Of a stretch of DNA of 64,000 nucleotides, positions 1-64,000 are shown one piece after another. The stretch is from assembly GCF_900198195.1 (NCBI RefSeq), contig NZ_LT899436.1, positions 3,191,001 through 3,255,000 on the forward strand, written 5' to 3'. A program made the position numbers and the translations under genes. A model generated the notes under the pieces. The model saw only the letters and a list, made by a program, of their open reading frames with translations, was not told the origin of the DNA and ran no database searches. Positions within the stretch are counted from its first letter, which is position 1. Every line of letters starts with the position of its first letter. The stretch comes from Tenacibaculum jejuense (GTDB taxonomy: Bacteria; Bacteroidota; Bacteroidia; Flavobacteriales; Flavobacteriaceae).

Positions 1-520
1 TGGAAAAAGACAGCTACACTAGTAGTTGTCTCCAAGGATACAAAATAGAAAACGAAATCATTCATAACAAAGTCGCTCTTAAATGAGCTACTCCAAAAGG
101 CAACTCTTAAATGAGATGCCCCACAAAATAGCTCTCGTAATGAGCTAAGTATCCTTGGTAAAAGACAGCTACAATGGTAGCTGTCTCCAAGGATACAAAA
201 CAGAAAACGAAATCATTCATAACAAAATCGCTCTTAAATGAGCTACTACAAAAGGCAACTCTTAAATGAGATGCCCCACAAAATAGCTCTCGTAATGAGC
301 TAAGTATCCTTGGAAAAAGACAGCTACATTGGTAGTTGTCTCCGAGGATACAAAATAGAAAACAAAATCATTTACAAACAAAGTCGCTCTTAAATGAGCT
401 ACTCCAAAAGGTAACTCTTAAATGAGATGCCCCACGAAATAGCTCTCGTAATGAGCTAAGTATCATTGGAAAAAGACAGCTACACTGGTAGTTGTCTCCG
501 AGTATACAAAATAGAAAACA
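1..520 (+). repeat. 155-bp tandem repeat array, four hairpins per unit
   Basis: Units begin at 1, 156, 311 and 467 (period 155, 155, 156); the fourth stops near 520, 30 bases before the next gene. In the unit at 149-303 I see a long nested hairpin: GTATCCTTGG (149-158) pairs with CCAAGGATAC (187-196), and inside it GACAGCTAC (164-172) pairs with GTAGCTGTC (177-185). Then come GCTC/GAGC (230-233/240-243), GGCAACTC/GAGATGCC (254-261/268-275) and TAGCTC/GAGCTA (284-289/297-302). Several differences between copies keep pairing through G-U: G13-T26, T311-G344, and GGTA against TGCC in copy 3. The fourth copy has a mismatched outer stem. The first frame reads to a stop at 46-48, so copy 1 may hold the end of an upstream gene. 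The unit is not recognised. Confidence 0.9.
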
Positions 521-549
521 AATTAACATCTATTAAATAATTAAGCATC

Positions 550-1419
550 ATGGCAAGAAGTATTAATGAAATACAAGAAAGTATTCTTGAGGGTATTAAT
601 TCCGATACTGAATTAAATGCACTAGAAGTATTAACAAATAATGAAAAAGATAGTTTAACAAGCAACTCTAAAGTCTCTATTTGGCGATTATTTGTATTTA
701 TTATTTCAGTAAGCTTTTGGACAATAGAAAAGCTTTTCGACACATTAAAGCTAGAAATAGAAGAGTTATTATACTTATTAAAACCCCATAAACCTAGCTG
801 GTACAGAAAAAAAGTACTTGATTTTCAGTTTGGTCATGAACTTAATGAAAAAGATGTTTATGACAATGATGGGTTAACTGTAAAACAAATTGAAGATGCA
901 AAAGTTGTAAAATACGCAGCTGTAGTAGAAATTAACTCAATTTTATATGTAAAAGTTGCAGGAGAGAACAATACAGTTAGAACAAAACTTACAGATACTC
1001 AGGAAGCAGCACTTACACAATATATTAAATTGATTAGAGATGCTGGTGTAAAAGTAGTTGTTATTAATAGAGATGCAGATCTTTTACAACTTGAAATAGA
1101 CGCTTATTATAATCCTTTAGAAATTGATGCTAGTGGTGCTCGTTTAGATGGTTCTGATAATGAACCTCTACAAAACAAATTAAGACAGTACTTAAAAGAA
1201 TTTGAATTTAATGGTGAACTTGTTTTAACAAAACTTACAGATCAATTACAACAAGTACAAGGAATTGAAATGCCCGTTATAAAAGAAGCTTTCTACAAAT
1301 TTGGAAATCAAGAAGATTGGACGCCAATTAATGAAACATATCAATCTGATGCAGGGCATATGAAAATCAAAGAAGAAAACTTAACCATTAATTGGATACC
1401 TAGAGATGTCACGTTATAA
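550..1419 (+). CDS. phage/tailocin baseplate-like structural protein
   Basis: A 289-residue protein that resembles a family common in Bacteroidota phages and phage-tail-like particles, with a baseplate J/gp47-like role suspected. A hydrophobic, Trp-rich stretch (about residues 43-75) precedes the KPHKPSWYR region, and the middle (YAAVVE, then DAGVKVVVIN) is the best conserved part by eye. There is no signal peptide. The start ATG is the first after the repeat array. The reading frame overlaps the next gene by 14 bases, so the three tail genes are probably translated as a unit. The assignment rests on remembered family resemblance and on the neighbouring tail-collar gene; the exact position in the particle is not known. 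Confidence 0.6.
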   Translation: MARSINEIQESILEGINSDTELNALEVLTNNEKDSLTSNSKVSIWRLFVFIISVSFWTIEKLFDTLKLEIEELLYLLKPHKPSWYRKKVLDFQFGHELNEKDVYDNDGLTVKQIEDAKVVKYAAVVEINSILYVKVAGENNTVRTKLTDTQEAALTQYIKLIRDAGVKVVVINRDADLLQLEIDAYYNPLEIDASGARLDGSDNEPLQNKLRQYLKEFEFNGELVLTKLTDQLQQVQGIEMPVIKEAFYKFGNQEDWTPINETYQSDAGHMKIKEENLTINWIPRDVTL

Positions 1420-1894
1420 AATATATGATACGGATTTTTATAAACAGATTAGTTTATTGCTTCCAACATTCAAACGAAAATCAAAGATTATAAATTTTCT
1501 AAAATCTCTGATAAAACCCTTGACTGAACTGTATCAAGTTTTTAAACGATATAGAACAGAAACATTATATAAAATAAACCATAATGGCCAGGTTGTATAC
1601 CTTCAAAAGGTATTAAATGATAGGTTTGATAAAACACAACGAAGAATATTTATCTCAGACGGATTGTTCAACAACCCAACTTATGTTTATCCACATGAAG
1701 ATCAAAAAGATATTTATTTAAATACACAATACATTTTCAATCAAACTGAATTAGAATTTAAAGATGTTGATTTTGTTGTTGTACTTCCTTCAGATATTTC
1801 TGTATCCGATGAAGAGGATATTCGAATGAGATCTTTAATAAATTATTATAAACTAGCTAGTAAAACATATAAAATAACTACACAAAATGAATAG
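1406..1894 (+). CDS. hypothetical tail-module protein
   Basis: A 162-residue basic protein with no signal peptide, membrane segment or motif that I recognise. It sits between a baseplate-like and a tail-collar gene, overlapping the first by 14 bases and the second by 8. This tight coupling is typical of phage structural operons, so a minor baseplate or tail-tip connector role is inferred from position only. An ordinary conserved hypothetical of a prophage cannot be excluded. Confidence 0.55.
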   Translation: MSRYKIYDTDFYKQISLLLPTFKRKSKIINFLKSLIKPLTELYQVFKRYRTETLYKINHNGQVVYLQKVLNDRFDKTQRRIFISDGLFNNPTYVYPHEDQKDIYLNTQYIFNQTELEFKDVDFVVVLPSDISVSDEEDIRMRSLINYYKLASKTYKITTQNE

Positions 1895-2969
1895 ATTAGA
1901 TTTATTTGACGGAGGTTTTCCGTTAGCTACTGAAACTTTAGATTTCTTACAAGGTCAAAGTCAAATGGCTGCTACTTTAACTGCTTTGGGCGGAAGTGAC
2001 ACTTATATTTTATCTGGGGTGACCACCCAAGGGAGTAATGTTACTAATGGAATGATTGTTTATAAAGGAGAGATTTTACCTTTTACAGGAGGTCCTATTC
2101 AATCTAATGTAACTATTATAGAAGATAAAGAACAGGTTACTTATCAAACAGATCAAGATGGCGATGGTTTAGGAGACGAAAAATCGGCTTATGTGAGAAG
2201 AAGAGCTGAATTTGGAACTTCTGGAGTAGAAACATTTAATTTTTCTGAATTAAAACCATTCATACAAGGTGTTGTTAACCAAATGTTCACTACATTTTTT
2301 AAAGATGTAAGGTTACCTTATGTGGGAGCTATTGAAGACATTCCTGAAGGATGGGAATTATGTGAAATTTTATCTGGACATTTCCCTGTGATTTACGATC
2401 CTAGCAATTCAGATTATAATGTAATTGGAAAAACAGGTGGAGACAATACTAGAACTTTAACTCAGGCACAAATACCTCCTCATGATCACACTGGTTCTAC
2501 TTCAACAAATGGAAACCACGGACACACTGGAGGAACTTCAACTGCTGGAAATCATACGCATTCAGGTGGAACTTCATCTGCTGGAAATCATAGACATACT
2601 GGTTCTACTTCAACTAATGGGCATCACACACACGGAATTCCTAATGATTATAACCTAACACCTAATAGACCAGATACTAGTGTTCGAGAATGGGGAGGAC
2701 ACACTGGTGGTATTGATCAATATGTTAACACTTTAGGAGCTGGTAGTCATAATCATAGTTTTACTTCTAATTATGCAGGAACACATTCACATAGTATTTC
2801 TGTAAACCCTGCTGGAAATCATACTCATAGTATTACTACAAATGTTACTGGAAATCATAGTCATACTTTTAAAACACAAAAAACAGGAAGCGGACAGGCA
2901 TTCGATAATAGACCAAAATATAAAGTTATTGCTCTCATTAAATACGTAGGTTTAGATCCTATTTCGTAA
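1887..2969 (+). CDS. tail collar / tail fibre protein with His-rich repeats
   Basis: A 360-residue phage tail protein. Residues about 140-200 match the phage tail-collar pattern (PYVGAIEDIPEGWELC, then the GGDNTRTLTQAQIPPHDH stretch). From about residue 195 to 335 runs a series of GNHxH or GSHNH motifs spaced 10-13 residues apart, which in known fibres form HxH iron-binding sites along a trimeric spike. The protein ends KYKVIALIKYVG, the usual C-terminal strand of collar proteins. It is the last gene of the tail module: a strong terminator follows at 2986 and no lysis or integrase genes come after. The host-binding role is inferred from the family. Confidence 0.8.
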   Translation: MNRLDLFDGGFPLATETLDFLQGQSQMAATLTALGGSDTYILSGVTTQGSNVTNGMIVYKGEILPFTGGPIQSNVTIIEDKEQVTYQTDQDGDGLGDEKSAYVRRRAEFGTSGVETFNFSELKPFIQGVVNQMFTTFFKDVRLPYVGAIEDIPEGWELCEILSGHFPVIYDPSNSDYNVIGKTGGDNTRTLTQAQIPPHDHTGSTSTNGNHGHTGGTSTAGNHTHSGGTSSAGNHRHTGSTSTNGHHTHGIPNDYNLTPNRPDTSVREWGGHTGGIDQYVNTLGAGSHNHSFTSNYAGTHSHSISVNPAGNHTHSITTNVTGNHSHTFKTQKTGSGQAFDNRPKYKVIALIKYVGLDPIS

Positions 2970-2985
2970 AATAAATAACCTCATC

Positions 2986-3010
2986 AAACCGCTTTTTAAG
3001 CGGTTTTTTT
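2986..3010 (+). terminator. Rho-independent terminator of the tail genes
   Basis: A perfect 9-bp stem, AAACCGCTT (2986-2994) with AAGCGGTTT (2998-3006), has a 3-base loop and runs into a T tract ending at 3010. It closes the tail-gene operon. Confidence 0.9.
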
Positions 3011-3041
3011 CTTTGAAGTTAATTTACAGTGTTTTTCCTTA

Positions 3042-3071
3042 TTTGTAAACTTCATAAAAACACTAATTTAG
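3042..3071 (+). promoter_or_regulatory. candidate promoter of small RNA 1
   Basis: TTTG (3042-3045), 18 bases, then TAATTTAG (3064-3071) fits the Bacteroidota TTTG/TAnnTTTG promoter with one mismatch in the -7 box. It lies just upstream of a short hairpin-plus-terminator unit. Confidence 0.45.
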
Positions 3072-3076
3072 TAACT

Positions 3077-3145
3077 CATTATTCCCCCGCGTTCCCTTCA
3101 AATCTAAACGCATTACAAGCCTCTATCTAGAGGCTTTCTTTTTTT
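3077..3145 (+). ncRNA. candidate small RNA 1 (CCCCCG-hairpin-terminator)
   Basis: Downstream of the promoter-like site come TAACT, then TTCCCCCG (3082-3089), a GCGTT/AACGC stem (3089-3093/3107-3111), and a terminator with a 7-bp stem (AAGCCTC/GAGGCTT, 3117-3136) and a T run to 3145. The same order of elements recurs at 7863-7944 with different stem sequences. No open reading frame of note lies inside. It could instead be an attenuator leader for the phosphatase gene at 3180. The RNA family is not recognised. Confidence 0.4.
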
Positions 3146-3179
3146 ATATACTTTAAAGAAAAACTCGTACTTTCATTAT

Positions 3180-3671
3180 ATGAAAAAAATAATACTACTC
3201 TTATCAATTTTATTACCACTATACCTAATTTCTCAAAATGAATCGAATATTACTAGATTCTTTTTTATTCGTCATGCTGAAAAAAAACTAACTCAAAAAG
3301 ATCCAGATTTAACAAATAAAGGAGTTGCAAGAGCTAAAGAATGGGCTAATATGTTTAAACATTATAAAATCAGTAAAGTCTTTTCTACAAATTATAAAAG
3401 AACTATTCAAACTGCACAACCTATTGCAAAAATGTATGGCTTAAAAATACAAATTTACGATACCAAAAAAATTAACTCCAAAGAATTAATTAAAAGATCA
3501 AAAGGTGAAAATATAGTTATTGTTGGACATAGTAATACAATACCTTTCATAGTAAATAGATTTATAGGAAAGAAAAAATATAAAGAAATAAATGAAAGCA
3601 TCTATGGTAACTTATATATTGTGACTGTACAAAACGGACACAAACAAGATTTACTTCTTTCTCTAAAATAA
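3180..3671 (+). CDS. secreted histidine phosphatase superfamily protein
   Basis: A 163-residue protein of the histidine phosphatase (phosphoglycerate mutase-like, SixA-type) superfamily. The N-terminus (MKKIILLLSILLPLYLISQ) is a signal peptide. The catalytic RHG-type motif appears as FIRHAEK, with R32 and the phospho-accepting H33. The second conserved His is in VIVGHSNT near residue 117, and the conserved Arg in NYKRTIQTA near residue 75. It therefore looks active and exported to the periplasm or medium. The length is typical of the short bacterial members. The substrate cannot be told. It stands alone between a terminator and a long AT-rich gap. Confidence 0.8.
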   Translation: MKKIILLLSILLPLYLISQNESNITRFFFIRHAEKKLTQKDPDLTNKGVARAKEWANMFKHYKISKVFSTNYKRTIQTAQPIAKMYGLKIQIYDTKKINSKELIKRSKGENIVIVGHSNTIPFIVNRFIGKKKYKEINESIYGNLYIVTVQNGHKQDLLLSLK

Positions 3672-3839
3672 ACACTATAAAAAATTAACATTAAAGCCTC
3701 AAAAGCTACTAACGTTAAATATTTAAACTTTATTCAACAAAAAAGGTTTTCGATATATATAAATGTTATTTTTTTAACAAAAAAAAGGAAAATAACTATT
3801 TTTTTAACACAAAAAAGAATCATCAATCCTTTTTAAAAA

Positions 3840-3875
3840 GTTAAAATAAAGTTAATTTATGTTAATTTTAGTTAA
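3840..3875 (+). promoter_or_regulatory. four helically phased GTTAA repeats
   Basis: GTTAA occurs at 3840, 3851, 3861 and 3871, spaced 11, 10 and 10 bases apart, 276 bases upstream of the subtilase start. The paralogue upstream region carries the same four at 5782-5817 with identical spacing. One-turn phasing suggests protein binding to one face of the helix, or a curved DNA segment. No regulator is identified. Confidence 0.5.
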
Positions 3876-4072
3876 AAAAAGTAAGGCATTTAACATTTAC
3901 AAAATTCAAAAAAACTACTTTATTTTTTTTCTGTTTATGTAGAAAAAGTATTGATTTTACTATTGCAACACAGATGTTATAAATTATTCTATTCTTACAT
4001 ATTCGACACGTTTTATTCTGTGAATCAAAAGCTAAACTCATCTATCACCGTTTTTTTTTTTCTCTTTATTTC

Positions 4073-4080
4073 TAAATTTG
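4073..4080 (+). promoter_or_regulatory. -7 promoter box of subtilase 1
   Basis: TAAATTTG is an exact match to the Bacteroidota -7 consensus TAnnTTTG, 35 bases before the start codon and preceded by a T-tract in the -33 region. The equivalent site before the second copy is CAAATTTG (6015-6022). Confidence 0.55.
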
Positions 4081-4115
4081 GGCAATCAATTAAATTTAAT
4101 TAACCCTTCAAAATC

Positions 4116-5387
4116 ATGAAAAATTTTAGTAAATTTTCTTTGGGTGCATTAGTAGTTTCTACTTTACTAATCACATCATGTCAAAACGAAAACACAGGAG
4201 ACAATGGTCTAGACACTAACGTTGAAGCTAACGCTAGTGAAGGAAATGTAATTCCAGGACAATACATTGTTGTTTTCAAGGAAACTTCTGTTACTCCAAC
4301 ATCTAGATTATTATCAAAAACTAGATTTACAGACAGAAATTTAAAAGCAAAAGCAGTAGATGATATTTCTGACAAATCTATTGCTAAAATGAAAACTATT
4401 TTATCTGAAAACGGATTAGATCAAACTAACGTTTTAGATTATTACACTACTAAAATTTCTGGTTTAGCTGTTAAATTAAGCGATGTTGAGTTACAAAAAT
4501 TATCTCAAGATCCTAATGTAGCTGCTATCGAACACGATAGAGTTGTTGAGCTTCCAGATTTTAAAGTAGAAGATGTTCAATCTAGAGGAATTTCTCAAAG
4601 AATGGCACAACAAACACCATGTGGAATTTCAAGAGCTGGTGGTTTTGCTAACGGTGCTGCAAAAGATGAGTGGATTTGGATTATTGATAGTGGTATCGAT
4701 TTAGATCATCCAGATTTAAATGTAGTTACTAACACTACATATGCAAGATCTTTTGTTGGTGGTTCTGCTAACGATTGTAACGGTCATGGTACACACGTAG
4801 CTGGAACAGCGGCTGCAATTAATAATAATATTGGTGTAGTTGGTGTATCTGCTGGAGCAAGAGTTGTACCTGTAAGAGTATTTGGTTGTGGTGGATCTAG
4901 TGCTACTTCAACTATTTTAGCTGGTATCAATCACGTAGGTAGATACGATATCGCTGGTGATGTTGCTAACTTAAGTTTAGGTGGATTCTTTGGTTCTGGA
5001 TGTGGAAGTAATTCTTCATATGTAAGTGCTATTAGAGGTTTAGGAAACGCTGGTACATTTGTATCTATAGCTGCTGGAAACAGTTCTGCTAACGCTGCAA
5101 ATTATGACCCTGCTTGTATTAATGGTACAAACATTTTTACAGTAGCTTCTATGACTTGTAACCGTGGTTTTTCTTCTTTCTCAAACTACAACATGAATCC
5201 TGTTGATGTTATTGCAACTGGTAGTAGCGTAAGAAGTACATACTTAAATGGTGGTTATGCTACTTTAAGCGGAACTTCTATGGCGGCTCCTCACGTAGCT
5301 GGAATTATGCATGCTAGAGGTGGTGCTCCAAGGACTTCTGGTTCTGTTAGTAATAGAGGTGAAAACTATCCTATTGCTGTTAGATAA
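4116..5387 (+). CDS. subtilisin-like serine protease, lipoprotein (S8), copy 1
   Basis: A 423-residue S8 peptidase. The lipoprotein signal has lipobox LITSC with C22 as lipidated Cys. An I9-type propeptide (about residues 45-140, from IPGQYIVVFKE) precedes the catalytic domain. The full triad is visible: D191 in IIDSGID, H224 in NGHGTHVAG, S388 in SGTSMAAPHVAG, with oxyanion N322 in AAGNSS. The architecture is like proteinase K/aqualysin, with several Cys pairs. The start gives the canonical MKNFSKFSLG signal peptide. Expected to be anchored in the outer membrane or released after maturation, degrading extracellular protein. Its neighbour at 6068 is a close paralogue in tandem. A terminator follows at 5418. 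Confidence 0.92.
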   Translation: MKNFSKFSLGALVVSTLLITSCQNENTGDNGLDTNVEANASEGNVIPGQYIVVFKETSVTPTSRLLSKTRFTDRNLKAKAVDDISDKSIAKMKTILSENGLDQTNVLDYYTTKISGLAVKLSDVELQKLSQDPNVAAIEHDRVVELPDFKVEDVQSRGISQRMAQQTPCGISRAGGFANGAAKDEWIWIIDSGIDLDHPDLNVVTNTTYARSFVGGSANDCNGHGTHVAGTAAAINNNIGVVGVSAGARVVPVRVFGCGGSSATSTILAGINHVGRYDIAGDVANLSLGGFFGSGCGSNSSYVSAIRGLGNAGTFVSIAAGNSSANAANYDPACINGTNIFTVASMTCNRGFSSFSNYNMNPVDVIATGSSVRSTYLNGGYATLSGTSMAAPHVAGIMHARGGAPRTSGSVSNRGENYPIAVR

Positions 5388-5417
5388 GCTAATACTTAAT
5401 TCTTATTATAACATATC

Positions 5418-5450
5418 AACCACTTACACAAATGTGTAAGTGGTTTTTTT
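5418..5450 (+). terminator. terminator of subtilase 1
   Basis: AACCACTTACACA (5418-5430) pairs perfectly with TGTGTAAGTGGTT (5433-5445) around a 2-base gap, followed by a T run. Confidence 0.9.
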
Positions 5451-5451
5451 A

Positions 5452-6067
5452 TTATACAAAGTCTCCCTTGATTTAAAGACAAGCTACAACTTTTAATTAT
5501 TTATTTCTTCTCAGTTTACCTTTACAATACTTTAAACTTGTATTAAGTATCATAAACTACATAAAGCTATTTATCATGTACAGTGTTATTATTTATAACT
5601 AAAATGAAAGAATTAGTACCAATGTTTTAACACTTAAAAAAAGACATTGATTCATTTAAAAAACGATTTTTTTTAAGATAAACACAATAAAACAAAGAAT
5701 AAAACCTATTTTTTTAACAAAAAAACACTTAAAAACCAATTTTATTAACATATGTTAACCTGCGAAAACACATGAAAAATAGTTAAATAAAAGTTAAATC
5801 ATGTTAAATTAAGTTAAAAAAAGAAAAATAAAAATTGATGTTAAATTTCCAAAAAGTTAATCTTTTGATTCATTCTTTTTAATCAAAGTATTTGATTTCT
5901 TTGCTGCAACATTGTCGCTATAAGTTTTTTTATTTTTTGATGCTTTTTTTTCATTTCGCTTTTAAATACCACATATTGTGCTAGATCACCTTTTTTTTTT
6001 CACTTCTAATTTCTCAAATTTGAACTGTCAAAAAAATTTAATTAACCCTTCAAATAACCTTTTAGAA
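5452..6067 (+). promoter_or_regulatory. upstream region of subtilase 2
   Basis: About 615 gene-free bases. The first 240 show nothing recognisable. From about 5700 the layout copies the region before subtilase 1: CTATTTTTTTAACA, phased GTTAA motifs, a GCAACA/TATAA block (about 5887-5923), a T-tract, and CAAATTTG at 6015-6022. The short leader sequence before the start codon (TTTAATTAACCCTTCAAA) is also shared. The duplication therefore included roughly 300 bases of control region. Confidence 0.7.
5782..5817 (+). promoter_or_regulatory. four helically phased GTTAA repeats, second copy
   Basis: GTTAA at 5782, 5793, 5803 and 5813 (spacing 11, 10, 10), 286 bases before the subtilase 2 start. The spacing matches the first set exactly although the bases between have changed. 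Confidence 0.5.
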
Positions 6068-7342
6068 ATGAAAAATTTTAGTAAATTTTCCCTAGGTGCA
6101 TTATTAGTATCATCACTATTAATGACCTCATGTCAAAATGAAAACACAACAGCTGATAGCGATATAGACGCTAACATTGAAGCTAACGCTAGCGAAGGAA
6201 ACATTATTCCTGGTCAGTACATTGTTGTTTTCAAAGAAACTTCAGTAACCCCAACTTCAAAACTTTTATCTAAAACTAAATTTACAGACAGAGGATTAAA
6301 AAGTAAAGCTGTTGATGACATCTCTGAAAAATCTATTGCTAAGATGAAAACTATTTTATCTGAAAATGGTTTAAGTCAATCTAATGTATTAGATTTTTAC
6401 ACTACAAAAATTTCTGCAATGTCTGTAAAGTTAAATCAGCAAGAGTATGGACAATTAGCTAAAGATCCAAATGTTGATTTTATTGAGCATGATAGAGTTG
6501 TTGAACTTCAAGATTTTAAGATCGAGAGTGTGCAGAACAACGATTTATCTCAAAGAATGGCTCAACAAACTCCATGTGGTATCTCTAAAGCTGGTGGTTT
6601 TGTAAACGGTGCTGGTAAAGATGCTTGGATTTGGGTAGTAGATAGTGGTATCGATTTAGATCACCCAGATTTAAATGTAGTTACAAACTCTACTTACGCT
6701 AGATCATTTGTAGGTGGTTCTCCAGACGATTGTAATGGTCACGGTACTCACGTAGCTGGAACAGCTGCTGCAATTAATAACAACATTGGTGTTGTTGGTG
6801 TATCTGCTGGAGCTTCTGTAGTTCCTGTAAGAGTTTTCGGTTGTGGACCATCAAGTGCTACTTCTACAATTTTAGCTGGAATTAATCATGTTGGTAGATA
6901 TGATTTAGCTGGTGATATTGTAAACTTAAGTTTAGGTGGTTTCTTTGGTTCTAACTGTGCTTCAAGAACTTCTTACAGAAGTGCTGTATTAGCTTTATCA
7001 AATGGAGGTTCTTATGTTGCAATAGCTGCTGGAAACAGTGGAGCTAATGCTGCTAACTACGATCCTGCTTGTATTAATGGTAGTAGAATTTATACTGTTG
7101 CTAATATGTCTTGTGATGAAAGATTTGCTGCTACTTCTAATTACAACATGAATCCTATTGATGTAATTGCTACTGGTACAGATGTATTATCTACTTGGCC
7201 AGGTGGAAGATATGCTACATTAAGTGGTACTTCTATGGCTGCTCCTCATGTTGCTGGTATTATGCATGCAAGAGGTGGTGCTCCAAGAACTTCTGGTTCT
7301 GTTCGTAATAGAGGTGAAAATTATCCTATCGCAGTAAGATAA
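6068..7342 (+). CDS. subtilisin-like serine protease, lipoprotein (S8), copy 2
   Basis: A 424-residue tandem paralogue of the 4116 gene with the same parts: lipobox LMTSC (C22), an I9 propeptide, Asp in VVDSGID, His in NGHGTHVAG, Asn in AAGNSG, Ser in SGTSMAAPHVAG, and the identical end GENYPIAVR. I start it at 6068 because that ATG aligns with the paralogue start and gives the lipoprotein signal; an in-frame codon at 5978 would add a tail lying upstream of the promoter-like box at 6015. Divergence is greatest around residues 295-310 and 345-380 (substrate-loop regions), suggesting the two enzymes differ in specificity. A terminator follows. Confidence 0.9.
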   Translation: MKNFSKFSLGALLVSSLLMTSCQNENTTADSDIDANIEANASEGNIIPGQYIVVFKETSVTPTSKLLSKTKFTDRGLKSKAVDDISEKSIAKMKTILSENGLSQSNVLDFYTTKISAMSVKLNQQEYGQLAKDPNVDFIEHDRVVELQDFKIESVQNNDLSQRMAQQTPCGISKAGGFVNGAGKDAWIWVVDSGIDLDHPDLNVVTNSTYARSFVGGSPDDCNGHGTHVAGTAAAINNNIGVVGVSAGASVVPVRVFGCGPSSATSTILAGINHVGRYDLAGDIVNLSLGGFFGSNCASRTSYRSAVLALSNGGSYVAIAAGNSGANAANYDPACINGSRIYTVANMSCDERFAATSNYNMNPIDVIATGTDVLSTWPGGRYATLSGTSMAAPHVAGIMHARGGAPRTSGSVRNRGENYPIAVR

Positions 7343-7381
7343 ACTCATAGTGTAATTTCAATACAACATAATTTAAAAAAT

Positions 7382-7412
7382 CACTTGTTTGTTAACAAGT
7401 GGTTTTTATTTT
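7382..7412. terminator. terminator between convergent genes
   Basis: CACTTGTT (7382-7389) pairs with AACAAGTG (7394-7401). A T run on the right and an A run on the left let it serve both subtilase 2 and the convergent peptidase gene. Confidence 0.8.
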
Positions 7413-7780
7413 TAAAGTTCTAATTCTAAATAATGGGTAAATCTTTTTCTTGAAATATAACTCTTTACTATTCCAATATTAGGATCTTTAAAAACATCAT
7501 TTTGCTTTAATACAAAATGTCCATTTTCATTGATATCTTCAATCCTAACTATAGAGTTATTAGGTATTTCATCTGAACTCATTTCGAATTTTGTTACCAT
7601 TTTCACATTATATCCTTTATCCTTAAGATACCACATTATTTCTTTCTCTAAACTTAGTTCATTATAATTCTGTAATTTTCTTGCAATAACTATAATATCT
7701 TCTCCCGTTATCATACTTAAGCATGCATGACCACACTTCTTTGAGAATAGTGGCTGTTCTACTATCTCTTGACGCTTCAT
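7412..7780 (-). CDS. small C39-like cysteine peptidase domain protein
   Basis: A 122-residue single-domain protein. Its pattern fits the peptidase C39/papain-like fold: Q9 (oxyanion), C16 in KCGHACLSM, H88 in NGHFVL and D99 in FKDPNIG. Stand-alone C39-like domains lack the ABC-transporter part of bacteriocin exporters, and their substrates are mostly unknown. There is no signal peptide, so it is probably cytoplasmic. It is monocistronic and converges on subtilase 2. The family call rests on motif order and spacing; the catalytic assignment is probable, the physiological role unknown. Confidence 0.6.
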   Translation of the reverse strand: MKRQEIVEQPLFSKKCGHACLSMITGEDIIVIARKLQNYNELSLEKEIMWYLKDKGYNVKMVTKFEMSSDEIPNNSIVRIEDINENGHFVLKQNDVFKDPNIGIVKSYISRKRFTHYLELEL

Positions 7781-7862
7781 ATTAATTTATTTTTTTGATT
7801 TTTCTATTTTTTATAAAGAATAAAACAGTGTTTTCCTCTTTAGTTTTATCTCAAATAAAGTA

Positions 7863-7870
7863 TATATTTG
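7863..7870 (+). promoter_or_regulatory. -7 box of small RNA 2
   Basis: TATATTTG matches TAnnTTTG exactly and lies 13 bases before the CCCCCG block of candidate small RNA 2, the same arrangement as in candidate 1 (12 bases). No clear -33 TTTG is seen. Confidence 0.45.
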
Positions 7871-7875
7871 AATAA

Positions 7876-7944
7876 CTTTCTTTCCCCCGGATCTTTAGAC
7901 AAAGATCAGAAAGTCTCTCGTAAATCTTAGAGAGACTTTTTTTA
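7876..7944 (+). ncRNA. candidate small RNA 2 (CCCCCG-hairpin-terminator)
   Basis: After the -7 box come TAACT (7873-7877), TTTCCCCCGG (7881-7890), a perfect GATCTTT/AAAGATC hairpin (7890-7896/7901-7907), and a terminator AGTCTCTC/GAGAGACT (7912-7919/7930-7937) with a T run. It shares the order and 5' words of the unit at 3077-3145. It ends 225 bases before cobQ, so it is unlikely to be an mRNA leader unless it works by read-through. The RNA family is not recognised. Confidence 0.45.
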
Positions 7945-8168
7945 TTTTTTCATTAAACCACATGCAAATTTTGAGTAAAATGAATAGCAATAAATAATGC
8001 TACAATTTAAAACCCTACAAAAATAGTTGTAAAAATTAACCGTAGAAAACTCAATTTCAATAATTGAAAATTTTTCTTCAATGATTGCAAAATATAATGA
8101 ATTAAACTCTCAACCTAAACAAAAGAATATCATGAATAATCTTTGTTATTTTAGCAATTCAATTCCAA
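7945..8168 (+). other. gene-free stretch before cobQ
   Basis: AT-rich, with no gene. A promoter for the cobQ operon must lie here, but no exact TAnnTTTG box is evident; TAATCTTTG near 8135 is one base off in spacing. No cobalamin riboswitch is present at this site. Confidence 0.5.
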
Positions 8169-9641
8169 ATGAAGATGACTCAAAAATTACGTCCAATAAT
8201 GCTAGTTGGAACCGGTTCAGATGTTGGTAAAAGCATGTTAGTAACTGGTATTTGTCGTATTTTAAAACAAAAAGGGTTTACTCCTGCCCCATTTAAAGCC
8301 CAAAACATGTCTTTAAATAGTTTTGTGACTAAAGACGGATTAGAAATTGGAAGAGCACAAGCAGTTCAAGCGGAAGCTGCGGGAATTTCATGTACTACAG
8401 AAATGAATCCGGTTTTACTAAAACCTTCTGGAGCAAATAAATCTCAAGTCATTTTACACGGAAAACCAATTGGAGATCAAACTGCTCGTTCCTACTTTTT
8501 AGGAAATAACAAACAAGAGCTTTTTAAAGAAGTTAAAAATGCTTTTAATACTCTTCAAGAACAATTTAATCCTATAGTTTTAGAAGGTGCTGGTAGTATT
8601 AGCGAATTGAATTTAAAACACAGAGATATTGTAAATATGCGCATGGCTAAACATGCGAATGCTGATGTATATTTAGTTGCCGACATTGATCGTGGAGGTG
8701 TTTTTGCTAGTGTTTATGGTAGTATTGTATTACTTGACGATGATGAAAGGAAACTGATTAAAGGAATCATTATTAATAAATTTAGAGGTGATATTTCTTT
8801 ATTTGAAGAAGGAAAGAAAATGATTGAAGAACTCACTAATGTTCCTGTATTAGGTGTTATTCCTTTTGCTAAAGATATATACATCGAAGAAGAAGATTCT
8901 CTAGCTTTAGATACTAAAAATAAAGCTTTCACTTCTGGAAAAATTAATATTGCTGTACTGCTATTACCGTTTATTTCTAATTTTACTGATTTTAATAGAT
9001 TAGAAAAAGATGAACGAGTACATTTATTTTATACTCGCACACGAGAAGATCTTAAAAAAGCAGATATTATTATTATTCCGGGAAGTAAAAACACAATTGC
9101 TGATATGCAATTTTTACGAAATGCTGAACTTGCTCAAGAGATCTTGAATGCATATGAACAAAAGAAAAAAATTGTAGGTATCTGTGGTGGATTTCAAATG
9201 TTAGGTCGTTCTATTTCTGATCCACATCATGTTGAAAATGAAATCCAAACTATACCTGGTTTGGGAATTATTCCTGCTGATACGATAATGGCTTCAGAAA
9301 AAACAACACTACAATGTAATTTTAAGTTTAAAGAATATTCTGATACTTGTACTGGTTACGAAATTCATATGGGAATTACCTCTTTTGAACATCAACAAAA
9401 ACTAAATACTGTTAATGGTAATTCAGAAGGATATTATGATGAAAATTGTTGGGGAACTTACATTCATGGAATCTTTGATAATAGTGTAGTAATTGATGAT
9501 CTTTTAAGTGATTTTACCATTGAGCAAAACACAACAATTTTCGACTATAAAAAATATAAGGAAGAAAACTACGATAAACTTGCTATTCATTTAGAATCGA
9601 ATTTAGACATGGATTACATCATTCGTCAAATGCATTCGTAA
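8169..9641 (+). CDS. cobQ: cobyric acid synthase (glutamine-hydrolysing)
   Basis: A 490-residue CobQ/CbiP. It amidates side chains b, d, e and g of adenosylcobyrinic acid a,c-diamide using glutamine and ATP. The N-terminal dethiobiotin synthetase-like ATPase shows GTGSDVGKSML (P loop, residues 14-24) and the CobQ signature KAQNMSLNS. The C-terminal class I glutaminase domain shows GICGGFQMLG with the nucleophile Cys, and a late His in GTYIHGIFDN. The length is normal. It is first in a rightward cobalamin operon; the next gene starts 10 bases on. An in-frame ATG two codons downstream is an equally possible start. Confidence 0.95.
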   Translation: MKMTQKLRPIMLVGTGSDVGKSMLVTGICRILKQKGFTPAPFKAQNMSLNSFVTKDGLEIGRAQAVQAEAAGISCTTEMNPVLLKPSGANKSQVILHGKPIGDQTARSYFLGNNKQELFKEVKNAFNTLQEQFNPIVLEGAGSISELNLKHRDIVNMRMAKHANADVYLVADIDRGGVFASVYGSIVLLDDDERKLIKGIIINKFRGDISLFEEGKKMIEELTNVPVLGVIPFAKDIYIEEEDSLALDTKNKAFTSGKINIAVLLLPFISNFTDFNRLEKDERVHLFYTRTREDLKKADIIIIPGSKNTIADMQFLRNAELAQEILNAYEQKKKIVGICGGFQMLGRSISDPHHVENEIQTIPGLGIIPADTIMASEKTTLQCNFKFKEYSDTCTGYEIHMGITSFEHQQKLNTVNGNSEGYYDENCWGTYIHGIFDNSVVIDDLLSDFTIEQNTTIFDYKKYKEENYDKLAIHLESNLDMDYIIRQMHS

Positions 9642-9651
9642 CTTTTAAGAT

Positions 9652-10674
9652 ATGATAGAATACGGACACGGAGACGATACACATAAGTTCAACGGAATTG
9701 ATTTTAAAGCAAATTTTAGTTCTAATGTATATAATTTAGGAGCCCATGCCGAGCTTAAAGAATATTTAAAAAAACAACTAGACCTAATAGAAAGCTATCC
9801 TGCTCCAAGCAGTGAAAATTTCATCCAATTACTTAGTAAACATCATTATATTTCGAATCAAAATTGCTTAGTAACTAATGGAGCAACTGAAGCTTTTTAT
9901 TTAATCACGAATACTTTTTACGGAAGTAGCGCTACTATTTGCACACCTTCTTTTTCTGAATACGAACAAGCTGGAAAAGCCAATAGTTTACAGTTAGAAT
10001 TTATTGATCGTAAATCTGTGCTTCAACATAAATTCACAACTAAACTGGCTTTTATTTGTAACCCTAATAATCCTGATGGTTTTGAAAATACTAGTGAAGA
10101 AATTGCTACTGTAGCAAAATCATATCCTGACACCTATTTTATTATCGACGAAGCCTATACAGAATTTACAAGCAGTTCTATTTCTTGTATTGACTTGTTA
10201 TCAAAACACCCAAATATTATTCTCGTAAAATCGTTAACAAAGCTATTTTGTGTTCCAGGTTTACGTTTAGGTTATATACTTAGCTCCTCTCCTATTATTA
10301 ACAAACTTTTACAACATAAAATGCCTTGGAATGTAAATAGTCTTGCTTTACAAGCTGGTGAATTCATTTTTAAAAATTATAACAAAATTCTACCTGATTT
10401 TGAATCTTATTTTTCTGATGCAATAGCTTTACAAAATGAGATAAATAAATTAGATGGCTTTGAAGTAATTCCTACAAATACAAGTTATTTTTTAGTTCGC
10501 TTATCACAACCAAAAGCCTCAGAATTAAAATCATACCTAGTCAATTCTCACCAACTATTAATACGAAATGCTTCAAATTTCAGAACTTTAGACGAACATT
10601 ATATCAGAATTGCTAGTCAAACTCCAGAAAAAAACGCCTTATTAATTAAAGCTTTACGCTCATGGAACAATTAA
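9652..10674 (+). CDS. CobD/CobC-type PLP enzyme (threonine-phosphate decarboxylase-like)
   Basis: A 340-residue fold-type I PLP enzyme of the histidinol-phosphate aminotransferase/CobD group. Motifs: NPNNPDG (PLP-binding Asn region), IIDEAYTEF (Asp for pyridine N), and VKSLTKLFCVPGLRLGY with Lys forming the Schiff base. It lies between cobQ and cbiB, overlapping cbiB by 13 bases. It therefore most likely makes (R)-1-amino-2-propanol O-phosphate, the CbiB substrate, from L-threonine phosphate. An aminotransferase activity cannot be excluded from sequence alone. Nomenclature conflicts (cobC in the Pseudomonas scheme, cobD in Salmonella), so no symbol is given. Confidence 0.85.
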   Translation: MIEYGHGDDTHKFNGIDFKANFSSNVYNLGAHAELKEYLKKQLDLIESYPAPSSENFIQLLSKHHYISNQNCLVTNGATEAFYLITNTFYGSSATICTPSFSEYEQAGKANSLQLEFIDRKSVLQHKFTTKLAFICNPNNPDGFENTSEEIATVAKSYPDTYFIIDEAYTEFTSSSISCIDLLSKHPNIILVKSLTKLFCVPGLRLGYILSSSPIINKLLQHKMPWNVNSLALQAGEFIFKNYNKILPDFESYFSDAIALQNEINKLDGFEVIPTNTSYFLVRLSQPKASELKSYLVNSHQLLIRNASNFRTLDEHYIRIASQTPEKNALLIKALRSWNN

Positions 10675-11591
10675 TATTTTTACTTCCTTTAGGTATTGCT
10701 TATATATTAGATTTAATTTTAGGTGATCCTAGATGGTTACCACATCCCATCCGTTTATTTGGAAATTTAATTGCATTAGGAGAACGAAAATTGAATCAAG
10801 GTAAGTCTCGATTTTCAAAAGGTATGTTGTTGACTTTAATACTTACTTCTGGTACATTTCTTTCATTCTACCTCATACAATTTCTATTAAAACCGTATCC
10901 CATTGTATATGTAATAGTTCAAAGTATATTTTTATTCTATGCCATTGCCAATAAAAGTTTGATTGAAGAAGGTAAAGCTGTATTTGATGAATTAACTAAA
11001 GGAATTATACAAGGAAGAAAAAGATTATCGTGGATTGTAGGTAGAGATACTTCTCAACTGAATGAACAACAAATTAAAACAGCTGTTTTTGAAACTTTAT
11101 CAGAAAATTTAAGTGATGGTGTAATTGCTCCATTATTTTTTTATGCAATACTAGGAGTTCCTGGTGCTATGTTATATAAAATGGTAAACACGTTAGATTC
11201 TATGATTGGCTACAAAAACGAACGTTATTTTTATTTTGGAAAATTTGCTGCGAAACTAGATGATGTCTTTAATTATATTCCTTCAAGAATAACGGCTGTG
11301 ATTATGCTACTTATTTCAGGAAAAATAAAACATCTTTTCAATGTTTTTAAAGAAGGAAAAAAACATACGAGTCCAAATGCAGGATATCCAGAAGCTGCTT
11401 TAGCGTATATCATAAAATGTAGATTTGGAGGTCCGAATTATTATCACGGTAAACTTATAGACAAACCATTTATAGGAATACATGATCGTAAAATTGAAGA
11501 TCATGAATTTTCAACAGTAGCAAGAATAAATCATGCTACTACATTTTTCTTTATTGTAGTATGTGGATTGCTTTACTACTTTTGTTGTTGA
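10662..11591 (+). CDS. cbiB: adenosylcobinamide-phosphate synthase CbiB
   Basis: A 309-residue integral membrane protein that joins adenosylcobyric acid to aminopropanol (phosphate). Family marks visible: the N-terminal LGDPRWLPHPIRLFG, an ETLSENLSDGVIAPLFF segment, MVNTLDSMIGYKNERY, and the late helix pair. There are several hydrophobic helices, including one at the extreme C-terminus. It is translationally coupled to the upstream PLP enzyme (13-base overlap), which makes its substrate. The length is normal. Confidence 0.93.
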   Translation: MEQLIFLLPLGIAYILDLILGDPRWLPHPIRLFGNLIALGERKLNQGKSRFSKGMLLTLILTSGTFLSFYLIQFLLKPYPIVYVIVQSIFLFYAIANKSLIEEGKAVFDELTKGIIQGRKRLSWIVGRDTSQLNEQQIKTAVFETLSENLSDGVIAPLFFYAILGVPGAMLYKMVNTLDSMIGYKNERYFYFGKFAAKLDDVFNYIPSRITAVIMLLISGKIKHLFNVFKEGKKHTSPNAGYPEAALAYIIKCRFGGPNYYHGKLIDKPFIGIHDRKIEDHEFSTVARINHATTFFFIVVCGLLYYFCC

Positions 11592-11594
11592 TAT

Positions 11595-12119
11595 ATGAAA
11601 AGATACATTATAACAGGAGCTCCAAGTACTGGGAAAACTACACTTATTAATTCATTACAAGAAAACGGACATACAGTTTTTGAAGAAGTATCTCGAAGAA
11701 TTATAATTTCTGAACAACAAAAAAACAGTAATAAAACACCTTGGGAAGATGTTTCTGGTTTCACAAAACTTGTTCACCAGCAAACTATTAAAGAATTACA
11801 TACACCTATTCATCAACATGCTTTTGTAGATAGAGGCTTGGCAGATAATATTGCGTATTTACAATTAAAAAAACAACCTGTTTCTGATGAATTTTTAGAT
11901 TTCGATTATCAAAAATTTTATCATAAAACCGTCTTTTTTTGTCCACTTTGGAAAGAAATCTACACGCAAGACGAACAACGATTACAGTCTTTTGAAGAAG
12001 CTAAACAGCTACAAAACTTATTATTAAACACATATAATGATTTAGGTTTTACCATTCTTGAAATTCCAAAAACAACTGTTAGTGAACGCTTACATTTCAT
12101 TAACACTTCACTAAAATAA
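11595..12119 (+). CDS. AAA_28-type P-loop NTPase/kinase in the cob operon
   Basis: A 174-residue P-loop protein with Walker A GAPSTGKTTL (residues 8-17) and an acidic FVDRGLADN segment resembling the LID/Walker B region of small nucleotide kinases (AAA_28, NadR/Ttd14-like). It follows cbiB after 3 bases, so it is co-transcribed. CobU/CobP, the adenosylcobinamide kinase acting right after CbiB, was not found in the window, so this enzyme is a candidate non-orthologous replacement. That is inference from position only. It lacks the CobU N-terminal GGARSGKS-type signature. Confidence 0.6.
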   Translation: MKRYIITGAPSTGKTTLINSLQENGHTVFEEVSRRIIISEQQKNSNKTPWEDVSGFTKLVHQQTIKELHTPIHQHAFVDRGLADNIAYLQLKKQPVSDEFLDFDYQKFYHKTVFFCPLWKEIYTQDEQRLQSFEEAKQLQNLLLNTYNDLGFTILEIPKTTVSERLHFINTSLK

Positions 12120-12140
12120 AAAGCCCTATTTTTACAATGC

Positions 12141-12304
12141 ATTTTGGTTTTTTATGTGAATAAAAATTAAAAGGGAATTTGGTGTAAATCCAAAACTGTT
12201 CCCGCAACTGTAAAGTTCGTTTTAAAAAACATCAATGTGCCACTGCTTAACGATTAAGTGGGAAGGCGATATTTTTAGAACTAAGTCAGGAGACCTGCCA
12301 AAAT
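12141..12304 (+). ncRNA. cobalamin riboswitch aptamer
   Basis: The conserved core is clear: AAGGGAATTTGGTGTAAATCC then CCCGCAACTGTAA (about 12170-12215), GCCACTG and GGGAAGGCG in the P6 region, and the B12 box AGTCAGGAGACCTGCC (about 12284-12299). The closing P1 helix is ATTTTGG (12141-12147) with CCAAAAT (12298-12304). It lies 218 bases before the 2Fe-2S protein gene and would repress the downstream cob genes when adenosylcobalamin is plentiful. Confidence 0.95.
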
Positions 12305-12320
12305 TCATTAAATAATTAAT

Positions 12321-12403
12321 AACTCTCGGGTAAAGAGTTGGAAAATTAACAACTACATTTTAAGTAGCATTTTCTACAAATTACCTGCCTAAAACTCTTT
12401 TTT
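12321..12403 (+). promoter_or_regulatory. riboswitch expression platform, terminator/antiterminator
   Basis: AAAGAGTT (12332-12339) can pair either with AACTCT just upstream (12321-12326) or with AACTCTTT downstream (12393-12400), the latter followed by a T run. A small CTAC/GTAG/CTAC switch lies between. The mutually exclusive pairings look like a transcription-termination switch. Which state goes with bound cobalamin is inferred, not shown. Confidence 0.5.
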
Positions 12404-12408
12404 AAATA

Positions 12409-12519
12409 ATGAAAAGATTAGTATTGCGCAGCGTGTTTTTGTCATCTAAAAATCTAATGATTGATAATTACACTAAACATAAAACATTCTCATATTATCA
12501 AAATCAAAAAATTGAATAA
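12409..12519 (+). CDS. possible 36-residue leader peptide
   Basis: A short reading frame beginning MKRLVLRSVFLSSKNL starts six bases after the riboswitch T run and stops three bases before the next start codon. Its N-terminus is basic and partly hydrophobic. It could be a leader peptide coupling translation to the next gene or a tiny unannotated protein. Chance cannot be excluded at this length. Confidence 0.25.
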   Translation: MKRLVLRSVFLSSKNLMIDNYTKHKTFSYYQNQKIE

Positions 12520-12522
12520 GGT

Positions 12523-13362
12523 ATGGGAAAAGATGTATCAAAAGCTACAACTACTTTCTTATTCTGTGACGGTGGTTCGTGTAAAAAAGCAAAAAGCGAA
12601 ATGGCTGTTCGAGAAGCAAGAGCACATTTAAGAAATGAAGGACTTTGGGACTCTACACATTCCATAAGAACGCGTTGTAATGGTCGTTGTGAAGATGCTC
12701 CTACTTGGATTGTTCAACCTGGAAATTACTGGTATAAAAACGTAACTCCAGAAAAAGCTGTTGAAATTATCGATACGCATATCAATGAAGATCAACCTAT
12801 TGATTCTTATCTTTTGTATAAGGATGGAGATGAAGCAATGAATTCAGACAATGAAAGAACTGTAAAACCAATTGTTTTTAATGAGAAAGAAGATAAAGAT
12901 TACGGAAATGCATTAGTTGCTCGTTCTCCTGCATCAGATCAATTTCTATATCCTTTGTTCAAAAAACTTTTTGAAACCTCATCTAACGTACAAGTAAATT
13001 TTCCGAATGGAAATCAGCAAGTAATTACACAATCGCATCAAGTTACTTATACTGATGATTTTGATATTATTGTAGAAGGACCAGAAACGAATTTAAAATT
13101 AGCTATTGGTCCGATTACTAAAGCCATGGAAAATGATGTTGCTCAAGAAATTAAAGATAGAAAAGTTGGTGTTGCAGAAGTTATTTGGAAGCAAGAAGAT
13201 ACTAATCACATAGCTCATATTCGTTTAAAGAATAGGAAAGGAAAATTTTTAGTATCATTGGACATTCCAAAAAATAATAGTACACTTTGGGAATATATTC
13301 TTAGTATTTACCTAAGTATGGATAGTAAAAACCCTAAAATAGTTTTACCTGTTGAACAATAA
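12523..13362 (+). CDS. (2Fe-2S) ferredoxin-domain protein
   Basis: A 279-residue protein. The N-terminal 100 residues form a thioredoxin-like 2Fe-2S ferredoxin: C15 and C20 in FLFCDGGSCKK, and two more Cys in RTRCNGRCEDAP. The remaining about 180 residues carry no motif I recognise. It is the first full gene after the cobalamin riboswitch, so its role is probably linked to corrin synthesis, perhaps electron supply to cobalt or ring reduction; this is inference. The next gene starts inside its last codons. Confidence 0.7.
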   Translation: MGKDVSKATTTFLFCDGGSCKKAKSEMAVREARAHLRNEGLWDSTHSIRTRCNGRCEDAPTWIVQPGNYWYKNVTPEKAVEIIDTHINEDQPIDSYLLYKDGDEAMNSDNERTVKPIVFNEKEDKDYGNALVARSPASDQFLYPLFKKLFETSSNVQVNFPNGNQQVITQSHQVTYTDDFDIIVEGPETNLKLAIGPITKAMENDVAQEIKDRKVGVAEVIWKQEDTNHIAHIRLKNRKGKFLVSLDIPKNNSTLWEYILSIYLSMDSKNPKIVLPVEQ

Positions 13363-14170
13363 ACAAATTAGCATATTAGGATGTGGATGGCTTGGTTTGC
13401 CTCTAGCAGAATTTTTAATCGATAAAGGTTATACCGTAAAAGGTTCTACAACATCGCAAACAAAGGAAAAAACACTTAAAGAGCGTAATATTATTCCTTT
13501 CGTGTTTAAATTAGGTGAATCGTATGATAAAACTTTGATGAATGATTTCTTTTCAGACAGTGAAGTAATTATCATCAATTTTCCTCCTAAGCGTATTCCT
13601 AATATTTTCAATGTATATCAAGAACAAATCAAAGAAGTATTACCATATATAAAACCAGAGCAAAAAGTAATTTTTGTTAGTTCTACTTCTGTATATCAAA
13701 ATACAAACGATTGGGTTATAGAAACCATAGAAAACAAACCTGAAAAAGAATCAGGAAAAGCCGTTTTAGCTGTTGAACAACTTTTACAAGCGCATCTAAA
13801 AAATAATCTTACTATTCTTCGTTTAGCTGGACTCATTGGTTATGATAGAGTTCCAGGACGTTTTTTAGCAAAGAAAAAAGAAGTTTCAAATGGTAAAGCT
13901 CCAATTAATGTAATTCATCAAGACGATTGTATCGGATTAATTTATGCTATTATTTCTGAAAATGCTTGGGGAACTGTAATTAATGGTTGTGCTGATGAAC
14001 ATCCGTTACGAGAAACTTTTTATACTTTGGCTGCTGAAAAAGAAGGATTAATTCCTCCTGAATTTAAAGCATCTGATAGTATTGAATTTAAAAAAATATC
14101 AAACACAAAAAGTAAAACATTACTAAAGTATAACTATAAATATCCAGACCCTTTAATTCTTGTTTCATAA
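13352..14170 (+). CDS. NAD(P)-binding SDR/epimerase-like protein
   Basis: A 272-residue Rossmann protein with dinucleotide-binding motif LGCGWLGLPLA near the N-terminus and VSSTSVYQNT as the extended-SDR Ser/Tyr segment. It resembles the YeeD/YfcH-like short epimerases. The start is a TTG at 13352 overlapping the ferredoxin gene by 11 bases; no in-frame ATG lies before the nucleotide-binding motif, so the rare start is likely. It ends immediately before cobA (stop and start adjacent). Its function in cobalamin synthesis is unknown; a reductase role on a tetrapyrrole or siroheme step is only a guess. Confidence 0.65.
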   Translation: MNNKQISILGCGWLGLPLAEFLIDKGYTVKGSTTSQTKEKTLKERNIIPFVFKLGESYDKTLMNDFFSDSEVIIINFPPKRIPNIFNVYQEQIKEVLPYIKPEQKVIFVSSTSVYQNTNDWVIETIENKPEKESGKAVLAVEQLLQAHLKNNLTILRLAGLIGYDRVPGRFLAKKKEVSNGKAPINVIHQDDCIGLIYAIISENAWGTVINGCADEHPLRETFYTLAAEKEGLIPPEFKASDSIEFKKISNTKSKTLLKYNYKYPDPLILVS

Positions 14171-14893
14171 ATGCAGAAGATTAATATTATAGGTGCCGGT
14201 CCAGGAGATCCAGAATTACTTACTGTTAAAGCTCATAAACTAATTACAGATGCTGATGTTATTTTACACGACAACTTAGTTTCTACAGAAATTTTAGCTT
14301 TAAATACTGCTGCTGAAAAAATATATGTAGGTCGAAAATTTGGAGATAAATCAGATCAAATTAGTAGACAAGATCGTATTAATCAATTATTACACGAACA
14401 TTATTTAGAAGGTAAAAAAGTAGTACGTTTAAAATCTGGCGACCCTTATATTTATGGTAGAGCTGCTGAAGAAGCTCGGTATTTAGTACAACATGAATTA
14501 CCTTTTGAAGTAGTTCCTGGAATTACTGCTTCAATTGCAGCTGCGAATAGATTAAATATTCCTATTACAGAACGAAATCATTCAAATGCAATGCTTATTT
14601 GTACTGCTCATACTGCCGATTATTCTTTTGAACAACTCAATGGAATTGCGCATATGCTTAAAGCAGGAAATACGATTTCTATTTACATGGGATTAAAAAG
14701 TTTACATCGAATCATTCCTAAACTTTTAGAAGTTTGTAAAGATGAAACGATCCCTGTAAACGCTATTTCAAACGTATCAAGAGAAAATCAACAAATTATT
14801 ACAGGTACTTTAGGTAATATAGAAACTAAGATAGCCGAAAGTTCTATTCCTATGCCTGTAGTTTTTATTATTGGAGCTACTCCAATCTATTAA
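14171..14893 (+). CDS. cobA: uroporphyrinogen-III C-methyltransferase
   Basis: A 240-residue SAM-dependent SUMT that methylates uroporphyrinogen III twice to give precorrin-2, the entry to cobalamin and siroheme. Tetrapyrrole methylase motifs: GAGPGDPELLTVKA at the N-terminus, VVRLKSGDPYIYGRAAEE, and EVVPGITAS. It is single-domain, without the CysG dehydrogenase/chelatase part. It begins directly after the SDR stop codon. CbiX follows 10 bases on and could chelate cobalt after precorrin-2 oxidation. Confidence 0.93.
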   Translation: MQKINIIGAGPGDPELLTVKAHKLITDADVILHDNLVSTEILALNTAAEKIYVGRKFGDKSDQISRQDRINQLLHEHYLEGKKVVRLKSGDPYIYGRAAEEARYLVQHELPFEVVPGITASIAAANRLNIPITERNHSNAMLICTAHTADYSFEQLNGIAHMLKAGNTISIYMGLKSLHRIIPKLLEVCKDETIPVNAISNVSRENQQIITGTLGNIETKIAESSIPMPVVFIIGATPIY

Positions 14894-14903
14894 AACAAGA
14901 CCA

Positions 14904-15842
14904 ATGAAAGAAGGAATTTTATTATGCGGACATGGTTCTAGACGAGCGGCTGCCGTTACATCGTTTAAAAGATTAGTTACCGTTTTAAGGGAACGTTACG
15001 AAGATAAATATGAAGTTGATTATGGTTTTTTAGAATTTAACCATCCGACTTATGAAGCTGCTGTAGAGCGTATGTATTTAAACGGAGTTCGTAAAATATA
15101 TGCTTTACCTGTAATTTTATTCGCGGGATCACATGCTAAAAATGATATCCCTTTTGAATTAAATACGTTACAAACTTACCATGATGACTTAACCATTTCT
15201 ATGGCTAAACACATTGGTGTGAGTTCTTTTTTATTGGATTTATCAGTAAAACGTATCAAAGAAACTGAAGCAAAACTTTCTCCTGTAGACAGAAAAGATA
15301 CTTGTTTAATTGTGGTCGGTAGAGGTACAACAGATCCTGATGCAAATAGTGATGTTGCCAAATTAATGAATATGCTTTGGGAAGGTTTTGGTTTTGGTTT
15401 TGCTACTGTTGGTTACAGTGGAACTGCTTATCCAAATATAAAAGAGAGTTTAGAATTAGTAAATAAATTAGGATTTAAACGTACAATCGTAATTCCGTTT
15501 TTCTTCTTTACTGGTGTATTATTAGAACGTATTTATGGAGCAGTTTCTGCTATGGATGAAAAATCTGAACATGAATACATATACACAGATCCTTTTGGGA
15601 CTGATGAATTAATTCTAAAAGCTTTTGATGAACGTTTAAATGAAGCTAAAAATGGTATTGCTAATATGAATTGCCAGATGTGTAAATACCGAAAACAAGT
15701 TGTTGGTTTTGAAGAATATTTAGGTCAGGAACAAATGGGACATCATTTAAATGTTAAAGGTATTTTATTTGAAGAAGATGAAAAACCTGGAGAAAAGAAA
15801 GGTGGTTTTGGAAATACAATTAAAAAGATTTTGGGAATTTAA
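14904..15842 (+). CDS. cbiX: long-form sirohydrochlorin cobaltochelatase CbiX
   Basis: A 312-residue two-domain class II chelatase. The N-terminal domain has the metal-site His in LLCGHGSRR; the second domain carries VVGRGTTDPDANSD and the VIPFFFFTGVLLERI core. Near the C-terminus MNCQMCKYR fits the MxCxxC motif that binds a 4Fe-4S cluster in long CbiX proteins. It inserts Co2+ into sirohydrochlorin, the early (anaerobic) route. I choose the ATG at 14904; an upstream in-frame TTG at 14871 would overlap cobA. It is the last gene of the riboswitch-controlled unit. Confidence 0.9.
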   Translation: MKEGILLCGHGSRRAAAVTSFKRLVTVLRERYEDKYEVDYGFLEFNHPTYEAAVERMYLNGVRKIYALPVILFAGSHAKNDIPFELNTLQTYHDDLTISMAKHIGVSSFLLDLSVKRIKETEAKLSPVDRKDTCLIVVGRGTTDPDANSDVAKLMNMLWEGFGFGFATVGYSGTAYPNIKESLELVNKLGFKRTIVIPFFFFTGVLLERIYGAVSAMDEKSEHEYIYTDPFGTDELILKAFDERLNEAKNGIANMNCQMCKYRKQVVGFEEYLGQEQMGHHLNVKGILFEEDEKPGEKKGGFGNTIKKILGI

Positions 15843-15871
15843 TAAATAGAAAATTAATATGAATTCCCTAT

Positions 15872-16525
15872 TTAATTTCCTACTCTACTCAAATATTCGC
15901 TAGAGAAATTCTTAACATAGTCATCTTCTGAATTTGTAAATTCCTTGGCTATTAGTAAAATTTTCATATGAATTTCATCTAAATCAATAGATGTATCGCT
16001 AATTGAATCCCATTCATTTATTGATTTTTGTTGAGTATTAGCAATAATTTCTCTCATTGAATTAAATCTTAATTGTTTATTTTCAGATTTAATTCCATCC
16101 AATAAAATATGTAATCTATCTTTGGAACGATGGCTAAAATTTCCTCTACCAACTGCAATTATAATTCGAGTTTTATTTTCATCTGTTGCTATATAATATT
16201 CCTTTGTTAATTTATCTAACGCTTTATCTCCAATAATACTCAGAGCCCAATTTGCCCTATCAACTACTGGATAAAAATCATCAAATAGTAAATTAAAAAC
16301 ATTATTAACAATGGATTCATTGGAATTTTTAAGAAAGTCTGAAAATTTATCTATCAAATGATAAATAGCAAAAAAGCGATTAAGATATTTACTATCTTCC
16401 AAAAGTTCAATTAGAACATTAAAAATTTCTTGATTCAGTAACTCTTTTTTAACGTTAGAAATTACTTTATGTTTATCTTTATCTGATCCCTCTCTTAAAA
16501 CTTTTTTTAATTCTTCTATGGTCAT
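15872..16525 (-). CDS. HEAT-repeat-like hypothetical protein
   Basis: A 217-residue, largely helical protein with HEAT/Armadillo-like repeats (for example ELLEDSKYLNRFFAIYHL and FDDFYPVVDRANWALSIIGD). There is no signal peptide, so it should be cytoplasmic. It lies 26 bases downstream of a 1177-residue exported protein and converges on cbiX, so the two unknown genes likely form one unit. I do not recognise a specific family; scaffolding or an accessory role to its large neighbour is possible. Confidence 0.6.
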   Translation of the reverse strand: MTIEELKKVLREGSDKDKHKVISNVKKELLNQEIFNVLIELLEDSKYLNRFFAIYHLIDKFSDFLKNSNESIVNNVFNLLFDDFYPVVDRANWALSIIGDKALDKLTKEYYIATDENKTRIIIAVGRGNFSHRSKDRLHILLDGIKSENKQLRFNSMREIIANTQQKSINEWDSISDTSIDLDEIHMKILLIAKEFTNSEDDYVKNFSSEYLSRVGN

Positions 16526-16551
16526 ATGTGCAAATTAAATCTTTTATACTT

Positions 16552-19500
16552 TTATCTATCCATAGTTGAAATAGATGGTACGTTATATTTAGGAATATTA
16601 ACATATCCTTTATCTCTTAAAAACTCCATCCATGAATTAGCTTTATTAGACACGCCATAAATAAAATTATGTAGACTATCATTAAACTTCTTCTCCTCAC
16701 CAAAATGGGTATTAAAATGTAGTTCCAATAGCTTTATAATAGAATAAACATGTATTTGTCGCTTATAATCTTTTCCTCCTGTAAAACCATCTACAATATC
16801 AAAATTTAGAATATCGTATATATTTTTAAAATTCAACTTTCCATTTTTCTTGTAAGGAATCTCAATTTCATCAAGATAAAATTCATAAAGTTGAAGTTCA
16901 CTCATAGTTTCATAGTTACTCTTGAAATCATTAATAATTTTAATATCATAATCACCTAATAGACAAAAACCAAAGTCCCGAGATAAGTACTCGATCTTTT
17001 CATCATCTGTAATGGGTAATTTCTCGTAGAATTTTAATATAACTCCTAGATCCTTATAATTAGCATCTTTAAGTATTGTTTTAGTTAATTCTTCTCCTTC
17101 TGACTTTAATAAAACTATCTGTTTTAAAATCTCTTCAACCGATTTATCCTTTGATTCAAGTATTCCTATAAATTTATTCACATAAGGATAATTAAAACTA
17201 TCTTTTTTCAATATGTTTTGATAAGCTTTAAGAGCTTTAATTATTTCATTTTTATACTCATCATTAATTTTTTTTGTTTTAATCCAATCTTTAAATTTAG
17301 TATTCCACATTAAACCAGAATACATTTTTCCTTTTTCAATAAGGGTAAAACTTTCAGATGAATTTTTAATAAAATTTATAATTTGTTTTGGTGGAATTCC
17401 ATCAAACATGGACACAATACGCTCTATATCTTTAGGATTGAAAGTAATATTTTTAAAGTATTCTAGATCTTTAATCCCTAAAGAATCATCTTTTAATTTC
17501 AAATAAGAAATTTCATTTTGAGGTTTTATCTTAGAAAATGACGAAAAAATATTATTCTTATCTTTTTTATCAAAGTAATCTGACTCAAGTATTTTATTTA
17601 TATCTTCTATGCTTATTGAATCTTTACTTTTTAAATTATTAATTTTATTTAAATAAAAAGTTCTACCCCAATTTTGATAATTTGTAGTGCTATTCTCATA
17701 AAATTCAATCCATTTATCAGCTGTTTTATGTTTATTTCTAAAATAACTACTAGATGATCTAGAGGATGAGACAAAATCCACTTCAAGTTTTGGATCTTTT
17801 GGTACAGGAAAAGTATGATCATGTATATGCTCTAAACAAGCTACCATTTTATCTGAAACTAAAACTTGGTAAGATATACTATGGTAATTCATATTTATAT
17901 CATGCCTACTTATAACACCACTATCTATCAAAGTATTAACACCTAACGATTGTATAAGGTATGGCGTCATGTTTACATTAATATTTCGAGTAATAATTGT
18001 GATCAGTTTATTTGCTTCTTCTTTATTAGCATTAACTAAAACATCAAATATTTTTTTATAATCTTCTTCTGAATAGAGCTTAACTAAAAGAGCAGATTCA
18101 ATACTTTTTTCACTAATATCATTTAAAAAATCAGACAATAAAATCATTGTTTTACTTTCTGTTTCGTTAACTGAAATATTAGTACGATGATTTAACGCTT
18201 TAAGAGCATTTTCTCTTATATCTTCATCTTCTTCAATCTCAATAAGATCCTTTATTTTTTGAATCGTTGAAGGTTTTGAATCAATAAATTTAAAAACATA
18301 TTTATTAACATTTCCAATAATTCCTAACTTATCAAATAAAGCTGCTTTTTTAAGATAAAACCTTAATTCTTTTTTATTATCTACTATTTGATTCCAGTTT
18401 ATAGAATACCATTTATCCAATATTCTAGAAACAGATGAATTAGCTTTATCATAAATTAAAGTATAATATTCAAGAGCAGTAATATCTTGATTTTTTAATG
18501 ATTCAACTAATTTATTTTCTAATTGATATTTTTCTTTAAATGATTTTGTTTGGTCTAGTTGATTTATTTTTTTAACTAACTTTTCAGAAGGTTCGAAAAC
18601 TATTTTATTTTTTTTACAATAATCAGTTAGCTCTACTAATTGTAACATAAATTTCTTAGCAAAACTTGGTAATTTTCTATTTATTCCACTAAAGATTGAA
18701 AGATTATATTGATTAATTTTATTTTTAACTTCTTCCGCATTATGTACTGTTAATTGCTTGTATGCATGTAGAGCTATCGAATCATTTTTACTATATAACT
18801 TTTTAAATAGACGAGTAAGTTGATCTGGTTCTAATATTTTATCTTTGATATTTTCAAATTGTCCTTTTATTGGATTCCACTTATAATCTTTGTAGTTATT
18901 GTACCAATAGACAAGATAATTTACTTTAGCTGTAGGATCATTATATGTACTTGTCCAATTTCCTTTTTCATCTTTAACTTCTAACTTTAAGCCAGTTTTA
19001 TTCTCCATTATTTTCTTAATATTGAATTCAGACCGACCATAATGATCATTATAAATATGAACTTTTTGGTGTAATTGTGATCCAACATATCTTAAAGCTA
19101 AAGAATCATTTGAATTAAATATATCTCTTAGCGCATGGTAATTAATCCACCAGTAATCAGACGAATTCAATAAAACTGCTCCATAAAATTCTGCTATATT
19201 ATCTGATTCAAAATCTTCATCATTAAAAACTGATTCATATCCAAATTTAATAAGTTCTTCTAAAGTCGCATAACTTGCCAATAATTGCTTATACTCTTTA
19301 GCTATATTTTCATAGCTCTGATTTTTTATAACTAAATCAATATTTGTTATCTTAGAAAGTGCAATAATACACTCATCAATACTGTATACATTATGGTCTC
19401 CCAATATTTCTACAATGAGCTTGGCTGATTCGATAGTTTCAAAGTGTCTTAAAGAATAACAAATTCCTGAATATATTTGTGTTTCTCTATCATTTTTTCC

Positions 19501-20085
19501 TTTCCCCCAATATCTACCTGCCGCACATTCTTTTAAAAATTCAAAAGCTTCATTAGTTCTTAATTTTGCAGCTTCTTCTATTTTCTCAATTATAGAATAA
19601 TATCTTCCTTGGTCAACAAGTTTAAGTATATCTGACTTAATAGTCTTTAAAGAAGGTAACTCATCTTTTTCTTCATCAAAACTTCTCAAGCGATATTCTA
19701 CATTTCTTTCACTAATTGGTACATTAGTAAACTTACTTAAGAAACCTGAATATTTAATTTTAGAATTATTCTTGTAAAGAAATTTTTTGAATTTTGTGGA
19801 AGTTAAAGAATCATTTACAGATAAACCTTTAAAATCTGTATAATAATATAAAATTGATAGCGCTACTTCTCTAAGATTAGTAGTATTTGTATTTTGTCCT
19901 CTTTTTCTTGTAAATGACCGTTTATTGTCTAAAAAATTAGATACATCAGATATTGCTTTTATATCCCCTTCTTCAACTAATTTTAAAAGGTTATCTAATT
20001 TTTCATTAAGTTCTTGACTCTGTTTATCTAATTGAGAAAATACAATAAAAGGCAAGTAACATAACAGTAATAGTACTTTTTTCAT
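16552..20085 (-). CDS. large exported protein of unknown function
   Basis: A 1177-residue protein with a signal peptide (MKKVLLLLCYLPFIVFSQ, cut after about residue 17). The rest is rich in Lys, Asn, Ile and Ser, mostly helical by eye, with HEAT-like alternation in places (about 155-270 and 600-700). No catalytic motif, lipobox or T9SS C-terminal signal is seen. It starts 66 bases after cobN ends on the same strand, so read-through from the cob operon is possible, yet nothing ties it to cobalamin. Codon choice looks more AT-rich than the cob genes, consistent with a later arrival. Confidence 0.6.
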   Translation of the reverse strand: MKKVLLLLCYLPFIVFSQLDKQSQELNEKLDNLLKLVEEGDIKAISDVSNFLDNKRSFTRKRGQNTNTTNLREVALSILYYYTDFKGLSVNDSLTSTKFKKFLYKNNSKIKYSGFLSKFTNVPISERNVEYRLRSFDEEKDELPSLKTIKSDILKLVDQGRYYSIIEKIEEAAKLRTNEAFEFLKECAAGRYWGKGKNDRETQIYSGICYSLRHFETIESAKLIVEILGDHNVYSIDECIIALSKITNIDLVIKNQSYENIAKEYKQLLASYATLEELIKFGYESVFNDEDFESDNIAEFYGAVLLNSSDYWWINYHALRDIFNSNDSLALRYVGSQLHQKVHIYNDHYGRSEFNIKKIMENKTGLKLEVKDEKGNWTSTYNDPTAKVNYLVYWYNNYKDYKWNPIKGQFENIKDKILEPDQLTRLFKKLYSKNDSIALHAYKQLTVHNAEEVKNKINQYNLSIFSGINRKLPSFAKKFMLQLVELTDYCKKNKIVFEPSEKLVKKINQLDQTKSFKEKYQLENKLVESLKNQDITALEYYTLIYDKANSSVSRILDKWYSINWNQIVDNKKELRFYLKKAALFDKLGIIGNVNKYVFKFIDSKPSTIQKIKDLIEIEEDEDIRENALKALNHRTNISVNETESKTMILLSDFLNDISEKSIESALLVKLYSEEDYKKIFDVLVNANKEEANKLITIITRNINVNMTPYLIQSLGVNTLIDSGVISRHDINMNYHSISYQVLVSDKMVACLEHIHDHTFPVPKDPKLEVDFVSSSRSSSSYFRNKHKTADKWIEFYENSTTNYQNWGRTFYLNKINNLKSKDSISIEDINKILESDYFDKKDKNNIFSSFSKIKPQNEISYLKLKDDSLGIKDLEYFKNITFNPKDIERIVSMFDGIPPKQIINFIKNSSESFTLIEKGKMYSGLMWNTKFKDWIKTKKINDEYKNEIIKALKAYQNILKKDSFNYPYVNKFIGILESKDKSVEEILKQIVLLKSEGEELTKTILKDANYKDLGVILKFYEKLPITDDEKIEYLSRDFGFCLLGDYDIKIINDFKSNYETMSELQLYEFYLDEIEIPYKKNGKLNFKNIYDILNFDIVDGFTGGKDYKRQIHVYSIIKLLELHFNTHFGEEKKFNDSLHNFIYGVSNKANSWMEFLRDKGYVNIPKYNVPSISTMDR

Positions 20086-20151
20086 TCAAAACAATTTTTA
20101 CTCTAATATATACTTTTTAAGTAGAAAAAAACTAATAGAAACTATAAAAAT

Positions 20152-23100
20152 CTACTCCACAATCCCTTCTCCTTCGAGATATAAATCTTCTAATTGTTGT
20201 TTAATTTCATCTGAAGGTTCTTGCCACATACCACGCTGAATTGCTTCTAATAAACGTTCACTCATGTCTTTTAAAGCCCACGGATTGTTGTCTTTTATGA
20301 AAGCTTTATTTTTCTCGTCTAATAAATAACTTTCTGTGATACCTTCATACATAAAATCATCAATCAAGTTTGTAGTAGCATCGTAAGCAAATAAATAATC
20401 TAATGTTGCCGCCATTTCAAAAGCTCCTTTATATCCATGACGCTGTACACCTGCAATCCATTTTGGATTTATCACTCTTGATCGATATACTTTTAACAAC
20501 TCTTCTTTTAAGGTTTTTACTTTTGGGGTTTCTGGTCGAGAATGATCTCCAAAATATACTTCAGCTTCACTTCCTTTTACAGAAGCAACAGCATTTGCTA
20601 ATCCACCTTGGAATTGATAATAATCATCACTATCTAAAATATCGTGTTCTCTATTATCCTGATTATGCATTACAATTTGCATCGCTTGCAATCTGTTTGT
20701 AAATGATTCGTGTGCAGAAACACCTTTTTTAGAACTTCCATAAGCATAACCACTCCAATTGATATATACTTTGGCTAAATCTTCTTGTGTTTCCCAATTT
20801 TTCTCATCAATTACAGCTTGTAAACCTGCGCCATACGCACCTGGTTTAGATCCGAAAACTCTGTATAAAGCACGTTGTTTAGCTTCTTCTTGAGGTAAAC
20901 CTTTAGCTTTCCAATCTTTTGTTTCTTCTAAAAATCGTTTACGAATCGGATTTTCCCCTAAAGATTCATCTAACCCAGCAACTCTAGCTATAGCAGTATT
21001 GAATAAATTAATTACATCTGGAAAAGCATCTCTAAAAAAACCAGAAATACGTAACGTAACATCTACTCTTGGTCGTTGTAATTTCAGTAATGGAATTACT
21101 TCAAAATCGCTTACTCTTCTATTGGCATTTTTCCAAATTGGTTTTACTCCCATTAAGGCAAATGCTTGAGCAATATCATCCCCTCCTGTTCGCATTGTTG
21201 AGGTTCCCCAAACAGAAATCCCAATAGTTTCTGGATAATCTCCATGTTCTTGGATGTAACGATCTATAATTAGTTTTGCACTCTTTTCTCCTAAACGAAA
21301 AGCAGTTTCGGTAGGAATTGTTCGAACATCAACTGAATAAAAATTACGACCTGTTGGTAATAAATCTACACGTCCTCTTGTTGGAGCTCCAGACGGACCA
21401 GAAGGAACGTATGCTCCGTTCAATCCTTCTAATAAATTTGTAATTTCTTCAGTTGTGTTGTGTACAGCAACTAAGGTTTTATGTTTTATCAGTGCTAAAA
21501 CTTCATTTAGTTTTGGATAAGCTTCAGATAAAAAGTTTTCATCTAAAAATTGTATCAATTGTTGTTTTGCTATAGATTCTAATTGCTCAACAACTTGACC
21601 TACAGTTTTACAATCTTTTTCTCCAATCTTTATTTCTAACTTTTCAGCATAATCTAATGCTAAAATATTTTGTTCAATTCCAAGATCTTCGGCTAAAACT
21701 TGTGTAATTCCTTTTTGCTCATAAGTTGGCATTCTGTGTAAAGCAATTAATAAATCGATTAATTGTTCATCTACAGGAGCTTTTCCGAAAATATGCAAGC
21801 CATCTCGAATTTGTGCTTCTTTAAGTTCACATAGATATCCATCTAATTTTACCAAAAGTTCATCTACATCATCCGAAATAATTCCTAAATCAACGTTCAG
21901 TTTTGTTTCTTTAACCAAATTGGCAATTTCACACTCTAAAGCTTTTGATCGTTTCGGATCTAAATTTGAAGCTTCATAATATTCATCAACTAAATGCTCT
22001 AGTTTCATTAAACTTCCATAACTCTCCGCTCGAGTCATCGGTGGAATTAAATGATCTATAATTACCGCTTGATTTCTTCGTTTTGCTTGTGTTCCTTCTC
22101 CTGGATCGTTGATGATAAACGGATAAAAATGTGGTAACGCATCGAACAACATCGCGGGAAAACAAGTTTCTGGATCTAAAGACACACTTTTTCCTGGTAA
22201 CCATTCTAAGTTTCCGTGTTTTCCTAAATGAATTACAGCATCTGCTTGATATGTATCTTGTAACCAGAAATAATAGGCCAAATATTGATATGTTGGCGCT
22301 AAATCTGGAGAGTGATAAATTGCTTGTGGATCTTGATTATAACCTCTGGAAGGTTGAATACTCACAAAAACATTTCCTAATAAAAATCCAGAAACGATAA
22401 AACCTTCTTCTGTGAAATAAGGATCATTATCTGGAGTTCCCCATTGTTCAATTATCTTTTCTTGTAACGTTTTTGAAATAGTATCAAATCGTTTTTTAAA
22501 ATCATATAAACTATATAATATCGCATGAGGACGAGTTTGCGTTGTACTAATATCATTGGTTGTAACTTGTGTAATCCAATGCATTAATTCTGTTCCAGAT
22601 TGCGGTAATTGTTCTCCTAAATTATAATTTGCTTCTTGTAATGCGTTTAATAAAACGGTACAACTTGCTGGCGTATCTAATCCTACTCCATTAGCCAGTC
22701 GACTATCTTTATTGGGATAGTTAGGTAAAATAACAGCTACGCGTTTTTCTTCATTTTTCTTTTCCTGTAATCTAATCCAGTTTTTTGCCAATCTTGCCAT
22801 GAATTCACAAGCTGGTTCGTGAGCTTCATATTTTACAATTGTACTATCGGTAAGTTCGTCTTTTTGAACTTCTTTTTTAAAAGATACTGCTCTACCTATA
22901 ATTCTTCCATCAATTTCTGGTAAAGCTACATTCATAGCAATATCTGTAGGCGGAAGACCAAACATACCTTCTTCCCAAACTGTTTTATTTGTTGTTGAAA
23001 AAATAGCTTGTAAAACAGGAATTCCTAATCTATCAAAAATAAAATCTGTAGTATCAGAAGATTTAATTGTAAATCCTGTTGTATTAATTATGGCTGCTAT

Positions 23101-23898
23101 TTTTCTAGTGCCTGAATTTGTCATTAGTTTTTCAAGATTCACCAACGTATCAGGATCTCTCAAATTATTTGCAAAAGCTACAACAGGCTGTATGCCTTGA
23201 TCTAATAAAGATCGACTTAAAACTTCTAAAGGTTCTAAGTTATTTGCTAAGAAATGCGTTCTATATGCTAATAAAATTGTTGTTGATTGATTATGATCTA
23301 AACTTGAATCTAATTCTTCTTGTGTAACAATTCCGTTTTCAAATGTATATAGAAACAAATCATCTATTTGTTCTGCTGAAACTACCTCAACAGTTTGATT
23401 GAAAAAATTCTTACGGATATAATTCAAAAAGTTAATCGCATTTGCTTTTCCTCCTTGTTGCAAATATTGTCTGCAATGATGAACCGTTTGTAATGGCACA
23501 GAAGACAACTTCATCAATTCGTAATCGGGTTCATGAGCGGGAATAAAAAGCAACACACAATTGGTTTCTTCTTGCAATTCAACTAACGATTCAACTAAAT
23601 ATTTATAATAGCTTATTCCGCCTAAAAGACTACAAACAATAACTTTTGCTTTTTCTAAAACATCTTCTACATAATTATCTATCGTCAATTCTTGTTTTAG
23701 ATATACCAAATTGGTCATGCGTAAACTTGGCAGTGTATCACTTTCTTGAGTATAAAGTGTTCTATAAGATTCATTTACCGTGTGTATTTCGGTATCGCCT
23801 GCACTTAAAAAAACAATATCACCTGGTTTTTGTTCAATATAAAAAACTCCATCATCATCTGGATTCCAACCTCCAGGTATTGTTGCTATTAAATGCAT
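20152..23898 (-). CDS. cobN: cobaltochelatase large subunit CobN
   Basis: A 1248-residue CobN/Mg-chelatase H-like protein, full length for the family. It holds the corrin and catalyses ATP-driven cobalt insertion together with an AAA+/VWA partner. Visible family marks: the QPSRGYNQDP and DAVIHLGKHGNLEWLPGK segments, LGDPLPH-type DALPHFYPFIINDPGEG, YVPSGPSGAPTRGRVDLLPTGRNFYSVD, and a C-terminal AGVQRHGYKGAFEM. It is the last cob gene of the leftward operon; its predicted partner ChlID lies two genes upstream. Its start is 59 bases after the cbiA-RAYT stop. Confidence 0.95.
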   Translation of the reverse strand: MHLIATIPGGWNPDDDGVFYIEQKPGDIVFLSAGDTEIHTVNESYRTLYTQESDTLPSLRMTNLVYLKQELTIDNYVEDVLEKAKVIVCSLLGGISYYKYLVESLVELQEETNCVLLFIPAHEPDYELMKLSSVPLQTVHHCRQYLQQGGKANAINFLNYIRKNFFNQTVEVVSAEQIDDLFLYTFENGIVTQEELDSSLDHNQSTTILLAYRTHFLANNLEPLEVLSRSLLDQGIQPVVAFANNLRDPDTLVNLEKLMTNSGTRKIAAIINTTGFTIKSSDTTDFIFDRLGIPVLQAIFSTTNKTVWEEGMFGLPPTDIAMNVALPEIDGRIIGRAVSFKKEVQKDELTDSTIVKYEAHEPACEFMARLAKNWIRLQEKKNEEKRVAVILPNYPNKDSRLANGVGLDTPASCTVLLNALQEANYNLGEQLPQSGTELMHWITQVTTNDISTTQTRPHAILYSLYDFKKRFDTISKTLQEKIIEQWGTPDNDPYFTEEGFIVSGFLLGNVFVSIQPSRGYNQDPQAIYHSPDLAPTYQYLAYYFWLQDTYQADAVIHLGKHGNLEWLPGKSVSLDPETCFPAMLFDALPHFYPFIINDPGEGTQAKRRNQAVIIDHLIPPMTRAESYGSLMKLEHLVDEYYEASNLDPKRSKALECEIANLVKETKLNVDLGIISDDVDELLVKLDGYLCELKEAQIRDGLHIFGKAPVDEQLIDLLIALHRMPTYEQKGITQVLAEDLGIEQNILALDYAEKLEIKIGEKDCKTVGQVVEQLESIAKQQLIQFLDENFLSEAYPKLNEVLALIKHKTLVAVHNTTEEITNLLEGLNGAYVPSGPSGAPTRGRVDLLPTGRNFYSVDVRTIPTETAFRLGEKSAKLIIDRYIQEHGDYPETIGISVWGTSTMRTGGDDIAQAFALMGVKPIWKNANRRVSDFEVIPLLKLQRPRVDVTLRISGFFRDAFPDVINLFNTAIARVAGLDESLGENPIRKRFLEETKDWKAKGLPQEEAKQRALYRVFGSKPGAYGAGLQAVIDEKNWETQEDLAKVYINWSGYAYGSSKKGVSAHESFTNRLQAMQIVMHNQDNREHDILDSDDYYQFQGGLANAVASVKGSEAEVYFGDHSRPETPKVKTLKEELLKVYRSRVINPKWIAGVQRHGYKGAFEMAATLDYLFAYDATTNLIDDFMYEGITESYLLDEKNKAFIKDNNPWALKDMSERLLEAIQRGMWQEPSDEIKQQLEDLYLEGEGIVE

Positions 23899-23948
23899 AA
23901 TTTTCTAATTTGATTACTTAATAGGGTAAAATTTTCTTTCTTATTTTC

Positions 23949-23970
23949 CCAAGGGGATTAATCCCCTTGG
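23949..23970. repeat. REP-like palindrome 4, at the cbiA-RAYT stop codon
   Basis: A perfect 22-base palindrome with core AAGGGGATTAATCCCCTT. The stop codon of the fusion gene lies exactly at its centre (23958-23960). GGTAACC precedes it in the coding direction. Same family as the three palindromes inside the gene. Confidence 0.85.
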
Positions 23971-25838
23971 TTACCTTGAGTGTGAAGTGACTCAATGAAT
24001 TCTCTCATTTCCTTACCCCAACGCGCTTCGTGTTTGTAATGATTATTTTTGATATAATTCGTGACTCTTTCTATTGAACCATCCGTTGCAGATATTTTCT
24101 TTCTATGAAATTTCTGTACCCAAACTTTCTGTTTTCCTTTTTCCCATTCTTTAAATCGCTGGAATTTATACGAAGTATATCCTTTTATATTTTTTATCTG
24201 AGTTGTCAACTCTTCTTTGTTTTCTACCTTCAGTAAAATATGAATATGGTCAGGTAAAACATTAAAACAAACTACATCTATATCATATCTTTTAAACGCT
24301 TTTTTGAATAAACTCATCATTTTTTCTAAATCATCTTCTTCAAAAATTAAAGCATCTAAATTTCTTATAAAACTAGAGGTATTATATTTTACCATTCTAT
24401 CTGAAATTCGAGATTTTGCTGTCGCAAAGGTTACAAAGTAATATTCTTTATCAAGGGGTTTTCCAATGGGATTAATCCCATTGAGTCTAGTCAACCAATT
24501 AAAGTTTCCTGCTCCCCAGTACAAATGGATGTAACTTGCCATTACATTTTTGTATGAAAATACTTTAGTTGCTATTTCTTTTTCTCTTGCTGTATAAACT
24601 TTTGCTATAGAATCGTATTGATCATGAATCATCGAGGAATAATGAAATTCATGTCCCCAAATCGTTTCGTCTTCGAAAACAACTTTTCTATATCCTAAAT
24701 GTAATTTCTTTTGCTCCATCGTTGTACTAAAATTAAAAACTCCCGCCATGTTAAAAGCAATTCCATCAGCATTAATAATTTGATTTCCTAAGTACATCAT
24801 TCCTCCACATTCTGCTAGAATCTTAATTCCATCTTCAGCTGCGTTTTTAATAGCTGTTTTCATTTCAGCATTCGAACTTAACTGTTCTAAATATAATTCT
24901 GGATACCCTCCTGCTAAATAAATAATATCAGCATCAGGTAACTTTGTATCGTGGATTGGACTAAAAAACGTTACATCGCCTAACTGCTTTAAGTAGGCTA
25001 AGTTTTCAACATAAGTAAACGTGAAGGCTTCATCTTTAGCTACAGCTATTTTTAATTTAGTTTTTATTTTCTTGTGAAAGCCAATGGGATTAATCACACT
25101 GGTAATAGCTGTTTCTTTTTTTGCAAGGAGATGAATCTCCTTGGTAACATCATCTATTTCTGTGTTTTTAATCGAAGTTGCAACATTTAAAAGTTCTTTT
25201 ATATTAGCATGTGTACCAATATGACTTGCTGCGTTTTCTATTAACTCTTCGAATTTATCTTCAATATGTAAACCTAAATGTCTCGAAGGAATTTTAATAT
25301 CGTCGTTTGGAGGAATATATCCTAAAGAAGGTATTCCGACGGTTTCGCAAGCTTCTTTTAAAAACGCATAATGTGATTCTGTTTTCACAAAATTGAACAA
25401 AACTCCTGCTATTTTAACTTCAGGATCAAACGTTTTTAATCCATATAAAATAGGAGCAATGGTATATGCCATTGCTTTAGCATTCACTACTAAAACAACT
25501 GGAATATTAAGTTTCTTTGCCAATTCAGCTGAACTTCCTTGATCTTTAACTGCTCCATCAAATAATCCCATTACACCTTCTACAATAGAAATATCAGCTT
25601 CATTAGTATATTTAGTGAATACTTCTTGAATGTGTGTATCTGACATCAATACACTATCTAAGTTGATACTTGGTCTTTTAGCTGCTCTGGAATGATGAAT
25701 TGTATCTATATAATCTGGTCCGCATTTAAAAGTTTGTACTTTATAGTTCTTATTACTAAAGTAACGAGCTAAACCAAGTGTTATCGTTGTTTTTCCAGAA
25801 TTGCTCCAAGGAGCTGCTATTAAAAATGCCTTTGCCAT
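23958..25838 (-). CDS. cbiA: CbiA cobyrinate a,c-diamide synthase fused to RAYT transposase
   Basis: A 626-residue fusion. Residues 1 to about 449 are a complete CbiA, which amidates cobyrinate side chains a and c: P loop APWSNSGKTT (9-18), VEGVMGLFDG, and a glutaminase domain with C344 in AECGGMM and H396 in GHEFHYS, ending SYIHLYWGAGNF as CbiA proteins do. Residues about 462-620 are a Y1 transposase of the REP-associated type: YYFVTFATA start, HUH motif LPDHIHILL (H531, H533), and YIKNNHYKH with likely catalytic Y595. The join, LNGINPIG, is encoded by a palindrome; two further palindromes lie in the CbiA interdomain linker (residues 232-252). CbiA is usually about 430-460 residues, so the C-terminal part is extra. 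Confidence 0.92.
   Translation of the reverse strand: MAKAFLIAAPWSNSGKTTITLGLARYFSNKNYKVQTFKCGPDYIDTIHHSRAAKRPSINLDSVLMSDTHIQEVFTKYTNEADISIVEGVMGLFDGAVKDQGSSAELAKKLNIPVVLVVNAKAMAYTIAPILYGLKTFDPEVKIAGVLFNFVKTESHYAFLKEACETVGIPSLGYIPPNDDIKIPSRHLGLHIEDKFEELIENAASHIGTHANIKELLNVATSIKNTEIDDVTKEIHLLAKKETAITSVINPIGFHKKIKTKLKIAVAKDEAFTFTYVENLAYLKQLGDVTFFSPIHDTKLPDADIIYLAGGYPELYLEQLSSNAEMKTAIKNAAEDGIKILAECGGMMYLGNQIINADGIAFNMAGVFNFSTTMEQKKLHLGYRKVVFEDETIWGHEFHYSSMIHDQYDSIAKVYTAREKEIATKVFSYKNVMASYIHLYWGAGNFNWLTRLNGINPIGKPLDKEYYFVTFATAKSRISDRMVKYNTSSFIRNLDALIFEEDDLEKMMSLFKKAFKRYDIDVVCFNVLPDHIHILLKVENKEELTTQIKNIKGYTSYKFQRFKEWEKGKQKVWVQKFHRKKISATDGSIERVTNYIKNNHYKHEARWGKEMREFIESLHTQGNQGD
24463..24484. repeat. 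REP-like palindrome 3, at the CbiA/RAYT junction
   Basis: Core AATGGGATTAATCCCATT is a perfect palindrome, encoding NGINPI at residues 453-458 between the CbiA end and the transposase start. Confidence 0.85.
25081..25102. repeat. REP-like palindrome 2, in the CbiA linker
   Basis: An imperfect palindrome (two mismatched pairs) around GATTAATC, followed on the + strand by GGTAAT. It encodes SVINPIG at residues 247-253, echoing the INPIG peptide at the fusion junction. Confidence 0.65.
25124..25143. repeat. REP-like palindrome 1, in the CbiA linker
   Basis: CAAGGAGAT and ATCTCCTTG are exact inverted arms around a 2-base centre, followed on the + strand by GGTAAC. It lies 21 bases from palindrome 2, in the same orientation. 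Confidence 0.7.
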
Positions 25839-25840
25839 AA

Positions 25841-27499
25841 TTATAATGATGAAAAAGGTATGTATCGTAAATTTAAAACTTCTGCCAAACGTTTTGCTCT
25901 ACCTAATTTCACAAAACCATTTTCTGTATCTACGATGGTGGTATTTGATAATTTAGACAAATACATTTTGTAATTTTTCACCGCAAAATCAAATGGATTT
26001 TCGTGTCCTGCATTAATCTTTCCATCTGTTAACACAAATAGTTGTACGGTTTTAATATTTATTGATTTCAACAACTCAAATACTTTTGAAAAAGCACTTC
26101 CTAAGTTTGTTTTCCCTCCTGCTCTTAATTGATAACTGACTTCATGTATTCGCTTACTATCTGTAGTAAAATATTGTAAAATTTTTGCTGATGAATTTTC
26201 TAAAACTACAATAGCATATTCTATCTTTTTTGCTGGATAAGAAACTATTGTTTTTTGAACAATTCCTTTAATATACCCTAATTGCTTATCAACTGCCATA
26301 GAAGCACTGGTGTCTAATAAAAAAACAATTTTAGCTGATGCTTTTTCAGTAATTTGTTGATATATCTTAGTAAACTTCTGTGTTACAATATAATTTTTAA
26401 TTGTTTTTACTAAAGCTATACGATCTGCTTCTTTAGCTATATATGGACTCTTTATGAGTTCATTATTTGTTGGTAGTGCTACTACTTTTTTTTTTGAGGC
26501 TTGAGGAATAGAAAATTGCAATCCGTTTTTAATCTGTTCTGGAAGTTGAAACGAATTTGATCCTTGTTGAGGTTCTGTATTTTCTTTCTTCTCTTCTTCT
26601 TTTGAATTTTGCTCAGTTGAATTCTCTTTTTCCTTTGGCGGAGTAAAATCACTACTCCTATGTGCTAAAACAAAAGGTGCTATTTTATATAACATTGCTT
26701 CTGTAGTTTCGCTTTCTCCTAATAAAGCGGCATAAGCTCTAGTAGTTTTTAACAAAAGTATATCTGCTCTTAATCCTTCTACATTGGCTTCAACAGTTAA
26801 TTTAGCAGCTTCATTTTGTACTTTTTCTGATAATACTACATCTACTAATTTATTTTTTGCTGAAAGAACTTCTGCTTTTAATGCTGATTCTTCTTCTTTT
26901 AGTCTTTTATAAAACTCAGTAGTATTCGTATCAAAATTTAAACGTTGTAATGCTATTTTTTTTCGAAGCGTAATATCTTTTGGTGTTGAAATAGCAACAC
27001 TTAATCCGAATCTATCTTTTAGTTGTGGACGTAGTTCTCCTTCTTCAGGATTCATAGTACCAACTAAACAAAATCTGCTGTCTAACCATTCAGAAATTCC
27101 TTCTCTTTCTAAATGATATCCTCCAGATGCAGCAGCATCTAATAACACATCCATTAAATAGTCATTCAACAAGTTGATTTCATCTATATATAAAAATCCT
27201 TGATGTGATTTTGCTAATAAACCTTTATCTACAATAGTTTTTTTCTGATTAATAAGTGCTTCTAAATTTACACTTCCTAATACACGGTCTTCAGTTGCGC
27301 CAATAGGTAAGTTTACAAACGGAAAATCTTCCCCCATTAATTGACTTAATGCTCTAACTGTAGTTGTTTTTCCAGTTCCTTTATCTCCAGTAGCTAAAAC
27401 TCCTCCAATAGTTGGATCTATTAGATTCAGCAGCAAGCATAATTTAAAATCATCTTGACCGACAATAGCAGTAAATGGAAAATTAATTTTGTTTTGCAT
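25841..27499 (-). CDS. ChlI-ChlD-type chelatase AAA+/VWA subunit
   Basis: A 552-residue fusion of a Mg-chelatase I-like AAA+ ATPase and a D-like von Willebrand A domain. The N-terminal part has Walker A GDKGTGKTT, Walker B LYIDEINLL, and the ChlI insert FCLVGTMNPEEGELRP. A Glu/Ser/Pro-rich linker (about 285-325) leads to the VWA domain (about 385-552) with MIDAS DTSAS and the TDGKIN loop. It would supply the motor for CobN in cobalt insertion. It starts 1 base after the permease gene and ends 2 bases before cbiA, so it is firmly in the operon. Confidence 0.9.
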   Translation of the reverse strand: MQNKINFPFTAIVGQDDFKLCLLLNLIDPTIGGVLATGDKGTGKTTTVRALSQLMGEDFPFVNLPIGATEDRVLGSVNLEALINQKKTIVDKGLLAKSHQGFLYIDEINLLNDYLMDVLLDAAASGGYHLEREGISEWLDSRFCLVGTMNPEEGELRPQLKDRFGLSVAISTPKDITLRKKIALQRLNFDTNTTEFYKRLKEEESALKAEVLSAKNKLVDVVLSEKVQNEAAKLTVEANVEGLRADILLLKTTRAYAALLGESETTEAMLYKIAPFVLAHRSSDFTPPKEKENSTEQNSKEEEKKENTEPQQGSNSFQLPEQIKNGLQFSIPQASKKKVVALPTNNELIKSPYIAKEADRIALVKTIKNYIVTQKFTKIYQQITEKASAKIVFLLDTSASMAVDKQLGYIKGIVQKTIVSYPAKKIEYAIVVLENSSAKILQYFTTDSKRIHEVSYQLRAGGKTNLGSAFSKVFELLKSINIKTVQLFVLTDGKINAGHENPFDFAVKNYKMYLSKLSNTTIVDTENGFVKLGRAKRLAEVLNLRYIPFSSL

Positions 27500-27500
27500 A

Positions 27501-28214
27501 CTAACCTAATAAAGTTTTATACATCCAAATACCTCCAATTATTATTGATATAATTCCTATTGATGCATTTAACCATTTGAAAATTGACATGTTACGCTCT
27601 ATAAATCTACTCATTGTAAAAATAAGTACATAACTATAAGCAGCCATAGCAAAAATAACTCCCAAAGATTCTATAACTAAAATCCAAATAGCTTCTGTTA
27701 TTGTGCTTGCACTAATTACCAAAGCAGATGTTAGTGCTCCACCTGTTCCTGCTAAACCATGTAACATACCAATCCAAAAGGATCTATTTATTGGATTCAT
27801 TGCTATTTCCTCTCCTGATTTCCCATGCAAGTGAATCATATTATTCGGATCATGTTCGTGTTCTTCAATCTTTTTATGATCCGACATCATATCTTTTAAT
27901 TTATGATTTCTTCTAATTGCTGTAATTCCTAACCAAATCATAATTGGTCCAACTGCTATTTCAGCAAAATATGAGATGTCTTCGATAAACGATAATAATA
28001 CCGATCTGAATAACAATGCTATTCCTCCGAAAAGCAATAAAGTAACAGAATGCCCAAAAGCCCATTGTGAAGCTGTAAAAACAGTTTTAAAAGTTACTTT
28101 TTTCTTATTGATTGCGTTTTCCGCTGCTAATACTGAAACTGCAGAAACATGATCGGGTTCAAAAGAATGTAAAACTCCTGCAATTAATGGTCGTGTAAAG
28201 TTTAAAAAACTCAT
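27501..28214 (-). CDS. Ni2+/Co2+ permease-like membrane protein
   Basis: A 237-residue protein with about six hydrophobic helices and the transition-metal signature HSFEPDHVSAVS (HX4DH) in the first helix, as in the NicO/HupE/UreH-like nickel-cobalt permeases. A His/Glu-rich loop (EEHEHDPNNMIHLH, about residues 117-130) could collect metal. Placed between cbiD (4-base overlap) and chlID, it most likely imports cobalt for the chelatases. Nickel or a combined specificity cannot be excluded. Confidence 0.8.
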   Translation of the reverse strand: MSFLNFTRPLIAGVLHSFEPDHVSAVSVLAAENAINKKKVTFKTVFTASQWAFGHSVTLLLFGGIALLFRSVLLSFIEDISYFAEIAVGPIMIWLGITAIRRNHKLKDMMSDHKKIEEHEHDPNNMIHLHGKSGEEIAMNPINRSFWIGMLHGLAGTGGALTSALVISASTITEAIWILVIESLGVIFAMAAYSYVLIFTMSRFIERNMSIFKWLNASIGIISIIIGGIWMYKTLLG

Positions 28215-29311
28215 ACTTTTTTATAGGATATAATTTGGTTGTTGTTGTTTATTAAATATAAATTCAATATCACATTTGGTGCTATTTTATAACAATGCTC
28301 GTAACATTTTTGAAGTAACATTTGATAAAAAGGTTCTTCTGCATCAAAAGTAAAGATTTCTTGTAACCTACCTGCCATATTTAATGCTAAAACCTTACTT
28401 GAAATTTCTTCATTATAACCAGAATCTAATGCTAGTTTGTAAATAAAATTTTTATCCCAAGTTGTTTTGTTACTGTGTGTGTTTGTATGGCCTTTAGCTA
28501 ACTTAGATGCTTTACCTAGCATGATTCCCATGTTCACAACTTTTATAGCTTTCTCTTTGTGAATTTTCTCAAAAGTTTCTTGAATCCAATTTCCATAATG
28601 AATACAAGCTACTTCAGGAAAATCAGGAAAAGTACTTCGAAGTGCTTTTTCGCTTCTTGCTCCAGAATTAATTAGTAATCGAGTTTCATTATTCGCCAAG
28701 GCAACATCTATTCCTTGTTGAATACTTGCTATATATGATGCGGCTGAAAACGGAGTTACAATACCAGAAGTTCCTAAAATAGAAATCCCATGTAAAATTC
28801 CTAAACGGCTATTTAAAGTTCTCTTCGCTAGCTTTTCTCCGTCTTTTACAGAAATTTCAATAGTGACTCCTTTATCCGTAAGATTATAATCTGATAACAT
28901 TTTATGACAAACTGTAGTCATCATTTTTCTAGGAACAGGATTAATTGCTGGTTCTCCAACAGCAATTTCTAATCCAGGTAAAGTTACCAAACCAACACCT
29001 TCTCCCCTTTTAAAAATAATTTCCTTTGTTGTATTGAATGAAACTGTAGTTGTAATTTCTGCTAAATGTGTAACATCAGGATCGTCACCTGCATCTTTAA
29101 TGGTTGTGATTGCGCTCTTATCTTCAGAAATGATAGCATCTTTTAAGTAAAATGTTGCAGTTTCTCCTACAGGAAGCATTACTGAAACTTTTTCCTGTTT
29201 CTTTTGAGAGATTAAACCTAATAAAGCTCCTTTTACACAAGCTGTAGCACAAGCTCCTGTTGTATATCCTTTACGAAGAGGTTTATCGGGTATTTCTTGT
29301 AAATCACTCAA
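28211..29311 (-). CDS. cbiD: cobalt-precorrin-5B C1-methyltransferase CbiD
   Basis: A 366-residue CbiD. The signature RKGYTTGACATACVKGAL lies near the N-terminus (residues 13-30), with GEGVGLVTLPGLEIAVGEPAINPVPR-type core and a GTSGIVTPFS motif. It methylates C1 during the cobalt-early ring contraction pathway. It overlaps cbiJ by 8 bases and the permease gene by 4. Its presence, with CbiG and without CobF/CobG, marks the pathway as the cobalt-early (anaerobic) type. The length is normal. Confidence 0.93.
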   Translation of the reverse strand: MSDLQEIPDKPLRKGYTTGACATACVKGALLGLISQKKQEKVSVMLPVGETATFYLKDAIISEDKSAITTIKDAGDDPDVTHLAEITTTVSFNTTKEIIFKRGEGVGLVTLPGLEIAVGEPAINPVPRKMMTTVCHKMLSDYNLTDKGVTIEISVKDGEKLAKRTLNSRLGILHGISILGTSGIVTPFSAASYIASIQQGIDVALANNETRLLINSGARSEKALRSTFPDFPEVACIHYGNWIQETFEKIHKEKAIKVVNMGIMLGKASKLAKGHTNTHSNKTTWDKNFIYKLALDSGYNEEISSKVLALNMAGRLQEIFTFDAEEPFYQMLLQKCYEHCYKIAPNVILNLYLINNNNQIISYKKV

Positions 29312-30047
29312 TATATACTATAATCTTTTGATGTAATTCTTCAATAGAATTCGTACAAAGATACCTATTTGACAACAAAGGCTTTTTTAAAATAACTATT
29401 GGAATTTGAGTTTCTAGTGCGGCTGAAATTTTTTGATCTAGCTTTCCATTAACTCCGCTTTCCTTAGTAAAAATAGCTTTCGGAGCTAACTCTTTGTATA
29501 ACAAAATCTCTTCTTTTACATGTTGAGGATAACCATATAACAACTGTTCTGATGGAAAATTGGCTTGTTCTGCAATAGCTCGTGAACTATCTCTGTCTAA
29601 AATTCGAAACCAAGTTGTATTCGATTTCCAATATGAAGTTAATTTATGTATAGTTTGCACTCCTGAAAGTGCCAATAAAGAATCATATTTTTTCTGTTGA
29701 AAAACAGCTATTGCTTCTTCAATAGAGCTTACATAAGTTACCAATTCATGATTGATTCTTTTTGTAAATTCTCGTTCAAATCGAATTATCGGAATTGTTA
29801 TTTCAATAGCAGCAACAGTTTGGTGTAAAACTTCAGCAAAAGGATGCGAAGCATTAACAATACATTTGACTTTATTTGTAATACAAAATTGTTCTAATTC
29901 ATGCTTTGTTAATGCTCCGTATATTGGAATTCCTTTACCTTGAAATGATACTTCAGTTTTGGTTGAATAGTAATACGGAATGTGAGTTTCATCTAAAAAT
30001 GATGCTACTTGCTTACCTTCTGTTGTTCCTCCAAAAACTAGTATCAT
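29304..30047 (-). CDS. cbiJ: (cobalt-)precorrin-6A reductase
   Basis: A 247-residue reductase of the CbiJ/CobK family that reduces the C18-C19 bond of (cobalt-)precorrin-6A with NAD(P)H. Motifs: ILVFGGTTEGKQVA at the N-terminus, NASHPFAEVLH, GVQTIHKL, and ITKESG-type IFTKESG near the C-terminus. It sits 6 bases after the CbiG-CobM gene and overlaps cbiD by 8. The length is normal. Confidence 0.9.
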   Translation of the reverse strand: MILVFGGTTEGKQVASFLDETHIPYYYSTKTEVSFQGKGIPIYGALTKHELEQFCITNKVKCIVNASHPFAEVLHQTVAAIEITIPIIRFEREFTKRINHELVTYVSSIEEAIAVFQQKKYDSLLALSGVQTIHKLTSYWKSNTTWFRILDRDSSRAIAEQANFPSEQLLYGYPQHVKEEILLYKELAPKAIFTKESGVNGKLDQKISAALETQIPIVILKKPLLSNRYLCTNSIEELHQKIIVYIE

Positions 30048-30053
30048 ATTAAA

Positions 30054-31904
30054 TTACTTTACTAATTTTTCCTTTTTTCTAAAGATATGATGCCATTTAT
30101 CATCATATAACCATGAACGATTTTTTCTTGCACCAACTGCCTCTCCAACAACTATTAAAACTGTTCTTGTTAATTTATTTTCTTTAATGATTTGTGTTAA
30201 TTCTGTAAGCTTTCCAGTCCACACTTGCTCATCTTTCCAGCTTACTCTATATAGAACAGCTAAAGGAGTTTCTGGTGGATAATGTTCTAGTAATTCTCCT
30301 TGAACTTTCTTTGCAATTCCTACACTTAGAAAAATACACATTGTCGCACGTAATTTTGCCATATCAGCAATATTCTCATGCTCTGGAGTTGGTGTATTTC
30401 CTTCGCCTCTTGTTAAAATTATAGTTTGCGCTACTTCTGGAATGGTAAATTCTGATTTTAAATATGCTGCTGCTGCTTGGAATGAAGAAATTCCAGGAAC
30501 GATATAATAATCGTATCCTTTAGCGTCAAAAATTGTCATTTGTTCTTGAACCGCTCCATATATTGAAGGATCTCCTGAATGTAAACGAACAATTTTCTTT
30601 CCTTGTGCATAATAATCATCTATAATATCGATTTGCTCTTCTAAAGTCATAGAAGCAGAATTACGAACTAACGCTCCTTCTTTAGCCATATGAGTTAACT
30701 CTTCTGGAACTAAACTACCTGCATATAAAATACAATCTGCAACCTCTAAAATAGCACGACCTTTTAAGGTTAATAAATCAGGATCTCCAGAACCAGCTCC
30801 AACAATTGCTATACTTGGTTTTCTAGCAAAATCAGAAACTAAACTAATTGCATAGGTGAATTTTTTACCAGAATCAGTATTTACTTTTGTTTTCTCTACC
30901 AACCATTCACTTTCATTTGCGATTAACGCTGATGAAGCTTCAGAAACACCATAAACTCCTACTTTTTTCTTTACTACTTCTGATGGATTTGCTACATCGA
31001 TACTATTGAGTTCATCTCCATTATAGGTAATTAATGGAATGTCTAATTTAGCAACGATGTCTAAATAAGCTTGTTCTTCAGCTTTAATATCAGCAGAACC
31101 AATAGCCATTACACTTTCAATTGCCACTTGTTGTTTTTGTAGCTCTTCACATAATATTTTCTCGAATAATTCTGGTTCAATATCCTTTGAACAACCGCTT
31201 CCTAATGCAATACATTTAGGATGAAAAGCTAACGTTGGTAAATCTAATTGAATTAACTCATATCCAACATATAGTAAAGCTTCATGTTTTTCTGTAACTA
31301 CAGCATCTAAACTGTAATAAATAGTCACAAAATCCGGACAGGTTTTTTCTAAAAATTCAGTTCCTTTATCTTTTACTTTTAAAACTAAAGCAATCGGTTT
31401 TCTATTAACAAATAGAGAAATAATAACATTTAGTTCGGTATTACATTTCTGAGCCCAACCGTATTGTTCTGCTAACATATCCAAACTCCACAAATCTTGT
31501 AAATCGCTAGAGGTAGAAACAACAGAAGTCGCTTGTAAAATTCTACTGATTTGCGCTGTTAGTTCATTCGCTTTACCTATATGTCCGCTTAACACAGACT
31601 GTGCAAACTTCCCTTGGTCATCAATATTCACTACAGCAGGATCTGTTTTTTTATCTTCAATTACACTTGCTATACTTCGCACACAAATACCTAAAGCTCC
31701 AATAAAAAGCCAAGCATCGTATTTCTGAAATGAAGCTTCCATTAACTCTTTAACAGAATCGATCTGTTTTATATCTTTTGTTTCTTCAACTTCTCTTGTT
31801 GTAAAAACTTTACTTCTGTAAAACTCATTTTGCAATGTTTTAGCAATTTCTAATCCGTTATCTGTAAAACTGATTATTGCTACTTTTAAAACTTGTTCTG
31901 CCAT
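30054..31904 (-). CDS. CbiG-CobM(CbiF) fusion
   Basis: A 616-residue bifunctional enzyme. Residues 1-350 are CbiG (cobalt-precorrin-5A hydrolase): GALGICVRSIA, LSGHIGKANELT, and a C-terminal GSGCSKDIEPELFEK region. Residues about 363-616 are precorrin-4 C11-methyltransferase CobM/CbiF: IAIVGAGSGDPDLLTLKG, LHSGDPSIYGA, and VPGISSFQAAAA. It performs two neighbouring steps around ring opening and acetaldehyde release. CbiG again places the route in the cobalt-early type. It is spaced 4 bases from cbiET. Confidence 0.92.
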   Translation of the reverse strand: MAEQVLKVAIISFTDNGLEIAKTLQNEFYRSKVFTTREVEETKDIKQIDSVKELMEASFQKYDAWLFIGALGICVRSIASVIEDKKTDPAVVNIDDQGKFAQSVLSGHIGKANELTAQISRILQATSVVSTSSDLQDLWSLDMLAEQYGWAQKCNTELNVIISLFVNRKPIALVLKVKDKGTEFLEKTCPDFVTIYYSLDAVVTEKHEALLYVGYELIQLDLPTLAFHPKCIALGSGCSKDIEPELFEKILCEELQKQQVAIESVMAIGSADIKAEEQAYLDIVAKLDIPLITYNGDELNSIDVANPSEVVKKKVGVYGVSEASSALIANESEWLVEKTKVNTDSGKKFTYAISLVSDFARKPSIAIVGAGSGDPDLLTLKGRAILEVADCILYAGSLVPEELTHMAKEGALVRNSASMTLEEQIDIIDDYYAQGKKIVRLHSGDPSIYGAVQEQMTIFDAKGYDYYIVPGISSFQAAAAYLKSEFTIPEVAQTIILTRGEGNTPTPEHENIADMAKLRATMCIFLSVGIAKKVQGELLEHYPPETPLAVLYRVSWKDEQVWTGKLTELTQIIKENKLTRTVLIVVGEAVGARKNRSWLYDDKWHHIFRKKEKLVK

Positions 31905-31908
31905 ATTC

Positions 31909-33099
31909 TTATTTCCCTTCTATTTTCACTGCTTTCAATAAGCAGATAGGATTATGTAAATCTAAGGTTAAATTTATCTCTTCTGTTAATTTCCAACCTA
32001 AGTTTTTACAGCTTTCTATAAATGATAGTCTACTAGTTTCTTTTACTGTATTCATCACAATAATAGCATTGGAAGTTATCACTTTATTTACTTTCATGAG
32101 TAACTCTTCTAATCTACCTCCATGCCCACCTATAAAAACTGTATCTGGTTGATTATATGTTTCTATATCTTCTTCAAAAAAATCACCTATAATTTCTTGA
32201 ATTCCTGGAACTCCAAATGTTTTTTGATTCTGATATAGTATTTCTTCGCATTCTTCTCTTTTTTCAAAAGCTACAACTTCTAAATTAGGATTCTTCAATT
32301 TTGCTTCAATTGCAATTGATCCCGTACAGAATCCGATATCCCAAAATACTTTTGCATTTAATATTTCTAGTAGATGTAAGGTAGTTAAACGAATTGGCAT
32401 TTTAGTAATCATTTTGGGTCTACCAGGTAATCCTTTAAAATTTCCATCTTGAATTCCAAAATGTTGTTTTCTTTTCTCTATTCTGTGTAATAAAACACAG
32501 TTGAGTTTATGATATTCGTAACCTAAAGCTTCTGATAATGTTAAGGTTTGAACTTTTTCATGTTCACCTTCTAAATCTTCTCCGATACTTATTTTATAAT
32601 TTGTAAATCCATATTGAAGTAATCTTTCCGCAATTGCTTTCGGATTTTTATCCGCATCCGTTAATACACCAATTAAACTTTTTTGTTGTATTAATGCTGC
32701 ATCTAATGCTTTCCATGTTCTACCGTGAACACTAACTGCTATTAACTCATTACTGTTGGTATTTGTTTTATTGGCTAGCAATTGAATTGAACTAAAGTAA
32801 GGCTCAGTATGGATTACAGCATTTGGATATTTATTCTGAAGTGTGTTTGAAAAACCATAAAATAACGGATTTCCTGAAGCAAAAATGACAACATTGGTTT
32901 GTGCATTTTCATACTGATGAAATACTGTTGACATCGGACTTTTAATGTAAATCCATTGGTAGTCTTTGGGAAGTACATCTTTAACCAATTCTAAATGGCG
33001 TTTACCTCCACTAAAAACTGTCGTATTTCTAATTAACTCGTTTTGTTCATTAGAAAAAACAGGTTTCGAATTCCCTATGCCAATTACATGAAATATCAT
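31909..33099 (-). CDS. cobL: precorrin-6Y C5,15-methyltransferase CbiET (CobL)
   Basis: A 396-residue fusion. The CbiE half (1 to about 200) has HVIGIGNSKP and VIFASGNPLFYG. The CbiT half (about 215-396) is a class I SAM methyltransferase and decarboxylase with FWDIGFCTGSIAIEA as the SAM loop and TVFIGGHGGRLEELL. It methylates C5 and C15 and decarboxylates the acetate at C12. It overlaps bluB by 4 bases. Confidence 0.92.
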   Translation of the reverse strand: MIFHVIGIGNSKPVFSNEQNELIRNTTVFSGGKRHLELVKDVLPKDYQWIYIKSPMSTVFHQYENAQTNVVIFASGNPLFYGFSNTLQNKYPNAVIHTEPYFSSIQLLANKTNTNSNELIAVSVHGRTWKALDAALIQQKSLIGVLTDADKNPKAIAERLLQYGFTNYKISIGEDLEGEHEKVQTLTLSEALGYEYHKLNCVLLHRIEKRKQHFGIQDGNFKGLPGRPKMITKMPIRLTTLHLLEILNAKVFWDIGFCTGSIAIEAKLKNPNLEVVAFEKREECEEILYQNQKTFGVPGIQEIIGDFFEEDIETYNQPDTVFIGGHGGRLEELLMKVNKVITSNAIIVMNTVKETSRLSFIESCKNLGWKLTEEINLTLDLHNPICLLKAVKIEGK

Positions 33100-33752
33100 T
33101 TATATTTTTCTTGAATTACAACTTCATGCTGAAGTTTTTTATAATCCCACTTTTTAATTTCTAATTCAGGTTTATTATAGAACTTATCTGTATAACCGAA
33201 ACACAAATATCCAATTAATTGATTTTCTTTAGGAGCATTTAAAATACCTTTCACCTTTTCAGGATCTAAAATACTTACCCAACCCATGCCAATGTTTAGG
33301 GATCTTGCCATTAACCACATATTTTGGATCGCACAAACTACGCTGTATTTCCCCATATTAGGCATACTTGTTTGTCCTAATACAGGTTCTTTTTTAGGCT
33401 TGTAAAACACCGCAATATTCAATGGAGACTCGGTAATTCCTTCTAACTTTAATCGAATATATTTTTGTCGCTTTTCATCTGAAAACTGAGCTATTGCTTT
33501 TTCATTTTCTTCTTGAAATGAACCACGTATCGCTTCTTTAGTTTTTTCATCATAAATAATAACAAATTCCCAAGGTTGTGAAAATCCGACTGATGGTGCC
33601 GCTAAAGCTGCTTGCAATATCCTATCCACATCCTCTTCTACAACAGGATCTTTCTTAAAATGATTTCCTCTTACATCTCTACGATGCAATAAGATTTCTT
33701 CTAGAATCTGTTGCTCTTCTTCATTAAAAAAACGTTGTATTTCGTTTTCCAT
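33096..33752 (-). CDS. bluB: 5,6-dimethylbenzimidazole synthase BluB
   Basis: A 218-residue nitroreductase-like flavoenzyme of the BluB family, which fragments FMNH2 with O2 to make the lower ligand DMB. Marks: HRRDVRGNHF near residue 26 (flavin-binding basic motif), AAPSVGFSQPWEF, and MARSLNIGMGWVSIL. It is placed inside the corrin operon, which supports BluB over a general nitroreductase. Its oxygen need indicates that the organism makes true B12 under oxic conditions although the ring genes are of the anaerobic type. Confidence 0.9.
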   Translation of the reverse strand: MENEIQRFFNEEEQQILEEILLHRRDVRGNHFKKDPVVEEDVDRILQAALAAPSVGFSQPWEFVIIYDEKTKEAIRGSFQEENEKAIAQFSDEKRQKYIRLKLEGITESPLNIAVFYKPKKEPVLGQTSMPNMGKYSVVCAIQNMWLMARSLNIGMGWVSILDPEKVKGILNAPKENQLIGYLCFGYTDKFYNKPELEIKKWDYKKLQHEVVIQEKYK

Positions 33753-33754
33753 CT

Positions 33755-35122
33755 TTAGGATAATTCTAATTTAGAAACTTCATCTAAAGTAAAAGCTGCA
33801 TTTACAATAGCTGCTGCAAAATTGCTACCACCACGTCGCTCTGTAATTAGCGCAAACGAAGTCTCTTTTTGCATTTTTAAACGTTCTTTAGATTCTATCA
33901 CATTTATAAATCCTACTGGCGCTCCAACAATTCCTATTGGTTGTATTATTCCTTCATGTACTTGATCTACAATTTCAATTAAGGCTGTTGGTGCATTTCC
34001 TATGACAAATAATGCATTTGGATATTTTTCCGCAGCACGTTTTATTCCAGCTTGGGATCTAGTTAATCCTTCTTCTGCTGCTAACTTTAGTGTTTCTTCA
34101 TCGTTTAATAAACAAACAACTTCATTGTTATATTTTCCTGTAAAAGCTCTTGTAATTCCTGCTTTTACCATAGTTACATCTGTTACAATTACTCCACCAT
34201 TCTTTAAATAATCATTCCATTTTTCAATAGCTCCTTTAGAGGTTTCTATATAGTTGATATAATCGAAATCTCCCGAAGTATGAATACAACGAATTGCTGC
34301 CCATAAATGATCTTTATCTAGATTATTCTCTGGTAAATTTTCTACAATTTCTCTAAAACTTGCATCCTGAATTTCTTGTCCGGTTTCAGGTTTTCTATTT
34401 AAATATCCTCTTGGCGTAATTAAATGATCTCTATATCTAAATGTTTGACTATTCCCTATCAAAACAACACTAAACATATCTACGTCTTCTACGTTTAATT
34501 CACCTAAGGTTGTGATTTGAATGTTTTCTTCAGTTCTTCCTAATTGCTTACAAATGGCAACTGGAGTTGAAGCTTCTCTATGCTCTAAATAAATATTCTT
34601 TAAAGCTTGTAATTGCCAATATCTCTTCTTACTCCTTGGGTTATATAAACCTGTAACAAAATCTCCTTGAGCTGCTGCTTTTATTCTCTTTTCAATAGTT
34701 GTCCAAGGTGTCATTAAATCAGACAGAGAAATACAACAAAAATCATGACCTAAAATTGCTCCTAGTTTACTTCCAGCCGTTATAAACGCTGAAATACCCG
34801 GAACAGTTTCAACTGGAATTTCTAATTGTTGTTCTGCAACTTTCTGATATACTATAGAAGCCATTGCATAAATACTAGCATCTCCAGAACCAATAACGAT
34901 AACATTTTCTCCTTTCTGAGCATGTTCAATTGCTATTTCTGCTCTTTTTTCTTCTTCACTCAACTCTTTTCCAATACAAACCGCATTTGGGTCTATTAAA
35001 TGTTGAATGAATTGAAAATAGTAATGATACCCAATAATTACTGTTGCTTTTGTAATTGCTTCTGCAGCCATAGGAATCATATATTGTTGATGTCCTGGAC
35101 CTATTCCAACAACTTTAATCAT
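33755..35122 (-). CDS. CobJ-CobH fusion (C17-methyltransferase / precorrin-8X mutase)
   Basis: A 455-residue bifunctional enzyme. Residues 1 to about 240 are CobJ/CbiH: KVVGIGPGHQQYM, VIVIGSGDASIYAMAS, VPGISAFITAGS, and the GLYNPRSKKR segment. Residues about 250-455 are precorrin-8X methylmutase CobH/CbiC: AIRCIHTSGDFDY, with the migrating-methyl His region, VIVTDVTMVKAGI, and IGIVGAPVGFINVIESK. It performs the ring contraction methylation and a later rearrangement. It overlaps cobI by 8 bases. Confidence 0.92.
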   Translation of the reverse strand: MIKVVGIGPGHQQYMIPMAAEAITKATVIIGYHYYFQFIQHLIDPNAVCIGKELSEEEKRAEIAIEHAQKGENVIVIGSGDASIYAMASIVYQKVAEQQLEIPVETVPGISAFITAGSKLGAILGHDFCCISLSDLMTPWTTIEKRIKAAAQGDFVTGLYNPRSKKRYWQLQALKNIYLEHREASTPVAICKQLGRTEENIQITTLGELNVEDVDMFSVVLIGNSQTFRYRDHLITPRGYLNRKPETGQEIQDASFREIVENLPENNLDKDHLWAAIRCIHTSGDFDYINYIETSKGAIEKWNDYLKNGGVIVTDVTMVKAGITRAFTGKYNNEVVCLLNDEETLKLAAEEGLTRSQAGIKRAAEKYPNALFVIGNAPTALIEIVDQVHEGIIQPIGIVGAPVGFINVIESKERLKMQKETSFALITERRGGSNFAAAIVNAAFTLDEVSKLELS

Positions 35123-35816
35123 CTGTTTTGTTGTTTTTTATAATTAAAAGAGAGAAATACGGTATTTCTCTCTCTGAAATTTCTTGTAAGTTCGTAGTAA
35201 TATATTCTTGAGGTGTTCCTAAACGTTCACAATAGTAAAATTGCCATGATTGTGCTTTCAATTGGTCATAAAAAAGTTTCCAACTTGTTTTTACTTTCAT
35301 TAATACCAAAGTGTCTACACTATTAAAATATGTTGTGATTTCTTCAATAGTTTTTACTCTTGGCACTATGGCAATTTTATCGTTTAAAAGACTTAATGGT
35401 ATTTGATGCTTTGCTGCTCCTAAACTAAATGAATTAATTCCTGGTATTAACGAAATAGGCACATTTAACTCTTGCAAATGTTCCATGATGTAAGTGAAAG
35501 AAGCATATAAACTTAAATCTCCTTCACAAACAATAGCTACTTTCTTTCCTTTAGCAGCTAATTTCTGAATTTCAAAAGCTGTAGTTTCATAAACTCTTTT
35601 TGATTGTGATCTATTATCAGACATTTCTAAATAGAACCCTCTAAGATCTTTATCTTTTAAGTTATGATATTCTAGTAACGGATAAACGAAACTCTTTTGT
35701 ACACCTTTAAATGTTGAACCTGGATAAAATATAACATCACTTTCTTGTAAAATACGTAATGCTTTTATGGTTAACAATTCAGGATCACCTGGGCCCAAAG
35801 CCACTCCATATACCAT
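35115..35816 (-). CDS. cobI: precorrin-2 C20-methyltransferase
   Basis: A 233-residue CobI/CbiL. Tetrapyrrole methylase motifs: GVALGPGDPELLTIKALRIL at the N-terminus, VAIVCEGDLSLYASFTYI, and IPGINSFSLGAA. It methylates C20 of (cobalt-)precorrin-2, the first dedicated corrin step. It is spaced 3 bases from the adenosyltransferase gene and overlaps cobJ-cobH. The length is normal. Confidence 0.92.
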   Translation of the reverse strand: MVYGVALGPGDPELLTIKALRILQESDVIFYPGSTFKGVQKSFVYPLLEYHNLKDKDLRGFYLEMSDNRSQSKRVYETTAFEIQKLAAKGKKVAIVCEGDLSLYASFTYIMEHLQELNVPISLIPGINSFSLGAAKHQIPLSLLNDKIAIVPRVKTIEEITTYFNSVDTLVLMKVKTSWKLFYDQLKAQSWQFYYCERLGTPQEYITTNLQEISEREIPYFSLLIIKNNKTDD

Positions 35817-35819
35817 AGG

Positions 35820-36401
35820 TTATTTTTTCTTCTTTCGTTTGTAAAGAAATAATTGCCATTTTTCTTCAGCCACACCTTCTTTATCCATTTCTGCTCTAGA
35901 CATTGTGAAAAATAAATCAGATAATCTATTTACGTATGCCATTATATATTCTTCTACGCTATCTGGATCTTCTTGCATTAAAGTAACCAAAGTACGTTCT
36001 CCTCTACGGATTTGAGTTCTACACACATGACATAAAGCAGAAATTTCATTTCCTCCTGGTAAAATAAAATAATCTGAAGGTGAACTAATACCTGCTTCTA
36101 AAGCATCTAACCATTCTTCACAGAAATCTGCACCATCAATTGGTTTTGGATTAGGATTTTCTTTTTTAGAATCTGATGGACGGGCTAAATGTGACATCAT
36201 ATCCATCATGTCTTTTTGAATACGATGTAAATTAGTTTGCCATTCGTGTTCTGGACCTAATTTTGCTCTTAATAAACCGATAGTAGAATTCACCTCATCT
36301 AAAGTTCCAATGCATTCAATTCTTGCTGAATTTTTATACGTACGTTTTCCACCAAAAACTCCAGTTTTTCCTGCATCTCCTTTTCTAGTATATATCTTCA
36401 T
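35820..36401 (-). CDS. PduO-type ATP:cob(I)alamin adenosyltransferase
   Basis: A 193-residue PduO-type corrinoid adenosyltransferase that transfers the 5'-deoxyadenosyl group of ATP to Co(I). Motifs: TRKGDAGKTGVFGG (residues 5-18, ATP loop), LDEVNSTIGLLRA, and CRTQIRRGERTLV with the catalytic Arg/Glu. The ending has a run of Lys. It sits 3 bases after cobW and supplies adenosylation before amidation by CobQ. Confidence 0.93.
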   Translation of the reverse strand: MKIYTRKGDAGKTGVFGGKRTYKNSARIECIGTLDEVNSTIGLLRAKLGPEHEWQTNLHRIQKDMMDMMSHLARPSDSKKENPNPKPIDGADFCEEWLDALEAGISSPSDYFILPGGNEISALCHVCRTQIRRGERTLVTLMQEDPDSVEEYIMAYVNRLSDLFFTMSRAEMDKEGVAEEKWQLFLYKRKKKK

Positions 36402-36404
36402 TTA

Positions 36405-37526
36405 TTAAGCTGTTACAGTTAATTTATTTTCGATTGCTTTCTCTAAATCGCTTTCAACTAATTGTTCTCCAATAATTACTAAACGAGTTCCTCTAGTCTC
36501 TCCATCTTTCCACTTTCTATCAAAATAGTTTTCAAACCTGCTTGCCACACCTTGAACAATCATACGCATTGGTTTGTTTGGTACATCTATAAATCCTTTA
36601 ATTCTATAGATTTCAAACTCTGCAACAAGCTCTTCTAAGGCTTTTATTAATTGTTTTGGAGTATGTGGTGCTTTCACAGATAATACTAATGAATTAATTG
36701 TATCGTCATGATCGTGATCATGGTGGTGATGGTCATGATCGTGGTCATGGTGATGGTGATGTCCGTGGTGATCATGATCATGGTCGTGATGATGATGGTG
36801 ATGCGCTTCGTGATGTGAATGTTTTTCTTCAATGAAATCTTCAGATTTCGCATCTAAACCTAATAAAACATCAACAGGAATATCTCCTTTTACACCAGAA
36901 ATAATCTTAATTTGATTTCCGATTTTATTCTGAATAATATCTCTTACTTCATTGAACTTTTCTCCATCTATTAAATCTGACTTTGTCATAATTACTAAAT
37001 CTGCGCATGATAATTGATCTTCAAATAATTCTTCAATTGAAGACTCGTGATCTAAACTATCATCTGCCAAACGTTGTTCTTGAACTTTTACTCTATCGCA
37101 AATTTCTCCCGTAGCTTGCCCAACACTATCTACAACAGTTACCACTGCATCTACGGTAATTTGAGGTTTTAAATCTGGCCAATTAAATGCTCTTACTAAT
37201 GGTTTTGGTAAAGCCAATCCAGAAGTTTCTATGATAATATGATCAATTTGATCTTTACGCTCCATTAATTGTAGCATCGTTGGTAAAAATTCTTCTTGTA
37301 CAGTACAACAAAGACAACCATTACTTAATTCTAAAATATTTTCTTCTTCACATCCACAATCGTTTCCTTTTAGAATTTCTCCATCCATTCCTAATTCACC
37401 GAATTCATTTACGATTATAGCCAAACGTCTACCATTCGCATTTTTTGCTATTTGATGAATTAATGTTGTTTTACCCGATCCTAGAAAACCGGTTATTATA
37501 GTTACTGGTATTTTATTTGTAAGCAT
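36405..37526 (-). CDS. cobW: CobW-type GTPase metallochaperone
   Basis: A 373-residue G3E GTPase. P loop GFLGSGKTTLI, the metal-site CxCC in NGCLCCTVQE, and GTPase motifs ETSGLALP and TKSDLID are present. A His/Asp tract of about 45 residues (HHEAHHHHHH... HDHDHDD) precedes the C-terminal domain and probably binds cobalt or zinc. It is expected to deliver Co to the chelatases. I start it at 37526; an upstream in-frame ATG at 37580 would lie before the promoter-like box at 37550-37557. First gene of the leftward corrin operon. Confidence 0.88.
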   Translation of the reverse strand: MLTNKIPVTIITGFLGSGKTTLIHQIAKNANGRRLAIIVNEFGELGMDGEILKGNDCGCEEENILELSNGCLCCTVQEEFLPTMLQLMERKDQIDHIIIETSGLALPKPLVRAFNWPDLKPQITVDAVVTVVDSVGQATGEICDRVKVQEQRLADDSLDHESSIEELFEDQLSCADLVIMTKSDLIDGEKFNEVRDIIQNKIGNQIKIISGVKGDIPVDVLLGLDAKSEDFIEEKHSHHEAHHHHHHDHDHDHHGHHHHHDHDHDHHHHDHDHDDTINSLVLSVKAPHTPKQLIKALEELVAEFEIYRIKGFIDVPNKPMRMIVQGVASRFENYFDRKWKDGETRGTRLVIIGEQLVESDLEKAIENKLTVTA

Positions 37527-37549
37527 GGTGTTTTCAGATTTATTTGAAT

Positions 37550-37557
37550 CAAAAATA
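37550..37557 (-). promoter_or_regulatory. -7 box of the leftward cob operon
   Basis: On the minus strand TATTTTTG matches TAnnTTTG exactly, 24 bases before the chosen cobW start. No good -33 TTTG is found at the usual spacing, and no cobalamin riboswitch fits in the 140-base gap. Confidence 0.35.
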
Positions 37558-37606
37558 AGAGTTTTATATTTCTTTAGCATAATTAATTTACAAGCAATAA
37601 CAGAAA

Positions 37607-37634
37607 AAAGCCTTACTGGATTTAGTAAGGCTTT
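37607..37634 (-). terminator. terminator after galE
   Basis: A perfect 11-bp stem, AAAGCCTTACT (37607-37617) with AGTAAGGCTTT (37624-37634). Read leftward it ends in a T run, so it separates galE from the cobW operon. Confidence 0.9.
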
Positions 37635-37670
37635 CTATGATTTATTTTTAAAATAAAATATTTTGATTTG

Positions 37671-38696
37671 CTATTTTAGTGTATCTACTGTTTGCTTCTT
37701 CTGCCATTCATAAGCCGATTTTAAAGCTTCATTTAATGTTTTTTCTGTTTTCCAACCCAACTCTCTATTTGCTATAGTTGTGTCTGCAAATGCAGCCGTA
37801 ACATCTCCTTCTCTTCTTGCTACGATTTTGTAATTCAGTTTTAAATCATTAGTTTGCTCAAATGCGTTGATAATTTCAATTACAGAATTTCCTTTTCCTG
37901 TACCTATATTGAAATACTCAAAATTTTCTTTGTTCTTTTTTTCCATCAATCTTTGCAGTGCAGCAACATGAGCCTTTGCCAAATCAACCACATGAATATA
38001 ATCTCGAATTGGTGTTCCGTCAGGTGTATCATAATCGTCACCATAAACAGATAATTGTTCTCTAATTCCTAAAGCTGTTTGAGTAATATAAGGTACTAAG
38101 TTTTGAGGAACTCCTAATGGTAATTCTCCTATTTTTAAACTATCGTGCGCACCTATCGGATTAAAATAACGTAAAGCTATTGCATTTAAACCATTTGCTT
38201 TACAGGTATCTCTTATAATCTCTTCACCAATCTGTTTCGTATTTCCGTAAGGAGATTCTGCTGGTTTGATTGGTGCATTTTCAGTAATGGGTAATTCATC
38301 TGCTTGACCATATACTGTACACGAAGAACTAAAGATAAAATGATCTATATTTCTATCTCTCATTTCTTGAAGAAGATATACCAAGGCTCCGATATTGTTT
38401 TCGTAATAATCTAAAGGTTTTTGTACACTTTCTCCAACCGCTTTAAACGCAGCAAAATGAATAATCCCATCAACATTTACCTTATTAAAAAAGTTTTTCA
38501 CCTCTTCTTTAACTCGTAAATCTATTTGGTGATATTCTGGCGTTGTACCAGTTATTCTTCCAATATTGTTTAACACTTCTACACTAGAATTTGATAAATC
38601 ATCTATAATAACAACATCAAAACCTGCATTTTGAAGCTCTACAACTGTATGTGAACCAATGAATCCTAATCCACCAGTAATTAAAATTTTCTTCAT
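37671..38696 (-). CDS. galE: UDP-glucose 4-epimerase
   Basis: A 341-residue extended SDR. NAD-binding ITGGLGFIGSHT at the N-terminus, catalytic SSSCTVYG with YGNTK (Tyr-x3-Lys), and the family NPIGAH and GDDYDTPDGTPIRDYIHV segments. It interconverts UDP-galactose and UDP-glucose, the last Leloir step. It is the final gene of a leftward operon with glycosidases and a sugar permease (6 bases from the GH42-like gene), and its partners galK, galT and galM are in the divergent operon. Confidence 0.95.
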   Translation of the reverse strand: MKKILITGGLGFIGSHTVVELQNAGFDVVIIDDLSNSSVEVLNNIGRITGTTPEYHQIDLRVKEEVKNFFNKVNVDGIIHFAAFKAVGESVQKPLDYYENNIGALVYLLQEMRDRNIDHFIFSSSCTVYGQADELPITENAPIKPAESPYGNTKQIGEEIIRDTCKANGLNAIALRYFNPIGAHDSLKIGELPLGVPQNLVPYITQTALGIREQLSVYGDDYDTPDGTPIRDYIHVVDLAKAHVAALQRLMEKKNKENFEYFNIGTGKGNSVIEIINAFEQTNDLKLNYKIVARREGDVTAAFADTTIANRELGWKTEKTLNEALKSAYEWQKKQTVDTLK

Positions 38697-38701
38697 TTAA
38701 A

Positions 38702-41104
38702 TTATTTTGATGATTTAGAAATTTCTAAGAGTAAAACTCCTTTAGACTTCAATTTAAAGTTACTCCCTATTTCCAATCCATTCATCATATTTTTTACCTC
38801 AATATTTTCTTCGCCATCTAAACTAACTGTTAAATCAGCTGTATTTTTTCCTAAATTTACTATTGTTATTACATAACCATCTTCATTTTCTTTTTTAACT
38901 ACTTTCCAAACACTACCTTTCCAATCAGTTCCGTTAGTTTCTTTTACAAATACTTTTCTATCTGTTTTAACTTCTGAAATAGCTAAATCTTTAAACTCAT
39001 TCAAGCTTGTATTGTCAGCATAAATCAATTTTCCTTTACTAGCTGATAACTTTGTAGCACGTGTTTGTCCGTATTCATTTTTAGTCAAGCTTTCTTTTGA
39101 ATCAACCAAAATAACTCCTCCATTATCAAGGTAACTTTGTAAAGATTTAAATTCATTATCGGTAACATATTGCGTTTTATATACTACAATAACATCCCAG
39201 TTTTTATGATCTTGTTTATTAATAATTTTCTCTGTTGCAAAACCGATATTAAATCCTTCGAAATACAATGATTCGTATAATTTCGATTGCTCAGTCATAT
39301 GATGATTTTTATTAATCGCTGAGGTTTCTGAATGAAAAATTCTCAATGGTCTTCTTTGATCTCTTAAAGCTAAAATTTCTTCAGAAAAACTATTTAAATC
39401 ATACATCACTTGAGAAACTTCGTTCACTACATGTGGTTGCATATTTGCTGAACCTGCATATGAACCTGCTAAAGCCGGATCGAAGAAATTTAATTCACCT
39501 TCAAGTCTATCTTCTGGAGAACCATCGGCATCTCTAGCCCAAAACCAAGACATACTTGCATCCATTCCATGTAAAGTTGCCAACCAAAAACTACTTCTAA
39601 CATAATCGATATCTGTATCTAATTCTCTAAACCCAGAAGTTGACAAGAAATGTCCTTCTGAATTAATATGCAGTTTATTTGGTGAAACTGATTCTTGAAA
39701 ATCGTAAGAATGTGCTAATTCATTCCAATAAAAAGCGTACTTCTTTTCCCATTTTTCTGGTTGTTTGGCTCTGAAATTTCTCCCTCCTGTAATTTTCGCA
39801 TCATCACCAATCATCGAAGTTAATTCTGTTAATGCTTCATAATCGATTCCGTGGGAACGGTGATCGCCAATGAACATTTTTGCCATAATTTTAATATGGG
39901 TATCTGCATCTGGATTTACACTACGTAATTCATTCTGTAAAAAAGTAAACCATTCAATACCTCTATCCATGTTATAACGACACCAATCGTACCATAATGC
40001 CGTACCACGTTGAGCTGGATCCATAGGAATATCAATAGTAATTTCATTAAAACTTTTAAAACTACTATTCCAATTTTTGTTGAACTCTTTTAAATTACCA
40101 TCATATTTTTTTTCTAACCAAACTCTAAATTTATTTAATGTATATGATGAAATTGAATTCATCTCTAAATACTTTTGAGTCCAATGTCCTTTTTCAGAAA
40201 ACCAATGTGGTTCGTTAGATAAAATATAACCTAAATCGGTAACTTTTTTCCCTTTTGTTACTTCTCCTGTTTTTTTGATTACTTTACTCCAAACCTCTCT
40301 TAGCAAAGGATTGTCGACATCAAAACCTGTGAATAATGATCTTCCTTTTTCTATTTCAGGTTCTTGCTTTTTCATCCAATCAGGAACGCCCATATTCCAA
40401 AGCAACAAAAAACCAATGTTTGTATCTGGAACTTCTGTGATGTAACTCAATAAAGTTTCATCAAAAGTTCCGTCTTCATTTAGCATGTATGGATTACTTG
40501 GACGATCTTTATTTACATCATATAAATGACTTCCTGTGTGATAAATTGCACCTAAATGATCGTTATAAATATTTTTATCAGTTAAAGGAGCTCCTACAGT
40601 TTTAGAAAAATAATCATGAAGAAAAACAGGTCTTCCATTATTTATCAATTTATTTTTTTCTACTGTAATATTATCCCAAGCGACTTTTTGTGCTGGTTTT
40701 CTGGTTACCTTTCCATTTAAAATATTTTCTAAATCCTCAATTCCTTTATCAAGAATCTGAATCACTTTTTTCCTTTCAAAGTCTGGTAAATCTTTCGCTA
40801 AAGTTTCTTTCTCTGCCTCATATTTTTGATAGTATCCGAATAGTTTTTCAACTGCATCATAATTTTCTTGATCCCAATTTGCAAACTTTAAAAATTCTTT
40901 AGAAAACCATAAAACAGTTTCTTCTCTAGCTACATCTATTGATTTTTTCCTAGCATCATCAGTTAGTTTTTCTAATGTTTTAATTTTCTCTAAAGCTTCA
41001 CTTTCTAACTTATTTTTAGCTGTTGTTTTACAACCAAAACATAAAATTGTGAAAGCTACTAAACTTAAAACCTTTAGTAGTTTTATTTGGTTTATTAATC
41101 TCAT
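38702..41104 (-). CDS. GH42-like beta-galactosidase family lipoprotein
   Basis: An 800-residue lipoprotein (lipobox ILCFGC near residue 24) with a short coiled-coil-rich N-terminus (about 30-140), a TIM-barrel glycosidase domain of the GH-A clan (about 150-560), and C-terminal domains including a ThuA/GH42 trimerisation-like region (VIVVYKTQYVTDNEF). Candidate acid/base Glu is in YILSNEPHWF, and a candidate nucleophile in LHINSEGHFL. It resembles GH42 and the related GH167 enzymes reported from carrageenan-degrading marine bacteria. It probably removes galactose-containing units from red-algal oligosaccharides. The exact family needs a profile search. Confidence 0.7.
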   Translation of the reverse strand: MRLINQIKLLKVLSLVAFTILCFGCKTTAKNKLESEALEKIKTLEKLTDDARKKSIDVAREETVLWFSKEFLKFANWDQENYDAVEKLFGYYQKYEAEKETLAKDLPDFERKKVIQILDKGIEDLENILNGKVTRKPAQKVAWDNITVEKNKLINNGRPVFLHDYFSKTVGAPLTDKNIYNDHLGAIYHTGSHLYDVNKDRPSNPYMLNEDGTFDETLLSYITEVPDTNIGFLLLWNMGVPDWMKKQEPEIEKGRSLFTGFDVDNPLLREVWSKVIKKTGEVTKGKKVTDLGYILSNEPHWFSEKGHWTQKYLEMNSISSYTLNKFRVWLEKKYDGNLKEFNKNWNSSFKSFNEITIDIPMDPAQRGTALWYDWCRYNMDRGIEWFTFLQNELRSVNPDADTHIKIMAKMFIGDHRSHGIDYEALTELTSMIGDDAKITGGRNFRAKQPEKWEKKYAFYWNELAHSYDFQESVSPNKLHINSEGHFLSTSGFRELDTDIDYVRSSFWLATLHGMDASMSWFWARDADGSPEDRLEGELNFFDPALAGSYAGSANMQPHVVNEVSQVMYDLNSFSEEILALRDQRRPLRIFHSETSAINKNHHMTEQSKLYESLYFEGFNIGFATEKIINKQDHKNWDVIVVYKTQYVTDNEFKSLQSYLDNGGVILVDSKESLTKNEYGQTRATKLSASKGKLIYADNTSLNEFKDLAISEVKTDRKVFVKETNGTDWKGSVWKVVKKENEDGYVITIVNLGKNTADLTVSLDGEENIEVKNMMNGLEIGSNFKLKSKGVLLLEISKSSK

Positions 41105-41136
41105 TATAACTTGTGTTTGTTTTTACATCATCTGAA

Positions 41137-42711
41137 CTAAGCTTTTTCAGACTTCTTCATCAATTTTTGAATTTCTTCGATAGTTAAATTCTTTGTTTCT
41201 GGTAAGAATTTATAAAGTATTAAAAGTCCGACCAAAACGATACTTGCATAGAAAATAAAAATCGTATTTGCTCCCATATTTTGCAATTGCCAAGGGAAAA
41301 AGAACTGTACAACTGCACTTACTGTGCTTGATATTAAAGCAAATAAAGGAATTGCAACTCCTCTTAAAGAAATAGGAAATATTTCTGATAATAATACCCA
41401 CATTATTGGTCCGATTGAGAAGTTAAATGCAGCCACAAAACTTAGTATTCCTAATAGAATAAGTAAAGCATTAATATTTGTAGCTTCTTTTAATAATGCT
41501 CCGGAATTATCTCTTGCAGAAGTTTCTCCTAATACTTCTTTTATGGCTTCTTTAAACTCAGTATCACTATTATATTCTTTTCCAACTAATACGGAAAGTT
41601 TATCGACATCTGGAATATCTTTCATTTTACTGATAGCTTCATTTGTAACTTTATAAGTAGCCTGATTGAATCCGAATGCGCAAATTCCTAAACTTAGGAT
41701 AATCCATATTAATCCGCCAACAACTAGTGGTCTCCTTCCTATTTTATCAATTAATGAAAGCGATAAAATAGTTGCTAACAAGCCAATAACTCCCAACCAA
41801 ATTGCACTGGCAAAAGCTCCATCAGTACCTAAACCAAGCTGTTCAAACATTGTAGAAGCATAAGTCATAATCGCATTGATTCCTGTTGATTGTTGAACGA
41901 TAGCTAAGGTTAATGCTACGATACAAACAACTTTCATTGGTCCGCTAAAAATTTCTTTTAATTGTGAAGTAGTTGATTTATTGTTATCTGCATTAGATAC
42001 ACTTTCTTTCATTTCCTGAATATGAGCTTCTATTTCATTTTCAGGATATACTTTCGCTAACGAATTCCTAGCTTCTTCTTCTCTATTCTTATAAATTAAC
42101 CAAGCCGGACTTTTAGGGATTATAAATAAAAAGAAGAACCATAACACAGCAGGTAAAATTTCAATTCCTAACATCCAACGCCAACCAGTTTCATTTAGAT
42201 TTATAGTAGTTACCCAACTTGCATCTGTTCCCATTTGCTGTAGAATCCAGTAATTGATAAAGTAAGCTGCTGAAAATCCAATTCCAATATTGATTTGTAA
42301 CATTGAAACTAACTTCCCTCTTTGCTCTGGTGGAGCTATTTCTCCAACATACATAGAAGCTAACGTAATAGAACTAAAAGCTAATCCACCTAAAAAACGT
42401 GCTAAAAATAATGTGGTGAATGATGTTGCTAAAGCCGATCCTATTGCAGAAATTATATACAATAGAGCTATTGTTTTTAATGTAGTTTTTCTACCGTATG
42501 CGTTACTAGACCAAGCAGCTAATGGCAATGCAATTAAAACGCCTAAACCTGGACCAAAACCTATGGCACCAACTTCCCATTCGTTTAAATTAAATTCAGC
42601 AGTAATAAATTTAAATCCTCCTGAAATTAACGCTGCATCTAATCCGAATACAAAGCCACCTAAAGCAACGATTGTTGCATATATAAACACATTTCTTTTA
42701 TACGATTTCAT
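41137..42711 (-). CDS. MFS sugar:proton symporter
   Basis: A 524-residue major facilitator of the sugar-porter family with 12 hydrophobic helices. Signatures: GFVFGLDAALISGG in helix 1, FLARFLGGLAFS, and GRKTTLK-type AYGRKTTLK between helices 2 and 3, PKSPAWLIYKNREEEAR, QQSTGINAIMTY in helix 7, and DKIGRRPLVV. An about 70-residue insertion, probably periplasmic, lies around residues 350-410. It likely brings galactose or anhydrogalactose monosaccharide across the inner membrane. It lies in the same operon as GH127 and the GH42-like enzyme. Confidence 0.88.
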   Translation of the reverse strand: MKSYKRNVFIYATIVALGGFVFGLDAALISGGFKFITAEFNLNEWEVGAIGFGPGLGVLIALPLAAWSSNAYGRKTTLKTIALLYIISAIGSALATSFTTLFLARFLGGLAFSSITLASMYVGEIAPPEQRGKLVSMLQINIGIGFSAAYFINYWILQQMGTDASWVTTINLNETGWRWMLGIEILPAVLWFFFLFIIPKSPAWLIYKNREEEARNSLAKVYPENEIEAHIQEMKESVSNADNNKSTTSQLKEIFSGPMKVVCIVALTLAIVQQSTGINAIMTYASTMFEQLGLGTDGAFASAIWLGVIGLLATILSLSLIDKIGRRPLVVGGLIWIILSLGICAFGFNQATYKVTNEAISKMKDIPDVDKLSVLVGKEYNSDTEFKEAIKEVLGETSARDNSGALLKEATNINALLILLGILSFVAAFNFSIGPIMWVLLSEIFPISLRGVAIPLFALISSTVSAVVQFFFPWQLQNMGANTIFIFYASIVLVGLLILYKFLPETKNLTIEEIQKLMKKSEKA

Positions 42712-42736
42712 AAATCATTTTAAATAAATTTTAGTT

Positions 42737-42776
42737 TAAGACCATTTCTGCTGTCTTAAAAACAATAGCAGTCTTA
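42737..42776 (-). promoter_or_regulatory. hairpin between GH127 and the sugar permease genes
   Basis: The two arms (AAGAC..GTCTT outside, TGCT..AGCA inside) form a nested imperfect hairpin in the 144-base gap. There is no T run right after it, so it may be an mRNA stabiliser or processing site rather than a terminator. Confidence 0.3.
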
Positions 42777-42855
42777 CATTATAAATTAACTTACTAATAC
42801 TTCTATAAAATTTAATACGTAAAACTGCTAATTTTACATGGGGATTATAAAATTA

Positions 42856-44847
42856 TTACCAAACAACAGGCATAAAGACTGTCATTTCTGCTTGTCCTCT
42901 ATTACTCCATGCGAAATAAGGAACAAGATTCGTTTTATAAGAATTCCACTGAGGAGCTTTTACAGTTTTGTACATTGAATTTGGATTATCACTACGCAAC
43001 ATTAATTCGCTATTAATTGTAGTAACTCCACCTAAAAAATCTGGTTTAAACTCTGCTTCTAAAGCTTCTTTTCCATTGATGTAAACATCTAAGATATTTG
43101 TGTCTTTTGGTAAATCTGGAGATTCAACACAATATACAACCGGACCTCTTTTTACAGCAACTTGATTTCTTACCTCTTCAATACGTGGATGACCTTCTAC
43201 AAAATGAGTTTCCAAAGGTAAGTTTACTGTAATTACATCTCCTGCATTCCATTCTCTGTTTAAAATTGCATAAGTACCAGAAATAATTTCTGCAGTAACT
43301 TTTTCTCCATTAATAGAAATTGAAGCATTATTTACCCATTCTGGTATACGAACTAATATTTCAAATGCGTCTGATTTACATTCATCTATTGTTAGATTGA
43401 TGCTTCCTTCCCAAGGATAATTGGTTTCTTGAGTTACTTTTATTGTAGAACCATCAAGTAATTTTGTATCTAAAACACTACTTCCGAAAAGATTTACTAC
43501 TAATCCGTTTTCAGATAAATTATATGCCCATTCTGAAACTCTAGCAATTGTACGCACTAAGTTTGGTGGACAACAAAAACATTCTAAGTATGGTTTTCTT
43601 TCTGGAGTTTCTGTTACATCTTTATGTGCATCGTAATCTCTAGTATTGTTTACCATTCGTAATGGATTTGCATAGAAATACTCTTTCCCTGATAAACTAA
43701 TTCCAGAAAGCGCGCTGTTGTACATTACTAACTCTATAATATCTGCATATTTAGATTCTCCTTTAACTCCTAACATTCGATAACTAAACATGGCATTACA
43801 AAGATTTGCACAAGTTTCGTTGTAGGCTGTCATATTCGGCATCATATAATCATCGATAAAACCTTCTTCGATCATATCTCTGTTCTTTGACGCTCCGTAA
43901 TGTGTTTGTCCGACTGCTCCTGTCACATACATTTTCTTCTGAGTTACACTTTCCCAAAGTCTGTCTAAAGCATCCAATAATGCTTGCTCACCAGTTTCGG
44001 CATAAACATCTGTAGCTCCTGCATAATAATACAAAGCCAATACAGCATGTCCTACAGGTTCTGTTGCATCACGAAGTGCAGTTCGCTCTTGCACCATATC
44101 TCCGATAGGATATCCTTCTGTTGTAGTATGATGTTCAACTTCGTATTTCCCTCTATTATTTATAAAACGTTCAGCTAGTTCTAAATACTTTTTATCTCCA
44201 ACTGTTCTATACAATTTTACCAAACCCATAATTTGAGTTTGATTAAAACCAAAACGCCCATAATGTTTGGTTTCAGGCATAAAAATGGTATGTAATAAAT
44301 CGGCATGTTTTATAGCAATATCTAAGAAATTTCTTTTTCCCGTAATTGTATAATGTGCACAAGCACTCAACAATAAATGCCCAGTATTATACATTTCATG
44401 ATACTTTCTGTTTTCGTAACGATCTGCATCTTCTCTTAGTTGGATTTGAGTTTGCAGATATCCGTCTTCTTCTTGTGCTTTTCCAATGATACCAATATAC
44501 TCATCAAGTTTTTCTAAGATCTTTTCATCTTTATTATGTCCGTAAACATAAATTTGCGCTTCCATGTATTTATAAAAATCGCCATCATGCCAATACATTC
44601 CTTTATGCTCTCCTGTTTTTTCTCCAGCAGCAATCTTAAAATTATTTAAAGCGTGACCTATATCTCCGCATAATACATCTCCCATATAAGGAACCATAAT
44701 ATCTTCACAAAGCTTGAATTTATCTGCCCAAAAACCTGTGGTCCATTGACAATCTCCTAACTTAATTCCTTTAAACTTTGTATGAACTGCAAATGCTTCT
44801 TTATTTGATGAAACTTGATCTTCTATACTTGTTGATTCTGTTATCAT
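42856..44847 (-). CDS. GH127-family glycoside hydrolase
   Basis: A 663-residue GH127 (DUF1680) enzyme: an (alpha/alpha)6 barrel (about 25-430) followed by beta-sandwich domains. The metal/catalytic Cys cluster is seen as LECFCCPPNLVR (about residues 428-439), with the conserved Glu in AYNETCANLCNAMF. There is no signal peptide, so it acts in the cytoplasm or is exported otherwise. Characterised GH127 enzymes include beta-L-arabinofuranosidases and 3,6-anhydro-D-galactosidases from carrageenan loci; the sulfatase, galactose and KDGal genes nearby favour the second. That is inference. Confidence 0.85.
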   Translation of the reverse strand: MITESTSIEDQVSSNKEAFAVHTKFKGIKLGDCQWTTGFWADKFKLCEDIMVPYMGDVLCGDIGHALNNFKIAAGEKTGEHKGMYWHDGDFYKYMEAQIYVYGHNKDEKILEKLDEYIGIIGKAQEEDGYLQTQIQLREDADRYENRKYHEMYNTGHLLLSACAHYTITGKRNFLDIAIKHADLLHTIFMPETKHYGRFGFNQTQIMGLVKLYRTVGDKKYLELAERFINNRGKYEVEHHTTTEGYPIGDMVQERTALRDATEPVGHAVLALYYYAGATDVYAETGEQALLDALDRLWESVTQKKMYVTGAVGQTHYGASKNRDMIEEGFIDDYMMPNMTAYNETCANLCNAMFSYRMLGVKGESKYADIIELVMYNSALSGISLSGKEYFYANPLRMVNNTRDYDAHKDVTETPERKPYLECFCCPPNLVRTIARVSEWAYNLSENGLVVNLFGSSVLDTKLLDGSTIKVTQETNYPWEGSINLTIDECKSDAFEILVRIPEWVNNASISINGEKVTAEIISGTYAILNREWNAGDVITVNLPLETHFVEGHPRIEEVRNQVAVKRGPVVYCVESPDLPKDTNILDVYINGKEALEAEFKPDFLGGVTTINSELMLRSDNPNSMYKTVKAPQWNSYKTNLVPYFAWSNRGQAEMTVFMPVVW

Positions 44848-44920
44848 TATTTGCTATATTTTTATAAACATGTTGAATTTATCAGAGAAAACTTCAACAT
44901 TAATTCTTTGATTCAGTTAT

Positions 44921-46354
44921 TTAGTTTTTAATAGATTTTTTACTCTTGAAATCTGAAGTTTTTTCTTCTTTCTTCCAATAGTCATCCATTCTATCAATAT
45001 CGTATTTCTCATAACTCTTTTTCAGCATCCATCTTGGTCGTTCTAAAGTTAATTCCCACTCGAATAACTCTTTATACATTTCACGAAACAATTCTGGATG
45101 TTCACTAGAAACATCGTATAGTTCTTTTTCATCTTCTACGATATTAAACAACATCGCTGGACGATCTGGAAATCGTATTAATTTAAAATCTCCTTTACGA
45201 ATTGCTCCCCTTCCATCTTTCCTCCAAAACAAAGTTTTATGGGGTCTTTTCGTATTCTTTCCATTGATATAAGGTAGTAAACTTACTCCGTCAATATCTT
45301 TAATCTTTGATACATCACCCCCGCCAACTTCATAAAAAGTTGGTAATAAATCGAAAGTACTAATCGGATATTTATAGCTTGTATTTACTTTATTTTTCTT
45401 CGGAAGTTTTAGTAGAAAAGGCACTCGAATCCCGCCTTCTAAATGATTTGATTTTGTTCCACTAAGTGGATAATTTACTGAAGCATTTTTATCTGAAGGT
45501 CCACCATTGTCGTTTGTAAAAACAATTAACGTATTATCATCTAAACCTAACTCTTTTAACTTGTCCATAATTCGACCACAAGCTCTATCTAAAGCTAAAG
45601 TCATTGCTGCAACTTCTTTTCGCTTTCCTTTTAATTTGGGAAACTTTTCTAAGTCTTCTTTTTTGGCATCCATTGGTGTATGCACAGCATTAAAAGAAAC
45701 AAATGCAAAAAAAGGTTTCGATTTATTCTTCTCTATAAACTTTATCGTTTCATCAGCTAAAAAATCAGTAAGATAACCGTTGTGTTCTTGATAATTTTCA
45801 AATCCTTTTTCTAACCAATTCAATTTATCTTTTGGTAATTTCTTGTATGCAAAATAATCTCTTGCACCTCCTCTAAACCCGTAAAACTCATCGAATCCTC
45901 TTCGAGTAGGATGAAAACGATCTGCTCCTCCAACATGCCATTTACCATAAAAACCTGTTACATAACCCAAACTCTGCATGTAATCTCCCATGGTTTTTTC
46001 TTCTAAAGGCAATCCCATTTCTGCATTATCTTGAGCAGAAACTTTACTCATATATCCTGGCACATTGTTTTCCTCGTAACCAAAACGTTGTTGGTACTTT
46101 CCTGTTAATAAACCAGCTCTAGACGGACCACAAGTTGGGTCTGTAACATAAGCTTGTTTAAACTGAATACTTTCTTTTGCCAACTTATCTAAACTAGGAG
46201 TCAACATTTCTTTACTTCCTTGAAATCCGAAATCATGATATCCTGCATCGTCTGCAAAAAGTAATATGATATTAGGTTTATCTTGAGCTTTTACAGCAGT
46301 TGTTATCTGAACTGTAATTAACAAAAAAAGTATTTGTAGATGTTTTTTACTCAT
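44921..46354 (-). CDS. S1-family sulfatase, exported
   Basis: A 477-residue formylglycine sulfatase with a signal peptide ([16 protein letters not shown] to about residue 24). The maturation motif is TCGPSRAG (C-x-P-S-R), and the metal site begins [25 protein letters not shown] and the TNDNGG metal-ligand loop are present, so it looks active. It is the first gene of the leftward operon, thus the likely first step of desulfating an algal galactan oligosaccharide. I choose 46354 because the minus-strand TAAATTTG box at 46384-46391 puts an upstream ATG (46375) almost at the transcript start. The subfamily is not assigned. Confidence 0.9.
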
Positions 46355-46383
46355 TATTCCATTTTTATAAAACATACAATCAC

Positions 46384-46391
46384 CAAATTTA
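46384..46391 (-). promoter_or_regulatory. -7 box of the sulfatase operon
   Basis: On the minus strand TAAATTTG is an exact TAnnTTTG, 29 bases before the chosen sulfatase start. No TTTG is seen at the usual -33 spacing. Confidence 0.45.
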
Positions 46392-46622
46392 GAATTTAAG
46401 CGACCATATTTATTAGTTAATTTTATCGCAACCTTATTATATTTTACCCTCTTTTACCTACTTTTTATTAATAAGCAGGTAAAATATTGTTATTAACAGG
46501 TAATATACACTTCTGTCTCTTGCTTCATTTTTTATTGTTTTGTTGAGGTTATTCTTAACCTATTTACATGATTACTAAATCTTGTACAATAAACTATAGC
46601 TCCAAACATAAAGTTGAACAAT
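46392..46622. promoter_or_regulatory. divergent control region with inverted repeats
   Basis: It lies between the sulfatase and DgoK operons. TTTTACCT and AGGTAAAA arms flank an AT-rich centre near 46455-46485, a further CAGGTAAT follows, and AGGTTA/TAACCT arms lie near 46545-46562. These are candidate operators for the LacI-type regulator of the rightward operon. No central CG typical of many LacI operators is seen. Confidence 0.35.
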
Positions 46623-47573
46623 ATGAAATCTAAATATTTTATTAGCTGCGATTGGGGAACTACTAATTTCAGATTACGTGTAATTGAAACAGAAACTTTA
46701 TCTGTTATCGAAGAAAGAACTTCGAATCTCGGTATTCGAGATTTATACGAATCATTTAAAACTTCTTCGACGGTAACTCAGATTGATTTTTTCTCTGAGC
46801 ATTTGAAAGAAGAAATTTTAAAACTCTCACAAAAATATCAAAATGAAATTATTGTAGTTGCTGGAATGGCTTCTTCTAATATTGGAATGAAAAATTTGCC
46901 TTATGCTGATTTTCCTTTTCATAGTAATGGAAGCAATTTAAATGCTGAATTTCTAGAGACTACAAACGGATTAAAAATCATTTTAATTTCTGGAGTAAAA
47001 AACAATTCTGGAATGATGCGTGGTGAAGAAATTCAGGCTATTGGATTATCAGAATATTTAGTACACGTAGAGAATGGTATTCTTTTATTACCGGGTACAC
47101 ACAGCAAACATATTAGTTTTTCAAATCAACTTTATACAGATCTTAAAAACTTTATGACTGGTGAATTATTTGAAGTGATTTCTAGTACCAGCATTTTAGC
47201 AAACTCTGTTATTAAAAGTCCTTGGAATTCTGAAAGAAAACAAGCTTTTAAAAATGGTATTTCCGTGGGAATTAAAAATGAATTGGCATCAAATTTATTT
47301 AGTGTTCGAGTTAATGATGTACTTGAAAACAAGAATAAAAAAGATAATTATTACTACTTGAGCGGAATGCTTATTGGTGATGAACTTCGTTATTTACAAC
47401 ATACTGACACAAAAATATTTCTAGCAGCTTCAAATCCTATTTTTGAAATGTACAGGACTGCTCTTGAAACTATTATGCCTAAAAATCAACTTGTGCTTTT
47501 AGATGATTTGGCATTAAAAAATGCGCTTTTAATAGGACAGAAAAAAATACTCACATTACATGATACAAAATAA
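46623..47573 (+). CDS. dgoK: 2-dehydro-3-deoxygalactonokinase
   Basis: A 316-residue kinase of the DgoK family, phosphorylating 2-keto-3-deoxygalactonate. The N-terminal phosphate loop ISCDWGTTNFRLR, VAGMASSNIGM, the GEEIQAIG region and LPGTHSKHI are all family marks. I start at the ATG 46623; a TTG nine bases upstream is possible. It overlaps the aldolase gene by 14 bases, so the two steps are coupled. In carrageenan users this pair handles the product of 3,6-anhydro-D-galactose oxidation. Confidence 0.92.
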   Translation: MKSKYFISCDWGTTNFRLRVIETETLSVIEERTSNLGIRDLYESFKTSSTVTQIDFFSEHLKEEILKLSQKYQNEIIVVAGMASSNIGMKNLPYADFPFHSNGSNLNAEFLETTNGLKIILISGVKNNSGMMRGEEIQAIGLSEYLVHVENGILLLPGTHSKHISFSNQLYTDLKNFMTGELFEVISSTSILANSVIKSPWNSERKQAFKNGISVGIKNELASNLFSVRVNDVLENKNKKDNYYYLSGMLIGDELRYLQHTDTKIFLAASNPIFEMYRTALETIMPKNQLVLLDDLALKNALLIGQKKILTLHDTK

Positions 47574-48210
47574 TTCATCTTTCTCCTGGAATTTATTTAA
47601 TGAAGCTCCCGTAGTTGGAATCGTAAGAGGATTATCAAAAGAAATCACTCTGAATATTGCTAAAACTCTTTTAGAAGCAGAGTTCTATACACTTGAAGTT
47701 ACTATGAATACAGAAGGTGCTTTGGAACTAATAAATGAATTAACTAAACAGTTCCCTAAATTGAATATTGGTGCTGGAACTGTATGCACTTTAGACGATT
47801 GTAAAAACGCTATTAAAGCTGGAGCACAGTTTATTGTTACTCCAATAATAGATGAAGACGTTATTACATATTGCGTTTCAGAAAATATTCCTGTTTTCCC
47901 TGGAGCTTACACTCCAACAGAAATTTATAAAGCTTGGTCTTTAGGCGCTTCTGCTGTAAAAGTATTTCCAGCAACTCAATTAGGTTCGAAGTATATTAAA
48001 GATGTTCTAGCTCCTCTAAATGAAATAAAACTACTTCCTACTGGTGGAGTTTCTAAAGATAATATAACTTCATTTTTTAACGCTGGAGCTGTAGGTGTTG
48101 GTATGGGAAGTTCATTACTTCATAAAGAATACATAGCTACACAAAATTTCACTGCTTTAAAAGAGCATTTTGTAGCTATCAAACAAGAAATTCAAGATTA
48201 TACACAATGA
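47560..48210 (+). CDS. KDPG/KDPGal aldolase
   Basis: A 216-residue class I aldolase of the Eda/DgoA family, cleaving 2-keto-3-deoxy-6-phospho-galactonate (or gluconate) to pyruvate and glyceraldehyde 3-phosphate. Catalytic marks: LEVTMNT (general-base Glu), PGAYTPTEI, and AVKVFPA with the Schiff-base Lys. Coupled to dgoK upstream and to galK downstream (ATGA overlap). Context favours the galactonate isomer. Confidence 0.9.
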   Translation: MIQNNSSFSWNLFNEAPVVGIVRGLSKEITLNIAKTLLEAEFYTLEVTMNTEGALELINELTKQFPKLNIGAGTVCTLDDCKNAIKAGAQFIVTPIIDEDVITYCVSENIPVFPGAYTPTEIYKAWSLGASAVKVFPATQLGSKYIKDVLAPLNEIKLLPTGGVSKDNITSFFNAGAVGVGMGSSLLHKEYIATQNFTALKEHFVAIKQEIQDYTQ

Positions 48211-49334
48211 ATATGAATTCGAATTTAAAATATGATATTGTTATAGAATCTCCAGGAAGAATCAACCTTATTGGAGAACATGTTGATTACAGTGGAGGTC
48301 ATGTTTTACCTGCATCAATTGATAAGAAAATAACACTTCGTTTCCGCAGAAATAACAGTGAAACTTGTAAGGTTTATTCTGAAAATTTTAAAAATCATTT
48401 TGAAATTAATTTGAATGATTTGAAAAGAAGTGAAATTGAATGGCATAATTATATTATTGGTGTAATTTTTCATATCAATGTTCTAAAACCAAATTCTATA
48501 AAAGGATTTGATTGTAATATATACAGCAATCTTCCTTTAGGTTCTGGTGTAAGTTCTTCTGCCGCTTTAGAATGTGGTGTTGCTAAAGGATTAAATGAAT
48601 TGTTTGATATCGGACTTACTGATCTTGAAATCATTAATATTTCTAAAGATGCTGAACACACATTCGTAGGAACTAAATGCGGAATTATGGATCAATTTGC
48701 TGTAGTAAAAGGAGCTGAAGATCATTTACTTTTATTGAACTGCGAAACACTTGAGCATGAATTAATTCCTGCTGATTTTGGTGATTATCGAATTATCTTA
48801 CTGAACACAAATGTTTCTCATAATTTGGCTACAAGCGAATATAATATTCGACGTGATGAATGTAGCACGGCTTTAGAAGCTATCAATAAAAAATATCCGC
48901 AATACACTTTGTTAGCACAAGTAAGTCCGGAAATTATTCAAGAATTTGAAAATATTCTTCCTCATAAAATTTTTAACCGTGCTTTATACATCACTAAAGA
49001 AAACAGACGAACACTTTATGCTGTTGAATGTTTGAAAAATAAAGATATTATTGGTTTTGGAGAATGGGTTTACAAATCACATCGAGGTCTTACAAATTTA
49101 TTTGAAGTAAGTTGTGAGGAGTTAGATTTTTTAGTTGATTATACCCACAACTTAGATTATGTAGTTGGTGCTAGAATGATGGGCGGAGGCTTTGGAGGTT
49201 GTACCATAAATATTATCCATAAAGATTATTGTGAAGAATTCATCAATATTATTTCACCAGCTTACCAAGAGAAATTCAATATTAATCTTACTCCAATTAC
49301 TGTTGCTATTGGCAACGGGGTTTCAAAAATTTAA
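48207..49334 (+). CDS. galK: galactokinase
   Basis: A 375-residue GHMP kinase. The galactokinase signature PGRINLIGEHVDYSGGH lies near residue 16, the ATP loop LPLGSGVSSSAALE follows, and MMGGGFGGCT is at the C-terminal motif 3. It phosphorylates alpha-D-galactose at O1. Its start overlaps the aldolase stop (ATGA), and galT follows 2 bases after its stop. Confidence 0.95.
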   Translation: MNMNSNLKYDIVIESPGRINLIGEHVDYSGGHVLPASIDKKITLRFRRNNSETCKVYSENFKNHFEINLNDLKRSEIEWHNYIIGVIFHINVLKPNSIKGFDCNIYSNLPLGSGVSSSAALECGVAKGLNELFDIGLTDLEIINISKDAEHTFVGTKCGIMDQFAVVKGAEDHLLLLNCETLEHELIPADFGDYRIILLNTNVSHNLATSEYNIRRDECSTALEAINKKYPQYTLLAQVSPEIIQEFENILPHKIFNRALYITKENRRTLYAVECLKNKDIIGFGEWVYKSHRGLTNLFEVSCEELDFLVDYTHNLDYVVGARMMGGGFGGCTINIIHKDYCEEFINIISPAYQEKFNINLTPITVAIGNGVSKI

Positions 49335-49336
49335 TT

Positions 49337-50368
49337 ATGAAATTTAATGCAAAGTCACACAGACGATATAACATATTAACTGGAGAATGGATTTTAGTTT
49401 CTCCGCATAGAACAAAAAGACCATGGCAAGGTAAAAAAGATAAACCTGTTGTTGTAGAAAAGGTTTCGTATGATCCTGATTGTTATTTATGTCCAGGAAA
49501 TACAAGAGCAAACGGAAGTGTAAATCCTAATTATGAAAGCACATACAGTTTTGTAAATGATTATGCAGCTTTAGTTGAAAATCAAGAGCACGAAACTTAT
49601 ACTAATGGATTACTAAGAGCCGAAAGTGAAGAAGGAATTTGTAAAGTAATTTGTTTTTCCCCAGATCATTCTTTAACATTACCATTAATGTCTGTTTCAG
49701 CAATTACAGATGTAATTACTTTATGGCAAAAAGAATATGATGAATTGGGAAAAAAACCAAATATCAATCATGTTCAAATCTTTGAAAATAAAGGTGCAAT
49801 TATGGGATGTAGTAATCCTCATCCACATGGTCAAATTTGGGCTCAGTTTTCTATTCCAGAAGTTGTATTAAAAAAGCAATTTCATCAACTTCAATATTGG
49901 AACGAAAATAACAGTAGTTTACTTGCAGATTATATTCAACAAGAACTGGCATTAGATGAACGTATTATTTTAAAAAACGAACATTTTGTTGCTTTGGTTC
50001 CATATTGGGCTACATGGCCATATGAAGTTATGATTGCTCCAATCAAACAATATCAACATATCGGACAATTAAGTGAAGAAGAAAAAACAGCTTTTGCAGA
50101 AATCATAAAACAGTTAACTACGAAATACGATAATCTGTTTGAAACTTCTTTTCCTTATTCTTCAGGAATACATCAAAGTCCGACAGATAAAGAACATCCA
50201 GAATGGCATTTTCATATGTCTTTTTATCCGCCATTATTGAGATCAGCAGAAGTGAAAAAATTTATGGTTGGTTACGAAATGTTTGCTAATGCACAACGAG
50301 ATATTACGGCAGAACAAGCTGCTGATACTTTAAAAAAACTAGATCTTAAACATTATAGTCTTGCATAA
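49337..50368 (+). CDS. galT: galactose-1-phosphate uridylyltransferase
   Basis: A 343-residue GalT. Active-site SNPHPHGQIW (HPHxQ, nucleophile His), Zn-site CYLCPGN near residue 51, and the C-terminal HPEWHFHMSFYPP are visible. It exchanges UMP between UDP-glucose and galactose 1-phosphate. It is part of the galK-galT-lacI-galM series with 2-6 base gaps. Confidence 0.95.
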   Translation: MKFNAKSHRRYNILTGEWILVSPHRTKRPWQGKKDKPVVVEKVSYDPDCYLCPGNTRANGSVNPNYESTYSFVNDYAALVENQEHETYTNGLLRAESEEGICKVICFSPDHSLTLPLMSVSAITDVITLWQKEYDELGKKPNINHVQIFENKGAIMGCSNPHPHGQIWAQFSIPEVVLKKQFHQLQYWNENNSSLLADYIQQELALDERIILKNEHFVALVPYWATWPYEVMIAPIKQYQHIGQLSEEEKTAFAEIIKQLTTKYDNLFETSFPYSSGIHQSPTDKEHPEWHFHMSFYPPLLRSAEVKKFMVGYEMFANAQRDITAEQAADTLKKLDLKHYSLA

Positions 50369-50374
50369 ATTGTA

Positions 50375-51379
50375 ATGAAAAGTAACGTCACTTTAAAAGA
50401 CATCGCGAAACTTTTAAACGTTTCTACTTCAACAGTTTCTAAAGCTTTAAACAACAGCTATGAGATTAGTGAAGAAACTACAAAAAAAGTAAAAGAATTA
50501 GCTTCAAACTTAAACTACATTCCCAATGATGTAGCTCGAAGTTTAAAATCTAATGTTACGAAGAGAATTGGTGTAATTGTTCCTAATGTATTAGATGATT
50601 TTTTTGCTAAAATTATTCACGCCATTGAACGTGAAGCTAATCGGTTCAATTATAAACTTATTATTTGTTTATCGAATGATGTACTTAATAAAGAAGCTGA
50701 TTCTGTTTCATTTTTACTCAATGGAAGTGTAGATGGTATTCTTATTTCTCTTGCAGAAGAGACTCAAAATAAAAACAACTTTACACATTTTAAAAACTTA
50801 ACGCGTCGTAATTTTCCTTTGGTAATGTTCGATCGTGTTTCTAAAGAAATTAACTGTGATAAAGTAACTGTTAATGACTTTGAGACTACCTACGATGCTG
50901 TAAAATATTTAATTCAAAGAAACCGAAAACACATCGCTTTCTTATCTACAATTACTACTACTAGTGTTGGAGAATTAAGAACTCAAGGGTATTGTAAAGC
51001 GTTAAAAGATGAACTTTTTGCAACTCCTAATTTGATAAACATTACAGATTACAACGAGTTTGAAAGTAAGTTAACAACAGCTTTACAACAACATAAAATT
51101 GATGCTTTAATTACTGCTGATCAACTTTCTGCTATTTGTGCTATTAATATTATTCAGAAAAAAGGACTTCATGTTCCTAATGATATTTCAGTTATTGGTT
51201 TTACTGATGGTTCTATTCCTAAATACACGTTGCCTTCGCTAACTACAATTAATCAGAAACCCGAAGAAATGGGAAAATTAGCTTTCAAAACTTTAATGAA
51301 ACGTATTCAGAATAAAAATCTAGAAGTGAAAAATTTAGTTATTGAAACAGAATTAGTAAAAAGAGCATCGACCAACTAA
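50375..51379 (+). CDS. LacI-family transcriptional regulator
   Basis: A 334-residue LacI/GalR repressor. The N-terminal HTH is VTLKDIAKLLNVSTSTVSKALN with hinge NDVARSLKSN, then a periplasmic-binding-like sugar domain (KRIGVIVPNVLDDFFAKI onward to RTQGYCKAL). It is encoded in the galactose operon between galT and galM, so it probably senses a galactose- or KDGal-type effector and controls this operon and perhaps the divergent one. It would act at the inverted repeats in 46392-46622 (inference). Confidence 0.9.
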   Translation: MKSNVTLKDIAKLLNVSTSTVSKALNNSYEISEETTKKVKELASNLNYIPNDVARSLKSNVTKRIGVIVPNVLDDFFAKIIHAIEREANRFNYKLIICLSNDVLNKEADSVSFLLNGSVDGILISLAEETQNKNNFTHFKNLTRRNFPLVMFDRVSKEINCDKVTVNDFETTYDAVKYLIQRNRKHIAFLSTITTTSVGELRTQGYCKALKDELFATPNLINITDYNEFESKLTTALQQHKIDALITADQLSAICAINIIQKKGLHVPNDISVIGFTDGSIPKYTLPSLTTINQKPEEMGKLAFKTLMKRIQNKNLEVKNLVIETELVKRASTN

Positions 51380-51381
51380 TT

Positions 51382-52359
51382 ATGAATACTTACATTTTAA
51401 AGAACAAAAATAATCTTGAATTGGAGATTAGTACACTAGGCGCAACAATTCTAAGTCTAAAAGTTCCAGATAAAAACAATAAGCTTGTTAATGTAGTAGT
51501 CGGACTTAGTTCTAGTGATGATTATAGTGCTGAACATTATTTACAAAACTATCTTTATTTAGGTACAACTGTTGGCAGATATGCTGGTCGTATTTCTAAA
51601 TCTGAGCTTCATTTTGAAACTAAAAAATATCCAATTCATACTATAGATGGTGTGCATTTACATGGTGGAAAAAATGGTTTTGATAAGAAAATTTGGAAAG
51701 TAGAAAACATTATAAATGGTGAAAACTCTTCGATAACATTATCGTATTTAAGTAAACATTTAGAAGAAGGTTATCCAGGTAATTTGAATGTTACAGTTAC
51801 TTATACTCTTACAGAAAACAATGAACTTAAGATTATTTATGCTGCAACTACAGATCAAACTACGCAGGTTAATCTTACCAATCACGCTTATTTTAATTTG
51901 AATGGAGAACAATCCATTTTAGATCACGAATTATTTATTGACAGTGATTTCTATTTAGATGTAGATAATCGATTAATTCCTTCAGGAAGAAAAAATCCTG
52001 TTAAAGAAACTTGCTATGATTTTACCGAAAAATCTAAAATTGGAAATACTAATTTTCAAGGTTTAGATGATACTTTTATTTTGAACAAAAATCATCTTAA
52101 TGTAGAAATAAGTTCTGAAACATCTGGAATTTGCATGGACGTTTTCACCAATCAACCTGCAATTGTGGTGTACACTCCAAAAAGATTTGACGGATTAACT
52201 TTTAAAGAAAATGCTATTTACAGTGATTTTCCAGCAATTTGTTTTGAAACTCAACATTATCCAGATACTCCTAATAATCCTGACTTCCCTTCTACTCTAT
52301 TACAGCCTGATGAGGTTTATAGGAATGAAACTACTTTTAAATTTTCAGTTTTAAAATAG
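51382..52359 (+). CDS. galM: aldose 1-epimerase (galactose mutarotase)
   Basis: A 325-residue GalM. Motifs: TTVGRYAGRIS, HLHGGKNGFDKKIW, NLTNHAYFNL with catalytic His, and CFETQHYPD with the catalytic Glu. It interconverts beta and alpha galactose ahead of galactokinase. It has no signal peptide, so it is cytoplasmic. It is the last gene of the rightward operon and ends 3 bases before the convergent cytochrome gene. Confidence 0.93.
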   Translation: MNTYILKNKNNLELEISTLGATILSLKVPDKNNKLVNVVVGLSSSDDYSAEHYLQNYLYLGTTVGRYAGRISKSELHFETKKYPIHTIDGVHLHGGKNGFDKKIWKVENIINGENSSITLSYLSKHLEEGYPGNLNVTVTYTLTENNELKIIYAATTDQTTQVNLTNHAYFNLNGEQSILDHELFIDSDFYLDVDNRLIPSGRKNPVKETCYDFTEKSKIGNTNFQGLDDTFILNKNHLNVEISSETSGICMDVFTNQPAIVVYTPKRFDGLTFKENAIYSDFPAICFETQHYPDTPNNPDFPSTLLQPDEVYRNETTFKFSVLK

Positions 52360-52362
52360 CTC

Positions 52363-54606
52363 TTATAGTTTCGTTTTAAGTTCATCTAAAAATCTCATGT
52401 ATTGTGGATTTTCAGGATGTGCTTTTATCAATTTTTCAATTATAGGTTTAGCCTTTTTGTACTTTTCTTTTGTGTAAAATTGATATGCTAACGCATACAA
52501 TAAACTCTCGTTATTCTTATCAATTTTCAAACCTTCATAAAGTATTTTTTCAGCATTTACTGTGTCTCCTTTTTTATCGTATAACAAACTTAAATTATAG
52601 TAAACACGTGTATTTTCTGGCATTTTAATTTGTGATTTTTTTAAAGCTACAATTGCTTCATCAGTTCTATTTTGCTCAGCCAATAATAACGCCAACGAAT
52701 AATACACTGGTCCGAAATCTGGTTCTAAAGCAATCACCTTTTTAAATAAACTTTCAGCTTTGCTAAAAGCTCTATTTTGATAATATAAGTTTGCTAAAGT
52801 TAAGCGTAAACTGTTATTCAATTCATCAATTTTAAGCGCATCAACATAACCTTGAATTCCTTTTTGAAACTCTCCTTTTTTAAGGTAATAATTTGCTTTT
52901 TTAACTCTTCCTCCTACAAAATCGGAATTTGTATTTATATGCTTCCAAAACTCTTTTTCAACCGTGTCATAATCTGTTTTATATGATTCTGGAATTTGAC
53001 CTTTTGGAAAACTACTTAATCCGTAAAAAGCTTTAATCCGAACACTTCTCTTTGGATCTTTTAACAGCGGAAAGAAATAAGAAATATAATTTTGATTGTT
53101 GATTTCACTCAACGCATCTACACTTACCGCTCTTACTAAAGGAGAATCGTCGTTTAATAAATCGATATATTCTTTCACAAAAACAGTTGTATTGTAGTTT
53201 GATAATGCCTTGGCTGCTGAAGCTCTTACAATTTCTGGATATTTATCATCTTTTACTAGTGATAATAACTCTGTATGTCCGTTTAGAATTCCTTTTATCC
53301 CTGGAATCAATTTTTCAGAAAAATGGATAGAATCTACTTCTCCATATAACTTTTTAAATGAGCTCCACGCCCACTGATTGTCTTTATCATTATGACAATT
53401 AGTACAGGCATTTGGTGTATTATATTTTAAACTTAAATCTGGTCTTGGAACTCTTAAACTGTGATCTCTTCTAAAATCATTACCCATGTAATATTTACCT
53501 GGCATATGACAATTCACACATTTAGCTCCTTCTGAATTTTCTGGATGCGCATGATGTTCAGTAGTATTATATTTTTGAGAATCATGACACTGAGCACATA
53601 ATTTATTTCCTTCGAATTTCAATTCTAAAGAATGCGCATTATGACAGTTTGTACACGTAATGTTATTCTCATACATTTTACTTTGAACAAACGAACCATA
53701 AACATACACTTCGTCTAAAATTTGTCCGTCTGCATGATAACGACCTTCTTCTATTAGTTGAGGAAAATAATGATCTAACATTGTTCCTTTGTAATCGTAA
53801 GCTTCTGAGAATTGTTCTCTTCTCATATGACAACGTGCACATTGATCAACTAATTCTTTCGGAGAAGTTTCAGAAGTCATAAAAAAAGTGCCTGTTGCTT
53901 TATATTTTTCACCTAAATTAACTACATCATTCACATGTTGTTTTCCCGGTCCGTGACAAGCCTCGCAACTCACATTAATCAAAGAATATTGTGTATTGTA
54001 ACTATCTGTTTCTTGTATATAGTTTTTTCTAACATTTGTAGAATGACAATCGGCACACATCATATTCCAATTTAATCCGCCTCTAGACCAATGCAACCAT
54101 TCTGAATGTACTACTTTAAAATCTGGATACAAATCGAACCATTTTTCTTCTTTACAATCCCAAGCAGTCCGTAAACATTGAAAACGTCCGTTCGGAAATT
54201 TCACGATATACTGTTGTAAAGGAAAAACGCCAAATGTATATTCTATTTTATAATCATGATAATTTCCATCTGGTCCTTCTGTATTTACATAAAAATCCTT
54301 TCCCTTTTTAAAAAATCTTGATTTCACATCTTGACTTACAAAAGTCGTATCATTAAAATTTCCTAAAACAGTTAGACTGTCTGCAATTTGCATTGCTTTA
54401 TCATGATGAGAACCTTTCCATTCTTTAAATTCTTCTTGATGACATTCTTTACATTTTTTATCTCCAAGGAATAAATCGTCTGTGAGTTTATCATATGGAT
54501 ATTCTTTTGCTACCGAAGAAACACTCTTATATGCGTTCTTTTCTTTACAAGAAAGAATAATACAAGAACAAACTATCCATAAAAAAATGTACTGAATTAA
54601 CTTCAC
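52363..54606 (-). CDS. octaheme c-type cytochrome lipoprotein with HEAT and TPR repeats
   Basis: A 747-residue exported lipoprotein (lipobox IILSC near residue 20). Eight CxxCH heme motifs are visible (CKECH, CADCH, CEACH, CARCH, CTNCH, CAQCH, CVNCH, CTNCH) between about residues 55 and 405. HEAT-like repeats (about 420-530) and four or more TPR units (about 560-735) follow. It is probably periplasmic or surface-exposed and handles electrons or small oxidised substrates. Its direction opposes the flanking carbohydrate genes and no sugar role is obvious. Its partner redox genes are not in the window. Confidence 0.85.
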   Translation of the reverse strand: MKLIQYIFLWIVCSCIILSCKEKNAYKSVSSVAKEYPYDKLTDDLFLGDKKCKECHQEEFKEWKGSHHDKAMQIADSLTVLGNFNDTTFVSQDVKSRFFKKGKDFYVNTEGPDGNYHDYKIEYTFGVFPLQQYIVKFPNGRFQCLRTAWDCKEEKWFDLYPDFKVVHSEWLHWSRGGLNWNMMCADCHSTNVRKNYIQETDSYNTQYSLINVSCEACHGPGKQHVNDVVNLGEKYKATGTFFMTSETSPKELVDQCARCHMRREQFSEAYDYKGTMLDHYFPQLIEEGRYHADGQILDEVYVYGSFVQSKMYENNITCTNCHNAHSLELKFEGNKLCAQCHDSQKYNTTEHHAHPENSEGAKCVNCHMPGKYYMGNDFRRDHSLRVPRPDLSLKYNTPNACTNCHNDKDNQWAWSSFKKLYGEVDSIHFSEKLIPGIKGILNGHTELLSLVKDDKYPEIVRASAAKALSNYNTTVFVKEYIDLLNDDSPLVRAVSVDALSEINNQNYISYFFPLLKDPKRSVRIKAFYGLSSFPKGQIPESYKTDYDTVEKEFWKHINTNSDFVGGRVKKANYYLKKGEFQKGIQGYVDALKIDELNNSLRLTLANLYYQNRAFSKAESLFKKVIALEPDFGPVYYSLALLLAEQNRTDEAIVALKKSQIKMPENTRVYYNLSLLYDKKGDTVNAEKILYEGLKIDKNNESLLYALAYQFYTKEKYKKAKPIIEKLIKAHPENPQYMRFLDELKTKL

Positions 54607-54788
54607 CTAATATTTCGTTTTACAAACACAAATGTATCACAAAACAAACAAGTCAATTTCTTCTAATTTATCTTTGATCAGTGAAATTCTATTCAAATAC
54701 GGTTAAAAAAAAGTAATTATAAGATAATAACTACTTATTCTTTGAATATATTATTTCATTATTTAGACGGTCAAACAAACTGAATGTG

Positions 54789-56309
54789 ATGCTGATGATA
54801 AAATCATTTATGAATATACGAGTATTAAAAACTACAATGATCGCCGTACTGCTATGTATAGCGAGTTGTACTGAGAATAAAAAGAAAGCAAAAGAAAATA
54901 CAGAACAACTTTCAATTTCAGAAAAACCAACTAAAAACAGACCTAATATATTAGTGGTTTTGTGTGATGATTTGGGTTATGCCGATGTAGGTTTTAATGG
55001 AGCAAAAGACATTAAAACACCTGCTTTAGATAAACTTGCAGCCAATGGAACAATTTTTACTTCTGCTTATGTTGCTCATCCGTTTTGTGGCCCGAGTAGA
55101 ACTAGTATTATGACAGGAAGATATGCGCATAAAATAGGCGGACAATTTAATCTTCCTAGAGCTCATGAAAATGCTGGTTTAGGTGTAACTACACAAGAAG
55201 AGTTTATTAGTAAAACATTACAAAAATCGGGTTATTACACTGGTGCTGTTGGAAAATGGCATTTAGGAACTGTTCAAAAATATCATCCAAATAGTAGAGG
55301 TTTTGATGATTTTTATGGTTTCTTGGGTGGTGGACATAATTATTTCCCTGAGCAATTTAAAGCTGAATACGAAAAACAAAAAGCTAACGGAAATACGAAA
55401 ATTAGAGATTATATTACTCCGCTTCAATTCAATGGAAAAGAAGTAGATGAAAACGAATATATTACTGATGCACTTTCTAGAGAAGCTATCAATTTTATCA
55501 ATAGAGCTCATAAAAAAGAAGATCCGTTTTTTCTATATGTTTCTTATAATGCTCCGCATACTCCATTGGAAGCTAAGGAAGAAGATTTAGCACTTTATTC
55601 ACATATTAAAGACAAAAAAAGGAGAATTTATGCAGGTATGGTTCACGCTGTAGATCGTGGTGTTACCAATATTGTAGAAACACTTAGAAAGAACAAACAG
55701 TTAGATAATACATTAATCGTTTTCTTTAGTGATAATGGTGGTAAACTTAGTAAAGGAGCGACTAATTTTCCTTTAAAAGAAGGTAAAGGAAGTACTAATG
55801 AAGGTGGTTATAGAGTTCCTATGTTTTTTCACTGGCCTAATGTTGTTCCTTCAGGGCAAAAATTTGAACATCCAATTTCTGCCCTTGACTTATATCCTAC
55901 ATTCACATTCTTAGCAAAAGCAGAATTACCAACTCATAAAATCCTTGATGGTAAAAATATTTGGAATGATTTCTTAGATGGTAAAAATACTTATGAAAAT
56001 GAAAATATTTATGCATTACGACATCGAATTGAATTTGAAAATCATACTGATGTAGGAGTTCGCAAAAACCAATGGAAAGCTTTAAGAACACATAATAATA
56101 GTTGGACTTTATATGATATTAATAATGATCCTGGAGAACAAAATGATTTGAGTAGTAAACATCCTAAAATACTACAAGACTTAGTTAAAGAAGCTGAAGA
56201 ATGGAGTACCACAAATAAAAAACCATTATGGTTTCATAACGAGCGAACAGCTATACAATGGAAGAAAAATAAGATGCCTCATTTTAATCAAACTTTTAAA
56301 CTTAACTAA
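54789..56309 (+). CDS. S1-family sulfatase, lipoprotein
   Basis: A 506-residue formylglycine sulfatase. Lipoprotein signal with lipobox CIASC. Motifs: LCDDLGYADVG metal site, FCGPSRTSIMTG (C-x-P-S-R), GKWHLG, APHTPLE, and FFSDNGGK. The start is uncertain: a GTG at 54786 and in-frame ATGs at 54789, 54795 and 54810 are all possible; the last gives the most compact signal peptide. It is distinct in sequence from the first sulfatase, so it likely removes sulfate from another position or unit of the galactan. The DUF4380-like gene follows 2 bases on. Confidence 0.9.
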   Translation: MLMIKSFMNIRVLKTTMIAVLLCIASCTENKKKAKENTEQLSISEKPTKNRPNILVVLCDDLGYADVGFNGAKDIKTPALDKLAANGTIFTSAYVAHPFCGPSRTSIMTGRYAHKIGGQFNLPRAHENAGLGVTTQEEFISKTLQKSGYYTGAVGKWHLGTVQKYHPNSRGFDDFYGFLGGGHNYFPEQFKAEYEKQKANGNTKIRDYITPLQFNGKEVDENEYITDALSREAINFINRAHKKEDPFFLYVSYNAPHTPLEAKEEDLALYSHIKDKKRRIYAGMVHAVDRGVTNIVETLRKNKQLDNTLIVFFSDNGGKLSKGATNFPLKEGKGSTNEGGYRVPMFFHWPNVVPSGQKFEHPISALDLYPTFTFLAKAELPTHKILDGKNIWNDFLDGKNTYENENIYALRHRIEFENHTDVGVRKNQWKALRTHNNSWTLYDINNDPGEQNDLSSKHPKILQDLVKEAEEWSTTNKKPLWFHNERTAIQWKKNKMPHFNQTFKLN

Positions 56310-56311
56310 GC

Positions 56312-57775
56312 ATGTCTAGAAAAATAAAATCCATTTTACTTACACAATTAATTATCATAGTTAATTTTTCATTTGGACAGACTTCGTCTGAAAAAGCTTC
56401 AGTTAGAAATATTAAAAATTATAACAATTGGAAATGGGACAAAACTTTTGTCGCGAAAAATAAATTTATAAGTGTTGCTGTGGTTCCTGACGCGGCAGGA
56501 AGAGTTTTAGAATATAACTTAGGTGATGTTCCATCACTCTGGATTAATCCGAAATTATTTGGAAAATCGTTCTCTAATAATGAACATGTAAAAATGACAG
56601 ATTGGAGAAATTTTGGTGGATACAGACTTGTTCCTATTCCTGTTAAAAATTGTGCTGTAAATAAAAACGGAAAAAAAGTAAAAAGATGGCCACCACCAGT
56701 AAGTATTGGTGACGCTCCTTATCAAGCTGAAATTATCAAAAAAGATGATTTTACATCTATAAAAGTGACTTCAGGAGTTCAGAATTTGCCTGTTCCAAAA
56801 TTTGACTACAAATCAAAAAGCTTTTCAATTCCAGAGAAAATTGAAGAACAATTTCAGTACAGTCGTTCTTTACATATTGAAGATAATAGTAGTTTAGTTT
56901 TTATAGATCATACACTAACAAACAAAGGAATAAACACTATTCAAAGAGGATTAAAAATCTCTAGTCAACATGTTTCAAGAAGTAAACCTGAACTCGAAGA
57001 CGGAGAAAATTTTGTTGCTCATATTCCCTTCAGTAAAGAGTTCAAACTTCCTGACGGAAAACAATTTCATATTAGCGTAACTCCAGAATCAAGATGGAGG
57101 TATATCAATAGAAATAGAATGAAGTTAGATAAAAATAATCCTGAACATATTAAAAAGTATTTCAATCACGGAACAAATTGGACAGGTGAAGTTTCTCCTG
57201 GAATCTACGAAACACATTATGATTACTATTTAATGGGTGGTATTGAAATGATTTCTTCTAAATCTTGGCTTAGTTATGTGAACAAAACCAACAATACAGC
57301 ATTTGTAAAAATGTTTGAACCATATAACCCAAAACTTACTTATGAAGATGGTGCTAATAGTGTGATATTTCATAGTGGTTTAGAAGACGGATATTTAGAA
57401 ACAGAAGTTAAAACTCCTATTTATACCTTAAAACCAAACGAAAGTTTTAACTACAAAGAAATCCATGGAGCAGCGAAAGTTACATCTACTCCAATACTAG
57501 ATGTAAATCAATCAGGAATAATTACCCAAAGACTAAGTTTAAATAAAAAAACAAAGACTGTTACTGGTGAATATGGAGTTTTTAAAGCAGGGAAAGCTAT
57601 TTTACGAATTGTAAATAACGCTGGAAAAACCGAAGATATTTCTATTGCTGATGTAGATCCTTTACACGCATTCTCATTGAATATTTCTTCTACAAAAATT
57701 ACAAAAGCAAAAACGATTTTACTTTTTATAAAATCTAAAAACAATTATTACACATTAGACAAGTTAGCAATATAA
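56312..57775 (+). CDS. secreted DUF4380-like (mutarotase-fold) protein
   Basis: A 487-residue exported protein with a signal peptide (to about SFGQ, residue 22). The region from NKFISVAVVPDAAGRVLEYNLG resembles the beta-sandwich galactose-mutarotase-like DUF4380 fold, with a further beta-rich C-terminus (about 400-487). No catalytic residue can be named. It is paired with the sulfatase, so a role in binding or processing the same algal sugar is likely but unproven. Confidence 0.65.
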   Translation: MSRKIKSILLTQLIIIVNFSFGQTSSEKASVRNIKNYNNWKWDKTFVAKNKFISVAVVPDAAGRVLEYNLGDVPSLWINPKLFGKSFSNNEHVKMTDWRNFGGYRLVPIPVKNCAVNKNGKKVKRWPPPVSIGDAPYQAEIIKKDDFTSIKVTSGVQNLPVPKFDYKSKSFSIPEKIEEQFQYSRSLHIEDNSSLVFIDHTLTNKGINTIQRGLKISSQHVSRSKPELEDGENFVAHIPFSKEFKLPDGKQFHISVTPESRWRYINRNRMKLDKNNPEHIKKYFNHGTNWTGEVSPGIYETHYDYYLMGGIEMISSKSWLSYVNKTNNTAFVKMFEPYNPKLTYEDGANSVIFHSGLEDGYLETEVKTPIYTLKPNESFNYKEIHGAAKVTSTPILDVNQSGIITQRLSLNKKTKTVTGEYGVFKAGKAILRIVNNAGKTEDISIADVDPLHAFSLNISSTKITKAKTILLFIKSKNNYYTLDKLAI

Positions 57776-58002
57776 ATTATTGATTTTATTGATAATCTCT
57801 AGGAATTATAAAATTGATTTTCCGCTATTCAATCTTATATTTTTCTAGAGGTTTTTCTTTGCATCAAAAAAAGTTAAAAAAAGCTGAAAATTGTTTTAAT
57901 GATTAATAATACTTAATTTTGATGAAATTTTTTAAATTATTTATGGTTTATTTTATTAATACCATATTTAAATAACACTTAAAATATTTATTGAATTACA
58001 TA

Positions 58003-58863
58003 ATGAAGTTAGTATTAAAGCACCCTGAAGAGATTACAAATAAAAAATTAAGCGTTTCTAAAAACACTACACCTTGTTTAGACTCTTCGTGGCATTATCA
58101 TAGTCAATACGAACTTATTTATATTTCAGTAAGTCATGGTATCCGATTTGTTGGCGATAGTGTTTCAAGATTTCAACCTGGAGATTTAGTTTTAGTAGGA
58201 CCATATTTACCACATTTATGGTTAAACGAACCTGCAGATTATAAAGATCAGTCTACAAATAAAAAAGTAAATACAATAGTTGTAAAATTTACTGACGATT
58301 TTATAGGAACTGATACCTTTAAAAATCCTGAATTTTTAAAAATTGAAAGACTTCTTAAAGAATCTAAATACGGGATTAGTTTTGGACAGCAAATCAGCCA
58401 TAAACTTCATAATGAATTAATGGGATTAAACAAGCTGTCATACACAGAACAAGCCATTAAACTACTAAATATTCTGAATCAATTATCATTAACCAATTCG
58501 AAAGAAGTTCTTTCTTCAACAGATATGCGACAATATACTTCTATAAACTCTAATAGAATAGATACAGTCTTAAAATATATTTCTGATAATTATTCAAAAA
58601 ATATCACACTAGAAGATATTTCTCAAGTGGCTTGCATGACTACCAATTCTTTCTGTCGATTCTTCAAAAAAGTTACGAATAAGTCATTTACACAATTCTT
58701 AAATGAAGTCCGTATTCGTAATGCATCTCGCTATTTAGCCCAAAATAATTTATCGGTATCTGAAGTTTCTTATTTAGTAGGATATAATTCTATTACAAAC
58801 TTTAACAAGCAGTTCAAACAAATTATGGGCAGCACTCCTAAAAGTTATAGAGAAGCTATCTAA
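58003..58863 (+). CDS. AraC-family transcriptional regulator
   Basis: A 286-residue regulator with an N-terminal cupin sensor (HYHSQYELIYIS, FQPGDLVLVGPYLPHLW) and a C-terminal double HTH (about 190-286: ITLEDISQVACMTTNSFCRFFKK and VSEVSYLVGYNSITNFNKQFK). ATG at 58003 is preferred to an upstream in-frame TTG at 57991. It lies directly ahead of the SusC/SusD pair and is a plausible activator of it. Confidence 0.9.
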   Translation: MKLVLKHPEEITNKKLSVSKNTTPCLDSSWHYHSQYELIYISVSHGIRFVGDSVSRFQPGDLVLVGPYLPHLWLNEPADYKDQSTNKKVNTIVVKFTDDFIGTDTFKNPEFLKIERLLKESKYGISFGQQISHKLHNELMGLNKLSYTEQAIKLLNILNQLSLTNSKEVLSSTDMRQYTSINSNRIDTVLKYISDNYSKNITLEDISQVACMTTNSFCRFFKKVTNKSFTQFLNEVRIRNASRYLAQNNLSVSEVSYLVGYNSITNFNKQFKQIMGSTPKSYREAI

Positions 58864-59194
58864 GCGTTAAGAAAATCTGGTCTACTAACTTATTTTATAC
58901 ATTTTCCAATTTCGCCCTTTTAGATTAGTAAAAATGTAAATTTCACCTAACTTTTTTATGTTTTGTGTATTCTAGGGTAAAAATGGAGTAGTAAGAGATA
59001 ATATTGACAATTCTTAACATCTGCATTTTATATAATTTTCACATCATAAAAAACCACTTAATATTAAGTTAACTTTTTGTTTAAGATACGCTTACATTTT
59101 AAAATGATTTATTGTCATTTCCTTAAAAAGCAACCTTAAACAAGCTAGTTAAAACATCCAATTAGAAAATAATTAAAAATTAAATTTTCATTTT
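58864..59194 (+). promoter_or_regulatory. control region before susC
   Basis: A 331-base gap without a gene. It holds ACATTTT/AAAATGT arms about 25 bases apart (near 58898-58940) and a perfect 12-base palindrome CTTAATATTAAG at 59057-59068. There is no exact TAnnTTTG box. The palindrome is a candidate operator, perhaps for the adjacent AraC protein. Confidence 0.4.
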
Positions 59195-62100
59195 ATGAAA
59201 AAAACAACATCAATTAAAGTCCCTAGAAGCTTTATTAAGTTGAATTGTTTTGATTTAGGTATAATATTAAAAAAACTATGTGCTGTAGTAGTCATTATTT
59301 TTATAGGTAATAATGAAATTTTTGCTAGCGACCTTACAAAAAACAATTCAAATAACTTAATAAAAGTACAACAACAAATCACAGGAAATGTATCCGATAG
59401 CAGTGGTCCACTACCTGGGGTAAATGTTTTTGTAAAAGGCACAGTTAACGGAGTCGAAACAGACTTTGATGGAAATTATAAAATTACTGATCCAGGAGAA
59501 AATGCAGTATTAGTTTTCTCTTATGTAGGCTATAAAACGCAAGAAATCACAATAGGAAATCGAAAGAAAATTGATGTCGTTTTAATCGCAGACAATGCTA
59601 AGTTAGAAGAAGTTGTTGTACTAGGATATACAACAAAAAAGAAAGGAGAATTAACGGGAGCTGTTGGAAAAATAGATGATGAAGTAATACAAAGATCTTC
59701 TAGTAAAGATATTGCTAAATCGTTATCTGGTCGTGTTACTGGTCTTAACATTATAGATAGAGGTGGAATTCCTGGTGCTGGAAATGGTGGTGATGGAGAC
59801 ACAAGTAATGATGCTACAACCATTTTAATTAGAGGTAAATCTACTTCTAATAATAACTCGCCTTTGATTTTAATTGATGGAATTCAATCGACTACTTTCT
59901 CTAATCTTTCTCCAGAAGATATCGAATCATTAACTGTATTAAAAGATGGTGCTGCTGCTATTTATGGTTCAAGAGCTGCTAACGGTGTGATTTTAATTAC
60001 GACAAAGAGAGGAAAATTAGGAGCGCCAACAATAAAATTATCAAGTTCTTATACTGTTTCTTCTTTTACACAAAGACCGCAGATAATGAACGCGCGTCAG
60101 TATGCTATTTATGAGAATGAAATTGCTGAGAGACAACGCTTATTAGATCCTAATGTTATCAATCCTTTTACAAGTGAACAAATTTCACAATTCGGAACAG
60201 ATCCTATACGCTTTCCAGATACAGATTGGGTAGATGTTACATTTGCTGATTTTGCTCCTGAATCTAGAAACTCTTTATCTATTTCTGGAGGAACTGAAGC
60301 TGTAAAATACTTTGTGAGTGCAGATGCTATTAGACAAGGAGGTTTATTTAGATCTAGATCTTTACAATTCGATCAAAATCAAGTACGCTCAAACTTAGAT
60401 ATTAAGTTAAATGAAGATATTAAGATTGGTATTGATATCGCAGGAATATTTGGAGATCGTAATCAACCTGGTGTTGATTTAGGAAATATTTACAAACACA
60501 TCTATACAAACTTACCTACTGAAGTAGGGATTTATCCAAACGGATTACCAGCTCGTGGTGGAGAAAACGGACAAAATCCATTCATAATGTCGAGTAGTCA
60601 ATCTGGATTTATTAATACCAAAACAACAAATTTAAGAGGTCGTTTTTCTTTTGATTACTCTTTAGATAAAATTGTAAAAGGATTAAAATTCAAGAGTTTT
60701 CTTGGGTATAGAAAAATTATTACAAGAACTAAATCTTGGTACACACCTTGGACCTATTATACTTTCCAAGAAGGAACAAACGAATATATTCCATCTACAG
60801 GTTTCTCACCAAGAGGTGAAGAAAGAATTTTAAGAGAGACATCTAACACTTTTAACCAAATTTTATTAAATGGGACTCTTAATTACACTACTAAAATTGG
60901 AGACGATCATTCTATAAATGCTATTGTAGGAACAGAAAAACTAGATTCTGAAGTTAGTAATTTCTTTGGGGAAAGAGTTGGCGGTTTTCCTTCTTCTGAA
61001 GTTCCAGAATTATTTGCTGGAAGTGAAGAAAATGCAAGAACAAACGGTTCTTCTGGTGAAGGTGCTCGTTTTGATATTTTCGGAGCTTTATCTTACGATT
61101 ATCAGAAAAAATACTTTGTCGATTTTACTATTCGTCGTGACGGATCTAGTAATTTTGGTCCAGGTAAAAGATTTGGAGTATTTCCAGGTGTTGCTGTAGC
61201 TTGGGCTTTAGATAAAGAAAAGTTTTTAGAAGACGTAAGTTGGATAAATGCATTAAAACTTAGAGGATCGTGGGCACAATTAGGAAACGATCGTATTGCT
61301 CCATTCCAATTCTTGTCACGTTTTAACTTTGGAAGTCAAGATCCAAATACACCTCAACCAAACTTCTTTGTTTTTGGTATTGACGGAGAAATTGTTAATG
61401 GTTTTTCTTCAACTGTTGAACCAAACCCTAATGTTACTTGGGAAAAATCTACACAACAAAATGTAGGTTTAACTTTCTCTTTATTCGATAGTAGATTATC
61501 TGGAGATGTAAATTATTATTTTGAAAAAAGAACAGATATTCTTAGAACAAGAAATGCGAGTACACCTGATTTTGTAGGAGTTTTACCTAGCGAATTTCCT
61601 TCGGAAAACTTTGGTGAAGTTAATAACTCAGGTTGGGAATTTGAATTATCATGGGCAGATAAAATTGGAAATGTAAGTTATAATTTTGGTGGAAATATTT
61701 CTACAAATAGAAATGAAGTTGTGTTTATTGATGAGCCTAGTAATATTCCAGATGCTTTAAGATCTGAAGGAAAATCAATCGACACTTATATTGTTCAACC
61801 AACTGCTGGAATTTTTCAAGATCAAGCTCAAGTAGATGCTACTGCTGTAAAATTACCAGGAACTGTAGAAGGTGAACCTATTTATTTAGATACTAATGAA
61901 GATGGTGTTATCGATGATGCTGATAGAATTCGTTTAGATGCTTCAAGTATTCCTCGTATTCAATATGGTTTCTATGGTGGATTTAAATACAATAATTTCG
62001 ATTTCAATTTCCTTTTCCAAGGTCAAGCTGATGTACAAACACTAGTATTCTTTGATCAAGCTGGTTCTAAACCTGTTCATGTCTTTGACAATAGATGGAC

Positions 62101-62443
62101 TCCAGATAATAGAAATGCTAGATATCCAAGAGCATTTACTCAAAACGATAGATTTAGTGGAAACCAAAGTGATGATACAGATAATTTCATCGGTGCAGAT
62201 TTATGGTTACACGATGGTTCTTTCTTACGTTTAAAAGAAGTAGAACTTGCTTATACATTAGATAAAAAAATTACAAAAATCGGAGACATAAGAATTTTCT
62301 TAAGAGGATTCAACTTATTTACTATGTTCTCAGAAATTGCTGATTTAGGTTTAGATCCAGAAGCTAATGGATATAATAATTTTAGAGGATCAACATATTC
62401 ATCTTTGAAAAGTTATACTCTAGGTGTTAATTTTAATTTTTAA
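59195..62443 (+). CDS. SusC-like TonB-dependent outer-membrane transporter
   Basis: A 1082-residue SusC/RagA protein. Signal-anchor N-terminus to about residue 46, a carboxypeptidase-like beta-sandwich (QQITGNVSDSSGPLPGVNVFVKG), a TonB box-like KLEEVVVLGYTT, a plug with the ILIRGKSTSNNNSPLILIDG and VLKDGAAAIYGSRAANGVI motifs, and a 22-strand-type barrel to the C-terminal GVNFNF. It imports oligosaccharides with its SusD partner, encoded 5 bases downstream. The substrate is inferred from the neighbouring galactan genes. Confidence 0.95.
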   Translation: MKKTTSIKVPRSFIKLNCFDLGIILKKLCAVVVIIFIGNNEIFASDLTKNNSNNLIKVQQQITGNVSDSSGPLPGVNVFVKGTVNGVETDFDGNYKITDPGENAVLVFSYVGYKTQEITIGNRKKIDVVLIADNAKLEEVVVLGYTTKKKGELTGAVGKIDDEVIQRSSSKDIAKSLSGRVTGLNIIDRGGIPGAGNGGDGDTSNDATTILIRGKSTSNNNSPLILIDGIQSTTFSNLSPEDIESLTVLKDGAAAIYGSRAANGVILITTKRGKLGAPTIKLSSSYTVSSFTQRPQIMNARQYAIYENEIAERQRLLDPNVINPFTSEQISQFGTDPIRFPDTDWVDVTFADFAPESRNSLSISGGTEAVKYFVSADAIRQGGLFRSRSLQFDQNQVRSNLDIKLNEDIKIGIDIAGIFGDRNQPGVDLGNIYKHIYTNLPTEVGIYPNGLPARGGENGQNPFIMSSSQSGFINTKTTNLRGRFSFDYSLDKIVKGLKFKSFLGYRKIITRTKSWYTPWTYYTFQEGTNEYIPSTGFSPRGEERILRETSNTFNQILLNGTLNYTTKIGDDHSINAIVGTEKLDSEVSNFFGERVGGFPSSEVPELFAGSEENARTNGSSGEGARFDIFGALSYDYQKKYFVDFTIRRDGSSNFGPGKRFGVFPGVAVAWALDKEKFLEDVSWINALKLRGSWAQLGNDRIAPFQFLSRFNFGSQDPNTPQPNFFVFGIDGEIVNGFSSTVEPNPNVTWEKSTQQNVGLTFSLFDSRLSGDVNYYFEKRTDILRTRNASTPDFVGVLPSEFPSENFGEVNNSGWEFELSWADKIGNVSYNFGGNISTNRNEVVFIDEPSNIPDALRSEGKSIDTYIVQPTAGIFQDQAQVDATAVKLPGTVEGEPIYLDTNEDGVIDDADRIRLDASSIPRIQYGFYGGFKYNNFDFNFLFQGQADVQTLVFFDQAGSKPVHVFDNRWTPDNRNARYPRAFTQNDRFSGNQSDDTDNFIGADLWLHDGSFLRLKEVELAYTLDKKITKIGDIRIFLRGFNLFTMFSEIADLGLDPEANGYNNFRGSTYSSLKSYTLGVNFNF

Positions 62444-62448
62444 CTAAA

Positions 62449-64000
62449 ATGAAAAATATAAAAATAGTTTTCGCTTTCATGGTACTGCTTCTTAACTATA
62501 GTTGTGAAGATGTACTAGAAATCGAATCAAGAAATACATTTACTGAAGATTTTATATATAGTGATCCTGATCAATTGGAACGTTTGGTATTCACATCGTA
62601 TAACAGTACCGAAAGTTGGGGATTAAACAAGTTTATATGGTGGTCTAGAAGATTCAATATTGAGGGAGCTTCTTTTGAAGCTAAATTTAACTTTAGAGAT
62701 ATAGATCAATACCGTTTACGTGCCGGTTGGAACCCTAATAATGTAGGTGTTTTTAGAGATCAATGGAGAAAGTACTACAGTTATATTCGTGATATTTTAG
62801 TCTTTTTAGATCGAGTTGACAATAGTGAAGCTATGCAAGTTGATCCTCAAAAAGTAAACATGCTTAAAGCAGAAATGAAGTTCTTATTGGCTAATACTTA
62901 CAGCAAATTAATAAAATATTATGGAGGTGTTCCTTTAATTACGAGAGCTTTAAGTTTAGATGAAGATTTTAATATTCCTAGAAATAGCTATCAAGAATGT
63001 GTAGAGTTTATTGTACAAACTTTAGATGAAGCTGCTGATGTTTTACCACTAACTCGTCCAGATGATGAATTTGGTAGAGCAACAAAATTGGCTGCTTTGG
63101 CTGTAAAATCTCGAACACTTTTATATGCTGCAAGTGAACTTCATGATCCTTCTACATTACCAAATGGCCCATTTTACGATTATAACGTAGCTAACAAATG
63201 GCAAGAAGCTGCCGATGCTGCTAAAGCTGTAATCGATGAAGTTGGAGCTAGAGATTTAATTCCTGTAACTAACGCTGAAGATTATAGAGATTTATTTTTA
63301 TCAGCAAACAGAGATATCATATTTGCAAGACCATTTGGAGCTACATTTTTTGATTTTGGAACTGATGTTAACTCTTTATGGAATCAAACACAGGCTCCAA
63401 GTGGTTACGGTGGATGGGCATTAAGTTCTCCTTCTCATAACTTTGCTTTATTATACAATATGAATGATGGTTCTACTACTTCAAGTTCTTTGTATGATCC
63501 AGCAAACCCAAATGAAAACAGAGAAATGAGGTACTATGCTGATCTAAATTTTAATGGAGCTGAATTTAGAAATAGAAATGTTGAGTATTTTGAATCTAGA
63601 GATACAGATATATTTCCACACGGATTAGATTCTCCTTTTGGTTTAGGAAATGTATTACATTCTTCAAAAACAGGATATAATATCAGAAAATTTCAAGATG
63701 AATCAGTTGGTTTAACTGAAACTTCTCCTGGTCGTCCTTTTATTTTATATCGTTTGTCTGAAATTTACTTAAACTATGCCGAAGCTAATTTCCAATTAGG
63801 TGAAGAAGGAATTGCTAGAGAATATGTAAACAAAGTTTCTACAAGAGCTTTACAGCCTGCAATTACTGCTAGTGGTGCAGATCTTTTAGAAGCTATAAAA
63901 AGAGAACGAAGAATCGAATTATCTTTTGAAGGTCATAACTTTTTTGATGAAAGAAGATGGATGAATACTGATCATTTAGGTTTCGATATTAAAGGATTAA
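62449..64000 (+). CDS. SusD-like surface glycan-binding lipoprotein (partial)
   Basis: An open frame of 517 codons running off the right edge. The lipobox NYSCEDVLE (Cys near residue 19) and the SusD family order are visible: LKAEMKFLLANTYSKLIKYYGGVPLI TPR region, and the late YRLSEIYLNYAEANFQLGE and IKRERRIELSFEGHNFFDERRW. It caps the SusC transporter at the cell surface. The stop codon lies beyond the window. Confidence 0.95.
   Translation, partial: MKNIKIVFAFMVLLLNYSCEDVLEIESRNTFTEDFIYSDPDQLERLVFTSYNSTESWGLNKFIWWSRRFNIEGASFEAKFNFRDIDQYRLRAGWNPNNVGVFRDQWRKYYSYIRDILVFLDRVDNSEAMQVDPQKVNMLKAEMKFLLANTYSKLIKYYGGVPLITRALSLDEDFNIPRNSYQECVEFIVQTLDEAADVLPLTRPDDEFGRATKLAALAVKSRTLLYAASELHDPSTLPNGPFYDYNVANKWQEAADAAKAVIDEVGARDLIPVTNAEDYRDLFLSANRDIIFARPFGATFFDFGTDVNSLWNQTQAPSGYGGWALSSPSHNFALLYNMNDGSTTSSSLYDPANPNENREMRYYADLNFNGAEFRNRNVEYFESRDTDIFPHGLDSPFGLGNVLHSSKTGYNIRKFQDESVGLTETSPGRPFILYRLSEIYLNYAEANFQLGEEGIAREYVNKVSTRALQPAITASGADLLEAIKRERRIELSFEGHNFFDERRWMNTDHLGFDIKGL

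Follow-up and report, generated by a model that had tools for sequence, protein, structure and literature searches.

A RAYT-like HUH domain fused in frame to cobyrinate a,c-diamide synthase in Tenacibaculum, with relatives inside DNA-modification enzymes, suggests a mobile element living as a translated piece of host proteins

REP-associated tyrosine transposases (RAYTs or TnpA_REP) form class 2 of the Y1 HUH superfamily in the available part of PMC6006769, which also cites the RAYT groups of Bertels and colleagues. The same part describes a subclass 2.4 that carries REPs in frame within the tnpA gene and has NHxH and YIxNNP motifs, and reports that proteins of surprising length were left aside as fused genes or misannotations. 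In the accessible sections of PMC3733652, REPs are described inside genes, many of them involved in DNA repair, as are Rickettsia palindromic elements in coding genes. The occurrence of RAYTs and REPs inside ORFs is therefore already known as far as these sections go, with REPs located either in the RAYTs' own gene (PMC6006769) or in other genes (PMC3733652). Our literature search, whose coverage extended to neither subscription papers nor preprints, found no description of CbiA-RAYT or methylase-RAYT proteins, or of complete RAYTs built into host enzymes. Inteins are comparable by analogy only, being selfish nucleases inserted in frame in conserved proteins whose relatives carry empty alleles.

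The locus analyzed here lies in a 64 kb stretch of Tenacibaculum jejuense DNA, referred to as the window, and comprises a reverse-strand ORF (25838-23958) with a single frame of 626 codons and no internal stops. As read from its sequence, this ORF would encode a bifunctional single polypeptide consisting of CbiA and a predicted C-terminal RAYT-like HUH endonuclease domain (Table 1). Pfam profiles for CbiA (64.7 bits), GATase_3 (139.4 bits) and Y1_Tnp (51.6 bits against a cut-off of 23, residues 498-599) all match, which bears out the in-frame fusion proposed by the initial annotation and places the C-terminal part within the Y1 HUH superfamily; when the last 172 residues were searched alone, the Y1_Tnp score was 55.5 bits. 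Membership of the N-terminal part in the CbiA family is established by the NCBIfam CobB equivalog NF002204 (residues 3-441, 468.5 bits, cut-off 254), and both its nucleotide-binding and glutamine amidotransferase domains are intact according to Pfam. Directly downstream is a gene that we presume to be cobN-like, and the neighbor on the other side (ORF 25841-27499) is presumably chelatase-like.

Table 1. Features of the fused gene and its downstream neighbor (window coordinates)
Feature	Position	Strand	Basis or remark
CbiA part (cobyrinate a,c-diamide synthase), residues 1-448	24495..25838	-	Pfam CbiA + GATase_3; NCBIfam CobB equivalog
REP-like palindrome in CbiA interdomain linker, translated in frame	25124..25143	-	fold -6.7 kcal/mol, z -4.63
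Further, degenerate REP-like palindrome in this linker, encoding VINPIG	25081..25100	-	read from sequence
Junction palindrome CAATGGGATTAATCCCATTG, translated NGINPI; putative left end of RAYT cassette	24464..24483	-	fold -7.2 kcal/mol, z -3.39
RAYT-like Y1/HUH domain, residues 466-618	23985..24443	-	Y1_Tnp profile; subfamily profile
HUH motif H531-I532-H533	24240..24248	-	invariant in 12/12 fused proteins
Predicted catalytic tyrosine Y595 (YIKNN)	24054..24056	-	invariant in 12/12 fused proteins
3' palindrome CCAAGGGGATTAATCCCCTTGG, holding the TAA stop of the gene (QGD*); putative right end of cassette	23949..23970	-	fold -9.9 kcal/mol, z -3.66
cobN-like gene, directly downstream of the fused gene	20152..23898	-	its start bounds the L132 empty site on the far side

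The C-terminal domain resembles RAYT/TnpA_REP proteins, as described in the available part of PMC6006769, in its Y1_Tnp profile, its HUH motif with a single tyrosine, and its palindromic flanks, and differs in that the known gene stands alone while the domain here is part of CbiA or of restriction-modification (R-M) enzymes. A profile of the subfamily matched IS200-type transposases and TnpA_REP among PDB sequences, the best being 2xm3 (E 2e-7), which we take to be ISDra2. For the window domain, the NCBIfam equivalog for REP-associated tyrosine transposases (NF047646, 53.7 bits, below its cut-off of 80) outscores that for IS200/IS605 TnpA (NF033573, 43.4 bits, below its cut-off of 55). Although IS200/IS605 TnpA proteins such as those of IS608 and ISDra2 share the Y1 HUH family and hairpins at both ends, the window domain falls below the IS200 threshold, and the window genome contains no free-standing copy of the RAYT subfamily. 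Across the subfamily, [DN]HxH is present in 89/89 domain rows, and a strict tyrosine pattern matched 59/82 rows, with 21 of the 23 misses being Y-x-x-x-N[HR] by eye and two truncated. REP-like hairpins flank the domain at the junction and the 3' end, but they lack the GTAG/GTGG foot in the copies read at cbiA and methylase loci, which have CCAA...TTGG as their stem foot at cbiA and (A)GACAA...TTGTC(T) at several of the methylases. The motifs of the subfamily also differ from those given for subclass 2.4 in the available part of PMC6006769: NHxH and YIxNNP there contrast with DHxH, WxQKF and Y..NNHxKH here, where the hairpins lack a GTAG foot. Palindromes between HUH and Tyr, the place of the REP insertion in subclass 2.4, occur in stand-alone L007 and L249 and in embedded L153, with none inside the window domain; these three loci have [CG]x?DHxH and Y..[NT]N[R] where subclass 2.4 has NH[IFV]H and YIxNNP.

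An AlphaFold model of the fusion was weak overall (mean pLDDT 58.5), with linker residues 224-260 and all of 340-462 below 50 and with RAYT blocks within 501-560 at 70-87. Among the best 50 matches of a PDB fold search with this model, hits were to the P-loop/CbiA side or CTP synthase and none was to a transposase, so that the assignment of a RAYT fold depends on sequence profiles.

By using residues 440-626 as query, 11 database proteins were retrieved, all of which (11/11) are CbiA-Y1_Tnp fusions, in a search restricted to lengths of 0.55-1.75 times 626 aa in which stand-alone RAYTs could not appear. Named carriers include Tenacibaculum species and Flavivirga aquatica. Across the 12 aligned fused proteins, C344 and H396 of CbiA, the HUH pair (H531, H533) and Y595 are invariant, in agreement with the initial claim of a complete CbiA joined to a transposase with its catalytic residues, and the RAYT always lies C-terminal to the last conserved block of CbiA. 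The possibility that a sequencing, assembly or annotation error joined two genes is negligible: no point in its favor was found, the window genome forms a single 4.6 Mb contig with a completeness rating of 100%, and the fusion recurs in 11 other database proteins and in independent assemblies. A frameshift or assembly artifact near position 24480, which had been named as a possible refutation, is therefore excluded for practical purposes. A separately translated RAYT with an internal start was also considered, but in 7/12 fused proteins the segment linking CbiA to the RAYT is free of Met, so conservation of an ATG start is not seen (GTG and TTG starts lying outside this count).

In the family Flavobacteriaceae, for which a count had been proposed, 14 of 299 genomes contain a CbiA match at E <= 1e-40, and two of these (the window genome and G162) have a frame of fused length with the RAYT. 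Within the genus, the fused gene was present in 3/58 sampled genomes. A search with the RAYT domain alone gave 17 candidates, and P0012 was the sole protein found.

Selection was assessed in 15 pairs from six fused genes. The dN/dS ratio ranged from 0.085 to 0.18 for the RAYT (12/15 pairs computable), from 0.03 to 0.13 for the CbiA N domain (15 pairs), from 0.057 to 0.121 for GATase (8 pairs), and from 0.26 to 1.6 for the linker (14/15 pairs computable), with most dS values being saturated and only the L003-L080 pair unsaturated in all regions (RAYT 0.10 at dS 0.52). The RAYT domain is under purifying selection, about as CbiA is. These data bear on the idea that a RAYT/REP unit landed once downstream of cbiA, the stop was lost, and the unit has since been carried without activity or benefit. 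A C-terminal position would be easily tolerated and the linker and junction vary freely; however, purifying selection together with invariant catalytic residues across species with saturated synonymous sites speaks against such passive carriage, as do the retention of hairpins whose cores differ and the presence of HUH in all 13 distinct fused rows of the domain set, even though broken copies would escape protein searches. We consider this explanation improbable. The same low dN/dS and the invariance of the catalytic residues in 12/12 proteins are also what favors a recruitment of the RAYT by the cell, for example to bind hairpins in cbiA-cobN mRNA or DNA and regulate the cobalamin operon, but mere binding needs no catalytic HUH or Tyr, and both are retained. 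In trees of the same 12 proteins, CbiA and RAYT have 5/9 splits in common, the four conflicting RAYT splits have support of only 43-59, and three CbiA splits with support of 94-99 are not recovered by the RAYT tree; there is no well-supported conflict between the two. The purifying selection and the lack of supported conflict are compatible with the domesticated capture suggested by the initial annotation.

A palindrome scan of the window yielded 20 candidates, three of which lie in the fused gene and have one common consensus. Their DNA fold z-scores were calculated from 200 shuffles, and each hairpin beats nearly all of them. Two reading frames of a palindrome such as CAAGGGGCTTAAGCCCCTTG are open, giving KGLKPL and RGLSPL, and the third contains a stop. 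In the window gene, direct reading places the junction hairpin in one of the open frames and the 3' hairpin in the frame with the stop. At the alignment columns of the window's degenerate VINPIG palindrome, P0002/L080 has an intact NGINPIG. Of the 11 fused relatives, eight carry a [KNR]G[LIFMW][KQNSH]P[LI] peptide in the CbiA linker and 10 carry one after the CbiA end, and the linkers vary in length and in palindrome peptides, with a tandem array in the 861-residue P0009. The 3' hairpin was read at six loci, holding the stop in L003, L004 and L082 and lying after it in L080, L081 and L083; in Flavivirga it encodes QWG*. The fused gene of G002 has a window-like hairpin arrangement built from different copies. 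Within the free 6-base cores of the palindromes, 16/21 and 12/15 pairs of the distinct cores are complementary, and only 3/7 and 2/5 cores are fully so, which is supportive but not decisive. Neither translated hairpins nor RAYT relatives embedded in R-M enzymes had been mentioned in the initial annotation.

A closely related cbiA exists without the cassette. L132, from another genus, encodes a CbiA 93% identical to that of the window that ends in NWFTKK*, and the distance from the YIHLYW codons to the start of the cobN-like gene is 60 bp, compared with 635 bp in the window. Its linker lacks palindromes, and its genome (99% complete) has no RAYT profile match at E <= 0.001. In the CbiA tree, L132 falls within the clade of fused proteins with support of 99, its placement inside the clade having support of 67-88. 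Since it is nested among fused proteins, loss of the cassette appears to be the simplest reading, which would mean that the cassette can be lost, and transfer of the cob operon between genera is likely alongside this loss. L133 has an unfused CbiA 72% identical to that of the window, keeps a linker palindrome and shows an apparent half-palindrome in its tail, with a weak tree position (support 28-29). Intact CbiA in L132, and a retained linker palindrome without the cassette in L133, count against a recruited regulator of the cobalamin operon. The suggestion of an insertion that tolerates host function, also made at the outset, gains from these observations: CbiA is complete and constrained, the RAYT follows its last conserved block, and an unfused 93%-identical cbiA exists.

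Genome-wide counts of the palindrome, allowing one mismatch, gave a reversed-pattern control of zero for 13/13 genome handles, with G068 and G082 looking like one genome. The window genome (G000) has three sites, two of them in the fused gene, and G002 has four, with three in the gene; G081 and G083 have four each, of which three lie within the gene or immediately behind it and the fourth some 5 kb off in the same neighborhood. Such clustering, which indicates that the hairpins of several carriers remain close to their own gene, and the further site about 5 kb away, also found in G084, would suit a recruited local regulator. However, sites in or just behind the gene make up only three of eight in G084 and five of 15 distinct sites in G068, and G086 has about 150 sites. 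With the palindrome almost confined to the fused gene in the window genome, the genome-wide REP dispersal typical of RAYT/TnpA_REP systems by the window RAYT is not seen. In a genus-wide count with a somewhat altered pattern, for which the control gave 0-2 per strand, the highest numbers of similar palindromes were found in G008, G012 and G013, all of which lack a member of this RAYT subfamily, while the fourth-richest genome, G026, holds stand-alone L007. These counts give no ground for linking palindrome number to the fused RAYT, similar palindromes being common in genus genomes without this RAYT, and the position of these maxima counts against a simple reading of dispersal by the RAYT.

Relatives of the domain were identified well beyond cbiA. 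A scan with the domain alignment across one genome per species (84,980 species) revealed 12 loci, namely four CbiA fusions and eight others. In seven of these eight, the RAYT is in frame within an R-M-type ORF, and the eighth, L091, has a broken frame in apparently the same context; Pfam was run on L084, L086, L088 and L089 among them. In L084, L088, L089 and L090, the RAYT lies between an FDWE..FPEVF-like segment and GGFD.VIGNPPY (motif IV); L085 has the same left flank as L084, its contig ending before the right flank, and in the cyanobacterial L086 and L087 the RAYT is located at a different place in a type ISP enzyme. The Pfam domain Eco57I is split into two stretches in 4/4 Eco57I-type proteins scanned (L084, L088, L089, L228). 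In a second, likewise length-restricted search seeded with a Chloroflexi methylase, 53/53 proteins had Y1_Tnp and an R-M domain, the latter being only the type ISP C-terminal domain in P0017, P0020 and P0026. Palindrome-type peptides occur within about 60 aa of the RAYT in 43 of the 51 proteins in which the domain start could be located (14 on the N side, 40 on the C side, none in the other eight), against a background of 13 such peptides in the remaining 40,628 aa of these proteins.

Empty sites are available for the methylases as well. The left part of the L084 methylase has 27 homologous stretches in flavobacteria, of which 25 were readable; 22 of these have a 31-residue gap from CGNSL to NPPY/NPPW, one has 43 residues, and L224 and L228 hold a related RAYT, the gap in L084 itself being 207 residues. 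In 395 Bacteroidota genomes, the best six profile matches (E <= 1.6e-13, window included) are in open frames of 646-1273 aa, the seventh (2.2e-12) is a 150-aa stand-alone protein, and the 113 genomes matching at E <= 1e-6 contain mostly ordinary stand-alone superfamily relatives. For four of these best six (L150, L151, L152, L154), the stretch examined contains no exact palindrome of the kind described here. In 292 genomes of the Pseudanabaena phylum, the best two matches (E <= 1.2e-62, one being the L086 source) are in frames of 1278 and 1270 aa, and the other matches listed are all below 54 bits in frames of 136-224 aa. Stand-alone members P0012, L007 and L249 exist, so the subfamily is not strictly intragenic; palindromes stand at the 5' side and the 3' end of L007 and L249 as well as between their HUH and Tyr motifs. 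In a viral contig collection, none of 128 pattern matches was confirmed by tblastn. Some database entries already name methylase-RayT proteins as such. Considering that the same RAYT subfamily is found in R-M enzymes of other phyla, the CbiA fusion is no one-off but one host of a wider class. A role in cobalamin regulation would make no sense in such unrelated enzymes, and recruitment by the cell for that purpose, taken with the evidence above, seems to us unlikely, albeit less so than passive carriage.

The domain tree comprised 83 rows (89 minus six duplicates). Its 13 CbiA rows form one clade (100/99) adjoining the methylase-embedded L084 and L085 from Algibacter and Crocinitomicaceae (92/89), in a tree with few columns, 36/80 inner branches open and a bootstrap that is not fully settled. 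Host labels require seven changes on this tree, compared with 25.8 in shuffles. We infer a direction of transfer from methylase to CbiA.

The reading we prefer, and hold to be probable though by no means assured, is that a RAYT/REP element persists as a translated, in-frame cassette of host genes. The cassette would consist of the RAYT domain with a hairpin at either end and would have been acquired at the 3' end of cbiA by an ancestor of one lineage of marine Flavobacteriaceae, its most likely source being a RAYT already in frame in an R-M methyltransferase. The hairpins would be REP-type sites readable in two frames, and an open-frame junction hairpin together with a stop-frame 3' hairpin would allow the cassette to add a domain and end the gene cleanly. 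The HUH domain may nick and join single-stranded DNA at the hairpins, and single hairpins may have been copied into tolerant linkers of the same gene, giving rise to the variable NGINPI/KGFQPL inserts. Translation within a host enzyme would keep the element expressed and make its loss by frameshift costly, a putative benefit to the element. The elements described in the available sections of PMC3733652 are similar in being small palindromes translated in host genes and tolerated in linkers or loops, but they are hairpins alone, and here the transposase itself appears to have gone in along with its hairpins and to be translated as part of the host enzyme. Inteins offer a possible analogy in their in-frame nuclease (predicted here) and the empty alleles of relatives; however, the Pfam scan found no splicing domain, and by sequence the RAYT stays in the mature protein.

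More tentatively, with the balance slightly against it, these elements might form a distinct class of mobile elements that reside mostly as translated domains within host proteins and correspond to inteins without the splicing; in this class, an HUH cassette with two-frame palindromic ends would enter loops or termini in frame, hop between unrelated hosts (R-M enzymes and CbiA), seed end peptides, and be losable with the host protein intact. What the relatives in frame inside DNA-modification enzymes of other bacteria do suggest is a mobile element living as a translated piece of host proteins. To our knowledge, the field has yet to explain how RAYTs persist for so long by vertical descent while showing no obvious mobility. 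With a RAYT that is physically part of a conserved biosynthetic or defense protein, persistence, hairpin recognition and host cost become testable in one gene, and natural empty sites and a likely loss event are available for comparison. The fusions that transposase surveys discard may constitute a genuine class, and short database peptides such as KGLKPL, RGLSPL and NGINPI can be translated DNA hairpins.

Fusion of a RAYT to tetrapyrrole enzymes extends beyond CbiA. In three genomes of the same genus, coproporphyrinogen III oxidase (HemF), scoring 431-445 bits in a domain scan, shares one open frame with a RAYT whose type differs from that fused to CbiA. HemF is a second tetrapyrrole enzyme with a fused RAYT, the HemF fusion being located at the N terminus.

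Features described in this part (Y1_Tnp cut-off, 23 bits)
Feature	Locus	Coordinates	Strand	Y1_Tnp or other detail
HemF-RAYT ORF	L234	1597-3171	+	26.7 bits
HemF-RAYT ORF	L235	1619-3184	+	none listed
HemF-RAYT ORF	L236	555-2114	-	21.0 bits, under cut-off
Stand-alone RAYT	L002	1243-1851	-	~202 aa
ORF close to fused gene	L113	13006-14874	-	
RAYT + DUF1156 protein	L237			Bacteroidota
RAYT + HsdR	L239, L245			Bacteroidota
RAYT + DNA methylase	L241			Bacteroidota
RAYT + DNA methylase	L240			Bacteroidota; score below cut-off
RAYT + RecG	L244			Bacteroidota

The T. jejuense genome also encodes a second, stand-alone RAYT, with the motifs NHVH and YIHNNP, surrounded by different palindrome-like sequences. 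In Flavivirga, an ORF near the fused gene, which we take to be CbiG/CobM-like, carries a palindrome-coded C-terminal tail (KSKGFKPLGKKQ). Within the genus, genome G008 contains 37 and 39 palindrome matches on the two strands, several of them paired at a spacing of ~100 bp, and no Y1_Tnp match was found in this genome; these palindromes form a REPIN-like array with no visible RAYT.

An Eco57I-type methylase (L231, genome G220) has 12 additional residues (GTSLRGTKQSAESKQ region) exactly where other methylases hold a RAYT, and this insert may be an in-frame translated copy of another REP type. Further RAYT types share a frame with other domains at six Bacteroidota loci, and in-frame RAYTs seem to be recurrent in DNA-processing genes.
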